DNA of 39,848 bases from a virus. A program made the translations under genes and the position numbers. Location of the stretch: IMG/VR virus record IMGVR_UViG_3300022213_000017, positions 1 through 39,848 of that record, one strand, 5' to 3'. Of the stretch, positions 1-39,848 are shown piece after piece (the stretch's first letter is position 1; every line of letters begins with the position of its first letter). The notes under the pieces were generated by a model. The model did not search any database, was not told the origin of the DNA, and saw only the letters and a program-made list of their open reading frames with translations.

Positions 1-467
1 ATGAGCGCGCCCGCCGAGAACGCAATACCGATCGTGCCCGCGATATTCCGCAACGACGACCAGAGACGATCTGCGGACCCCTGCGCGGCCCGCATCGGCA
101 CGTCGACCGTGCGCGTCGCCGCCTCGAGGTCAATCATCGCTTGCGGGGCTTGTTCGCCGAGTTTGCTGTAGTGCTGCAAGGCCTCGGCGAGCGCCCGATT
201 CACTTTGCGCTGATCGGCTTCGACGAGCGCCGTCGCGCCGCCGATCTGCTGCACGGCCGTCACATATTCCTGCGCCCGCCGAATCTCGGGGCCACCGAGA
301 AAGTCCCGCACGGCGGCATTGACGGCCCGCTGGCGCGGTTCGAGGTCCGCGCGCAGTTTGTCCGCCAAGTCGCGGACGTTCGCGCTGGCCGCCGACATGG
401 CGCGCGTGAACTCGCCCGTGTCCGCCGAGAGGACCGCCCGCAGTGTGCCGACCGTTGCGCTAGCCAC
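1..467 (-). CDS. Tape measure protein, N-terminal part (gene continues at 39848)
   Basis: This is the first 155 codons of the tail tape measure protein, which sets tail length and is threaded through the tube. Translation starts at a GTG at 467, preceded by GAGGA at good spacing. The N-terminal part is charged and helical (Ala, Arg, Glu, Asp rich), then turns hydrophobic (AGTIGIAFSAGAL) at position 1. The last codon is cut by the window edge: AT comes from positions 2-1 and G from position 39848, and the frame stays open into the 38069-39848 segment. Joined length is 2247 bases, 748 residues. The start overlaps the tail chaperone extension by 8 bases. The position after the tail chaperones is the standard place for this gene in siphoviruses. 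Confidence 0.85.
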   Translation of the reverse strand, partial: MASATVGTLRAVLSADTGEFTRAMSAASANVRDLADKLRADLEPRQRAVNAAVRDFLGGPEIRRAQEYVTAVQQIGGATALVEADQRKVNRALAEALQHYSKLGEQAPQAMIDLEAATRTVDVPMRAAQGSADRLWSSLRNIAGTIGIAFSAGAL

Positions 468-810
468 GTCGTCCTCGTTTCTTCGCGCGCCGCTGTCGCG
501 TCCACCCGAACTGCGCGGCAATCACGTCCACGGCCGCCATCTGCTCAGCCGGCGTCTGTTGCCGGGTCGGCTCAATCAATGACCGCAACGTGGGCATGCG
601 TCCCTCGTTCATGGTCTTCACGTAGATCCGGACGCCTTGATACGCCAGGATCGTGTCGCGCTCCCATTCCGATTGCCGCCGGGCGGCCATCGCCTCGAAC
701 TCCACCCAGAGCTCACTCAGCGTCGCCTCCCAGAAGTCGCGAGTCGTCAGGCCGCAGGCGCGGGCGTCGAGCCAGAGGCGTCGCCAGTCCCATCCGTCGC
801 GGCCTGCCGA
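460..810 (-). CDS. Tail assembly chaperone, frameshifted C-terminal part (GT-like)
   Basis: This is the downstream half of the tail assembly chaperone, comparable to T of the lambda G/GT pair. It would bind the tape measure protein and tail tube subunits during assembly. The frame is open from 819 to 460 and overlaps the end of the preceding chaperone gene. The overlapped stretch encodes family-like sequence (DWRRLWLDARACGLTTRDFW, then EATLSELW), so coding begins well upstream of the first in-frame start, a GTG at 705. This frame is reached from the upstream gene by a -1 slip, placed between about 822 and 795. A fusion slipping at 810-813 would be about 230 residues. No classical X-XXY-YYZ heptamer is present; C-CCT at 813-810 is the best candidate. 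Confidence 0.75.
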   Translation of the reverse strand, partial: SAGRDGWDWRRLWLDARACGLTTRDFWEATLSELWVEFEAMAARRQSEWERDTILAYQGVRIYVKTMNEGRMPTLRSLIEPTRQQTPAEQMAAVDVIAAQFGWTRQRRAKKRGRRG

Positions 811-1151
811 GGGCGGTCCTCACCGTCCTTCGGCGCCAGTTTCGCCGGTGGCATATTGGCTTTCAACATCTCGAGCAAGACTTCCTTGACGACGAGTATC
901 CCGCCGGCATCGTCCATCAGGTCGCCCGCCTGGTCGATGTGTTTGATCTCTTTCGCGTGATACGGCTGCAAGACCGCGAACAAGAACTGTGTCGTCGCCT
1001 CGACGTCGAAATCGTCGAACGACCGCAGAATCTCGCCGTAGGTCTTCCCCGTCCGCTGCTGCAACGCGCGGATCGCGTTCGTCCGAGGGCGGAGCGTGTA
1101 TTCCTTCTCGCCCACCATCAGCGCCGCTTCGCCGCGGTCTGGATTCGCCAT
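747..1151 (-). CDS. Tail assembly chaperone (G-like)
   Basis: This 134-residue protein sits between the tail tube and tape measure genes, the normal place of the tail assembly chaperone. It has a short beta-like N-terminus (GEKEYTLRPRTNAIRALQQR), a helical middle and a disordered Ala/Pro/Gly-rich tail. That tail is the stretch overlapped by the second chaperone frame. The ATG at 1151 follows GAGGTGAGG. It is called from context, size and the overlapping-frame arrangement, not from a catalytic motif. The normal product would be this protein, with a minority extended by the -1 frameshift. Confidence 0.8.
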   Translation of the reverse strand: MANPDRGEAALMVGEKEYTLRPRTNAIRALQQRTGKTYGEILRSFDDFDVEATTQFLFAVLQPYHAKEIKHIDQAGDLMDDAGGILVVKEVLLEMLKANMPPAKLAPKDGEDRPRQAATDGTGDASGSTPAPAA

Positions 1152-1209
1152 GTCCTCACCTCAGGCCGATGACGCCCGGCCCATCCGGGCGCCATCCCCA
1201 CAGTCGCAC

Positions 1210-1707
1210 TTACGGCAAGCTCGCCGAGAAGTCCGCCACCGGCGTCACTTCGATCATCAGCGGGATGATGCCGTCCGCCCCCATCTCGCCGGGCTGATAC
1301 TTCGTGATGACGCCCGTGAACGGAATCTCCGTCTCGGGGCTGCCGTCCGGCAGGACGAACTTCATGTTCTTTTCCAGCCGGTTGATCCACATGTAGCAGA
1401 GACCGCCCGCCGCGAATGAGCCCGTGCCCCCACCCGCGTTGCTCTGGCTCTCGTGCTTCGGGTAGTAGATGAGCTCCATCGCGAACGGCCCGCTGTCGCG
1501 CAGACCGGCCTTCTTCTCCCGGTGCGCGGACGGCGAGCGCAGATGCGTCTTGTCGATGACCGCCGTGGTCATCGCGCCCGGCGTGATCTTGCGCACGTAG
1601 GGCACCGCCTCGAACACTTCGGGGCTCGTGCCGTCGCCGATTTCCCACTGCACTCCGTAGCCGTGGATGGCCTCAGCGGCGTAATAGGTATCCGTCAGGT
1701 TTGCCAT
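1210..1707 (-). CDS. Major tail protein (tail tube)
   Basis: This 165-residue protein is the likely tail tube subunit, which stacks in hexameric rings around the tape measure protein. It begins MANLTDTYYAAEAIHGYG and is rich in beta-strand-like segments (TEIPFTGVITKYQPG, GIIPLMIEVTPVADF). Its size and position between the tail terminator and chaperone genes fit HK97-like tail tube proteins. The reading frame is open to 1791, but the ATG at 1707 has a GGAGAGGAG ribosome site and the residues before it look non-coding. The assignment rests mainly on gene order. Confidence 0.75.
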   Translation of the reverse strand: MANLTDTYYAAEAIHGYGVQWEIGDGTSPEVFEAVPYVRKITPGAMTTAVIDKTHLRSPSAHREKKAGLRDSGPFAMELIYYPKHESQSNAGGGTGSFAAGGLCYMWINRLEKNMKFVLPDGSPETEIPFTGVITKYQPGEMGADGIIPLMIEVTPVADFSASLP

Positions 1708-1765
1708 AACTCCGTCACTCCTCTCCTTCGTCCTGTCGTGCGTCGCTGCGGCCGCCGATTCGGCC

Positions 1766-2200
1766 TCACACTCCGTCGAACCACACGTCAAAGTCCTGAC
1801 TCACGACCACTTGCCGCAAGTCGTCCGCGAAATACCCCTCACGACGGTCCAAGGGCAACACCCCTGACACCGTGACGGCCGGGCTGCCGAGCGCCCCGGT
1901 CCACCCGGCCAGCGCATCGCCGTCCCCGCCCCCGAATGCCGCATCCGCCACGGCGTTCGCGACCGCGAGCGGGTCAGTCCCGCTGGCTTCCCGGGCGAGC
2001 GCATCCACTTGCACGCGCGCCCGGACCCGTCGCGTGACCCCACGCAGCTGTCCCGCCCAGGGCTGCGCCACCAACGTCACGCGGATCGCCGGGAAGACCG
2101 GCGACTGCGGCAACTTCATCGGCCAGATGCGCGTCGACACGAGCGCCGTCACTGCCGACACTTGCGCGAGACGGGCGCAGACGACCTCGACCGCCGTCAT
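1766..2200 (-). CDS. Tail terminator / DUF3168-like neck protein
   Basis: This 144-residue protein resembles DUF3168-type tail completion proteins, which cap the tail tube and join it to the head. Typical features are the N-terminal helix (VEVVCARLAQVSAVTALVST), then a Pro-rich strand with FPAIRVTLV, and a C-terminal VVSQDFDVWF strand. The start chosen is the ATG at 2200, which overlaps the upstream stop as ATGA; the frame is open nine codons further but that part is Gly-rich and unlikely. It lies in the usual connector, gp10, terminator, tube order. Confidence 0.75.
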   Translation of the reverse strand: MTAVEVVCARLAQVSAVTALVSTRIWPMKLPQSPVFPAIRVTLVAQPWAGQLRGVTRRVRARVQVDALAREASGTDPLAVANAVADAAFGGGDGDALAGWTGALGSPAVTVSGVLPLDRREGYFADDLRQVVVSQDFDVWFDGV

Positions 2201-2607
2201 CGCGTCGCCGCCTCCACTGCCGCCCACAACAGCCGCCCCACCGTCGCCAGCGCCGCGTCGCGTTCGTCCTCGTACCCGGGCCGGACGAACGGATGCGCCT
2301 GCGGGTGATGGACCCAGCCGTGCTCCCAGAACCAGCCGTAGAAGTACTCCTTCGTCGGCCCGATCGCGACCGCCGCCTCGTCATTCGCGAGCGCGATCCC
2401 CTCGACCTTGCGAATCGGCATGATGCCGATGTGATCCGCAATGTGCGGCGCATCAGGGCCACGCGGGGCCAGGGCGGCCATCCGGGCGCGCATCGGCTCG
2501 CCCGCCTCCAGTAACGCCGCCGTCTTGGTCTCCCGGCGCAACGCCTCGGGAATCGCCTTGAAGGCGTCCTCGAGGCCCGCCAGGCCGTCGACGCGCAGGC
2601 CGATCAT
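2197..2607 (-). CDS. HK97 gp10-like head-tail/minor tail component
   Basis: This 136-residue protein matches the HK97 gp10 type of neck or tail-joining protein. It has an N-terminal glycine-helix segment (VDGLAGLEDAFKAIPEALRR), a central region mentioning APHIADHIGI, and a family-typical C-terminus with EYFYGWFWEHGW and HPFVRPGYEDERDAAL. Members act at the connector or the start of the tail during joining of head and tail. The ATG at 2607 overlaps the previous stop (ATGA), and its own stop overlaps the next start in the same way. Confidence 0.8.
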   Translation of the reverse strand: MIGLRVDGLAGLEDAFKAIPEALRRETKTAALLEAGEPMRARMAALAPRGPDAPHIADHIGIMPIRKVEGIALANDEAAVAIGPTKEYFYGWFWEHGWVHHPQAHPFVRPGYEDERDAALATVGRLLWAAVEAATR

Positions 2608-2957
2608 TCCGCCACCTTCCCCGTCGCGAGCGTCATCAGTTCGATCCCATCCCGACGGCCCAACATGACCGCCGCGACGATGTCATACACCCGCCCCTGA
2701 TAGACGAGCCGGCGGGTCTTGGTCACATCGACCGTCTCCGGGTCCAACGCCGGGCTGTAGCCCACATCCCAGCGACAATCGAATGCCGCCGCGTTCTGCC
2801 CGTTCACGAGACGCTCGCGGCCGCGGACGTCTTGCTTGCCCATCCATTCGGTCCGCAGGGTCGCCCATGTTTCGACGGGGAAGCCCGACGCCCCGACGCT
2901 CTCGGTCAACGCCTGCACCGTCACGAGCCGGTCACGTCCGCCTGCGTCAAACGGCAT
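2604..2957 (-). CDS. Head-tail joining protein (head closure, SPP1 gp16-like)
   Basis: This 117-residue protein fits the phage head-tail joining family that closes the connector pore and docks the tail. The sequence runs DAGGRDRLVTVQALTES, then WATLRTEWMGKQDVRGRERL, then TRRLVYQGRVYDIVAAV, the last being the conserved strand pair of this family. A TTG lies one codon further upstream, but the ATG at 2957 makes the ATGA overlap seen throughout this operon. The stop overlaps the gp10-like gene by four bases. Confidence 0.8.
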   Translation of the reverse strand: MPFDAGGRDRLVTVQALTESVGASGFPVETWATLRTEWMGKQDVRGRERLVNGQNAAAFDCRWDVGYSPALDPETVDVTKTRRLVYQGRVYDIVAAVMLGRRDGIELMTLATGKVAE

Positions 2958-3595
2958 CAATACACCCGATACCCATCCCAGAGGTCATACGCGCGGATGA
3001 CCGCGTGCGTGTTGTTCGGCTGCTGCACGCTCTCCGACCGCTGCTTGAACATCTCCCCGAGCACGAGCAGCATCCCGGCCAGAATGTCTTCCGGCAACGC
3101 ATTGACGGCCGTCTGATCGAGCACGTCATAGCCACAGGTGAACGCCACCTGCACCGCGCCCGGTTCTGCCGCCGTGGCCGGCCAGGACTCGCCCGCCAGC
3201 GGCCAGACCGAGGCACACTGCGCCGTCGGCCCCGCCGGCGCCTCGACCACGAAGTCGGCCGGACTCGCGGCGAGCGTCTGCGTCACGCCGTCCCCATCGA
3301 GATACGTGATCCCCGTCACCTCAATCAGCGGCGGCTTTGGCACGCGGATGTAACTCCACGGAAACGCTGAGAGCACCAGGCTCCACGACTGCGTCCCGAT
3401 CGCCCGCAAGGTCCGCCGTTCGGCCATCCGCCGGGCGGCCCCGCTCCAGAGTTCATAGAGCACCGATTCGGCCCGCCCGTTCGGGTCGCGGGTGAACCGC
3501 TGCGCGAGCGCGACCGACACCGCCGCATCGCTCGGCGGCGTCGTCAGCGCGAGATGCCAGGTGATCCCATCATCCCAGGCGCGCGGGGTCGTCAT
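2957..3595 (-). CDS. Head-tail connector/adaptor protein (HK97 gp6-like)
   Basis: This 212-residue protein is the likely head-tail adaptor that forms a ring beneath the portal. Family-like features are a short helical N-terminus, the middle PPLIEVTGITYLDGDGVTQT strand region, the VQVAFTCGYDV segment, and the C-terminal helix EDILAGMLLVLGEMFKQR. It is longer than the smallest gp6 homologues but normal for phage adaptors of this type. It sits first in the connector, closure, gp10, terminator series and follows directly on the glycosylation cassette, with ATGA overlaps on both sides. Confidence 0.75.
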   Translation of the reverse strand: MTTPRAWDDGITWHLALTTPPSDAAVSVALAQRFTRDPNGRAESVLYELWSGAARRMAERRTLRAIGTQSWSLVLSAFPWSYIRVPKPPLIEVTGITYLDGDGVTQTLAASPADFVVEAPAGPTAQCASVWPLAGESWPATAAEPGAVQVAFTCGYDVLDQTAVNALPEDILAGMLLVLGEMFKQRSESVQQPNNTHAVIRAYDLWDGYRVY

Positions 3596-4335
3596 GATGC
3601 CGTCACCTCGTGATACGGAAAGCTCAACGTCTTCGGCGTCCAGCCGGGCCGGCGTCGGGCAATGAGTGCCTTGACGCCCGCATCCTCGGGTTGCTTGCGC
3701 AGATACCGCGTCGTCGACGCGTCGGCCACGTATTCGAACCGCACGAGCTCCTCGGTCAGCAGCCGCATCTGGGCGTGCTGCGCCAGCCGCCGGCGATACT
3801 CGCCATCCGTCCCGTAGTGCCCGCTCAGCGTCTCGTCATACCCGCCGATGCGCCAGAACAGCGCCCGGGTCATCAGGAACGAGGCCGAGTGCGGCGTGAT
3901 GGCGTCGCCTGTATGCTCGCGCCGTGAGAAGGCATAGACCCCCGTCGGATCGTGCTGCCCGTAGACGAGCCCCTGCGCCGTCCCGTGCGGCACGCGGTGG
4001 TCCATATCGGTCAAGAGCAACCAGCCGTCTGCCGCATAGTGCGCGCCGATGTTTCGGGCGGCGAGCCAGTTCCAGCGGACATCCACCTCGATGCGGAACA
4101 ACCGCATCGGGAACGGTCGGTCGGCCGGCAGCCGGGCGGGCGTCGGCGACCCGTCGTCGACAATCACGGCCGACAGATGCGCGCGGACGTCCGCCGAAAA
4201 CGTCTGCCAATGCGCGATCTGCGCGGCCAGAAAGACCGGGTTGTCGTAATACGGCAGCACGATCGTGACGGCCTTCGGCGTCCGCGTGCGGGGCACGGTC
4301 ACGGTCGGGAGGTCGCGACACCAGAGCGCGCCCAT
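3592..4335 (-). CDS. Family 2-type glycosyltransferase (GT-A fold)
   Basis: This 247-residue protein is a GT-A glycosyltransferase of the family 2 kind, which moves a sugar from a nucleotide donor to an acceptor. It starts AVTIVLPYYDNPVFL (the usual first strand), has VIVDDGSPTP, then LLLTDMDHRVP, where DMD is the metal- and nucleotide-binding DxD motif. A later GGYDETLSGHYGTDGEYRRR matches the family's acceptor-loop region with ED-like acidic residues. The start is the ATG at 4335, overlapping the upstream stop (TGATG). It is the last gene of a cassette of seven sugar and methyl transfer genes inserted before the connector gene. Confidence 0.85.
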   Translation of the reverse strand: MGALWCRDLPTVTVPRTRTPKAVTIVLPYYDNPVFLAAQIAHWQTFSADVRAHLSAVIVDDGSPTPARLPADRPFPMRLFRIEVDVRWNWLAARNIGAHYAADGWLLLTDMDHRVPHGTAQGLVYGQHDPTGVYAFSRREHTGDAITPHSASFLMTRALFWRIGGYDETLSGHYGTDGEYRRRLAQHAQMRLLTEELVRFEYVADASTTRYLRKQPEDAGVKALIARRRPGWTPKTLSFPYHEVTAS

Positions 4336-5000
4336 CACGCCGCCCTCCAAATCGCGTTGAACCACGGCCACTGCGCGGCCGCTTCGAGATTCTTCGGCTT
4401 CTTCGAGAGCACGACGCGCGCCTCGGTGGGGATGATGCCCGCGGCCCCGATGCTCGAGAGCCTCGGGAACCACGCCTCCGGCAGCGTCGCCGCCTCCGGA
4501 TGGCATTCGGCGAGCCAGTCCTGATCACCCCACAACCGAGCGGCCACCGCCGACGTGAACCGCGCGAAGACGTCGTGATAGATGCCGGCGTCGAATGTCA
4601 TCACGCTCGAGTTGAACCAGCGGATCACGGTCTTGCCCTCACGGCCACGGAACGTCGAGGTTGTGTCGCGGATGGTCGCGAACTGTGCCGGCCACTCACT
4701 CACCGAGTGCAGGTCCCCCACGATGAGCGTGTCTAGGTCGAGATACAGCACCCGCCCCGTCAGGCCGTTGTGGCGGTTGAATAGATGCACCTTCGCCCAC
4801 CAGCCCGGCACACCAGGCATCGGGCAGATAGTGAACGGCTCGACGTCCTCCGGCAATTTGGCCGGCTGATCGGTGAGGCAGACCACGCGCACCGGCCCGA
4901 GGGCCTTTCGGGCCCCGGCCGCGAGCCGCGCGACATACTCCGCGGTATACGGCACGTTTCCCCGGACCCAGACGCACGCCACCGTGACAGGGGAGGTCAT
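4335..5000 (-). CDS. GT8-like glycosyltransferase
   Basis: This 221-residue protein resembles GT-A enzymes of family 8 or related phage types. It has an N-terminal strand VTVACVWVRG, VRVVCLTDQP, and the metal-binding DLD in RVLYLDLDTLIVGDL. A WFNSSVMTFDAG segment and GDQDWLAE follow, both typical of the sugar-binding half. It is a clear relative of the protein at 6893-7609, sharing LDLDT-IVGD, so the two may have arisen by duplication. The ATG at 5000 overlaps the preceding methyltransferase stop (ATGA). Donor and acceptor sugars are unknown. Confidence 0.8.
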   Translation of the reverse strand: MTSPVTVACVWVRGNVPYTAEYVARLAAGARKALGPVRVVCLTDQPAKLPEDVEPFTICPMPGVPGWWAKVHLFNRHNGLTGRVLYLDLDTLIVGDLHSVSEWPAQFATIRDTTSTFRGREGKTVIRWFNSSVMTFDAGIYHDVFARFTSAVAARLWGDQDWLAECHPEAATLPEAWFPRLSSIGAAGIIPTEARVVLSKKPKNLEAAAQWPWFNAIWRAA

Positions 5001-5548
5001 AGTGGAATCCTCAGTGAAGAGTGATAGCGCCTCTGCTGCGGCACCTTGAACGGCGCGTCGAGCATCTTGCGAAAGACGCCGCGGACCAGTTCGCCGCGCT
5101 TCGTCTTCTCGCGCCCGAACCGGATCACCTCGTACTCGTTCGCGGCTGCGACGTCGGTGAACAGGCACTCATCCGCGAGGTAATAGCAATGCGTGGGATA
5201 GCCCTGCGTTGGTCGATCGAAGGCGAGATACCCGCCGACCTTCATCAGTCCGTGGAGCGTCCTCCAGACTTGCGCCTGATCGAAGACATGCTCGCCAGTG
5301 CCGAAGTCGGTTACGAGGTCGAAGGGGCCGAGGCCTTCGATCGGATGATTCAAGTCGCACGTAATAGTGCCGCGGCCGTTGCCGTCGAGCGCCACATAGC
5401 GCCCGCAGCCCATCTCGCGATACCACTGCGCGGCGATGCGATGCGGCGAGACGCACGTCAAATACTGATCGCCGAGTTCGCAGACCGAGAACCCGGCCGG
5501 CAGCTTGAGCTTCTGCACGAACTTAGCGGGCGTCTTCAGAATGCCCAT
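4997..5548 (-). CDS. SAM-dependent methyltransferase-like protein
   Basis: This 183-residue protein looks like a class I methyltransferase acting in the same cassette as the sugar transferases. Recognisable parts are SVCELGDQYLTCV near the N-terminus, where an AdoMet loop would be (the glycine loop is degenerate), VALDGNGRG, the acidic FDLVTDFGTGEHVFDQ, and LMKVGGYLAFDRP, the usual strand-four and strand-five signature. The start is the ATG at 5548, which overlaps the upstream stop. It could methylate a sugar or a protein-linked glycan; the substrate is not visible from sequence. Confidence 0.7.
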   Translation of the reverse strand: MGILKTPAKFVQKLKLPAGFSVCELGDQYLTCVSPHRIAAQWYREMGCGRYVALDGNGRGTITCDLNHPIEGLGPFDLVTDFGTGEHVFDQAQVWRTLHGLMKVGGYLAFDRPTQGYPTHCYYLADECLFTDVAAANEYEVIRFGREKTKRGELVRGVFRKMLDAPFKVPQQRRYHSSLRIPL

Positions 5549-6267
5549 CAGCGGCGCACCCCCACCGCATAGGCCCGCTCCGGCTTCACCTCGATGATCT
5601 CGAAGTGATAGAGCCCGCCGAGGGCATTGATCGCCCGCTGCACCCCGTCGATCTGGCAATCATCGAACAGCGCCAGGTCGCCAGGCCGTTGACGGGCCGC
5701 CAGTAACGTCCCCTCCTCCCGCACGACGCCGTAGGCGTGTTTCCCGTCGACGAACGCGACATGAATGCGATCCGCGCGGCGCGTGAGATGCTCGATGCCG
5801 GTGCGCTGGTGAAAGTGAATCGCTTGCGCCTCCGGCCACGGCGCGAGCACTTGCGCCAGCGTCGTCGGGCCCTCGCAGTCCGCCACGCTGTTGCGCATGA
5901 CGGCGCTCGCCGGGTCAATCACGTCCACCGACGTCACCGTCCCGACGCGCCCGGCATCCCGCAGCGCCCAATACAGACAGAGGGCCGAAAACCCCTTCGC
6001 GGTGCCAATATCGAGCAGCGCCACCGGTGTCTGCTCGTGCGCCTCCTGCAGATACCGGCGCGTCGCCGCATACAGCAGCCGGCCATGCTGCCAGCAGGGC
6101 GCATGAACCTTGAGCGGACAGGCCAGCACGCGGGCCGCGGCCTCGAGCACCGTGCGGTCGAGGGCATAGCCGAACGTCGCCTCGACGGCATCCATCATCG
6201 GATAGGTCTGCGTCCGCTCCTCGTCGAAGCGGCGCGCATAGTCGGCGCGCGTGCCCACGCGTGTCAT
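5548..6267 (-). CDS. Class I methyltransferase (Methyltransf_24-like)
   Basis: This 239-residue protein is a class I AdoMet-dependent methyltransferase. The AdoMet loop is VALLDIGTAKGFSALCL at about residues 82-98; VTSVDVIDPAS follows as the acidic second strand. HVAFVDGKHAYGVVREE and PGDLALFDDCQIDGVQRAI match the Methyltransf_24 group, whose members modify sugars and small molecules. It is coupled to genes on both sides by ATGA-type overlaps. The likely role is decorating the glycan built by the neighbouring transferases, which is an inference from context. Confidence 0.8.
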   Translation of the reverse strand: MTRVGTRADYARRFDEERTQTYPMMDAVEATFGYALDRTVLEAAARVLACPLKVHAPCWQHGRLLYAATRRYLQEAHEQTPVALLDIGTAKGFSALCLYWALRDAGRVGTVTSVDVIDPASAVMRNSVADCEGPTTLAQVLAPWPEAQAIHFHQRTGIEHLTRRADRIHVAFVDGKHAYGVVREEGTLLAARQRPGDLALFDDCQIDGVQRAINALGGLYHFEIIEVKPERAYAVGVRR

Positions 6268-6896
6268 GCCGCACGCTCCCGTGGCACGAACACGTCATCC
6301 GACTGTTGCCGATCGACCAACTGATAATCGAGGCTCAGAATAAACGCGTGCAGGTCGTGCACCGTCAGCCCATAGAACCCGATGTTCTGATTCGCCTCGA
6401 CCGCCAGCACCGGCCGGCAGCGCAGCATCGTCTCGACCGCACCCCGGAGCGCGTAGAGTTCGAAGCCCTCCACGTCGAGATAGATGAGGTCGCAGACCGG
6501 GAGCGCCAGGTCATCGATCCGCAGCGTAGGCACCACCCCCGGTCCCGCGATGTGCGTCAGGCCCTCATGAATCGGACCGCGACTCCCATCGCGCCGCACC
6601 CGGGCACACCCGACCAGACCCCGCGTGTCACCGAGCGCGGCCTGGTACCGCACAATATTCGCCTCGGGCGCATTCCGACAGAGCACCGGAAACACCTCCG
6701 GACTCGGCTCGAACGTGTAGACCGTCTGAAACGACATCGCCAGCCGCTTCGGGAAGATGCCGATGGACCCGCCGGCCTGCACCACCGCCGTCCGCCCCGG
6801 CGTCCGCGCCACGACCGCATCGAGACAGGGCAGATCGCGCCTGGCGAACTTTAGGGCATAGGGCGTGCCCTTCAAGTGGTCCCAGTCCCACGTCAT
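6264..6896 (-). CDS. FkbM-family methyltransferase
   Basis: This 210-residue protein fits the FkbM (Methyltransf_21) family. It has VVQAGGSIGIFPKRLAM as the AdoMet loop, VYTFEPSPEVFPVLCRN as the FEP motif typical of FkbM, then LRIDDLALPVCDLIYLDVEG and the closing VLAVEANQNIGFYG. FkbM enzymes methylate sugar or polyketide hydroxyl groups and are frequent in capsule and O-antigen gene sets. The start chosen is the ATG at 6896, overlapping the upstream stop. The frame is open to 7064, but that part reads as out-of-frame sequence. Confidence 0.85.
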   Translation of the reverse strand: MTWDWDHLKGTPYALKFARRDLPCLDAVVARTPGRTAVVQAGGSIGIFPKRLAMSFQTVYTFEPSPEVFPVLCRNAPEANIVRYQAALGDTRGLVGCARVRRDGSRGPIHEGLTHIAGPGVVPTLRIDDLALPVCDLIYLDVEGFELYALRGAVETMLRCRPVLAVEANQNIGFYGLTVHDLHAFILSLDYQLVDRQQSDDVFVPRERAA

Positions 6897-7609
6897 GCCG
6901 CCACGCCCCAATGCTCCCGCACCCACGCTAACCGCTGCGCGCGCCAGTCCCACGGGTCGACCTTGCCGTGGAACATCACGATCCGACAATTGGCCGGCAG
7001 CGTATCCGTGCCCTGCGGTTCGAGATGCACGCGGAACGAATAGACACCGTCGTCTCGCCCCCACCGGGCCTCTCCAGGGCCGAGGCAGTAACTGATCCAG
7101 CCCTGGTCCGAGCCGAACCGCCCCGCCCGTTTGGCGAGCATGGGCGAGGTTTTCGGGTTGAACTCCGTCCAGACCTTCGCGCGCGCGCCGGCCGTCAGGA
7201 GAAACATCGAGCCGTTATAGAAGCTGTTGGGGTTTGTCTCGCCCCAGATGACGAAGTCCTCGGGCCGGTCGAAAATCGGCCGCACGTCCCCGACGATGAC
7301 GGTGTCGAGGTCGAGCGACAGGAACCGCGGCCCGAGCAGGGACGCAATCGCCGGGTCGAAGAGTTTCAGCCGCCGATAGCACGAGGGATTCCCGCGGCCG
7401 TGTGGACTCGGCACCGTCGCATGGTCCGACCAGAGCGGCAGCGTCTCGACGTCCTTTAACCCTTTGGCGTCGTCCGTGATGCACACGAACCGATGCGGCG
7501 CCGGATAGTGCCGCGCGACCATATCGCGCAAGGCAATCACCGCTTCCGGTCGGAAGGCAGACCGATACCCCGGCGGGGGTTGCCACTTGAACGTCACGAT
7601 GGTCAGCAC
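6893..7609 (-). CDS. GT8-like glycosyltransferase, paralogue of 4335-5000
   Basis: This protein of about 238 residues is a second GT-A glycosyltransferase. It opens LTIVTFKWQPPPGYRS, continues RFVCITDDAKGLKDV and carries FLSLDLDTVIVGDV, with the DLD metal-binding motif. SFYNGSMFLLTAGARA and GSDQGWISYCLG match the region seen in the paralogue. Two starts are possible, GTG at 7618 and GTG at 7609; the second has GGAG eight bases upstream and is preferred. It overlaps the upstream gene by seven bases. Confidence 0.8.
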   Translation of the reverse strand: MLTIVTFKWQPPPGYRSAFRPEAVIALRDMVARHYPAPHRFVCITDDAKGLKDVETLPLWSDHATVPSPHGRGNPSCYRRLKLFDPAIASLLGPRFLSLDLDTVIVGDVRPIFDRPEDFVIWGETNPNSFYNGSMFLLTAGARAKVWTEFNPKTSPMLAKRAGRFGSDQGWISYCLGPGEARWGRDDGVYSFRVHLEPQGTDTLPANCRIVMFHGKVDPWDWRAQRLAWVREHWGVAA

Positions 7610-8235
7610 GCGACGCACTCCGGCACCGCGACCAGCGTCGCGCGCAAGTCCGCACAGGGAAACGCCGTCAGCACCGTGCGGCGCGTGCAGTTGATGACCG
7701 CGATGTGCTTCTTCTGGAGCGGCTTGACGAGCGTCAGGAATTGCCGGCGGAACTGGTCATACGGCGACTGCTGTTTGTTCGGATGCTCGCCGAAGAAATG
7801 CGCCTGCCCCCCGCTCGGCTGCATGTCATAGCCGAGCAAGATGATGCGGGCGGCGCCGTAGTGCACGGCGAGATTGACCGCCTGATAGCCCGAGTTCCGC
7901 CCGTTCTTCAGCCCGGTCGGGTCATGCTCGAGGCCGGATGGGCCGGTGTTCCGGAGCCGCTGCACGTCGGGATACTTCTGCGCCTGACCGACCCACGCGG
8001 AATGGTCGAGCGACCACTTCGGGCCGGTGAACGACGGCACGCCCTCGTGCCAGCGCCACCATTTGACGTCGCAGGCGTAGAGGGCATCCGCCCACGGCGC
8101 GAGCCGATAGGCGTCATTCACCACAATGACGCGGGCCTTGCCGCGGCAATAGTCGACATCCGCCGCCGTGAGGCTCGGCCCGGTGGCGACACAGACCACC
8201 GTCTCGCCCGGCCAGAGGCGCGGCACACTCACCAT
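7603..8235 (-). CDS. DUF115/Maf-like putative glycosyltransferase
   Basis: This 210-residue protein begins with a nucleotide-binding-like segment VVCVATGPSLTAADVDYCRG and then VIVVNDAYRLAPWADALYAC, followed by DVKWWRWH. GYQAVNLAVHYGAARIILLG follows later. This pattern is familiar from phage and bacterial proteins related to the DUF115 or motility accessory factor group, some of which transfer nonulosonic acids. The exact family is an inference. It overlaps the collagen-like gene by seven bases and opens the glycan cassette, so it probably acts in the same pathway. Confidence 0.6.
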   Translation of the reverse strand: MVSVPRLWPGETVVCVATGPSLTAADVDYCRGKARVIVVNDAYRLAPWADALYACDVKWWRWHEGVPSFTGPKWSLDHSAWVGQAQKYPDVQRLRNTGPSGLEHDPTGLKNGRNSGYQAVNLAVHYGAARIILLGYDMQPSGGQAHFFGEHPNKQQSPYDQFRRQFLTLVKPLQKKHIAVINCTRRTVLTAFPCADLRATLVAVPECVAC

Positions 8236-8840
8236 CGATCCGGCCCTCGGTCGCCCTTATCGCCCTTTTGCCCCGGTTTACCTTCCGGCCCGGCCGGGCC
8301 TGGCTTCCCGTCGCGCCCTGCCTTGACGCACAGCTGCCAGCCGGTCTTCCCGTCGCCCGGCCGGTCGGTCGTCGAGTCCCGCGCAATCCAGAGCGAGCCG
8401 CTCCACGTCACCAGGTCGCCAGGCCCGTAGGCGTCTGCCGCCGACCACACGCCTTTATAGGACGGCGACCACCACGGCAGCGCCAGCGAACGATCGCCGA
8501 CCCACAGCGTGATCGTCTTCTCGCCGTCGAACTCCATGCGCGTAATGTCGGCCGCGGTCAGCATGAGTCCGTCCTTTCCGTCCAGGCCCTTCTCGCCGGC
8601 TGGCCCCTGCGCCCCGTCCCGACCGTCACTCCCGTCGCGGCCGTTGGCCCCGTCCGCCCCCTTCTCGCCGGCTGGCCCCTGCGGCCCCTGCGCCCCGTCG
8701 CGGCCGTCTCGGCCGGGCACGGGTGCCCGCTGCTCGAGGATGGCAATCCGCGCCAGGAGCGGCTCGACCGCCGCGGCGACCACGGCGCGCATCACGGGCG
8801 CCAGGCCGCGCGAGATGAGCGCGAGTTCGGTATCAGTCAT
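8229..8840 (-). CDS. Collagen-like repeat protein with carbohydrate-binding-like segment
   Basis: This 203-residue protein has two blocks of Gly-X-Y repeats, at about residues 43-91 (GRDGRDGAQGPQGPAGEKG and onward) and 172-200. An N-terminal helix of about 35 residues could trimerise. Between the collagen blocks lies a folded segment with WWSPSYKGVW, then YGPGDLVTWSGSLWIARDST, which resembles short CBM5/12-type carbohydrate-binding modules. Such proteins usually form trimeric fibres on the virion. The gene lies between the portal and the glycan cassette, overlapping the portal by eight bases, so a capsid or neck fibre is likely, perhaps itself the glycan acceptor. Confidence 0.75.
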   Translation of the reverse strand: MTDTELALISRGLAPVMRAVVAAAVEPLLARIAILEQRAPVPGRDGRDGAQGPQGPAGEKGADGANGRDGSDGRDGAQGPAGEKGLDGKDGLMLTAADITRMEFDGEKTITLWVGDRSLALPWWSPSYKGVWSAADAYGPGDLVTWSGSLWIARDSTTDRPGDGKTGWQLCVKAGRDGKPGPAGPEGKPGQKGDKGDRGPDRW

Positions 8841-10221
8841 GGAGCACCATCACGTCACGCAGCAGCATCGCCACGAATCGCCGCTCCTGCGCGGCCTCGT
8901 CCTCGTCGGGCTCGTCGTCGTCGGGCGCGTCGACCACCGACCGGGCCGCCCCGGCGGTGGCGAACGGATCGGCCTTCGCATCGCGCTTGGCGAGGGCTTC
9001 GAGCGAGAAATTCTGTTGCTGCAAATACGGACTCTCGCCCCCGGTCACCGGGCCGAGGTCGAAGAACCGGCGCCGGGCTTCGTTCGGGGACATGCCGCCG
9101 GCCAACGCCTCGCGTGCCGCGGTCGAGCGCGTCGCCGAATCCATCCGCAGCAACGAATCGAGATCGAACTCCGTGCCGACGCGCGGGCGCGTCTGCCGGT
9201 CGAGCCCCAGCCCCTCGTCGAGCAACACTTCAATCGACTCGATGTGCGTCTGCAGGCACTGCGAGTAGTACTGCTGGTTCAGGGCTTCGATGTTGTTGTA
9301 GGCCGGCGCGGGCGCCACGCCCACCATATAGGGCGGCACATGGTAGGCCGTGCAGACGTTCTCGGCGGTCCAGCGCAGTTGCTCGATCAGTTGCGAGTCG
9401 ACCGCATTCATGCCCATGTCCTGATATTTCAGGTCGGCCCCGAGCACGGCGATGCGGCCCTGGTTGTCGCCGCTGAAATTGTCTTCCCAGGCCCGCTTGA
9501 TGTCCCGCTGCTGGTCGTCGCTCAGCATCACGGGCGACGTGAGAATGCCGCCCGGCCGCGAGCCGTTCGCAAAGAACGCGCTCGAGTTGTTCTGCACGCG
9601 CAAGCCCTGCACCGCGGCTAGGCCGCACGCCGTGAGCGGCGAGACCCCGCAGAGCGGGTGATAGAGCGCCACCATCACGTCATGGATGATTTCCGACGCC
9701 GGCACGACGACTTGCGAGCCGTCGATGCGCGACAGATTGTCCTGACTCAGCGCGTAGTAGACGTCCCCGTTCGGCGCCACGAGCGGCTTGACGCGCGTCG
9801 CGTCGAGCACATAGAGCCCGGTCACCACTTGCCGCTCGTCGCGGACTTTCAGGACGTAGGTATTGCCGTGAATGAGCTTCGAGGCGAGCCACTGTTCGAT
9901 GAACTTGATGCGCGTCTGGTAGTGATTCGGCTTGCGCAGCACCGGCGACCAGGCCGCGCTCTCGGTTTCCTGCCAGATGCCGTCCGCATCCTGCCGGACG
10001 AGTTTGATGCGTAGTTTCGCGATATCGGACGCAATGAGGGTGACGCAGGCGTAGACGGCGGCAAACGTCAGCACCGTGTCGGGCGTCTGCTCGATGCCGC
10101 GCTGCCAGGCTCCCGAGAACGGTTCGAGAATGCGATACCAGCCGCCGCTTGATGGCGTGGTGTAGGACGTCCCCGGCGGCGCCGCTTTCGTGCGCGTGAT
10201 GGTCAGGCCGAAGAGCGTCAC
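8833..10221 (-). CDS. Portal protein (HK97 family)
   Basis: This 462-residue protein is the portal, the dodecameric ring through which DNA enters and leaves the capsid. Family marks are the N-terminal VLTFAAVYACVTLIASDIAK, KPNHYQTRIKFIEQWLASKL and LIHGNTYVLKVRD, VPASEIIHDVM, HPLCGVSPLTACGLAAVQG, then NGSRPGGILTSP and the stem/crown segment ending VAPAPAYNNIEALNQQYYS. The C-terminus is acidic (DDDEPDEDEAAQ). A GTG start at 10221 overlaps the upstream stop (GTGA). Length is normal for the family. Confidence 0.93.
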   Translation of the reverse strand: MTLFGLTITRTKAAPPGTSYTTPSSGGWYRILEPFSGAWQRGIEQTPDTVLTFAAVYACVTLIASDIAKLRIKLVRQDADGIWQETESAAWSPVLRKPNHYQTRIKFIEQWLASKLIHGNTYVLKVRDERQVVTGLYVLDATRVKPLVAPNGDVYYALSQDNLSRIDGSQVVVPASEIIHDVMVALYHPLCGVSPLTACGLAAVQGLRVQNNSSAFFANGSRPGGILTSPVMLSDDQQRDIKRAWEDNFSGDNQGRIAVLGADLKYQDMGMNAVDSQLIEQLRWTAENVCTAYHVPPYMVGVAPAPAYNNIEALNQQYYSQCLQTHIESIEVLLDEGLGLDRQTRPRVGTEFDLDSLLRMDSATRSTAAREALAGGMSPNEARRRFFDLGPVTGGESPYLQQQNFSLEALAKRDAKADPFATAGAARSVVDAPDDDEPDEDEAAQERRFVAMLLRDVMVLHD

Positions 10222-10454
10222 TCCGCCACCAGATCGCGACGGCGATAGGTGCGCTTCCGTCGCACGGGCGCGACGATGACCGGCGCGGGCTCGGGCGCGG
10301 GCTCGGGCGCCGCGGCGACGTAGCCCGTCGTCAGCGAGACGAGCCGCCGACGGTGAAGGGCCGCGGCCGTGAGCGGCGACACACGGATGGTCTCGCCGAC
10401 GCGCAGCACGCGGCCCTCGTGGGTAAACGGCGCGATGACCGGCACGTCAATCAT
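10218..10454 (-). CDS. Small uncharacterised protein between capsid and portal genes
   Basis: This 78-residue protein has a compact N-terminal half (VPVIAPFTHEGRVLRVGETI) that looks like a small beta-barrel, then an Ala/Pro linker with repeated APEP, and a strongly basic C-terminus (VRRKRTYRRRDLV). The ATG at 10454 follows GAGG five bases away. Its position between the major capsid protein and portal suggests a head-associated protein, with the basic tail perhaps touching packaged DNA, but no family is recognised. Confidence 0.7.
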   Translation of the reverse strand: MIDVPVIAPFTHEGRVLRVGETIRVSPLTAAALHRRRLVSLTTGYVAAAPEPAPEPAPVIVAPVRRKRTYRRRDLVAE

Positions 10455-10475
10455 GCAGCCTCACAAGACACGGGA

Positions 10476-10506
10476 CGCGGCGGCGAGGTATCTCCCCGCC
10501 ACCGCG
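10476..10506 (-). other. Hairpin in capsid-gp intergenic gap
   Basis: A GC-rich inverted repeat with one mismatch and a four-base loop lies just after the capsid stop codon and before the next ribosome site. It has no T-run, so it is not a convincing terminator. It could limit read-through or protect the capsid message from 3' decay. Confidence 0.35.
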
Positions 10507-10519
10507 CCCCACTCACGGA

Positions 10520-12466
10520 CTAGCTCGGGCTGCCGACCGAGCCCCAGTTGACGTCGTCCATGTAGGCGACGGCACTGGTCCGGAGCTTCGCCCAGTTGAT
10601 CCACCGCTCCGCGCGGATGGCGATCGAGTTCGTCTGGAACATCGACACCATCGTCGTCGCCGTGGCACTCGACGAGTTGTTCGTCGGGTTGTCGAGCATC
10701 TGGAGCGAGGCTTCGCGCGAGATGTCGACGGCCACCTGCCCGTCGTCCGCCAACGCGATGTCGTTGGCTTTCGCGACGATGACCATGTTCCCGTAGCCCG
10801 ACTGATTCGCCGCATACTGCGACGCGATAACCGGGATGCCTTCGAGCGTGCCGCCGGTGACGGTCATGCCCGGGAACTCCTGCTGCCCGAGGCTGTTGCG
10901 CATGATGCTGAGCGCCAGCGCCAGCGTGTTCGGCATGATCAGCACGAGCCCGGACGGGTTGACGTTCGCCAGGATGAACTGCTCGAGCAGATTCATCAGG
11001 TCCGTCCGCGCGTTGTCCGCCGACGTGCCCGCCGAACTCAGCGCCGTCACACCGTTCGTGATCGAAGCCGGCGACACGTTCGCCGAGGACGCCTTGGCCG
11101 GGTCAACGAAGTCCGTGTCGATGCGCTCGACCACGGCGCCCGCGAGCGCCTCACGGACGAGGGCCTCGGCCGACGGCGACGAGAACCGCGCGAGTTCCTC
11201 GGTGATCACCGCGATAGCCGCGACCTTCGCGTAGGTCAACGTCTGCGCGTTGAAGCCGAAGCTGGTCAACGGCTTCGGCGCGCCCTGCCCGACCCAGTAG
11301 CCATCGCCGCCGCTCGTCTGGCCGGTGATGCGCACGTTGAAGGGCACGCGCTTGAGACCCGGCATCTTGCCGATGATGGTCATCGGCCGCAGGAACTCGA
11401 CGAACTCGCTCGTCAGGTTCGTCGGGTCCACGAGCGGCGACGCCCATGTCGTCTCGGTCGTCGTGCCCCCGGGCACCGCCGCGCGCAGATGCACATGCAG
11501 GCGGTCATCGCCCGGATACCGATGCTTCGCGATGTCGGCGGCCGAGACGTAGTTCCCTTTGTGCAGTTCGAGGAACGCGGCCATCTTGCACATCACGGCG
11601 CGCGCGAGCCCGATGCCCGGCGGCAGGGTTTCGCGGACGGTGATGATGCCCGAGCGGCTCTCGGAGGCCGCGGCCTGCGAGGTGCCGGTCACCGGCACGG
11701 CGGCGGCCTTGTTCATCTGCTCGACGGTGTCGAGGCGCGCCAGGTGGCTGTCGATGGCCTTGATTTCGTCGGTCAGCGTATCGAACTCGGCCTGCTTCTC
11801 GGGCGCGAGCGTGGAGCCGTCATCGGCGCCCAGCAGGTCGTTGAGCTTCGCGACTTTCGCGGTCTTCTCGGCCGCGAATGCGGCCTTGCGTTCGGCAATG
11901 GGTTTCATAGCATCGGCGCCCTTTCGCGCCAGTGTGACAACGCGGCCCGTAACGCCGGGCGTCCCCTCGTGCAATAAGCCCTGACCCGTGCCGAGCGCGG
12001 CGAGGTCTTGGGCGGCAATGGACTTGATCGTGGCAATAGTGGCCCCTCCGTTCGCGGGAATCGTGACGGCCGACAGCTCGAGCCATTCCCATCGCAGGAA
12101 CCGCTGGCCGAACGTGCCGTCAATCTGCGCGGTCTCGACGGCGCGGAAGCCGATCGACAGCCCGCGGACGAGCCCTGCGCGGATGAGCGTCCAGGCCTCG
12201 TCGATGCGCGCGAGCACCCCGGCGGGCGCAATCTGCGCGCGGATTTCGATACCGGCCTTCGTGACTGTGGCGGCGATGACGTGCCCGATCGGTTGATCGG
12301 CGCGGTGCTGCCAGAGCAGCGGAATCGGGAGTTTGAAGGCCGCGCCGGCGGGCTCGACGATATCGCCCATGCGGTCGGTCTCGGGCGTGCTGGCGAGGCC
12401 CTCGATGATGCGGGCGGACTCGTCAGCGGATTTGATGGTGAAGAGACTGACGGCGCGCGTGAGCAT
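10520..12466 (-). CDS. Prohead protease fused to HK97-type major capsid protein
   Basis: This 648-residue protein joins three parts. Residues 1-165 are a U35-type prohead protease with His54 in LWQHRADQPIGHVI, Ser104 in RGLSIGFRAV and Glu130 in WLELSAVTIPAN. Residues about 190-260 form a charged coiled coil, as in a scaffold or delta domain. Residues about 280-648 are the HK97-fold major capsid protein, with GKMPGLKRVPFNVRI, the GAPKPLTSFGFNAQTLTY strand region, ITEELARFSSPSAEALVRE (spine helix) and FPGMTVTGGTLEGIPVI. The protease would cleave the scaffold and free the capsid subunit during maturation. The ATG at 12466 has only a weak GTGAG site, and a terminator-like hairpin lies upstream, so a separate promoter is expected but not obvious. 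Confidence 0.9.
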   Translation of the reverse strand: MLTRAVSLFTIKSADESARIIEGLASTPETDRMGDIVEPAGAAFKLPIPLLWQHRADQPIGHVIAATVTKAGIEIRAQIAPAGVLARIDEAWTLIRAGLVRGLSIGFRAVETAQIDGTFGQRFLRWEWLELSAVTIPANGGATIATIKSIAAQDLAALGTGQGLLHEGTPGVTGRVVTLARKGADAMKPIAERKAAFAAEKTAKVAKLNDLLGADDGSTLAPEKQAEFDTLTDEIKAIDSHLARLDTVEQMNKAAAVPVTGTSQAAASESRSGIITVRETLPPGIGLARAVMCKMAAFLELHKGNYVSAADIAKHRYPGDDRLHVHLRAAVPGGTTTETTWASPLVDPTNLTSEFVEFLRPMTIIGKMPGLKRVPFNVRITGQTSGGDGYWVGQGAPKPLTSFGFNAQTLTYAKVAAIAVITEELARFSSPSAEALVREALAGAVVERIDTDFVDPAKASSANVSPASITNGVTALSSAGTSADNARTDLMNLLEQFILANVNPSGLVLIMPNTLALALSIMRNSLGQQEFPGMTVTGGTLEGIPVIASQYAANQSGYGNMVIVAKANDIALADDGQVAVDISREASLQMLDNPTNNSSSATATTMVSMFQTNSIAIRAERWINWAKLRTSAVAYMDDVNWGSVGSPS

Positions 12467-12519
12467 GGCTCACGCAGTAGCCTGTACGTGCTGATAGGTG
12501 TGAGGATTTATTCAGTAGG

Positions 12520-12556
12520 AAAAACGACACGCGGCAGAGCGTTGCACTCTGCCGCG
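12520..12556 (-). terminator. Probable intrinsic terminator after the pentamer array
   Basis: A perfect 10-bp stem (12547-12556 with 12530-12539) encloses a seven-base loop. On the minus strand it is followed, five bases later, by five T residues at 12524-12520. It lies between the pentamer array and the capsid gene and would end transcripts coming through the array. The short gap before the T-run makes it less than ideal. Confidence 0.5.
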
Positions 12557-12572
12557 CGATGGAACATTACCT

Positions 12573-13098
12573 GCCAAGCGTCGCCATGCCCGTCCACGAG
12601 TCGCCCAGCCCGGCCCCGCCTCGTCTGCCGCGCCACGCCCTGCCTCGCCCTGCCGCGCCAATCCACGCCGTGCCACGTCTGCCTTGCCGGGCCTGACCGA
12701 GCCGGGCCTTACCGAGCCGCGCCATGCCTCGTCTGCCGTGCCGTGTCCGTCCACGCCTTGCCCTACCTAGGCGGCCGCGCCAAGCCACGCCCAGCCCGGC
12801 CACGCCTCGCCGAGCCTCGCCCGGCCTAGCCCTTCCTCGTCTGCCATGCCCTGCCCCGCCGCGCCGGTCCGTGCCATACCCGGTCTGCCGCGCCAAGCCC
12901 GGCCTCGCCGCGCCGTGCCCCGCCGCGCCTCGTCTGCCGTGCCCAGCCACGCCCGGCCGCGCCATGCCTTGCCGCGTCTGCCGCGCCGTGCCAGTCCTTG
13001 CCCCGCCGTGCCCGGCCGGTCCTGACCTCGCCACGCCACTCCGAGCCCCGCCTGACCGTGCCGCGCCATGCCTTACCGCGTCTGCCGTGCCGTGACCT
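12573..13098 (-). repeat. Degenerate pentamer array (NNGGC)n punctuated by AGAC
   Basis: About 525 bases are built of five-base units that read GCCNN on the plus strand (NNGGC on the transcribed minus strand), with the last two bases of the unit nearly free. The five-base register is shifted by the exact tetramer GTCT (AGAC on the minus strand) at 12623, 12677, 12731, 12839, 12883, 12932, 12976 and 13080. Between successive tetramers lie 10, 10, 20, 8, 9, 8 and 20 units; the first 20-unit block is split by a variant tetramer GGCG. Frames across it are open on both strands only because stop codons are rare in this composition. It starts right after the stop of the gene at 13105 and ends before a terminator-like hairpin. 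Confidence 0.9.
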
Positions 13099-13104
13099 TC
13101 CGCC

Positions 13105-13569
13105 TTACGCCGCCGCCGAGCGCAGCGACCGCGTCAGGCCCGTAATCCGCTCGACGAGCCCGTCAATCTCCGGCGCCAGCCCGAGCGGTTGCGCCAAGTC
13201 ATACGCGCGCCGAAGGTGGCCCGAGGCCACCTCCAGCGTGTAGATGAGCACTTCGCGCGACGCCGCCGGGTCGAGCCCGATGCGGTCGACCCGCTGATAG
13301 CCGGACTCCTGCACGGACAAATCCCGGACGTAACAGGGCGTCTTGATGACGCGCTCCTCAGTCGTGACTTGCACCGTCACCGACCCGATGATTTCCCGCG
13401 CGCGTTGCAGCCAGTAACGCTCGGCGGCCCGCTGCACGTTCCAATCGAAGAGCGCATGCAGCGGACTCGTCTTGTGCTTGGCGGCCTTGATCAGCCGGCG
13501 AGGAGAAATCCGACCGTCTGAATCTTCCAGCGCCAAGACCGCGAAATTCTGCGCAGTCGTCAGCTTCAC
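13105..13569 (-). CDS. Uncharacterised partner protein of the array operon
   Basis: This 154-residue protein has no family I recognise. It begins KLTTAQNFAVLALEDSDGRI, a helix that looks like the start of a small helical or wHTH-like domain, followed by basic segments (RRLIKAAKHKTSPLHALFDW). A strand-rich middle (VTVQVTTEERVIKTPCYVRD) and a helical C-terminus (LEVASGHLRRAYDLAQPLG) follow. The start is GTG at 13569, overlapping the RAMP-like gene's stop as GTGA, so the two are translationally coupled. It ends seven bases before the pentamer array, the third part of the unit. A nucleic-acid role is likely from charge and context only. Confidence 0.8.
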   Translation of the reverse strand: MKLTTAQNFAVLALEDSDGRISPRRLIKAAKHKTSPLHALFDWNVQRAAERYWLQRAREIIGSVTVQVTTEERVIKTPCYVRDLSVQESGYQRVDRIGLDPAASREVLIYTLEVASGHLRRAYDLAQPLGLAPEIDGLVERITGLTRSLRSAAA

Positions 13570-14348
13570 GACGCCACCCCCCGCAGTTGCCGGCGCGAGA
13601 GCTCCACGCTATACCAGTCCAGCAGTTCTCTCGTCTGGTCGTCATACGCGACGGGCTGCGCCATCGCGTGTTCCTGCTGCTCGCGCCCGCCCTCGCGCAC
13701 GATGCGCAGGAAATCCGCGTCGTCCGCGTCGACGATCCGGAACTGCCCGAACCGCCCCGAGCCCTTCTGCTGCCGCCAGTCCCCGATCCCCATCGTGATG
13801 CCGGCGGCCGCGAGCAGATTGACCACGGCCTGATGACGGATGAGCGGCTGCACGAACGTGATGTTCACGACGCACGCCCACTCCGGCAAGAGCGCCCGCG
13901 TCCGGATGTCCGGCGTGCGGTTCATGTCGGCGGAACGCACTGGCGTCATGAACAATTTCGGCACCCCGTAGATGCCGACGTAGTGACGGTCGACCCACGT
14001 CAGCCGCCCGACGACGGCCTTCTTCGCCCCCGGCATGTCGAGCGCCGACGTCGAAATCGCGTTTTTGAACGCGGTCGAGAGCACCGCGAGCAGCGTCGGT
14101 TCCGACGAGTCAGACAGCGTATAGGGCGACGCGCGATATTCCGCCACCGGGTCGTGCTTCAGCGTCGTCGCCTTTTCGACGCTGCCCTTCTTGCCCCGAG
14201 GAAGCACCAGTTCGCGCCACACCTTTTCGGAGATGCGGTTCATGATGAGCGGCGAATCTCCGACGATGTGGCACTTCACCGTGCCCGTCGTGACCGTGAG
14301 AATGTCGGAGATTTCAGTGGAAGTTGTCTTAGACTTGGCAGCAGCCAT
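13566..14348 (-). CDS. RAMP-like (Cas7/Cas5-type fold) phage protein of unknown function
   Basis: This 260-residue protein has an N-terminal strand and loop (VKCHIVGDSPLIMNRISEK, about residues 24-42), a basic stretch (LVLPRGKKGSVEK), a helix LLAVLSTAFKNAISTSALD, and near the C-terminus MGIGDWRQQKGSGRFGQFRI at residues 186-205. The last part fits the glycine-rich loop GhG-x(5,6)-GxG of RAMP proteins, which bind RNA in CRISPR effector complexes. The RAMP reading is an inference from this loop and the overall layout. The ATG at 14348 has AGGAGG nine bases upstream inside a small hairpin loop. It is the first gene behind a strong promoter and is coupled to the downstream gene. Confidence 0.8.
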   Translation of the reverse strand: MAAAKSKTTSTEISDILTVTTGTVKCHIVGDSPLIMNRISEKVWRELVLPRGKKGSVEKATTLKHDPVAEYRASPYTLSDSSEPTLLAVLSTAFKNAISTSALDMPGAKKAVVGRLTWVDRHYVGIYGVPKLFMTPVRSADMNRTPDIRTRALLPEWACVVNITFVQPLIRHQAVVNLLAAAGITMGIGDWRQQKGSGRFGQFRIVDADDADFLRIVREGGREQQEHAMAQPVAYDDQTRELLDWYSVELSRRQLRGVAS

Positions 14349-14384
14349 GCGGACCCGCCTCCTGTGCGGGTATTCGTGCGGTCA

Positions 14385-14418
14385 GGGGCTGCGCGTGTTG
14401 ATGGCACGTATCAGCCCC
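14385..14418 (-). promoter_or_regulatory. Nested hairpin in the leader of the array operon
   Basis: The untranslated leader between the promoter and the gene starting at 14348 contains a perfect 7-bp outer stem (14412-14418 with 14385-14391) and a 4-bp inner stem (14405-14408 with 14394-14397) around a seven-base loop. A second short stem places the AGGAGG ribosome site in a loop. These could tune translation or bind the operon's own products. Confidence 0.4.
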
Positions 14419-14452
14419 GTCTTACGTTCCTACCTTACTCTACACGCGCGAG

Positions 14453-14479
14453 ATTATACCTCCCGCCGGCCGAGTGCAA
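14453..14479 (-). promoter_or_regulatory. Sigma70-type promoter for the array operon
   Basis: A perfect -10 box TATAAT is read at 14458-14453 on the minus strand, with TTGCAC as a partial -35 at 14479-14474 and 15 bases between. The box stands out in this GC-rich genome. It lies just after the ribbon-helix-helix gene and would give a leader of about 95 bases before the RAMP-like gene. Confidence 0.65.
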
Positions 14480-14482
14480 GCC

Positions 14483-14665
14483 CTATTTGTTCGAGGGCGT
14501 CGAGGCCCGCACCGACAACACCCGCCGCACGAGCGCCGAGATGGACACGCCGCGCTGCCGCGCGAGCGCCGCGAGATGGTCGTGCTGGCGGGCGGGCACC
14601 CAGATACTCACGCTCGACCCAGGCTCCGAGGCCTTCGGCCGACCGCGCGGGCGTTTCTCACTCAT
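14483..14665 (-). CDS. Small ribbon-helix-helix DNA-binding protein
   Basis: This 60-residue protein opens with a basic RPRGRPK stretch like an AT-hook, then SSVSIWVPARQHDHLAALAR, a short strand followed by a helix, and ISALVRRVLSVRA as the second helix. This is the pattern of Arc/CopG-type repressors, which bind operators as dimers through the strand. It overlaps the terminase stop (ATGA), and its end lies four bases from the -35 of the next promoter, so it may regulate that promoter or its own operon. Confidence 0.8.
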   Translation of the reverse strand: MSEKRPRGRPKASEPGSSVSIWVPARQHDHLAALARQRGVSISALVRRVLSVRASTPSNK

Positions 14666-16326
14666 GAGCGTCCCCCCATGAAAAAGACTTGCACTTGCGG
14701 CGCCTTCGTGTCGAGTTGCGTCAAGGCGTTCAGCGTCGCCTGCACCCCGTCAATCCGGCCCCGCGACTTCTTCTTCGAGGGTAAGACGTTCGACTTGTCG
14801 TCATACCGCGGCACGACGTTGCCGACCATCAGCCCCATCAGCGGATTATGGTCATGCCGCACGCGCCGCTGCAAAATCGTCGCCTGGAAGTCTTTCATGT
14901 GCCGGCTGATCGGGTCGAACATCTGCCGCACGGGAATAACCTTCACGCCGTCCTGGTCCTGCAGCGCCTGCACGAGCTCCTGCGCGTGCCACGGGTCGTA
15001 ACAGACCGCCCGCGCCTTCCACTCTTTCGCCAGCACCGCGACGCGCTTGCGGATGACGGCCCGGTCGATGACGTTCCCCTCGGTCGTCTCCAGCCAGCCC
15101 TGCTGCCGAAACAGCCCATACGGCACGCGGTCGCGCCGGCCGCGTTCCTCGAGGTTGTCCGCCGGCAGCCAGAAGTGCGGCCGCACGGCGATCTCGCCCC
15201 CGTCCACCTTCCACACGAGCACCGCCGCCGTCACGTCAATCGACGACGACAGGTCGAGCCCGATCCAGCACGGCGCCCGCCGCAGTTCGGCCTCGTCGGG
15301 TAGCGGCGGGCACGCCTGCCAGTCTGCCACCGAATAGTAACTGTCGACCGTCTGAATCTTCTGCCCGAGGTAGAGCCGGCGGACTTTCGCAATCTCGGCG
15401 GGATTCGCGCACGCCTTCTCGACTTCCGAGCGGAGAAACTCGGGCTTCACCGAGACCCCGAAGTTGGGATTCGCCTTCCGCCAGGTCGCAGCCAGCGTCC
15501 AGTCGTCCTCCGGGTCGGCCGCCGCGATGAACGCGAACCACTGGTCGAGCGGCACGGTCTGGTCGAGCACGCGCGTGCTCAGGAGATGATGCTGCCCGTA
15601 GACGGACTGGTCGTCATCGCCCGCGGTCGTAATCTCGAACAGGAGCGGCTGCCGGCGCGTGCCCATGCCGGACTCCATGACGTCGATGAGGTCGGAGGAG
15701 GGGATCTTGTGTACCTCGTCGACCACGACGATGTGCGGCCGCAAGCCGTCGAGGGTGTCGGCGTCCGCCCCGAGGCCCTCCATCTTGGACTCGGTCGCCT
15801 CCGAATGGATGTTGTATTTGCCGATCGTGACGTGCTGCTTCAGGGCCTTCGAGCGCAGGAGCATCTGTCGGCCGGCCTGGAACGAGATGCGCGCCTGGTC
15901 GCGTTTCGTGGCGACCGAGTAGGCTTCGGCGCCGCCTTCGCCGTCGAAGAACGCGAACAGCACCAGCATCCCGCCGGCAATCGTGCTCTTGCCCTGTCCC
16001 CGCGGAAGCTCGATGAAGGCGTTCCGGAATCGTCGTAAGCCCGTCTCGCGGTCGACCCAGCCCATCACCGAGCCGACGACGAACTGCTGCCACGGCTCCA
16101 ACCGAATCGGCTGCCCTGCCCACTCCCCCTTGAAATGCCGACACAACGCGAAGATGCCGAATGCCTTGGCCGCCAACTCCGGCCGGTAGACCCAGCGCGA
16201 CCCGTCCGCGCTCTCGGTCAGATCCCGCAGATGGCGGTCACAGGCGAGCCGATGCCACTTGCCGGCCGGAATGTCCCCGTCTGACACACGCCGGGCGTAA
16301 ACCGTAACCGGCTCACCGGACCGCAA
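14662..16326 (-). CDS. terL: Terminase large subunit
   Basis: This protein of about 554 residues is the packaging motor: an ATPase plus a nuclease that cuts the concatemer. Walker A is LPRGQGKS near residue 108, Walker B is HIVVVDEVHK with the acidic pair near 203, and EITTAGDDDQSVYG follows as the coupling region. The nuclease part begins with WIGLDLSSSIDVTAAVLV, whose first Asp near residue 358 is catalytic. The start is uncertain: TTG at 16326 keeps the conserved VTVYARRV-DGDIPAGKWHR part, while a GTG at 16287 would lose some of it. It overlaps the small subunit stop by 14 bases. Confidence 0.95.
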   Translation of the reverse strand: MRSGEPVTVYARRVSDGDIPAGKWHRLACDRHLRDLTESADGSRWVYRPELAAKAFGIFALCRHFKGEWAGQPIRLEPWQQFVVGSVMGWVDRETGLRRFRNAFIELPRGQGKSTIAGGMLVLFAFFDGEGGAEAYSVATKRDQARISFQAGRQMLLRSKALKQHVTIGKYNIHSEATESKMEGLGADADTLDGLRPHIVVVDEVHKIPSSDLIDVMESGMGTRRQPLLFEITTAGDDDQSVYGQHHLLSTRVLDQTVPLDQWFAFIAAADPEDDWTLAATWRKANPNFGVSVKPEFLRSEVEKACANPAEIAKVRRLYLGQKIQTVDSYYSVADWQACPPLPDEAELRRAPCWIGLDLSSSIDVTAAVLVWKVDGGEIAVRPHFWLPADNLEERGRRDRVPYGLFRQQGWLETTEGNVIDRAVIRKRVAVLAKEWKARAVCYDPWHAQELVQALQDQDGVKVIPVRQMFDPISRHMKDFQATILQRRVRHDHNPLMGLMVGNVVPRYDDKSNVLPSKKKSRGRIDGVQATLNALTQLDTKAPQVQVFFMGGRS

Positions 16327-16837
16327 GGAGTTGCGCAAGCGTCTGCTCGTCCGTGTCAGCCACCGTCGAGCCGGCCGGCAGTTTGCCATCAGCCGCCAGC
16401 CCATACCGCGCCTGCAGCGTCTCAATGCGCGCCATCAGACTACGCCACTGCGTGATAAGCGAGTTCGCCTTGTATTCGGTATGCTCCTGCCCCGACCCGT
16501 CAATCGTGACGCGCGCCTGCTCGTACCCGCGCGCCTCGATGCACGCCCGCAAGGACGCCGCGAACGCCGCCTGCTGGCACAGCAACACGAACCCGGGCAA
16601 CGTCCCCGCGTGCAACAGCCCGCGGCCCATCGCCAGCCCGGCCCAGGCGTGCCAGTATTCGAGTTCAGCCGGCGTCAGGATGCTCGGGGGGTCCAGGGCC
16701 TCAGCCGGCACCTCCGCCGGCACCCGCTCCGGCGTCACCAGCGTCAACGGCCGCTTGCCCGCATTGCCCCCCAGCCAGCGTGCCTTCTGCGTCTTCGGTT
16801 TCCGGCCCGCGCCGACGCGTTTTCCACCCCAGGTCAT
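16313..16837 (-). CDS. terS: Terminase small subunit (P27 family)
   Basis: This 174-residue protein recognises the packaging start on viral DNA and hands it to the large subunit. It starts MTWGGKRVGAGRKPKTQKAR, a basic arm common in P27-type small terminases, then WLGGNAGKRPL, and the helical LTPAELEYWHAWAGLAMGRG region. LITQWRSLMARIETLQARYG near the C-terminus is the oligomerisation-type helix. Size and position before the large subunit are typical. The ATG at 16837 has only a weak ribosome site. Confidence 0.88.
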   Translation of the reverse strand: MTWGGKRVGAGRKPKTQKARWLGGNAGKRPLTLVTPERVPAEVPAEALDPPSILTPAELEYWHAWAGLAMGRGLLHAGTLPGFVLLCQQAAFAASLRACIEARGYEQARVTIDGSGQEHTEYKANSLITQWRSLMARIETLQARYGLAADGKLPAGSTVADTDEQTLAQLLAVR

Positions 16838-16937
16838 AGGTCACCCGTTTTCAAGTTGAAATCGCGGTCGGCTCTCGGAAGCCGGGGAGCGGTCCCTGAA
16901 CGTATCCGGCACAACCCCGAGGCCCCCCCGGTCGTGG

Positions 16938-17279
16938 TCACAATCCCGCGCGTGACTTCCGTGCGCCGCACGCTCGGCAGAGGGCTTGCCAGTTACTGTC
17001 GCTGGCCCAGAACAGCGCATGGTCGCCGCCGTGGGGCACCACATGGTCGACCTGGACGGCTGCTGCGACCCGACCTTCGTCGTGACAGCGTGACATCACC
17101 GGCATTTGGTGATGCGGTCGCATCCCGCACAACGGATGGAGCTTGAGAAAGTAGGCTGCGGCTCGACGCCAGCGTGCGTCATAGCCTCGTCTGGCTGCGC
17201 TAGCGCGCGTGCGGTCAGCGGTGCGGCGTTCGACGGACGTGTGCGCAGCCGGTGCTGTAGGCACGGGGGTAGGATACAC
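16938..17279 (-). CDS. HNH endonuclease next to the terminase
   Basis: This 113-residue protein is an HNH nuclease. The core is VQVDHVVPHGGDHALFW, with the first His of the motif in DHVVPH, followed by DSNWQALCRACGARKSR, where Asn and the final zinc Cys pair sit. HNH proteins beside TerS/TerL in HK97-type phages help the terminase cut DNA at packaging. The N-terminal third is low-complexity. The start is a GTG at 17279 without a clear ribosome site; another GTG at 17264 is possible. Confidence 0.85.
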   Translation of the reverse strand: MYPTPVPTAPAAHTSVERRTADRTRASAARRGYDARWRRAAAYFLKLHPLCGMRPHHQMPVMSRCHDEGRVAAAVQVDHVVPHGGDHALFWASDSNWQALCRACGARKSRAGL

Positions 17280-17326
17280 CAGGCAAGGGGGGGTAGGGGG
17301 CGGACTTAAGGACGGGCGTGATTGAG

Positions 17327-17581
17327 TTAGCGGGGCGGCTCCTCGACGGCGCGCAGCGGGTCGGGGACGCCGTGGATGGCAGCGACCTCGTGGAGCGCCT
17401 GCCTCAGAATCTCGACCTCAGCGCGCAACCCCGCGATGGTCGCCGCGTCCTCGGCGGCACGCTGGCGGAGGGCTTCGTGGGAGTCGAGCACATAGTCGTA
17501 ACCGTGGAAGTCTTCACTGTCACGGATTGCGGCGACCTGCTCCGGCGTCAGGATGGGCGGGTCAGAGTCCTTCGTGGTCAC
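17327..17581 (-). CDS. Small coiled-coil protein, related N-terminus to its neighbour
   Basis: This 84-residue protein has a start motif DSDPPILTPEQVAAIRDSED and then a charged helix (EDAATIAGLRAEVEILRQAL) that looks like a coiled coil. A GTG at 17581 with GGAGG six bases upstream is the best start; the frame is open further but reads poorly. The DPPILTP motif and its DNA are repeated at the start of the neighbouring gene. No function is recognised. Confidence 0.65.
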   Translation of the reverse strand: MTTKDSDPPILTPEQVAAIRDSEDFHGYDYVLDSHEALRQRAAEDAATIAGLRAEVEILRQALHEVAAIHGVPDPLRAVEEPPR

Positions 17582-17759
17582 AGTATTCCTCCAGTTCTGC
17601 CACTTCCTTCTCCAGCCGCTCCACTTGAGCGCGCAGGGCATCAGTCTCAGCCAGTAAGCGCCGTAGCATGGTCCGGCCCGCTGTCGTCAGTGGTAGCGCG
17701 TTCAACAGCTCGGCCTTTTCGATTGCCGTGAGCGGCGTCAGGATGGGCGGGTCAGTCAT
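17562..17759 (-). CDS. Small coiled-coil protein with DPPILTP start
   Basis: This 65-residue protein starts MTDPPILTPLTAIEKAELLN and ends in a long helix (LLAETDALRAQVERLEKEVA) that fits a coiled coil. It overlaps the next gene by 20 bases in a different frame. The first codons share about 22 bases of identical DNA with the start of that gene (17543-17564 versus 17732-17753), so the two are probably a local duplication. No family is recognised. Confidence 0.65.
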   Translation of the reverse strand: MTDPPILTPLTAIEKAELLNALPLTTAGRTMLRRLLAETDALRAQVERLEKEVAELEEYCDHEGL

Positions 17760-17796
17760 GATGTCGGCGGGCCTTCCCCCACGATATGGTCGTCAC

Positions 17797-18012
17797 TCAT
17801 AGGGTGTCCCCTTGGCGACAATCACAACATCGGCCACACCAGCCGCACATCGACGCGCAGGCGTGTCCTTCGGTCTGACGGCAATACCTCGGTTCAAGCC
17901 GCGACAAAGCTTCGACGCGGCGCAGATAGTCAGCACGAGCTGCGTCACGCTCTGCTGGTGTCTGCTCATGCCAACTTTTACCACGCCATGAATCGCTAAT
18001 AGGCTTAGTCAT
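17797..18012 (-). CDS. Small Cys-rich protein
   Basis: This 71-residue protein begins MTKPISDSWRGKSWHEQTP and ends in a cluster of cysteines (CASMCGWCGRCCDCRQGDTL) that probably binds zinc or another metal. The ATG at 18012 overlaps the stop of the upstream reading frame as ATGA, matching the coupling style of this genome. A competing overlapping frame lacks such a start. Function is unknown; it belongs to a group of small Cys-rich proteins in the early block. Confidence 0.65.
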   Translation of the reverse strand: MTKPISDSWRGKSWHEQTPAERDAARADYLRRVEALSRLEPRYCRQTEGHACASMCGWCGRCCDCRQGDTL

Positions 18013-18197
18013 GGCTTTACCCCAAACAGACAATCCAACCGTCGATACTCGTCGTCATAGAGGGCCAACCGGGCCCGATGATGGAGCAGCAGCAAGTGCG
18101 GCTTTCTTGGCACAGATGCGGGGTCATCTATCTCCTCCTCAGTGCAGCGCCGCCACGTCGTCGACCGTCCGCACCACACGAATCGGCCAGCCGTCAT
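18009..18197 (-). CDS. Small uncharacterised protein, start uncertain
   Basis: This reading frame of up to 62 residues has a convincing middle and end (EEEIDDPASVPRKPHLLLLH and LALYDDEYRRLDCLFG) and an ATGA overlap with the next gene. Its start is unclear: ATG at 18197 or GTG at 18179 both overlap the upstream nuclease gene by 41 or more bases and lack good ribosome sites. An alternative 36-codon frame from an ATG at 18127 has a strong GAGGAGGAG site but a less protein-like product. Confidence 0.5.
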   Translation of the reverse strand: MTAGRFVWCGRSTTWRRCTEEEIDDPASVPRKPHLLLLHHRARLALYDDEYRRLDCLFGVKP

Positions 18198-18393
18198 CCA
18201 GCAGTCGCTGCTGGCTCGCGGTCAGCGTGCCTTTCCCTTGCTTGAATTCGAGCAGCACCACCACGCCGCGCCGGCACGCCACCGCGTCGACGAACCCGCC
18301 GAGCGCGTGCGTGCTGACCACCGACCAGCCACACTGCCGCAACGCCTGCAGCAAGGCGCGGTGGTTGGCGTCGGTGCGGGCCGCGCGCCTCAT
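18139..18393 (-). CDS. VRR-NUC-like PD-(D/E)XK nuclease
   Basis: This 84-residue protein looks like a minimal VRR-NUC nuclease, a relative of Holliday junction resolvases. After an N-terminal helix (DANHRALLQALRQCG) comes GGFVDAVACRRGVVVLLEFK, where the Asp in FVD and the Glu and Lys in LEFK supply the catalytic D-ExK. QGKGTLTASQQRLLDDGW and IRVVRTVDDV follow, as is usual in this family. The ATG at 18393 overlaps the upstream stop. It likely trims branched DNA in replication or before packaging. Confidence 0.8.
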   Translation of the reverse strand: MRRAARTDANHRALLQALRQCGWSVVSTHALGGFVDAVACRRGVVVLLEFKQGKGTLTASQQRLLDDGWPIRVVRTVDDVAALH

Positions 18394-18764
18394 CGCCACG
18401 ACTTCTCGCGGCACAGCGCCCGGAACTGCGCCATGATCGCGGCGTGCCGCGCCGGGTCGAGCGGCGGATACCGCGCATCGAGCGCCGCCGCCGGCAACAC
18501 GGCCGACGCCTCCCGCTGGCGGTCGACCACCTGTTGACAGCGGGCGCGAATGACATGCAGCGGCGGGAACCGCGGCTCATACTCGCCCGGTGGCTCGTAG
18601 CCGAGCGTCTCGCAGACGCGCGCCACGATGGCCGCCGGATAGCTGGTCAGCCCGTCAACGAACACGTCGAAGTCCTCCTTGGACAATTTCTCGCGGCGGG
18701 CCGAGGCCAGCCGCACCAAGGCGTTCACGATCACCGTCTCCGCGTCCGCTCGTGGTCTGTTCAT
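18390..18764 (-). CDS. Replication-associated helical protein
   Basis: This 124-residue protein has helical segments RADAETVIVNALVRLASARR, then EDFDVFVDGLTSYPAAIVAR, a pattern seen in small phage proteins placed between replication initiators and resolvases. RFPPLHVIRARCQQVVDRQR resembles phage helicase-loader-like proteins. The ATG at 18764 has GAGG five bases upstream, but the start lies inside the end of the upstream gene (110-base overlap). Its role as a loader or accessory factor is an inference from context. Confidence 0.65.
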   Translation of the reverse strand: MNRPRADAETVIVNALVRLASARREKLSKEDFDVFVDGLTSYPAAIVARVCETLGYEPPGEYEPRFPPLHVIRARCQQVVDRQREASAVLPAAALDARYPPLDPARHAAIMAQFRALCREKSWR

Positions 18765-19101
18765 CGTTGCCTCGCTCCAGCCGCGCCCGTAGCGCCTGCT
18801 TCGCCGCCTCCATCGTCTGCCCCGTCCGCGAGTCGCCGCTCGTCAGCAGCGGCAGCGCCTCGACCGGCTCGTCCATCCAGCGTTCCTGCCGCAGCCAGGT
18901 GCTCGGATGCGGAATGAACTGCCCGCCGTCGCGCCGCCACTGGTCCGTCTGCCGCTGCCAGGCTATCGCCGCGAGCATCGCCGCCAGCGTCTCGGCCGTC
19001 GGTTGCAGCCGCGTCCAGACTTTGCGCGCCTCGCCCTTGCCGACTCGCCGCGGATACGCGCGCCAGAACGCCTCGAAGTCGTCCATGTCTCGCCCCGTCA
19101 T
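18655..19101 (-). CDS. DnaT/replisome-organiser-like protein
   Basis: This 148-residue protein carries the FEAFWRAYPRRVGKGEARKV motif and then WTRLQPTAETLAAMLAAIAW and GGQFIPHPSTWLRQERWMDE. This pattern is common at the C-terminus of phage replication initiators and DnaT-like primosome proteins. It lacks the usual N-terminal DNA-binding domain, so it may be a stand-alone C-terminal version. The last 37 residues are low-complexity and are overlapped by the next gene. The start at 19101 is one base after the preceding stop. Confidence 0.7.
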   Translation of the reverse strand: MTGRDMDDFEAFWRAYPRRVGKGEARKVWTRLQPTAETLAAMLAAIAWQRQTDQWRRDGGQFIPHPSTWLRQERWMDEPVEALPLLTSGDSRTGQTMEAAKQALRARLERGNDEQTTSGRGDGDRERLGAAGLGPPREIVQGGLRRVR

Positions 19102-19102
19102 G

Positions 19103-19597
19103 TTACGCACCATTCTTTCCTGCCGACGGCACCAGCCGCGGCGCGCGCACTGGGACCGCGGGCGGCCGCGCGGGCGTCTGCGGCAGAGATGCCGCACGGT
19201 GCTGCGCGTGCTGGCGCGCGTCGCGGATCTTCCGTCGGGACGCGTGATTCGCCTCGTGGCCGTGCTGATAGATCGTCGCGTTCGCGCGCACGAATTGGTC
19301 ATAGGGACGCAACCCCCGCTTCGCCTGCCCCGCTTCGCGATGATGCTGGTGGCAGACCGGCGTCAGGGAGCCGAGGTGCTGCCCGAGCAATGTCGCCAGG
19401 TCATAGGCGCGATGATGGACTTCTGTCGCCGGGCGGTTACAGCGCCAGCAGAGCCGCGGGCCGGTCGCCGTCGGCAGCAGCACCCGCGCACGAATCGCGC
19501 GCCACAGCGGGCTGCGCAGATAGGACCGATAGGACTGATACCCAAGCCGACGCAGCGTCTCGTCGCGGTCTTTGTACGGATTGAACAGATTCCACAT
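19103..19597 (-). CDS. HNH-like zinc-binding protein
   Basis: This 164-residue protein has a CWRCNRPATEVHHRAYDLAT core, with a Cys pair and the HH expected of an HNH nuclease, followed by GSLTPVCHQHHREAG, the second zinc ligand group. The first 40 residues are helical (RDETLRRLGYQSYRSYLRSP) and the last 60 are basic and Pro-rich. It is the second of three HNH-like genes in the window. The start is an ATG at 19597 with AGGAGG 12 bases upstream. A nicking or recombination role is likely. Confidence 0.75.
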   Translation of the reverse strand: MWNLFNPYKDRDETLRRLGYQSYRSYLRSPLWRAIRARVLLPTATGPRLCWRCNRPATEVHHRAYDLATLLGQHLGSLTPVCHQHHREAGQAKRGLRPYDQFVRANATIYQHGHEANHASRRKIRDARQHAQHRAASLPQTPARPPAVPVRAPRLVPSAGKNGA

Positions 19598-19623
19598 CGG
19601 CAGATCCCGACCTCCTGACCCCT

Positions 19624-19728
19624 CTAGGACGAGGCCACCAGAACCCTGCTGAAGAGGTCATGATCCTCAGCAGCGACGATGCCGATCGACCGAGACCGCG
19701 CGTGCCCCCTGATGGCGCTCCGGCACAT
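19624..19728 (-). CDS. Possible microprotein in a mostly non-coding stretch
   Basis: A 34-codon frame starts with ATG at 19728 (GTG TTG lie just before) and reads SRSIGIVAAEDHDLFSRVLV at its centre, more protein-like than its surroundings. It ends 27 bases before the HNH-like gene. No ribosome site is clear, so it may not be translated. Confidence 0.25.
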   Translation of the reverse strand: MCRSAIRGHARSRSIGIVAAEDHDLFSRVLVASS

Positions 19729-19930
19729 CAACACGCGCGAAGGACCGCACCCCTTACTCGCTCTACGGTGGTCAGTTCGGTGCGGGCGCCCCGTCAGACG
19801 CCTCGGTCCTGAGTGCCTGTCACGCGCGACGGCTCGATGGTCGGCGCGCTGACTTCAAGCCCGGCATGGGCATGGCGGCTAGCTCAGATTGCGAGGCCCC
19901 GCGTCGGGAACACTACGGGTTGTGGTAGGA
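19729..19930. other. Intergenic stretch without a convincing gene
   Basis: No frame longer than about 30 codons with a start and ribosome site is seen here. One minus-strand frame near 19800-19870 reads LEVSAPTIEPSRVTG without a start, which may be a remnant of a lost gene. It forms the gap between the broken methyltransferase and the HNH-like gene. Confidence 0.4.
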
Positions 19931-20015
19931 TCTGCGCAGTCACGCACGCAGGTCCGGTCACAGCCCGGTCTTGCCGAGCCTCACGGTGTTCCGACCGTGG
20001 GGCTCTTCTTCTTTC
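19923..20015 (+). ncRNA. Candidate plus-strand small RNA
   Basis: A TGG-TAGGAT extended -10 at 19923-19931 on the plus strand, followed by about 70 bases with several short inverted repeats, runs into a strong plus-strand terminator at 19976-20015. No protein frame fits. Nearly every gene in this genome is on the other strand, so a plus-strand terminator here implies a short plus-strand transcript, antisense to nothing intact except the end of the methyltransferase remnant. Confidence 0.3.
19976..20015 (+). terminator. Plus-strand intrinsic terminator
   Basis: The stem GAGCC-x-CACGGT pairs with ACCGTG-x-GGCTC around a six-base loop (19976-19987 with 19994-20005), with one internal mismatch, and is followed by TTCTTCTTTC on the plus strand. 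On the minus strand the same hairpin is not followed by T residues. Confidence 0.65.
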
Positions 20016-20025
20016 AGGCGACAGC

Positions 20026-20348
20026 CTAGCACACCTCCAGGTAGGCGCGAATCACTTCCGCCGCGACCTGCGGGACGATGGCATTGCCGTACCCGCGCAG
20101 GCGTCCCACTCTCGCGGCGAACCTGTCCAAACAGGTCGGTCATCAGGCCATCCGGCGAGGCGGAGGGCGTGGGACCATCCGCCGATGCCGGCGAAGAAAT
20201 GGCATTGCGTGTAGCGGGTGAGGTCTGACGGCTGGACCGTTCTGATATCCCGTTCGTCGACGTCACCATCGGCAATCAGCCCCTCTCGGATGAGTTCACG
20301 CAGCCAGGCGGCCGCGAATGGGTCGTGCTCGTTGTAGTAATTCCGCAT
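20026..20348 (-). pseudogene. Broken DNA cytosine-5 methyltransferase (only both ends remain)
   Basis: The first 77 residues, from the ATG at 20348, match the N-terminus of phage cytosine-5 methyltransferases, with the AdoMet loop QCHFFAGIGGWSHALRLAGW and then PDDRPVWTGS, where the catalytic PCQ motif should follow. Instead the frame changes, and within a few bases another frame reads GRLRGYGNAIVPQVAAEVIR and then AYLEVC before the stop at 20026. That is the C-terminal motif X region. The middle of the gene, with the catalytic Cys and target recognition parts, is gone. A short GGTTCG-like match may have mediated the deletion. The product cannot methylate DNA. Confidence 0.85.
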
Positions 20349-20353
20349 CGGCG

Positions 20354-20707
20354 TCACCGCGTCCGCAGCCGCCAGGTCACGCACAGCCGGCCGCTCTGCC
20401 GGCAGCGGCGGTCGCCGCCCGGCACATGCTCGGCCACGCCGGCCGCCTGCAGGTCGCTCAACCCACGGCGGACATACAGCGCATCGCTGACCGGCGCCTC
20501 GTCGTCGCCGAAGACCCAGCGGCTCAGTTCGGCTGAGGTCGGCGGCGGCTGCCGCTCGGCGTGCTGGCGCAGCCAACTGCGCACGAGGTCGGCGCGCTTC
20601 TCGAGCCGCGCGTGCTCGGCCTGATACGTCAGGCGCGACGAGGTCGGCACCGCCCCGCGTTTCGTCGGGCGGGCGGCCGGGAGATCGAGCAGGCTCGGTT
20701 GCGTCAT
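20354..20707 (-). other. Internal start: small wHTH-like protein in frame with MazG
   Basis: An ATG at 20707, preceded by GGAAGGACGG, would give a 117-residue protein starting MTQPSLLDLPAARPTKRGA. Its helices LVRSWLRQHAERQPPPTSAE and VSDALYVRRGLSDLQAAGVA, then a basic end, fit a small winged-helix-like protein. It is in the same frame as the MazG-like protein with no stop between, so it could be an internal start product or the C-terminal half of a fusion. Confidence 0.55.
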
Positions 20708-21112
20708 GGCGTCCGTCCTTCCAGTGACCGTCGGTCTCGCGCAAGACACTTCTCGGCCGGCGGCAGCGCAGGCGTGATCGGCGCGTGGTCCGGCACTCGT
20801 ATGCCGCCGCCGGATCGTGAACCCGTGCGGATACCGCGCGGCCAGTTTGTCGATGTTCAGCCGCGCGATGTCGTCGAGGTTGAGGCCGAAGTGGGACGCC
20901 AAGTCGGCCAGATACCACAGCACGTCCCCGAGTTCCTCCGCCAGTTTCTCGCGGTCGAGCTCGAGCCCATGCCACGCCTGTTTCTTCAGCAGGTCGGCCA
21001 CTTCGCCTGCTTCCCCACAGAGCCCGAGCCCTTGCACGAGCGGGCGTTCGCGGTTATCAAACGGCGCGGCCGAGGTCCGGAGCGCGGCCTGCTGATAGTC
21101 GTGGAGGGTCAT
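20354..21112 (-). CDS. MazG-like NTP pyrophosphohydrolase, reading on into a second domain
   Basis: The first 100 residues are MazG-like: LGLCGEAGEVADLLKK carries the EAGE metal-binding motif, and EKLAEELGDVLWYLADLASH carries ELGD. Such enzymes hydrolyse non-standard or alarmone nucleotides. Family members usually end near HGFT, but here the frame stays open through a poorly protein-like linker into a second protein that has its own start at 20707. This may be a true fusion or a lost stop. A +1 frame through the linker ends with TGA overlapping that internal start. The ATG at 21112 overlaps the upstream stop. Confidence 0.75.
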   Translation of the reverse strand: MTLHDYQQAALRTSAAPFDNRERPLVQGLGLCGEAGEVADLLKKQAWHGLELDREKLAEELGDVLWYLADLASHFGLNLDDIARLNIDKLAARYPHGFTIRRRHTSAGPRADHACAAAGREVSCARPTVTGRTDAMTQPSLLDLPAARPTKRGAVPTSSRLTYQAEHARLEKRADLVRSWLRQHAERQPPPTSAELSRWVFGDDEAPVSDALYVRRGLSDLQAAGVAEHVPGGDRRCRQSGRLCVTWRLRTR

Positions 21113-23388
21113 ACGGTCGTCTCCTCGTAGGCCTCCATCAGGCCGAGCAGCGTGCCCGCACGCGCGAGCCTTTCCGCTTCCGTGAGCACAGAGACGGCCG
21201 TCTTCCAGTAGCTTTCTTTCAGTTCGCAGCCGACATACCGGCGGCCGAGCGCGAGCGCTTGCCGGCCCGTCGAGCCGATGCCGTTGAACGGGTCGCATAC
21301 GAGATCCCCAGGCGCCGACCACAATTTGATCGCGCGCTCGATGACGCCGAGTTGGAGCGGGCACAAGTGCCGCTCGTCATCGGTCTCGCGCGCCTGCGCC
21401 ACGTTGAGCACGTCGGTCTCGCGAATCCCGCCAGGATAATGCTTCGTCTGCCGATACCAGACCGGCGCCGCCCACTCGATCCATTCGGCCTCGGTGATCC
21501 AGCCGGCGCCCGCGTTATACCTTGGCGACATGCCCGCCCGGATGGGCTGCGGATTATCGCCGGGCTTCCGAAAGTAGAGCAGGTAATCCGCGAGGGCCAT
21601 CCGCATCATCGCGGAATCGGTCGCCAGCGACTTGAACAGCAGCCCGCGTTCCTTGTTCCGCGTCGCCTGAATCTGCGGATTCTTGTCGATCGTCACTTCT
21701 CCGGCATACGGCCACCCGTGCCGCGCGAAGAGGTCGATGACGGCGCCGCGGTAGTCCTTGAGGCCAATCCAGCCTTCCCGCGATTTCATCGCCGTCAGTT
21801 GCACGAGATGGACGCAGCACATCCGGCCTGGCATTGTGATCCGCAAGAGCTCCGGCACGAGATACGCGAAGTGGTCGATCATCTCCTGAATTCCGTCCGT
21901 GTTCCCGATGTCGAGCGCCGAGTTCGTGTAGGCATACATGCCAGGAAACGGCGGGCTCGTCACGGTAAGACCGACGGACGCATCCTCCACCTCGCGCAAG
22001 CGCTGCACACTATCCCCGAGATACAGCGTCCACGTGTTCCCGCGCGCCACGTCCTCTCGATACGTCATCTCAGTCCTCTCTGCCTTGCCGAGACTCAGCC
22101 CGGCCGTATGCGCCACGATGGACGCGAACATCTCATCCGCCTGTAGTTCCTTCCGGCGAATGTTGGCGACGACCGCCCCTTCGCTCTCGGCCGTCACCAC
22201 GTGCACGTCGACGGGCGACTGTTGCCCGAACCGCCAGCAGCGGCGCGTCGCCTGATAGATCTGCTCGTAACTATCCGACAGGCCCACGAACGCCATGTGA
22301 GAGCAGTGTTGCCAGTTCAGCCCGAAGCCGGCGATGGTCGGCTTGCTGATGATGACCCGCGACTCCCCGCGCGAAAAGCCGAGCAGCCGTGTTTCTTTCG
22401 TCTCTGGCGCATCAGAGCCCGTCACTTCGACCGCGCCGGGAATCGCCTTCAGCAGCGCTTCGCTTTCCCGATTCAGGTGACACCACACAACCCACGTGTC
22501 AGGACTCGCATTGACGAGATCGGCCGCGGCCTTCACGCGATCGGCGAGACTAGAACGCCGCGCCTGTTGCCGCTCCTGCATCGTTTGCGCCTCGCCGGCG
22601 AAGAGATAGCCCTCCAAAGGCGCCGAGTCGACGATGTGGTGATGATGCCTGAGAGGCGGTAGGACGAACCCGTCATCGCTGAATCCGAGGTCCGACGGGC
22701 GGCGCACCGCGACCGACCAGAGCGCCATCCACCGCCAGAAGTCAGGCGCGGCGTGCCCTTTCAGGCGCCACGCATGGGTCGTGTTCCCATCAGTCGTGAA
22801 AAAGAGCGCGATGATCTCTTTCCCCGTCATGATGTCGAGGAACTCGGCGTGGTTCGTGAGTTCGATGAGGTCGTTCGGTGCGGGCGTCGCTGTGCACGCC
22901 AGACGATACTGGATAGCGGCGCCGAACGCCGTGATGGCCTTTCGTGTTACGCCCCCGAAGCCCTTAAGGATGCTGGACTCGTCGAGCACGAGCCCTGAGA
23001 AGTCCGGCCGGAAGTGCTCGAGCATTTCGTAATTGGTGATGTTCACGCCCGACCGTACATCCGCCATCGTGCGGCAGATTGTCACCGGCACGCCGAACTT
23101 GGCGCCCTCGCGCGCCGTCTGCGCCGCCACCGCCAGCGGCGCCAGGATGAGCACGTCTCCGCCTGTCTGTCGGTGCACATGCGCCGCCCACTCCAGTTGC
23201 ATCGGCGTCTTCCCGAGACCGCAGTCCGCGAAGATCGCCGCCCGGCCGCGGTGTAACGCCCAGCGCACGATCGCCCGCTGAAACGGGAAGAGCTGCGGAT
23301 TAATGAGTCCGTCGTCGACTTCGAAGCCTTGCGGCTCGACCATCAATCGCTTCGAGGCGATGAACTCCTCGTAAGGGCGTCGCGTCAT
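21109..23388 (-). CDS. SNF2-type helicase fused to a DNA methyltransferase
   Basis: This 759-residue protein has two halves. The first is a superfamily 2 helicase: Walker A in FADCGLGKTPMQLEWA near residue 57, LVLDESSIL as motif II, LACTATPAPNDLIEL as motif III, and IAGFGLNWQHCSHMAFVGL then YQATRRCWRFGQ as motifs V-VI. The second is an N4-cytosine or N6-adenine methyltransferase with TSPPFPGMYA near residue 477 and the AdoMet loop CDPFNGIGSTGRQALALG near 698. This motif order (catalytic motif first) is the beta class. It probably modifies viral DNA against restriction. The ATG at 23388 overlaps the upstream stop. Confidence 0.9.
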   Translation of the reverse strand: MTRRPYEEFIASKRLMVEPQGFEVDDGLINPQLFPFQRAIVRWALHRGRAAIFADCGLGKTPMQLEWAAHVHRQTGGDVLILAPLAVAAQTAREGAKFGVPVTICRTMADVRSGVNITNYEMLEHFRPDFSGLVLDESSILKGFGGVTRKAITAFGAAIQYRLACTATPAPNDLIELTNHAEFLDIMTGKEIIALFFTTDGNTTHAWRLKGHAAPDFWRWMALWSVAVRRPSDLGFSDDGFVLPPLRHHHHIVDSAPLEGYLFAGEAQTMQERQQARRSSLADRVKAAADLVNASPDTWVVWCHLNRESEALLKAIPGAVEVTGSDAPETKETRLLGFSRGESRVIISKPTIAGFGLNWQHCSHMAFVGLSDSYEQIYQATRRCWRFGQQSPVDVHVVTAESEGAVVANIRRKELQADEMFASIVAHTAGLSLGKAERTEMTYREDVARGNTWTLYLGDSVQRLREVEDASVGLTVTSPPFPGMYAYTNSALDIGNTDGIQEMIDHFAYLVPELLRITMPGRMCCVHLVQLTAMKSREGWIGLKDYRGAVIDLFARHGWPYAGEVTIDKNPQIQATRNKERGLLFKSLATDSAMMRMALADYLLYFRKPGDNPQPIRAGMSPRYNAGAGWITEAEWIEWAAPVWYRQTKHYPGGIRETDVLNVAQARETDDERHLCPLQLGVIERAIKLWSAPGDLVCDPFNGIGSTGRQALALGRRYVGCELKESYWKTAVSVLTEAERLARAGTLLGLMEAYEETTV

Positions 23389-23630
23389 GCTGTCGGGTAA
23401 CATATCACACCCCGCCTCCGGAGCAAGAGTCGTCGATTCAGCAGCGCGTCAATCGCGTCCGCCGAGAGGTCATCCGCGACCGGCCGCTGACCCACCGGCA
23501 GATGCCGCAGCGCTTTATCCCGATGCACCCGCGCACAGCGGACCGAGGGCGACCACCGGCACCGCCGGCAGCGGCGCGACTCATCCTCGCATGGGCGCCC
23601 ACATCCACACCGGCACACGCACGTCAGCAT
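23385..23630 (-). CDS. Small Cys-rich zinc-binding-like protein
   Basis: This 81-residue protein opens with CVCRCGCGRPCEDESRRCRR, a dense cysteine set that fits a zinc ribbon, and then has ADDLSADAIDALLNRRLLLR, a short helix rich in Leu and Arg. Its layout (CRCGCG, then Cys-x2-Cys, then a Leu/Arg helix) matches the neighbouring gene at 23630-23863, so the two are paralogues. It starts at an ATG overlapping the upstream stop (TGATG). Function unknown; a DNA- or RNA-binding adaptor is plausible. Confidence 0.75.
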   Translation of the reverse strand: MLTCVCRCGCGRPCEDESRRCRRCRWSPSVRCARVHRDKALRHLPVGQRPVADDLSADAIDALLNRRLLLRRRGVICYPTA

Positions 23631-23863
23631 CAGGGCCTCCACGCCAACCGCCGCTCGCGCCGCCGCCGTTCGAGCAGCCCCTCGATTTGTGCCGTCGTGT
23701 AGTCGGCCCGCCGCGCAGCCGTGCCGAGTAAATTGCGTTTCTGCTGGCAACAGGCGGCGCTCGGCGTCCGCCGGCAGGGCAGGCACCGCGTCACGGCCTC
23801 CGACCGCTGATGGCTGAATATCGCGCGATGCCCGCAGCCGCAGCGGCATGTGTCGGTGACCAT
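23630..23863 (-). CDS. Small Cys-rich protein, paralogue of its neighbour
   Basis: This 77-residue protein begins MVTDTCRCGCGHRAIFSHQR, has TRCLPCRRTPSAACC as a second Cys cluster, and ends with TTAQIEGLLERRRRERRLAW. The order of motifs is the same as in the gene downstream, which points to tandem duplication. The start is the ATG at 23863 with an ATGA overlap; a GTG one codon upstream is possible. No function is recognised. Confidence 0.75.
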   Translation of the reverse strand: MVTDTCRCGCGHRAIFSHQRSEAVTRCLPCRRTPSAACCQQKRNLLGTAARRADYTTAQIEGLLERRRRERRLAWRP

Positions 23864-24105
23864 CACTTGACCCGCCGCATCGGCACGACGGTCGCCGGGC
23901 GCGGGGCCACGGGCACGGCCGGCCGGCGATAGCGGCGGCCGCGCGGGGTCCGATGCCGCGCCGCCCGCGCCGCCCGCACGGCGAGCGCCTCGTCATACGA
24001 CCAGACCGTCATCGGCCGGATGCCGGTCGCCTTCCAGGCCGGGTCGGGCGTATTCGGCAGATGCCCGCCCAGCCACACGATGAGTCGTTCCAGCCATCTT
24101 CGCAT
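23863..24105 (-). CDS. Small uncharacterised basic protein
   Basis: This 80-residue protein has an N-terminal amphipathic helix (MRRWLERLIVWLGGHLPNTP), a middle part (GIRPMTVWSYDEALAVRAAR) and a Pro/Arg-rich basic tail. The hydrophobic N-terminal helix may touch the membrane or a partner protein. The ATG at 24105 overlaps the HNH stop (TGATG). No family is recognised. Confidence 0.65.
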   Translation of the reverse strand: MRRWLERLIVWLGGHLPNTPDPAWKATGIRPMTVWSYDEALAVRAARAARHRTPRGRRYRRPAVPVAPRPATVVPMRRVK

Positions 24106-24470
24106 CACGCCCTCCGTGTCACGATGATCGCGGCGTCGCCGTCGCCGTCGAGGTCGATCCGGTGCGCGTGCGCCGCCCGATGGCACGCGCCGCAGAGCAG
24201 CACGAGATTGCCGGTGGAGTCGTCACCGCCCGCCGAGCGGTAGCGCAGATGATGCGTGTGCCCGAGGTCGGCCGGCCAGGACGACGCGAACTTGACCGCC
24301 GTCTGGCAGACGCGACACCGCCCGCGGTCGCGCTCGTAGACCTGCGCGCGGACCTGCTGCCAGGCCCGCTGCTCTTTTGCCCGCCGCGCCTGCGCGTGCC
24401 GCGCGGACGCCTGCCGGCGTTCGGCCTTGGCGATCTGGCGGTCGAGCTTCAGGGGCTTCTCAAGGCTCAT
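24105..24470 (-). CDS. HNH endonuclease
   Basis: This 121-residue protein is a canonical small HNH nuclease. After a long basic helix (IAKAERRQASARHAQARRAK) come CRVCQTAVKF (first zinc Cys pair), LGHTHHLRYRSAGG (the HH of the motif) and NLVLLCGACHRAAH, with the Asn and the second Cys pair plus His. HNH enzymes of this type nick or cut DNA in recombination and packaging. The ATG at 24470 is preferred over a TTG two codons upstream because it makes the ATGA overlap. Confidence 0.88.
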   Translation of the reverse strand: MSLEKPLKLDRQIAKAERRQASARHAQARRAKEQRAWQQVRAQVYERDRGRCRVCQTAVKFASSWPADLGHTHHLRYRSAGGDDSTGNLVLLCGACHRAAHAHRIDLDGDGDAAIIVTRRA

Positions 24471-24682
24471 GTCCAATCCCGCCCGGCCGTCGCCGTGAAG
24501 TCGTCGGCCCGCGCCCGGGCGGCCGCCCGCTCATGCGCGTCCTGCGCCCGCTCAGCCGCTCGCGCTGCCCGTTCGGCCCAGTCCTCGCCGGCCGGGCAGT
24601 CGCACGGTTCGAGCCAGCAGCGCGCGCCGTCGCCCGTGCCGCACTCCAGCCAGCCGAGATCGTCGCACCGGGGGCAGGCCAT
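24467..24682 (-). CDS. Small zinc-ribbon (DnaJ-type) protein
   Basis: This 71-residue protein begins MACPRCDDLGWLECGTGDG and continues RCWLEPCDCPAGEDW; the CPRCxxxG and CxC pairs resemble the zinc fingers of DnaJ. The rest is a long Ala/Arg-rich helix. The ATG at 24682 overlaps the exonuclease stop. It probably acts as a nucleic-acid or protein adaptor; no specific function is visible. Confidence 0.7.
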   Translation of the reverse strand: MACPRCDDLGWLECGTGDGARCWLEPCDCPAGEDWAERAARAAERAQDAHERAAARARADDFTATAGRDWT

Positions 24683-25371
24683 CAGCCCACCACCGGCTCG
24701 TCGCGCTGGCGCAGCGCCACCGGCTCGATGACGCCGTCCCACTCGGCCAGCCGCTCGGTCGCCGTCAAGTCATGCGCGATCGACGCCGCGAGCGCCTCCC
24801 AGGCCCCCGTCTCGTGGACGCGCGCTTCCTCGGCGCCCGTCAGCGGCTTCACGAGGTCGGTCCAGCCCAGCCGCCGCACGTAGAACGCCAGCGGGCGGCG
24901 CCGCTGCGGGGTGCGGTCGCTCAGCCGCTCGCACAGATCGACGTGCGGACTGCGGTAGCGGTCGAGGTTCAGCGACGGGAACGCCACGCCGAGGTAGCGG
25001 GCGCGCCGCATTAGGACGGGCAGGTCGAAATTGAACCCGCCGTAGGTGACGACCGCAATCCCGCCGGCCCGCCGGATCGTGCTGGCGACCAGTGTCAGGA
25101 TCGCCCGCTCGTCGGCCTCGGTCTGGCAGAGCCACGGCCCCGGCTCGCTCACCTCCGGCCCGGCGAGGCCGACGCCCGTCAGCCGCGCCAGGTCCGGGTC
25201 GGTCGCCGCCAGCGCCAGCCGCTCGGCCGTTTTGTCGCGCACATACTCCGCGATCTTGTCGGCGTCCTTATAGTTCGCCGGCGCCCGCACGGTGTCGTCG
25301 ATGAACGCCGCGGCGTCCACAATCGGCGCCGTCGCAATGTCGAGGATGAGGTAGTGGGTCAGCATTGCCAT
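24682..25371 (-). CDS. PolB-type 3'-5' exonuclease-like protein with altered catalytic motifs
   Basis: This 229-residue protein has the fold pattern of DEDD exonucleases found alone in phages. Motif I reads YLILDIATAPI, so the second acidic residue of the usual DIET is Ala. Motif II is VVTYGGFNFDLPVLMRRARY, with Asp retained. Motif III reads SIAHDLTATERLAEW, where the Asp is kept but the upstream Tyr or His of the usual Y-x3-D position is Ser. With two catalytic positions changed it may bind DNA without cutting. The ATG at 25371 follows GAGGGGG. Confidence 0.8.
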   Translation of the reverse strand: MAMLTHYLILDIATAPIVDAAAFIDDTVRAPANYKDADKIAEYVRDKTAERLALAATDPDLARLTGVGLAGPEVSEPGPWLCQTEADERAILTLVASTIRRAGGIAVVTYGGFNFDLPVLMRRARYLGVAFPSLNLDRYRSPHVDLCERLSDRTPQRRRPLAFYVRRLGWTDLVKPLTGAEEARVHETGAWEALAASIAHDLTATERLAEWDGVIEPVALRQRDEPVVG

Positions 25372-25381
25372 CGTTGCCCCC

Positions 25382-25894
25382 TCAGAACGGCACGTAATCG
25401 ATGTCGTATTCGCGCTCGACGACCTGCTCGGTCGGCTCCGGCGTCGTCGTCCGGTCCTGCACGCGCACGTAGTCGTCGGCCACCTTGACCGCCGTCATCT
25501 TCTTCGCCAGCGGCATGATCGACGCGACGTTCGCGAACACGCCCCCCTTGCTGCCCGTGCCGTGCACGATGTTCAGGAGCGCATTGACGCCGATGAGCCG
25601 CTCGAGGTCGAACCCCTCGATCTCGGCGTCGGTGAACGCCTTGCCGCGCCACGCTTCGAGGTCGTGCCTGAGCGTCGCCTTCTCGTTCAACGAGAGCGTG
25701 TAGCGTTTATTGACCAGATACGGCTGGCCGCTCGGCATGAGCTCGGCGGTCTGCCAGCGAATATCGACCTTGTGCTTTTCGCCGTAGGGCGTCTCACGCA
25801 GGCCGAGGTCCACGACGTCGCAGCAGACGGCCTGCTGCACGCCGGCCGGGCACGGTTCGAAGGCGCGCGGCGAGCCTTTCGCGATGATCGGCAT
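25382..25894 (-). CDS. ssDNA-binding-like replication/recombination protein
   Basis: This 170-residue protein begins MPIIAKGSPRAFEPCPAGVQ and continues AVCCDVVDLGLRETPYGEKH, VDIRWQTAEL, and ends in an acidic tail (EREYDIDYVPF). This layout is shared by a common phage family of single-strand-binding-like proteins (an OB-like barrel plus acidic C-terminus), usually beside exonuclease and helicase genes as here. The role is an inference from layout and context. The ATG at 25894 overlaps the upstream stop. Confidence 0.7.
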   Translation of the reverse strand: MPIIAKGSPRAFEPCPAGVQQAVCCDVVDLGLRETPYGEKHKVDIRWQTAELMPSGQPYLVNKRYTLSLNEKATLRHDLEAWRGKAFTDAEIEGFDLERLIGVNALLNIVHGTGSKGGVFANVASIMPLAKKMTAVKVADDYVRVQDRTTTPEPTEQVVEREYDIDYVPF

Positions 25895-26148
25895 TAGCGG
25901 CCCCCTTCCAGTCCATCGACCCATTGATCCTGCTGTTCGCGCTCGCAGGCCGGGCACGTCCAGTCCTGCGGCACCACGCAGCGGTCCGGCTCCTGATGGC
26001 AGACGAGAAAATCGCCGCAGCCGCACCAGTGCGTATGCGCCACGCGCGACCGCTGCGCCGCGGCGGCGACGAGCGCCTGCCCCATCTCCCACAATTCACG
26101 GCCCGCCGGACTCATCGCCGGCCGGGTATGCGATACTGCTTTCGTCAT
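25894..26148 (-). CDS. Small zinc-binding-like protein
   Basis: This 84-residue protein has a helical first half (SPAGRELWEMGQALVAAAAQ) and then HTHWCGCGDFLVCHQEP and DWTCPACEREQQDQW, three Cys clusters that probably bind zinc. The ATG at 26148 has GGGGAG at good spacing. Another Cys-rich small protein of the early block; function unknown. Confidence 0.7.
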   Translation of the reverse strand: MTKAVSHTRPAMSPAGRELWEMGQALVAAAAQRSRVAHTHWCGCGDFLVCHQEPDRCVVPQDWTCPACEREQQDQWVDGLEGGR

Positions 26149-26208
26149 TTGCGTGTCTCCCCTGGGCCGGTGGCTGTTCCCAGCAGTCCCGGCCCGTTTG
26201 TTCAAGTG

Positions 26209-26454
26209 TTAGTGCATCGTTGCCGTCGAACGGACGACGATGGTCCGGTCGCGCAGCATGTGCTGCACGGCCTCGTCTTTCTCCTGATTCGCCGTCTTCA
26301 ACGCGGCCACGAGCCGGGTGAGCGTGTCAATCGTCACTTGCTGCGTCGCGAGCACGGCCAGCAGATGCGCCCGTTCGCGCTGGTAACTGCGGCAGACACG
26401 CGCGACGGCCAGCACGCAGAGCCAGGAGACGCCGGTCAGCAGGACGGGAATCAT
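26209..26454 (-). CDS. Small membrane-anchored coiled-coil protein
   Basis: This 81-residue protein has one N-terminal membrane segment (IPVLLTGVSWLCVLAVARVC), then a charged helix (LATQQVTIDTLTRLVAALKT, ANQEKDEAVQHML) that fits a coiled coil facing the cytoplasm. The ATG at 26454 overlaps the upstream small gene's stop (ATGA). Function unknown. Confidence 0.7.
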   Translation of the reverse strand: MIPVLLTGVSWLCVLAVARVCRSYQRERAHLLAVLATQQVTIDTLTRLVAALKTANQEKDEAVQHMLRDRTIVVRSTATMH

Positions 26455-26618
26455 GCGGCCTCCCGGTCGGTCGGTGCGACCACGCGCCGATTGGCCTGCG
26501 CGGACACGGCGTGCAACCGCGCGATGACGGCGCGATGGTCCGCCCGCCGCCGCTCGACGCGCAGCCACCAGCGCCCCGCGACCACGGCCACCAGGACGAG
26601 CACAAACGTGGTTCCCAT
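26451..26618 (-). CDS. 55-residue single-pass membrane protein
   Basis: This short gene, from an ATG at 26618 with GGAGGAGG just upstream, encodes TTFVLVLVAVVAGRWWLRVE as a membrane helix, then a basic cytoplasmic part (RRRADHRAVIARLHAVSAQA). Its stop overlaps the next start as ATGA. The strong ribosome site, the upstream promoter-like box and the coupling all support a real gene. No family is recognised. Confidence 0.7.
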   Translation of the reverse strand: MGTTFVLVLVAVVAGRWWLRVERRRADHRAVIARLHAVSAQANRRVVAPTDREAA

Positions 26619-26640
26619 CAGCCTCCTCCATTCTGCGTGG

Positions 26641-26649
26641 ATATTACCA
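26641..26649 (-). promoter_or_regulatory. Extended -10 promoter (TGG-TAATAT)
   Basis: On the minus strand TGGTAATAT lies 22 bases upstream of the ATG at 26618. The 14-base context (26640-26653) is identical to that upstream of the gene starting at 27427. No good -35 is seen, but extended -10 promoters can work without one. The box covers the stop codon of the small gene upstream. Confidence 0.55.
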
Positions 26650-26748
26650 TACCCTCAGCCAGACATCCCGCAGTAGCACGCCGACCACCAGCCCCAGCAC
26701 GATCGCCAGCACGACGCTCACGAGGTCAGCGGACTGCCGCGGCGTCAT
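26644..26748 (-). CDS. 34-residue membrane microprotein
   Basis: From an ATG at 26748 overlapping the upstream stop (ATGA), this gene encodes MTPRQSADLVSVVLAIVLGL and then VVGVLLRDVWLRVW, a single membrane helix with short ends. It is followed by another small membrane protein, so the two may form a pair. No family is known to me; the coupling is the main support. Confidence 0.6.
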   Translation of the reverse strand: MTPRQSADLVSVVLAIVLGLVVGVLLRDVWLRVW

Positions 26749-26999
26749 ACGTCCCACGCGGCCGGCTCCACGACGGCGTGCAACTGCCAGCCGAACAATT
26801 CCGGCTGCGGCTCGATGAGCTCGGGCGCCAGGTCGCAGACGGCATACCAGCCATCGCGCCGCCAGATGCCGCACGGGCAGTTGTTTATGTTGGCCGTCTC
26901 CTGCGCCTCGCCACACGCGCGGTCGACGTCGGCCACGAGCCGAGTAAACGAGCCCGGAAAGTTCGTCACCACGGTCGAGATCGCGTGCGTCGTCGCCAT
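26745..26999 (-). CDS. Small uncharacterised protein
   Basis: This 84-residue protein has a helical N-terminus (STVVTNFPGSFTRLVADVDR), a centre with NINNCPCGIWRRDGWYAVCD that may bind metal, and an acidic/Pro-rich end (LAPELIEPQPELFGWQLHAV). The ATG at 26999 makes an ATGA overlap; a GTG one codon upstream is possible. Function unknown. Confidence 0.65.
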   Translation of the reverse strand: MATTHAISTVVTNFPGSFTRLVADVDRACGEAQETANINNCPCGIWRRDGWYAVCDLAPELIEPQPELFGWQLHAVVEPAAWDV

Positions 27000-27427
27000 C
27001 ACCGCACCTCCTGCGCGGTCGCGTCAGCGATCACCCGGGCGCATTCATAGCGCGCCTCGTCCACGGTCAGCGCCACCGGACCGCCGCGACGTCCCAGCGC
27101 CCGCTGGCAGATGTCCACCTGCGCGTCGTCGCCCGCCTGCGCCGCTTCATCTCGCAAGCGGGTAATCTGCTCGTCCGTGACGGTCGCGCGGGTCACCACG
27201 CGAAAGTCGGCCGGGTCGCCGCCGCAGTGCATCATTCCGCACAGCGTCGCAATGAACGCCTGCGCGTCGGCGCGCGTGGTGAATGTCGCGGGGATATCGA
27301 GTGCATCCGCGTTCACGATGCCCTCTTCCACCTGATACAGATCCTCGCGGACACAATCCACCCAGCCCTCAGGGTCCGTGTGATCCTCGCGATACTGCAC
27401 GGCGAACAACGTCGTGTCGGTTGTCAT
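26999..27427 (-). CDS. Uncharacterised early protein
   Basis: This 142-residue protein reads TLFAVQYREDHTDPEGWVDC, then TFTTRADAQAFIATLCGMMH and FRVVTRATVTDEQITRLRDE. The pattern (a strand, then helices with acidic clusters) looks like a small alpha/beta protein, perhaps a regulator or inhibitor. The ATG at 27427 has GGAGG and a promoter with a perfect TTGACA upstream, so it likely heads the early operon. No family is recognised. Confidence 0.7.
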   Translation of the reverse strand: MTTDTTLFAVQYREDHTDPEGWVDCVREDLYQVEEGIVNADALDIPATFTTRADAQAFIATLCGMMHCGGDPADFRVVTRATVTDEQITRLRDEAAQAGDDAQVDICQRALGRRGGPVALTVDEARYECARVIADATAQEVR

Positions 27428-27447
27428 GCGGTCCTCCACTGGTTGAG

Positions 27448-27477
27448 ATATTACCATACCTCTCCGGGAGATGTCAA
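27448..27477 (-). promoter_or_regulatory. Early promoter with TTGACA and TGG-TAATAT
   Basis: The minus strand reads TTGACA at 27477-27472 and TAATAT at 27453-27448 with 18 bases between, plus a TGG extension of the -10. It lies 21 bases upstream of the ATG at 27427. This is the best-formed promoter in the early block. Confidence 0.7.
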
Positions 27478-27490
27478 CTGGCCGGATTGT

Positions 27491-27682
27491 CTAGGCTTTT
27501 GGCGAATTCTGCGCGACGTAGGCGTCCCGCATCGCGCGGTAGCGGGCGGCCAGATAGGCGTAGCGGTGCTGCTGGTGCCGCTTACAGAGCGTCTTGCCGG
27601 GCACGGCGCTGCGCCCGCAGCGGACGCACTGGCCGTGCCGCTTCCGGTCATAGTAGGTCGCCCGCTGGCGGTCGGCGTTCAT
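27491..27682 (-). CDS. Small zinc-finger-like protein, possibly leaderless
   Basis: This 63-residue protein has RHGQCVRCGRSAVPGKTLCK, then RHQQHRYAYLAARYRAMRDA. The Cys pair, the single Cys and the following His cluster fit a small zinc finger. The ATG at 27682 has no ribosome site, but an extended -10 (TGG-TAAACT) ends nine bases upstream, so the message could begin at or near the start codon. Function unknown. Confidence 0.65.
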   Translation of the reverse strand: MNADRQRATYYDRKRHGQCVRCGRSAVPGKTLCKRHQQHRYAYLAARYRAMRDAYVAQNSPKA

Positions 27683-27690
27683 GAGCCGAT

Positions 27691-27699
27691 AGTTTACCA
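27691..27699 (-). promoter_or_regulatory. Extended -10 promoter (TGG-TAAACT)
   Basis: The minus strand reads TGGTAAACT just before the ATG at 27682, with an expected start of transcription only a few bases from that codon. It shares TGGTAA with the two promoters at 27448 and 26641. Confidence 0.45.
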
Positions 27700-27729
27700 C
27701 ACGACGGCGGCCGCGTCATCGGCGACGGC

Positions 27730-28104
27730 TCAGGTTTGCGTGACGCGCCCGAGCGTGACATCGCCGAACCGCACCGGCTGCTCGAAGCCGGCGTCCGTGC
27801 GCTTGATCGAGTAGCGCCGCGTCGGGTCGTCGCCCGGAAACGTCGCCGCCGCCAGGTCGTCGTCGGACAGCGTGAACGTCGCGACCTGCGTGTTGACCGC
27901 CGGGTCGGCGTCGAAGGTGCCGCTGACGACGCCCGTCGCGCTGAGTAATGCCGTCGGCGCGGTGTCCGTCTTGCGGATGTCGAGCACGAGCGTCCAGCCC
28001 GCAATGTCCTGGCAGGTTGTTTGCGCCGTGTCGCTGTAGACCGTCAGCACGACCGCGTGGTCCGCGCCGACGTAAAGCCCGTCAAGGGTGTCGTCGATTG
28101 CCAT
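27730..28104 (-). CDS. Putative virion (baseplate/fibre-associated) protein
   Basis: This 124-residue protein reads LYVGADHAVVLTVYSDTAQT, GWTLVLDIRKTDTAPTALLS and ATFTLSDDDLAAATFPGDDP, an all-beta pattern like the N-terminal domains of phage baseplate or fibre-associated proteins. It ends the tail-fibre run and directly follows the Ala/Thr-rich repeat protein. The ATG at 28104 is two bases after the upstream stop. No firm family. Confidence 0.65.
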   Translation of the reverse strand: MAIDDTLDGLYVGADHAVVLTVYSDTAQTTCQDIAGWTLVLDIRKTDTAPTALLSATGVVSGTFDADPAVNTQVATFTLSDDDLAAATFPGDDPTRRYSIKRTDAGFEQPVRFGDVTLGRVTQT

Positions 28105-28106
28105 CG

Positions 28107-28829
28107 TTACGTCTCCGCGTGTCCGGCGAGCGTGAGGGTCGGCGTATAGACGCCGGCGAGCGTGAGGGTCGGCGCATAGACGCCGGCCGTGGTGACGGTG
28201 CGCGCATAGACGCCCGCCACGTCGATCGTGCTGAGGACAATATTCGCGGCATCCACGCCGACCGCGGTGCTGCTGTAGGCGTAGGCGGCCGTGCCAGCCG
28301 AGGCGGCCGTGGCCGCACTCGCGGCGGTCGCCGTATAGGCATAGGTGCCGCTCGCGGTGGTGGCGGCCGTGCTCGTGGCGGTCGCCGTCGCCCCGAACGC
28401 GACCGACGCCGTGCCGGGCGCCGCCGCCGTGCTGGTCGCCGTGGCGGCCGCACTGTAGACGACTGCCGCGGTGCCGGCGCCAGGGCTCGTGTTGCTGTAG
28501 TCGCCCGTCGCGGCGTAGGTGTAGCTGGCCGCGCCGGTGGTCGCCGCCGTGCTCGCCCCGACGCCCGCCGCCGTGTAGGCGACACTGGCGGTCGCGCTCG
28601 AGCTCGCCGTGCTGATCCCGACGCTGCTCGCGGTGTAGGCGGCGCTGGCCGTCGCCGCGCTGGTCGCCGTGCTGGTCCCGACGCCGGCGCCCGCGACCAC
28701 GAGCGCCGCCGTGCCGACCGTGGCCGCGAAGCTCGCGCCAATCGCCAGCGTCGCATAGGCGGCCGACGACGCGCCCGCGCCGCTTTCGGTCGTGCCGCTG
28801 GCGCTGCGGAAGAGGAGCAGCAGGCTCAT
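28107..28829 (-). CDS. Ala/Thr/Ser-rich repeat tail protein
   Basis: This 240-residue protein is built of at least eight imperfect 20-residue repeats with the theme GVGxSTAxxxxTASxAYTAx, then two and a half 10-residue repeats (AGVYAPTLTL, AGVYTPTLTL) near the C-terminus, where the DNA unit is 30 bases (starting at 28123, 28153 and 28183). The composition suggests a long beta-solenoid or extended fibre. It overlaps the 33-residue gene upstream (ATGA) and lies in the tail-fibre region, so an adhesin role is likely. Confidence 0.75.
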   Translation of the reverse strand: MSLLLLFRSASGTTESGAGASSAAYATLAIGASFAATVGTAALVVAGAGVGTSTATSAATASAAYTASSVGISTASSSATASVAYTAAGVGASTAATTGAASYTYAATGDYSNTSPGAGTAAVVYSAAATATSTAAAPGTASVAFGATATATSTAATTASGTYAYTATAASAATAASAGTAAYAYSSTAVGVDAANIVLSTIDVAGVYARTVTTAGVYAPTLTLAGVYTPTLTLAGHAET

Positions 28830-28927
28830 GCCGACTCCTGCGGCGGCCGCGCCACCGCGTCACGCAGCGCCGCCAGCGTACGGGCCAGCGACAGCACCGC
28901 CGAACCAGTCGCCGCGACGACGGGCAT
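28826..28927 (-). CDS. 33-residue microprotein between tail genes
   Basis: From an ATG at 28927 this gene encodes MPVVAATGSAVLSLARTLAA and then LRDAVARPPQESA. It overlaps the upstream stop (TGATG) and the downstream start (ATGA), which strongly suggests it is translated. It may form a short helix or membrane segment. No family is recognised. Confidence 0.6.
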   Translation of the reverse strand: MPVVAATGSAVLSLARTLAALRDAVARPPQESA

Positions 28928-29355
28928 CAGTCGAGGGTGATGGCCGTGGCCGTCGTCAGGCGCGGCGTCACGCCGCTCGACACGGCAATGTTCGGCGACA
29001 CCGTGCCACTGACGAGCAGTTTGCCCGCCCCGCTGATGTCGGTGCCGACCGCGAAATGCGTGATCGTCGCCGTGCCGCCCGTGCATTCGGGGAAATCGAT
29101 ATTCGCGACCGGGCTGACGCTGTCGGCCGTGACCGTCCAGCCCGCGCCGCTGCGGGCGACCGCGACCCTGGCGTACGACGTGTACGACGTTTCGCTGGTC
29201 GTCTGATTGCCCGCCTCCCCCGGATCGCCGGTGTGCAGCGAGACGTAGAGATTGGTCAACGGCGAGGCCGCCGCGTTGTCCGCGAGATTGGCGATCGCCG
29301 TCGCGTTGAAGACGAGTTTCTGCAAATCATTCTCGAATGTGTTGCCTGCGCTCAT
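28927..29355 (-). CDS. Conserved phage virion protein (tail-fibre module)
   Basis: This 142-residue protein begins MSAGNTFENDLQKLVFNATA, continues NLADNAAASPLTNLYVSLHT, then GDPGEAGNQTTSETSYTSYA, and ends with TPRLTTATAITLD. This pattern is common to phage proteins found beside tail fibres and is probably part of the distal tail or receptor-binding set. The ATG at 29355 has AAAGGA nine bases upstream. Confidence 0.75.
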   Translation of the reverse strand: MSAGNTFENDLQKLVFNATAIANLADNAAASPLTNLYVSLHTGDPGEAGNQTTSETSYTSYARVAVARSGAGWTVTADSVSPVANIDFPECTGGTATITHFAVGTDISGAGKLLVSGTVSPNIAVSSGVTPRLTTATAITLD

Positions 29356-29418
29356 GTCGTCGGTCCTTTCGTCGCGTTACGCCGTGCGCCGCCGCACGCC
29401 CTCGGTCGTCGCCATCGC

Positions 29419-30504
29419 TCAGCCCCCGAAAATTTGCGCGCCGAGCGAGACGCCGCCCGCGATGGCGGGATTGTCGTCCACCAGGAGAGCCACAAACATC
29501 GTTTGGGATGTGTCCGGCGTGAATGATGACGTGGCGCTATCGACCGACCCAATCAGGTAGGATGGCAGACACGCCTTGACATCTGCGGGGACGCTGCCCT
29601 CGGCTTGGCCCATGTGATAGAACACCCCTTGGGTCGCATTATTTGAAAATGTCAGCACCACATCGTAGGCAACGCCGCCGGACAATGTCGTTGGTGCGAA
29701 TCGGAATTGCGGATTGTTGTTTGCGATGATGGCATAATCTCCCCCCTCCGTCAGCACCGTGGAGCCGTTCTGATAAATGGCGAGTCCCGTGCTGTACGCG
29801 GCGTTGACGATATTCGTCAGCAACCCCGACACGACGACATCTTCCGAGAACTGCACCCGCACGCCGCGATTGTTGGCATTGCTCGCGTGATTCGTGCTGC
29901 CGACCCACGGACACCCCATCAACGAGCCATCACCGAATTTCAGGACGACGGGCGCCATAGCGTTGTTGTTCATCGTCGGATCGGTGGTAAACCCATCCAA
30001 GCTGTAGCCCGCTTGAAAAATGTACGCATTAACAAACAGCATCTGGGTGGTGGAATCCAGACTCCCGCGCGTGCAGAAGGTGGCGTGATTACTGGCGGGT
30101 GTCGCGTGGGTATTTTTGATCAGTATCCAGAAGACATCGCCCAGCGTCAGCGTGACCGTACATGTAAAGGTCACCCACGTCGTCGCGGATGGACTAGACA
30201 CCGTCGAGGCCCCGCTCGCCAGGTTCGCGCCGCCTGTTTCCGGCCGGTCTGAATCTCCTGTGCCCTGATAGCCCTTACGGACTTCCAGCGAAAAACTCGG
30301 CGTGCCCGTCACGGCGGTGACAAACGCATAGACCGTCAATGTCTCGCTCGTTTGCGCGACGGGCGATACGAACTTGATGGCGTAGACATCACCTGACGAC
30401 TCAAACGTGAAGGCGGAATCGATATTCGGCGAGGAGGTCACACTGCCGCCGTCCTGTGACCCGACCACGAGGCCGAGCATCCCGCGTGAATAATTGAATG
30501 CCAT
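29419..30504 (-). CDS. Beta-rich tail protein, less GC-rich than its surroundings
   Basis: This 361-residue protein starts MAFNYSRGMLGLVVGSQDGG and is beta-rich throughout, with YAIKFVSPVAQTSETLTVYA, DVFWILIKNTHATPASNHAT and VPADVKACLPSYLIGSVDSA near the end. Its composition is visibly more A/T-rich than the rest, so the gene may be a recent arrival. Its place in the tail-fibre run suggests a receptor-binding or decoration role. The start at 30504 is chosen because the 43 codons before it read poorly. Confidence 0.7.
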   Translation of the reverse strand: MAFNYSRGMLGLVVGSQDGGSVTSSPNIDSAFTFESSGDVYAIKFVSPVAQTSETLTVYAFVTAVTGTPSFSLEVRKGYQGTGDSDRPETGGANLASGASTVSSPSATTWVTFTCTVTLTLGDVFWILIKNTHATPASNHATFCTRGSLDSTTQMLFVNAYIFQAGYSLDGFTTDPTMNNNAMAPVVLKFGDGSLMGCPWVGSTNHASNANNRGVRVQFSEDVVVSGLLTNIVNAAYSTGLAIYQNGSTVLTEGGDYAIIANNNPQFRFAPTTLSGGVAYDVVLTFSNNATQGVFYHMGQAEGSVPADVKACLPSYLIGSVDSATSSFTPDTSQTMFVALLVDDNPAIAGGVSLGAQIFGG

Positions 30505-30530
30505 CGTGTGCTCTCTGGCCTCAGCGGCGG

Positions 30531-30800
30531 TTATTGCACGCGAATCGGATTCGGGGCCGACAGGTCGAATGTCAGCCGCTTGCCTTCCACGAGATTGGTA
30601 TTCGAGGCGTCGGCGCTGCGGGACAGAAACCACGCCAGCAGCAGCCGTTCCGCCATAGTGCGGTCGCTGTCAAGGCCAGTAATCTGCTCGCGCACCTCCG
30701 CGAGATCCCGAAACAGATTACTGTGACCATCCTCCCAGATCACTTTGATGGTGCCATCACCATTGAGTTGCCAATCGACAAGCAGTGCATTGACGGCCAT
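30531..30800 (-). CDS. Small uncharacterised tail-region protein
   Basis: This 89-residue protein reads MAVNALLVDWQLNGDGTIKV, DGHSNLFRDLAEVREQITGL and MAERLLLAWFLSRSADASNT. It could be a chaperone or accessory for the neighbouring fibre proteins. The ATG at 30800 with GGGGTG upstream is preferred to a GTG three codons earlier. No family is recognised. Confidence 0.65.
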   Translation of the reverse strand: MAVNALLVDWQLNGDGTIKVIWEDGHSNLFRDLAEVREQITGLDSDRTMAERLLLAWFLSRSADASNTNLVEGKRLTFDLSAPNPIRVQ

Positions 30801-30811
30801 GAGTGTCACCC

Positions 30812-31729
30812 CTACTCTGCGACTGTGGTGCCTTCCATCGACACCGTTTCATACGTATTCGCCCCGCCAGCGGCGGAGAACTCTAGCGTCATCGCCGTGG
30901 CGGCGGTCCCCGGCAACCACAGGCCCGTGCGGACAATCGTCGTCTGCGCCCCGGCCACGGCGGGCAGGCTCATATTCGACCGCCACAGATACGTGCCGCC
31001 GCCCGACGCGCCGTCAATCAGCGCAACCGTGACCTGGGCCGCTGATGGCGCGGTGGTGCCTGCGGCGAGCGTGACCGTAAAGCCCGTGCAGACATTCCGC
31101 ACTCCTGCTGCGCCTGCCGACTGGCTCTTGGTCGCCTGCGTATTCGCGGCGGGCACATGCAACTGCGTCCACACGCCCCCGGCTGGCCCCTGCGACCCCG
31201 TGCGGACGAACGGTCGCCCGTAGACATCCGTCAGCAGATTGGTGCGGTCATTCGCGGCCACGGCAGTCGGCAGCGCCGTCGCCGCCTTGCCGCCGACCTT
31301 GACGGGCTCGCCCGCATCAGGGCTGTCGTGCGCCGTGTCGCCTGAGACACTTGCGCCATCCGAGGCGGCGTTGTCCCAGTCGTCCATGATCTGGAGCGCC
31401 GTGACGGCCGGGTCATCCGAGGCGAGCGTGACCCGTGGCACCGTCGCCCCGACCGCGCCCGCGCCCGCCGCAATCCCCGCCTGCCCGGCGATGATATTGA
31501 CTTTCGCCCGGTCGGTTTCGTCCCAGTCGTCAATGATTTGCAGCGCCGCGACAGCCGCGTCGAGATTGCCGCCCGTTTCGAGCGCCAGTGACGTGACGGG
31601 CGACGAGGCGCCATCGCCGCCGATGTCGAGCTTCACCTTCTGGAAATGCACCCCGGCGACGTCATCGGTGGCGACGACCGGCGTGGCCGTGCCTGACCCG
31701 GTCGCGGGAATCGTCACATTGTCAGCCAT
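30812..31729 (-). CDS. Phage tail/virion protein with repeated DDWD segments
   Basis: This 305-residue protein begins MADNVTIPATGSGTATPVVA and has two related segments, ALQIIDDWDETDRAKVNIIA and ALQIMDDWDNAASDGASVSG, followed by a beta-rich C-terminal half (WTQLHVPAANTQATKSQSAG, LWLPGTAATAMTLEFSAAGG). Proteins of this kind occur widely in tail-fibre regions of uncultured phages, and the C-terminal part resembles a jelly-roll. It probably sits in the distal tail. Confidence 0.75.
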   Translation of the reverse strand: MADNVTIPATGSGTATPVVATDDVAGVHFQKVKLDIGGDGASSPVTSLALETGGNLDAAVAALQIIDDWDETDRAKVNIIAGQAGIAAGAGAVGATVPRVTLASDDPAVTALQIMDDWDNAASDGASVSGDTAHDSPDAGEPVKVGGKAATALPTAVAANDRTNLLTDVYGRPFVRTGSQGPAGGVWTQLHVPAANTQATKSQSAGAAGVRNVCTGFTVTLAAGTTAPSAAQVTVALIDGASGGGTYLWRSNMSLPAVAGAQTTIVRTGLWLPGTAATAMTLEFSAAGGANTYETVSMEGTTVAE

Positions 31730-31740
31730 CGCTCAACTCC

Positions 31741-31848
31741 TCAAATCTCATACGGATGGGCGACACGCTGCCCATCGGCGTACCGCACAAACGAATACGC
31801 CCCGCCCACTCGCAGCACCGCCGCCAGTGGTTCGAGGTGGCCGTCCAT
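31741..31848 (-). CDS. 35-residue microprotein
   Basis: From an ATG at 31848 this gene encodes MDGHLEPLAAVLRVGGAYSF and then VRYADGQRVAHPYEI. It begins three bases after the upstream gene ends, with GGTGA nearby. The product looks protein-like (a short beta-hairpin). No family is known. Confidence 0.6.
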   Translation of the reverse strand: MDGHLEPLAAVLRVGGAYSFVRYADGQRVAHPYEI

Positions 31849-31851
31849 ACG

Positions 31852-32844
31852 TCACCGGGGCACCCCGTCGCCGTAGCCCACGAACCCCGGCACGGTCATC
31901 GCCAGCGCCGAGATGCGTGCCTTCCGCGACGACGCCCACCGCTCGAATGCGGCGGCCTCATGGCACGTCAAATCCCAGCCGCCGCCAGCAATCGGCTGCG
32001 ACCGGCTGATCGTCTCGAGTTCCTCGTGCGACAGCGGCCCGAAGCCCAGCACGTCGGCCATCGCGCTCGCCTCGGCGCGCGAGATGTAGCGGTGCAGCCG
32101 GCAGGCGGCGCCCATCATGTCGATCCAGGCCGCGCGCTCCGGGTCGAGCCGCAGAATCGACTGATACGGCTCGAACAGCAGCACGTCCACGATGCCCTTC
32201 AGTTCGCGCCAGAACCGCTCGCGGTCATAGCCCTCCGCGTCGGACCCGAGGTAAATCAGGCCCTCGCCCGGCACATGCCCGAGATGCGCGCCGATGATGC
32301 TGTCCGGCCGCAGTTCACGCATCCGCCGCGCGACGGCCACGAACACCGCCGGCGTCAGGAAGTCGTTCGCTTCCGGCCCCGGATGCCAATACGCGATGCG
32401 CTCCAGCCAGCCGCGGGCGGCGTAGGCGTCGACGTCGGCCAGCATCGCCGCGGCCTGGCCGGGCGGCCGCACGCCGTCCTCGCCGCCCTGCAGCGCCACG
32501 ACCGGAATCAGCCGGTCGGCATAGAGCTCGTCGAGGCATTCGGCGAAATGCGCGTGCCCGTGCGACGTTGCCCGATAATCGAAGTCCGCCCCGGCGTTCG
32601 GATACCGCAGCACCGGCTGCACCCAGACGTGCGTCGCGCCGATGTCGCGCATGATCTGCCGGAATAGCCGCCGCTTCGTGTCCAGCCAGCCGGCATACGC
32701 ATACGACTGCCAGGGCGAATTCTGCCCCTCGGTCACCGTATAGGCGAAGTCGCCTTTGTAGGCCCGCGCCTCGGCGGGCGTCGGCCGCCACGTCGCGGTC
32801 GGCGCGGTCGCGAAGAACGGCCAGGCGGCAGCGATCGTCACCAT
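31852..32844 (-). CDS. Putative TIM-barrel hydrolase in the tail module
   Basis: This 330-residue protein has strand and helix segments typical of a TIM barrel: IMRDIGATHVWVQPVLRYPN, DRLIPVVALQGGEDG, WLERIAYWHPGPEANDFLTP, IGAHLGHVPGEGLIYL and GIVDVLLFEPYQSI. EPYQ near the end could hold the catalytic acid of a glycoside-hydrolase-like enzyme. It may cut surface polysaccharide at infection. The start is the ATG at 32844; a GTG at 32841 gives a GTGA overlap. The enzyme activity is an inference. Confidence 0.6.
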   Translation of the reverse strand: MVTIAAAWPFFATAPTATWRPTPAEARAYKGDFAYTVTEGQNSPWQSYAYAGWLDTKRRLFRQIMRDIGATHVWVQPVLRYPNAGADFDYRATSHGHAHFAECLDELYADRLIPVVALQGGEDGVRPPGQAAAMLADVDAYAARGWLERIAYWHPGPEANDFLTPAVFVAVARRMRELRPDSIIGAHLGHVPGEGLIYLGSDAEGYDRERFWRELKGIVDVLLFEPYQSILRLDPERAAWIDMMGAACRLHRYISRAEASAMADVLGFGPLSHEELETISRSQPIAGGGWDLTCHEAAAFERWASSRKARISALAMTVPGFVGYGDGVPR

Positions 32845-33863
32845 GACACGTAGGGCACGACGAACGTCCGGCCGTCGCGCTCGGCCACGAGGAAGGCCCC
32901 GTTGGTCGCCACCCGGAACCGCTCCCACGCGCCGGCCGTCGGCCGGTCCTCGAGCACGCCGTCGGGCGTCAGGCAGACGAACCGCCCGCCCGGTTTGCGC
33001 ACGGCGACGAACCCCGGATCGGGATGCGGCACTTGATCGCCGGCGACGAAATTCATCAGCGGAGCGGGAGACAGCGCGAGCATAGACACCTCACGGACCG
33101 AGGCCGGCGGCGCTGGGAGCGGCGCAGGCGGACGCGGCGAGACGACCGGCGGTGGCATGGGCAGGGTGTCGGCCTCGTCGGCCGCCGTCCAGACCGCCAG
33201 CGCCGCGAACGGCACCAGCCCACTCGGATACGACCGCACGAACACCGGCAGATCGTCGCGCAGCACGAGTTGTGTCAATGCCGGCGTCCCGTGCGTCTGC
33301 CCGCCCGTATAGAGCACGTCGCTCGGCCGATGGTAAACCAGATACGTCAGCGCCGTCGCATGATAGCCAGCGACCCACGCGCCATCGGGCGACCAGACGG
33401 GATTGAACAGCCGCAGGCCATTTACCCAGACCGGCGCGCGGTCGTCGGCGCCATGCCAGTTGCGCCGGAGCGTCGGGTCGCCGTGGAAGCCCGTCACCGA
33501 GCCGTCCTTGGTCGGAATCAGCAGCGGGTCGGGGTCGGCCTCGATGCGCCAGGTGTATTGCGTGTCGTGCCAGCAGGCGCGCCCGTCGGGCAGCCAGCCG
33601 GCCGCTGCGCGCCCGTAGATGACGCCCAGCCGCGTCAGGACGCCATCCTCGTCGACGCGGTAGGCGAACCCGTCCTGCCCGGAGAACGCGACGTGGTGAA
33701 CCGGCCAGTGCCGCACGACCGGATGCCGCGCCCAGGTCGGCAGCGCGTGCGTCGCCGCGCCGATCGTGATCGACGGCGACGCCCCGCTCTCCGGCCCCGG
33801 GGCCAGCACTTCGAGCCCGCAGCCCGCACAGAGGCCGGCATACCACGCGCGCCGCTCCTGCAT
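32838..33863 (-). CDS. Uncharacterised tail-region protein, propeller-like
   Basis: This 341-residue protein starts MQERRAWYAGLCAGCGLEVL and has repeated Trp/Asp/Gly segments (HHVAFSGQDGFAYRVDEDGV, GWLPDGRACWHDTQYTWRIE, NPVWSPDGAWVAGYHATAL) that suggest a beta-propeller-like array. A Pro-rich hinge (PPPVVSPRPPAPLPAPPASV) splits off a smaller C-terminal domain. It may bind or sense a surface ligand. The ATG at 33863 starts just after a purine-rich stretch. No family is recognised. Confidence 0.6.
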   Translation of the reverse strand: MQERRAWYAGLCAGCGLEVLAPGPESGASPSITIGAATHALPTWARHPVVRHWPVHHVAFSGQDGFAYRVDEDGVLTRLGVIYGRAAAGWLPDGRACWHDTQYTWRIEADPDPLLIPTKDGSVTGFHGDPTLRRNWHGADDRAPVWVNGLRLFNPVWSPDGAWVAGYHATALTYLVYHRPSDVLYTGGQTHGTPALTQLVLRDDLPVFVRSYPSGLVPFAALAVWTAADEADTLPMPPPVVSPRPPAPLPAPPASVREVSMLALSPAPLMNFVAGDQVPHPDPGFVAVRKPGGRFVCLTPDGVLEDRPTAGAWERFRVATNGAFLVAERDGRTFVVPYVSW

Positions 33864-33876
33864 TACCCGCCTCGCC

Positions 33877-34086
33877 TCATCGCCGCCGCACCCAGAAATG
33901 CACCCACAGCACCACGATCAGGCCGGTTGCCACCCAGACGAGCGGCGCCCAGGCCAGTTGCGCGTTCCACACCATGCGGCTGAGCGTCGTGCCGCCCGTG
34001 GCGAGCGCCCACGCCTCATAGCCGAGCAGCCAGCCGAAGGCCACCCACCAGGCCCAGTAGCGCGTCCACGTATGGCCGACCTTCAT
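33877..34086 (-). CDS. Small two-pass membrane protein (lysis region)
   Basis: This 69-residue protein is Trp-rich, with YWAWWVAFGWLLGYEAWALA and LAWAPLVWVATGLIVVLWVH as two membrane helices and a basic C-terminus. Size, two helices and position beside the endolysin fit a holin or membrane accessory of lysis. It overlaps the upstream gene by four bases (ATGA). Confidence 0.65.
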   Translation of the reverse strand: MKVGHTWTRYWAWWVAFGWLLGYEAWALATGGTTLSRMVWNAQLAWAPLVWVATGLIVVLWVHFWVRRR

Positions 34087-34394
34087 GGCGTGCCCGTCCC
34101 GTCTGCGCGCACGTCCCCGATCGCCGCCGCGCCGGCCTTCGCTTCCGCCAGCGCATTCTGGAACCCGACATAGGCGTTGATGAACGCGATCTGCGCCTCG
34201 CGCACCTTCTCGTTCTTCAATAGATCCTTGTCCGCGGCGAACTCCGTCGCCTCGATGCCGAGGTCGATCATGGTCTGCACGGCGGCGAGCTTTTCCTCGC
34301 CTTTAGCGCTTTTGATCTGCTGCACGCCCTGGATGATGCCGCCGACGTACGGCACGAATCGCAGGCCGAACGTTAGCCATTGCTTCTTGCTCAT
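34083..34394 (-). CDS. Small lysis-region protein
   Basis: This 103-residue protein begins MSKKQWLTFGLRFVPYVGGI and is otherwise helical and charged (SAKGEEKLAAVQTMIDLGIE, EKVREAQIAFINAYVGFQNA). The first 25 residues could associate with membrane. It is coupled on both sides by ATGA overlaps within the lysis genes, so it may be a regulator or chaperone of holin or endolysin. Function unknown. Confidence 0.65.
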   Translation of the reverse strand: MSKKQWLTFGLRFVPYVGGIIQGVQQIKSAKGEEKLAAVQTMIDLGIEATEFAADKDLLKNEKVREAQIAFINAYVGFQNALAEAKAGAAAIGDVRADGTGTP

Positions 34395-34699
34395 ACATCC
34401 TCCCCTTTAACGAACTTCTTGTAGGCGATCTGCGTCAGCATGACTTGTTTCGCATATTCGCCGACCGCGAGCGTGAGGCCCGACAGCGTCAGCCCGTCGA
34501 TGACCAGCCGGCCGGCCTCGCCGTCGAACGTGGCATGGATGCCGACGGTCGCCACGAGCGCCACGGCCCGCGCCACCCAGCGATTCAGCCGTTCGGTCGT
34601 GGTGTCAATCGGCAGCCAGGTCAGCCGCTTCGCGATCTCGATGCCTTTCGCCGACATCCACGCAACGACCGCGCTCCAGATCAATTCCTGATCAGTCAT
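34391..34699 (-). CDS. Putative holin-like membrane protein
   Basis: This 102-residue protein has WVARAVALVATVGIHATF and LVIDGLTLSGLTLAVGEYAK as membrane-like helices, with a basic end (YKKFVKGEDV). Together with its place 15 bases downstream of the endolysin gene this fits a holin or a pinholin-like protein. The ATG at 34699 has only a weak ribosome site. Confidence 0.65.
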   Translation of the reverse strand: MTDQELIWSAVVAWMSAKGIEIAKRLTWLPIDTTTERLNRWVARAVALVATVGIHATFDGEAGRLVIDGLTLSGLTLAVGEYAKQVMLTQIAYKKFVKGEDV

Positions 34700-34714
34700 A
34701 GTCCACCCTGTCGC

Positions 34715-35206
34715 TCACGCGAGCGCCTCGACAAAGGCCGCAATCCGATTCGCCCAGCCGGCCGCGAACCGCCGCGTCTCGGCCTCCCGACTCAGCAGCC
34801 GGCCGAAATGCCGCACCCGGTCGGCCACCACGTAACAGGCCAGCCGGCGCCGGTCGGCCCGCGCGAGCGCGGCGCGCGTCAGCGGGCCCAGCACGCCGTC
34901 GGGACGGACGCCGAGCACGGCCTGCAGCGACCGAATCGCCCGCGGATGCCCGGCATGCACCGCCCAATCGACCACGCACTCCGCCAGCGGATCGACCGGC
35001 TCGCAGACGGCCAGCAGCCCCGTGTCGTGCAGCCAGCGCCGATAGTTGTCGAGCGCCTCGACGGCCGTCGTCGGCGGCGGATAGCCGAACGTGTCGAGCC
35101 AGCCCGGCGTCTGCCCGAACCGCGTCACGCCCGCGCCGTCGCCGACGTCGGCAATCCCGCCCTCGCGCTCGATCACGGCCCAGAGAAGATCGTCGACCGT
35201 TCGCAT
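34715..35206 (-). CDS. Endolysin, GH108-type lysozyme
   Basis: This 163-residue protein is a muramidase of the GH108 kind, which degrades peptidoglycan at lysis. The catalytic Glu is Glu15 in AVIEREGGIADVGDGAGVTR, and FGQTPGWLDTFGY and VVDWAVHAGHPRAIRSLQAV are the family's second region; the C-terminal half (LGVRPDGVLGPLTRAALARA) resembles a peptidoglycan-binding or GH108 C-terminal domain. No signal peptide is seen, so release would depend on the holin. Confidence 0.85.
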   Translation of the reverse strand: MRTVDDLLWAVIEREGGIADVGDGAGVTRFGQTPGWLDTFGYPPPTTAVEALDNYRRWLHDTGLLAVCEPVDPLAECVVDWAVHAGHPRAIRSLQAVLGVRPDGVLGPLTRAALARADRRRLACYVVADRVRHFGRLLSREAETRRFAAGWANRIAAFVEALA

Positions 35207-35209
35207 GGC

Positions 35210-35611
35210 TCACAACCCGGCCCTCAATAACCGAATGGCGTTCAGCAGCAGGGCGACCGAGGCCGCCACACCGATGACACCGATCAACGCCTGCCAGCCC
35301 AGCGTCAGGCCGCGCCGTTCGCCGAGGCCAGCGGCGTGCTGCTCGCGCAGCGCCCGCAAGTCGCTCAAGACGCGCGTATGCTCGCGGTCCCAGACCTCCT
35401 TACTGACGGTGTTCTGCACCAGCGCGGCGCGGTCGGTCAGCACCTCTTTCCGTAAATCGTTCAGCAGATGGAACTGCCGATCCGCTTCCACGCGGGCCAA
35501 CTGCAACGCCTCCCGGTCGCGGGCGTGCAGCTGCTCGTGGTCACGCTGCCACTGTTCGCGCAGCCGCCGCTCGGCTTCTACGCACGTACAGGTCGCTCCG
35601 GGCGGCGGCAT
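35210..35611 (-). CDS. Coiled-coil protein with C-terminal membrane anchor
   Basis: This 133-residue protein begins MPPPGATCTCVEAERRLREQ and has a long charged coiled coil (LHARDREALQLARVEADRQF, then NDLRKEVLTDRAALVQNTVS) ending in ALIGVIGVAASVALLLNAIR as a membrane anchor. This layout is typical of phage proteins near lysis genes that anchor in the membrane. The ATG at 35611 has AGGAGG four bases upstream. A spanin-like role is possible but unproven. Confidence 0.7.
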   Translation of the reverse strand: MPPPGATCTCVEAERRLREQWQRDHEQLHARDREALQLARVEADRQFHLLNDLRKEVLTDRAALVQNTVSKEVWDREHTRVLSDLRALREQHAAGLGERRGLTLGWQALIGVIGVAASVALLLNAIRLLRAGL

Positions 35612-35618
35612 CGTCCTC

Positions 35619-35990
35619 CTAGACCCGCGGCACGATCGGGCTCGGTGGCACCTGCAGCACCGTGCGCTGATGCACGAGGCACCCGGCTTTGATGTCATGC
35701 AGCACGCTCTCGATATGGATCAGTTTCGCCTCGAGCGTCTCGCGCGGCATATAGACCTGCGCCATCGACTCCCGCCAGCCGTTGAGCTTGTCAATATCGA
35801 TCTGCATCGTCCGCCCCTGCTGCCACCACATGCCGACATTGAACAGAAACAGCCCGAACATCATCAGGTCTTTTGCCGTGAGGAAATTGAGCAGCAGCGG
35901 GGGCGCGTCGTGCGGTTGCGCCGAGACGCCCACCGCCAGCATGGCGCCCATCGCGCAGACGATTATCCAGAACCGCACCGTGACGGTCAT
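35619..35990 (-). CDS. Small membrane protein with N-terminal signal-like helix
   Basis: This 123-residue protein starts MTVTVRFWIIVCAMGAMLAV and then AQPHDAPPLLLNFLTAKDLM, continues with a second membrane segment (MMFGLFLFNVGMWW), and has an extended C-terminus. It lies next to the tail hub gene with no gap. It may help DNA injection or act in lysis; no family is recognised. Confidence 0.65.
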   Translation of the reverse strand: MTVTVRFWIIVCAMGAMLAVGVSAQPHDAPPLLLNFLTAKDLMMFGLFLFNVGMWWQQGRTMQIDIDKLNGWRESMAQVYMPRETLEAKLIHIESVLHDIKAGCLVHQRTVLQVPPSPIVPRV

Positions 35991-38072
35991 TCATGCCACC
36001 TCCCACGACAGTAAATGTGAGACCAGATTGTAAGCGGTCCCGGCGGCGTTGTCGTCCGTGCCCCCGAAGCCCACGTTGTTCGCGGTCAGATGATCGGTGC
36101 GACTGACGCTGTGGACCTGGCTCCACGTCTGTCCGTTGTGCGAGATCGACACGATCCGATTCGTGCTGTTGTCCGCGATCCGAATCCAGTGCTGCGCACC
36201 CATGAGTGGGATTTCGCTGTAGGCGGCATACCCCGTACTCACGGTCGTCAACTTGTAGATGCGGAGATGATTGAGGCCGGGCGGGAACGCCGCCGGGCCG
36301 TTGTCGACCACGACCAACTTGCCGGTGCCACTGTCGTACCAGAACACGCCCCACGACGCCCAGTTCTCCTGCAGTCGCGAGCCGTCCAGATACACCGTGA
36401 TCGTGTAGGGGTGCGACGGCACCGCGCGGATGCGGCCGCAGACGCCCGTCGTCGGTACGGCAAAGGTGATCAACTGTCCGCCGAGCGTAGCCGAGACGGC
36501 CGACGACCCCTGATTGAGCCAGGACCAGCCCGACGTCGGCGGCGTCGTCATCCGCACCAGCGGCCCGTACGGCTGCCACCCCGACCCGTCATACCGCGCG
36601 ACCAGCGGCGCATTGGTATACAGGTCCACGTCCCCTACGGCCGGCGAGGCCGGCTCCGCGCCGTAGGGCGTCGCGCTGATGCTCGCCGCCGTCTGCGCAT
36701 TGCCATACAAGATCGGCGTACTGTTGGACGTCGATGTCGACGAACCGCCGTTCAGAATATCCCGATGCCATTGCCGCCAGCCGGTGTATTGGTCGACGTC
36801 CACGGCGGTCACGGTATACAGAAAACTCTCGCCGTCTTCTTCGTGCTGCTCAACCACTTCCGACACGACGAAGTCATCATCGAGATTCCGACGCGCCGAC
36901 GTAATGTGCTGCGTCATGCCCGGCGTCAGGCCCGGCGTCGTCGTCTGGTAACTGACGACCGTCGGCTGCGCGAGATTCTTGGCGAGCTCGCCGGTGGCTA
37001 ACGCGAGCGCCACGGCCGCATCGAGAATGTCGGGCCGTTCGATCACCTTCTCCCAGGGATTCGTCGTCGCCGTGGCGTCTTCCGCCACCACCGTCTGCGG
37101 AAATTGCGAGAGATGCGTGAACGTGAGCGTGTCGCCGTTGTCGGGCGCGGCCGGCGAGCCTACCTGGTCCGGCACCCGCGTCATCGTCATCGGATCGCTG
37201 GTGCGGTCGATCTCCCAATAGGCCCCGTTCGGTCCGTCGCCGAGTTCCCCGACCGGCTCGTAATGTACCACCGGCGGCGACGCCGTATCGGTCCGTTCCA
37301 CGGTGCGCAGAATCGGCCCGGTGGCCGCCGGATACGTCAACGCGAACGTATCCGTCACCCCGTCGCCCGTCCACGTCTCGGTCACCTCGACCACGGCGGT
37401 CGGCCCGAACCGCACGATAATCCGATTGAACGATTGCGTGCGGGTGCGCTTCACCCGGATGTCGCCCTGTTCGGTGCCGACCCCTTCGAGGACATCGAAC
37501 GGCGCCGCCACCGAGCCCGGCGCATACATGCCGAGCACCTTGGCGTAACTCAGGCCGAGCGCATACCCCTGACTCTCCGTCACCAGATCGGCGAAGGCGT
37601 CGAGCAGTTTGGTGCGGCTATAACTGCGGGCCGCCAGCGTCGGCCCGGTGGCCTGCGCCGGGTCCAGCGTGATGCCATAGACCGTCAGATAGGTCGTAAT
37701 GAATGCGCTGATCCGCGCCTTCAACGTCTCGACGGGCCGGTCCTCGGTCACATACCGCCGTTCGAGATAATCCTTGTAGTCCGTCACCGTGACCCGGATG
37801 ACGATCGGGGCGTCATTCGGCCCGACGAACCCCATCTCCTCGGTGTCAATAATCAGACCGGCGAACCGGACCGTCTCCGGACTGCCCTGGTCGGTGCGAT
37901 ACAGCCGGAACTCGTCATTGGTCGCGGGACGGTAGAGCCCCGTCTCCGACAGAATCCGACACTGCAGCGTATTGACGCCGTCAGTGGATTCGTTAATGTC
38001 GAGGCCCTCGAGCAGCACGACGTAACTGTCGCCCGGCGAGCCATCGATTTCGGCGCGGTAGGCGACGCTCAT
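35991..38072 (-). CDS. Tail hub/baseplate protein with C-terminal lectin-like domain
   Basis: This 693-residue protein begins MSVAYRAEIDGSPGDSYVVL and continues INESTDGVNTLQCRILSETG, the start typical of siphovirus hub or distal tail proteins. The middle (SFNRIIVRFGPTAVVEVTET, LTPGMTQHITSARRNLDDDF) is beta-rich and matches the hub family. The last 180 residues (GVFWYDSGTGKLVVVDNGPA, MGAQHWIRIADNSTNRIVSI) look like a concanavalin-like sugar-binding domain. It follows the tape measure by ATGA overlap, so the start at 38072 is preferred to a GTG at 38078. Confidence 0.8.
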   Translation of the reverse strand: MSVAYRAEIDGSPGDSYVVLLEGLDINESTDGVNTLQCRILSETGLYRPATNDEFRLYRTDQGSPETVRFAGLIIDTEEMGFVGPNDAPIVIRVTVTDYKDYLERRYVTEDRPVETLKARISAFITTYLTVYGITLDPAQATGPTLAARSYSRTKLLDAFADLVTESQGYALGLSYAKVLGMYAPGSVAAPFDVLEGVGTEQGDIRVKRTRTQSFNRIIVRFGPTAVVEVTETWTGDGVTDTFALTYPAATGPILRTVERTDTASPPVVHYEPVGELGDGPNGAYWEIDRTSDPMTMTRVPDQVGSPAAPDNGDTLTFTHLSQFPQTVVAEDATATTNPWEKVIERPDILDAAVALALATGELAKNLAQPTVVSYQTTTPGLTPGMTQHITSARRNLDDDFVVSEVVEQHEEDGESFLYTVTAVDVDQYTGWRQWHRDILNGGSSTSTSNSTPILYGNAQTAASISATPYGAEPASPAVGDVDLYTNAPLVARYDGSGWQPYGPLVRMTTPPTSGWSWLNQGSSAVSATLGGQLITFAVPTTGVCGRIRAVPSHPYTITVYLDGSRLQENWASWGVFWYDSGTGKLVVVDNGPAAFPPGLNHLRIYKLTTVSTGYAAYSEIPLMGAQHWIRIADNSTNRIVSISHNGQTWSQVHSVSRTDHLTANNVGFGGTDDNAAGTAYNLVSHLLSWEVA

Positions 38073-39848
38073 CGCCACATCCGATAGCGGGCCGCCGCCT
38101 CACCCTGATAGCGGGTCGAGGCCTCCGCGATCTGCCGGCCGTCGAGATACACCTTCGCGATCATCGCCATCGGCCCCGGCGCACTCACACCGCCCGACGC
38201 CATCACCGGCGATAATGCCGCGCCATACGAGCCTATCGGTTGCCAGGTCGCCAACGCCGCCGCCAATTGCTCGGCGAGACTCGGCACCGCCGCTTGCGGC
38301 ACCACGGCCTCTGTGCCATGCAGTGTCGTGCGGAACGCCGACCCGAAATTCATAAACCGCCCGCGCGTTCCCCTCGCGAAGCCGTAGACCGCCTCTCGCT
38401 GGCGCAGATACTCCTCGTAGGGCGTCAATCCCTCGCCCGGCACATAGAGGTCGCCCGACGAGCCGCCTTCGGGCAGCGGCACGTACGGCGTCGGGTTGCC
38501 GGGGTCTTCGCGGCCGTAGAACGGATTGTTCGGATCGTTCGGGTTGTAGTCGCCGACCGCGTCCTGCGGGGAATCGCGCGGCGCCGAGCCGAAGAAATTG
38601 AAGATGCCCTTGACCTTGTTCCAGAAGGCGACCAGCCCATTCCAGATACGCACGAGCCCTTGCTCGATGATCGACCAGGCGGCATTCACCACTGTGCCGA
38701 GACCTGGCACCAAGGTGTTCAGCACCGTACTCGTGAACCCACGGGCGAAATCGGAGGCAAACGTCGTCATCTTCTCGCCGAAGCCACCCGGCCCGGCGAA
38801 ATGATTGATCAGGTTGCCGAGTTCCATCCCGATCTCCGTCGAGAGCCGCTGGAAGTGCCCCACGACGCCCTGCGTCGCCTGGCCCGTCGGCGTGACCATG
38901 ACGGCCCCGAGTCGCCCAAAGTGCTGGTCAATGAGCGCGACCATCTCGGGCACATAGGACCGGCCGACGACTTTGTCATACATGTCGGCAAAGAAGCCGG
39001 TCACCGCGTCGATCTTGCCCTTGATGCCGTCCACGATGGCCGTGAACTTGTCGACCAGCCACATCTTGACGCCACTGTAGAGGTCTTGCACCGTGCGCAC
39101 GATGTAGAGGCCGGCCGCGCTGAAGAATGTCCTGATGCGATCGAGCGCGACGCCGATGGGCGTGACGACGTAGAGCACGAACCGATCATGCAACCAGGTT
39201 TTGACGTCCTGATAGGTCGCCTGCACATACGACACGACGTCGGTCGCAAACGCCAGGAAATTCGCCACGACGTTCGACAGCCCCGTCGTCACGATGGTCC
39301 AAATCTGCGGCACTCGAACGGTCCAGGTGTCGAGAATCTCGCCGAGCATCTCGCCCGAGTAGATGATGATCGTCGTCTTGAACCGATCCCACTGGTCCTG
39401 TGCCGCCTCCAACCGTTCGATGGTCGTATTCGACATGACCGTGGCGCTCTCGCCGAGCTTGGTATAGCCCTCGACCATGCCGGGCAGCAACGTCAGCGCG
39501 CCCTTCCCGAACAGCTCCTGCGCGACATTCGCCCGAATCATCGGATCTTCGATGCGCCCCACGGCATCCGCGACCGCCGCGAACGCCGCTTCAGGACTCA
39601 TCGCCCGAATCGTCGCGAAGGAGAGACCGGCCGCCTGCAGCGCCGCGACCGTCGACGTGTCGCCCTCAGCCAGATCTTGATTCAGTTTGGACGCCGCCCG
39701 CTGCAAGGCCTCGAACGACCCGCCGGATTGTTCGGCCGCGAACTTGAACCGCTGCAAGGCTTCCGCCGACCACCCGAGCGCCGACGCCATGTCCTTGATA
39801 TCGGAGGCCGCCGTAAAGACCGACCGGGCGAACCCGATGATCGCGCCC
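38069..39848 (-). CDS. Tape measure protein, main part (continues from 1-467)
   Basis: This is the larger part (593 codons) of the tape measure protein whose first 155 codons lie at 467-1. The sequence runs GAIIGFARSVFTAASDIKDM after the join, then hydrophobic and helical repeats such as YSGEMLGEILDTWTVRVPQI, a membrane-like ITTGLSNVVANFLAFATDVV, and a C-terminal half with GFARGTRGRFMNFGSAFRTT and GTEAVVPQAAVPSLAEQLAA. Its length, 748 residues in all, predicts a tail of roughly 110 nm at 1.5 Å per residue. The end overlaps the hub gene (ATGA). Confidence 0.88.
   Translation of the reverse strand, partial: GAIIGFARSVFTAASDIKDMASALGWSAEALQRFKFAAEQSGGSFEALQRAASKLNQDLAEGDTSTVAALQAAGLSFATIRAMSPEAAFAAVADAVGRIEDPMIRANVAQELFGKGALTLLPGMVEGYTKLGESATVMSNTTIERLEAAQDQWDRFKTTIIIYSGEMLGEILDTWTVRVPQIWTIVTTGLSNVVANFLAFATDVVSYVQATYQDVKTWLHDRFVLYVVTPIGVALDRIRTFFSAAGLYIVRTVQDLYSGVKMWLVDKFTAIVDGIKGKIDAVTGFFADMYDKVVGRSYVPEMVALIDQHFGRLGAVMVTPTGQATQGVVGHFQRLSTEIGMELGNLINHFAGPGGFGEKMTTFASDFARGFTSTVLNTLVPGLGTVVNAAWSIIEQGLVRIWNGLVAFWNKVKGIFNFFGSAPRDSPQDAVGDYNPNDPNNPFYGREDPGNPTPYVPLPEGGSSGDLYVPGEGLTPYEEYLRQREAVYGFARGTRGRFMNFGSAFRTTLHGTEAVVPQAAVPSLAEQLAAALATWQPIGSYGAALSPVMASGGVSAPGPMAMIAKVYLDGRQIAEASTRYQGEAAARYRMWR

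What the first reader, a model, noticed from the sequence alone, without database searches (positions are those of the whole stretch)
12573..13098. Regularly punctuated pentamer array (NNGGC)n with AGAC spacers
About 525 bases follow a five-base unit with the last two positions almost unconstrained, so it is not a simple microsatellite. The register is broken by an exact tetramer (AGAC on the transcribed strand) eight times, with 10, 10, 20, 8, 9, 8 and 20 units between tetramers, and once by a variant. Because the tetramer shifts the frame each time, no long protein is encoded in a consistent way; the array is probably used as RNA or as DNA. The variable dinucleotides could carry information, form stacked GG pairs, or serve as binding sites for a protein that covers five bases per subunit.
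Basis: partly seen in the sequence, partly recalled or inferred. Interest (0 to 1): 0.92.

Follow-up and report, generated by a model that had tools for sequence, protein, structure and literature searches.

The report
Phage guide-RNA array with gapped code
The pentamer array is a bank of phage guide RNAs (a VIPR system, first described in a 2026 preprint) that sits beside its CRISPR-like RNA-binding protein; in relatives of this phage such guides spell out, two letters per codon, conserved packaging and capsid-protease genes of rival phages.

Summary
The array is real: (GGCNN)n on the minus strand at 12571-13101. It starts 4 nt after the stop codon of a two-gene operon and ends 12 nt before a terminator hairpin. 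It is a vrRNA array of a VIPR system (PMC13142463).

The 260-aa neighbour is the Vipr protein. Its profile hits solved SUSP1 Vipr (E 1.2e-5), and its model matches Cas7/Csm3 RAMP proteins (Z about 10). The 154-aa neighbour fills the Vap position.

In 111 non-redundant loci, all 86 with an uninterrupted vipr gene have an array and all 23 without vipr have none. Of 131 arrays, 130 lie on vipr's strand.

The 'spacer tetramer' is a one-base-short unit (GGCA, then GNC). It recurs every 9-14 units and marks guide boundaries. Decoded by the published rule (NN pairs, one target base skipped), relatives' guides hit terminase and prohead-protease genes of related phages in codon frame, more often than shuffles and other skips. 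Over 6,583 NNs, composition matches codon positions 1-2 of the coding strand.

Targets of the window's own guides were not found, and expression is untested. Verdict: a new member of a known, very recent kind. The array layout may be a variant; the preprint's supplement could not be read.

The parts
12571..13101 (-). vrRNA guide array, (GGC/GGY NN)n, about 108 units, read on the minus strand
   Evidence: same-strand arrays beside vipr in 86 loci
12983..13082 (-). guide segment 1, 20 units (perhaps two guides with a lost boundary): GC AA AT GC AC CA GG TC GT GT GA CA CC CG AC GG AA CT AC GC
12939..12978 (-). guide segment 2, 8 units; shares its first four dinucleotides with segment 1
12890..12934 (-). 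guide segment 3, 9 units
12846..12885 (-). guide segment 4, 8 units
12738..12841 (-). guide segment 5, 13 + 7 units with a variant break GGCC at 12773-12776
12684..12733 (-). guide segment 6, 10 units: GA AT GC TC AA CC TC CA CC AA
12630..12679 (-). guide segment 7, 10 units: GT AC GT TT GC AG GA AG GT GC
12571..12625 (-). guide segment 8, 11 units (3' end of the array, more degenerate)
12623..12629 (-). example of the boundary heptamer GGCAGAC (one-base-short unit GGCA followed by GAC); 8 exact copies in the array
   Evidence: conserved as GGCAGNC in relatives
12528..12558 (-). intrinsic terminator directly after the array (14-pair stem, then TCGTTTTT)
   Evidence: similar hairpins with T runs after arrays of L009, L015, L020 and L021, seen in the sequence
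13105..13569 (-). vap-position gene, 154 aa (phrog_15946; SPLHxxFxWD family); winged-HTH-like N half plus helical hairpin in the AF2 model; DNA-binding role inferred
13566..14348 (-). vipr gene, 260 aa (phrog_4652), RAMP / Cas7-like protein with glycine-rich loop GIGDWRxxKGxGxFG
12050..12091 (-). site in this phage's own protease-capsid gene (peptide WEWLELSAVTIPAN) that matches a guide of relative L065/L013 at 25 of 28 bases; one of the 28 guide bases was filled in at a one-base gap, so 24 of 27 without it

Best explanation
This is a VIPR (Viral Interference Programmable Repeat) locus. The array is transcribed on the minus strand and ends at the terminator at 12528-12558. The RNA is used as guides (vrRNAs) of about 8-14 GGY-NN units, whose ends are set by the one-base-short boundary unit GGCA(GNC). 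Copies of the Vipr protein (13566-14348) line up on the RNA, one per five bases, holding GGY and presenting NN. Each NN pairs with two target bases and one target base is skipped; in genes this skipped base is the codon wobble position. In this clade the guides appear to be copied from the coding strand of conserved late genes (large terminase, prohead protease) of related rival phages. Binding would repress those genes, with the 154-aa Vap-position protein assisting on DNA. Shown here: array anatomy, conservation, linkage and strand; RAMP fold (model) and sequence homology to solved Vipr; boundary role of the short unit; the one-base-skip code for the clade. Taken from the paper: protein-RNA assembly, dsDNA binding and repression. 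Inferred: transcription here, one protein copy per unit, targets of the window's own guides, role of the 154-aa protein.
For: (1) The profile of the 260-aa family hits PDB 36pp_D 'SUSP1 Vipr protein', E 1.2e-5; hhalign to SUSP1 Vipr 95%, E 2.4e-8. (2) The AF2 model (pLDDT 84.8) matches Csm3/Cas7 chains: Foldseek's top hits are all RAMPs and VIA-align Z is 10.2, rmsd 3.0, 147 residues. (3) vipr, vap and array go together in 85 loci, none in 23, 1 has no detected vap, and 2 lack an array because the contig ends inside vipr. 130 of 131 arrays are on vipr's strand, usually within 0-20 nt of the vap stop. (4) 545 boundary units with spacing peaking at 9-14 units; the paper gives 9-16 repeats per vrRNA. 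(5) Target matches begin at the first unit after a boundary, and two end at the next boundary. (6) Unique guides matching at 19/22 or better: skip 1, 11; skips 0, 2, 3: 3, 6, 4; shuffled skip 1, mean 3.95, range 1-8. At 20/22 or better: 2 against 0 in 20 shuffles. 19 of 23 hits have the skipped base at the wobble position (2-5 per shuffle). (7) NN composition fits sense codon positions 1-2 (r 0.75) and no other phase (r at most 0.29). (8) The same parser finds tracts at four places in the SUSP1 VIPR locus, one upstream and three downstream of the genes, as the paper reports.
Against: No target was found for the window's own guides, either in 1.4 Mb of related loci or by four pattern scans of 2.9 million viral contigs (one search gave two matches that do not extend). 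The strong guide-target cases in relatives come from about four independent guides. The 154-aa protein is not detectably related to SUSP1 Vap1. There is no structured 3' tail of the type II kind. No RNA-seq or binding data exist for this phage.
Confidence: 0.93

Rival explanations
1. Protein-binding or decoy RNA: the array is a sponge or attenuator bound every five bases by an oligomeric protein (as TRAP binds NNGAG repeats), and the NN positions carry no information.
For: Five-base period with two free bases; an adjacent RNA-binding-type gene; a terminator after the array.
Against: NN composition fits codon positions 1-2 of the coding strand, and guides match related phages in codon frame more often than order-shuffled guides. 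The neighbour has a RAMP fold.
Confidence: 0.03
2. VIPR, but used for self-regulation: the guides tune the phage's own late genes and do not attack rivals. (This is a variant of the best explanation, not an alternative to VIPR.)
For: Hits fall in terminase and protease genes, which these phages also have; the array lies between terminase and capsid genes. Guide L015 matches its own gene as well as others (22/30).
Against: The guides of L066, L039 and L065 match relatives better than their own locus as held (24 against 17 of 26; 21 against 17 of 24; 25 against 21 of 28).
Confidence: 0.12
3. Neutral expansion: satellite-like DNA generated by slippage, with no function.
For: Partial internal duplication, e.g. 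a 93-base period at 12835-13018.
Against: Strict linkage with vipr in many phage groups while NN stays variable, conserved strand, boundary spacing and codon-like NN composition.
Confidence: 0.01
4. A repetitive protein is encoded across the array.
For: Long ORFs cross it (for example 12567-13034 minus, 155 aa); UmaThurman's record annotates gene 40 there.
Against: (GGCNN)n has few stop codons by composition, so long ORFs arise passively; the boundary units shift the frame repeatedly; no frame is conserved.
Confidence: 0.01

Closest known systems
VIPR systems (Vipr + vrRNA), PMC13142463; best studied in Escherichia phage SUSP1 (type II)
   Same: Phage-encoded RAMP protein, a small second gene in the vap position, flanking GGY/NN repeat RNA, guide length 9-16 units, one-base-skip code with the wobble base skipped.
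   Different: SUSP1 has four separate vrRNAs, each with a structured 3' tail (paper; tracts seen). Here guides are joined head to tail in one array, divided only by a one-base-short unit. The 154-aa gene is not detectably related to Vap1. Targets found in the clade are late structural and packaging genes of related phages, where the paper reports satellites and lysogeny regulators.
Class 1 CRISPR-Cas RAMP proteins (Cas7/Csm3)
   Same: Fold of the Vipr protein, glycine-rich loop, filament on a guide RNA with periodic pairing (fold; filament: from the paper and general knowledge).
   Different: No long repeats with spacers and no cas genes seen beside it; the guide is read two bases in five.
TRAP / NNGAG repeat RNA
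   Same: Five-base RNA repeat with two unconstrained bases.
   Different: Different triplet, no target code; analogy only, from general knowledge.

Membership tests
VIPR system | RAMP-fold Vipr protein with RRM core and glycine-rich loop | tested here: met
   PDB 36pp SUSP1 Vipr hit E 1.2e-5, hhalign 95%, Csm3/Cas7 fold Z 10.2, GIGDWRxxKG motif
VIPR system | vrRNA of alternating GGY/NN units, 9-16 units per guide | tested here: met
   window runs of 8-20 units between boundaries
VIPR system | Minimal phage locus of vipr plus one vap gene with flanking ncRNA | tested here: met
   the second gene is called vap by position, its role is inferred
VIPR system | Targets follow the one-base-skip rule, skip at the codon wobble base | tested here: met
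   met for the clade
VIPR system | Targets of the window's own guides | tested here: inconclusive
   none found
VIPR system | vrRNA expressed and bound by Vipr; dsDNA binding and repression | not testable with these tools
   needs RNA-seq and biochemistry
VIPR type II (SUSP1-like) | Separate vrRNAs, each with an invariant structured 3' tail | tested here: not met
   continuous array, units joined through GGCA with no tails between guides
VIPR type II (SUSP1-like) | Vap1 accessory protein | tested here: inconclusive
   hhalign finds no relation, but one side was a single sequence; a similar winged-HTH plus helices layout cannot be excluded
VIPR 'staggered arrays with overlapping vrRNAs' | Array layout of fig. 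S18 of the preprint | not testable with these tools
VIPR hammerhead-interspersed arrays | Hammerhead ribozymes between vrRNAs | tested here: not met
   no Rfam ribozyme at gathering score in the window or in 12 related loci
CRISPR-Cas | Long repeats with contiguous spacers beside cas genes | tested here: not met
   five-base units only; neither neighbouring gene matches a Pfam or PADLOC family

The most novel reading that the evidence does not exclude
The continuous array is a CRISPR-like compact bank in which a single one-base-short unit (GGCAGNC) is both the separator and the only handle of each guide, and whose guides are systematically written from the coding strand of terminase and prohead-protease genes of related phages. 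This would be a layout and target logic different from the SUSP1 and P. fulva systems that were tested.
Probability: 0.35. Interest if true: 0.75.

Novelty: new member of a known kind. Interest (0 to 1): 0.6.

Why it matters
It gives independent sequence evidence, in phages outside the two systems tested in the preprint, for a guide code that skips bases. It also shows that guide boundaries can be read directly from sequence as one-base-short units, so guides can be parsed and decoded at scale. The guides look like two letters per codon of rival phages' conserved late genes, a readable record of phage-phage conflict. The same approach applies to well-studied mycobacteriophages (cluster F, e.g. 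Saal) and Gordonia phages, where the arrays are unannotated or mis-annotated and can be tested in the laboratory.

Tried and rejected
DNA-bending by helical phasing: breaks of -1 base move the average unit below 5 bases, away from half a B-DNA turn. Protein coding: no conserved frame. TRAP-like ring binding: considered before the fold was known, dropped. Hammerhead or other Rfam RNAs: none in the array. Rfam, Pfam, NCBIfam and PADLOC gave no name for either protein or the array; a weak near_KaiC_dom hit (E 0.0021, far below cut-off) was ignored. The fold of the 154-aa protein had no convincing PDB match (VIA-align best Z 7.3 on the helical hairpin only). Amino-acid-level target search for the window's guides: no convincing signal above shuffles. 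Pattern scans for window guides: 0, 0, 0 and 2 matches that do not extend. A first, smaller skip test on 236 kb was near chance. First literature searches by repeat description found nothing; the Vipr name from the PDB hit led to the paper. The genome search in the Paraburkholderia family needed a G handle and was not pursued.

Full report
WHAT IS THERE. The window is a phage contig (G000 is a virus record). On the minus strand the order is: small terminase-like 16313-16837, large terminase 14662-16425, a 260-aa gene 13566-14348, a 154-aa gene 13105-13569, the array 12571-13101, a terminator hairpin with a T run at 12528-12558, then a fused protease-capsid gene 10520-12466 and the portal 8833-10221. 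The array starts 4 nt after the stop of the 154-aa gene. Read on the minus strand it is GGC-NN repeated about 108 times, with GGC sometimes GGT, GGA, GAC or GTC.

CONSERVATION. Using the 260-aa protein as query, 21 loci were fetched from viral contigs. Nearly all carry a five-base-period array, in most starting right after the 154-aa homologue. With more loci and duplicates removed, 111 loci (1.42 Mb) gave: 85 with vipr, vap and array; 23 with none of the three; 1 with vipr and array but no detected vap; 2 with vipr only, both cut by the contig end. Capsid relatives without vipr have no array: only L039 of the capsid-fetched loci kept after duplicate removal has the module, and it has all of it. 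130 of 131 arrays are on the vipr strand, most beginning within 20 nt of the vap stop; 16 loci also have an array upstream of vipr. Named phages with the same module are Gordonia UmaThurman and ODay, cluster F1 mycobacteriophages such as Saal and Gorge, and cyanophage Cy-LDV1 for the vap-like gene with arrays on both sides. In UmaThurman the array is annotated as gene 40.

IDENTITY. An alignment of 18 homologues shows a conserved glycine-rich motif (GIGDWRxxKGxGxFG). Its profile hits PDB 36pp_D, 'SUSP1 Vipr protein', E 1.2e-5. This led to PMC13142463, which describes VIPR: a RAMP protein (Vipr), usually one accessory gene (vap), and vrRNAs of 9-16 YNNGG units that bind double-stranded DNA, the NN pairing and one target base being skipped, mostly at the codon wobble position. 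The AF2 model of the 260-aa protein (pLDDT 84.8) matches Cas7/Csm3 chains only at the top (Foldseek 2.8e-5; VIA-align Z 10.2, rmsd 3.0, 147 residues). As a positive control, the same array parser run on the SUSP1 locus finds one tract upstream and three downstream of its two genes, as the paper reports. SUSP1 Vipr aligns to the family at 95% probability; SUSP1 Vap1 does not align to the 154-aa family.

THE TETRAMER. In 545 unique boundary units from the clade, the short unit is GGC-A in nearly all (the set was selected for NGCA; over all one-base-short units GGCA is also by far the commonest, 590 copies against 98 for the next), followed by GGC (62%), GGT, GTC or GAC. The distance between successive boundaries peaks at 10-12 units, with most between 9 and 14. 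This equals the published guide length. In four guides with good targets the match begins at the first unit after a boundary, and in two it ends exactly at the next. So the tetramer delimits guides. Whether it is also a processing site or handle is inferred. Guides are not separated by structured tails as in SUSP1; whether this is the 'staggered' layout of the preprint's fig. S18 could not be checked.

THE CODE. Eleven-unit stretches of all guides were compared with the array-masked loci on both strands (2.86 Mb searched) under skips 0-3. Raw hits at 19 of 22 or better: 5, 24, 6 and 5. Counted by unique guide: 3, 11, 6 and 4, against a mean of 3.95 (range 1-8) for order-shuffled guides at skip 1; at 20 of 22 or better, 2 against none in 20 shuffles. 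19 of 23 skip-1 hits put the skipped base at the wobble position in sense orientation (2-5 per shuffle, either orientation); several of these are one guide hitting several relatives. Best pairs: L066 guide on the prohead-protease-like gene of L014, 24/26 (EALDVRALVDHDT); L039 guide on the terminase C-terminus of L019, 21/24 (NKIDGIDAILQA); L065 (=L013) guide on the protease-capsid genes of several relatives including this window (12050-12091), 25/28 (WEWLELSAVTIPAN), against 21/28 in its own locus; in this last count the one guide base lost at the GACC gap was filled in, so it is 24/27 without it. L015 guide matches the next stretch of the same protease gene, 22/30, equally in its own locus. 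These strong cases rest on about four independent guides. As a test that needs no target, the 6,583 NN dinucleotides of unique guides fit codon positions 1-2 of the coding strand (KL 0.057, r 0.75) and none of the five other phases (r -0.27 to 0.29) nor genomic dinucleotides (r 0.14). For the window's 96 NNs alone, codon positions 1-2 (either strand) fit best.

WHAT IS NOT SHOWN. No target for the window's own guides was found. Transcription, RNA binding and repression are not tested in this phage. The 154-aa protein has a confident model (pLDDT 90.2) with no PDB match; a DNA-binding role is inferred from its winged-helix-like N half and from its position.

VERDICT. The system is a member of VIPR, first posted in April 2026. 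Added here, as far as the preprint's main text shows, are the boundary unit, the codon-position signature and the late-gene targets in this clade. The host is unknown; the nearest cellular hits are a betaproteobacterial MAG and Paraburkholderia.

Noticed in passing
window 21109-23403 (-): One ORF joins a SNF2/helicase-like region to an N6/N4 DNA methyltransferase domain.
   Followed up: no
window 7603-8235 (-): ORF matching phrog_4603, annotated alpha-2,3-sialyltransferase (E 5.9e-48), next to a collagen-repeat gene at 8229-8840.
   Followed up: no
window 10520-12466 (-): Prohead protease (S78) and major capsid domains are fused in one 648-aa ORF.
   Followed up: partly
L030 5628-5951 (Gordonia phage UmaThurman): Annotated gene 40 is the pentamer array read as protein; probably a mis-annotation.
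   Followed up: yes
L026 8332-9797: Very long guide array (about 296 units) with two further arrays in the same locus.
   Followed up: partly
L140 731-955 (Parvarchaeota contig): 45 GGY/NN units without any boundary unit beside a distant vipr relative.
   Followed up: no
L032 4200-5417 (Mycobacterium phage Gorge gp54): The ORF annotated as one gene covers a vipr-like part in a broken frame and the vap-like protein; in phage Saal these are two genes.
   Followed up: partly
window 12939-13082: Two neighbouring guides share their first four dinucleotides (GC AA AT GC), and TRF finds a 93-base period at 12835-13018, suggesting guides arise by duplication and divergence.
   Followed up: no
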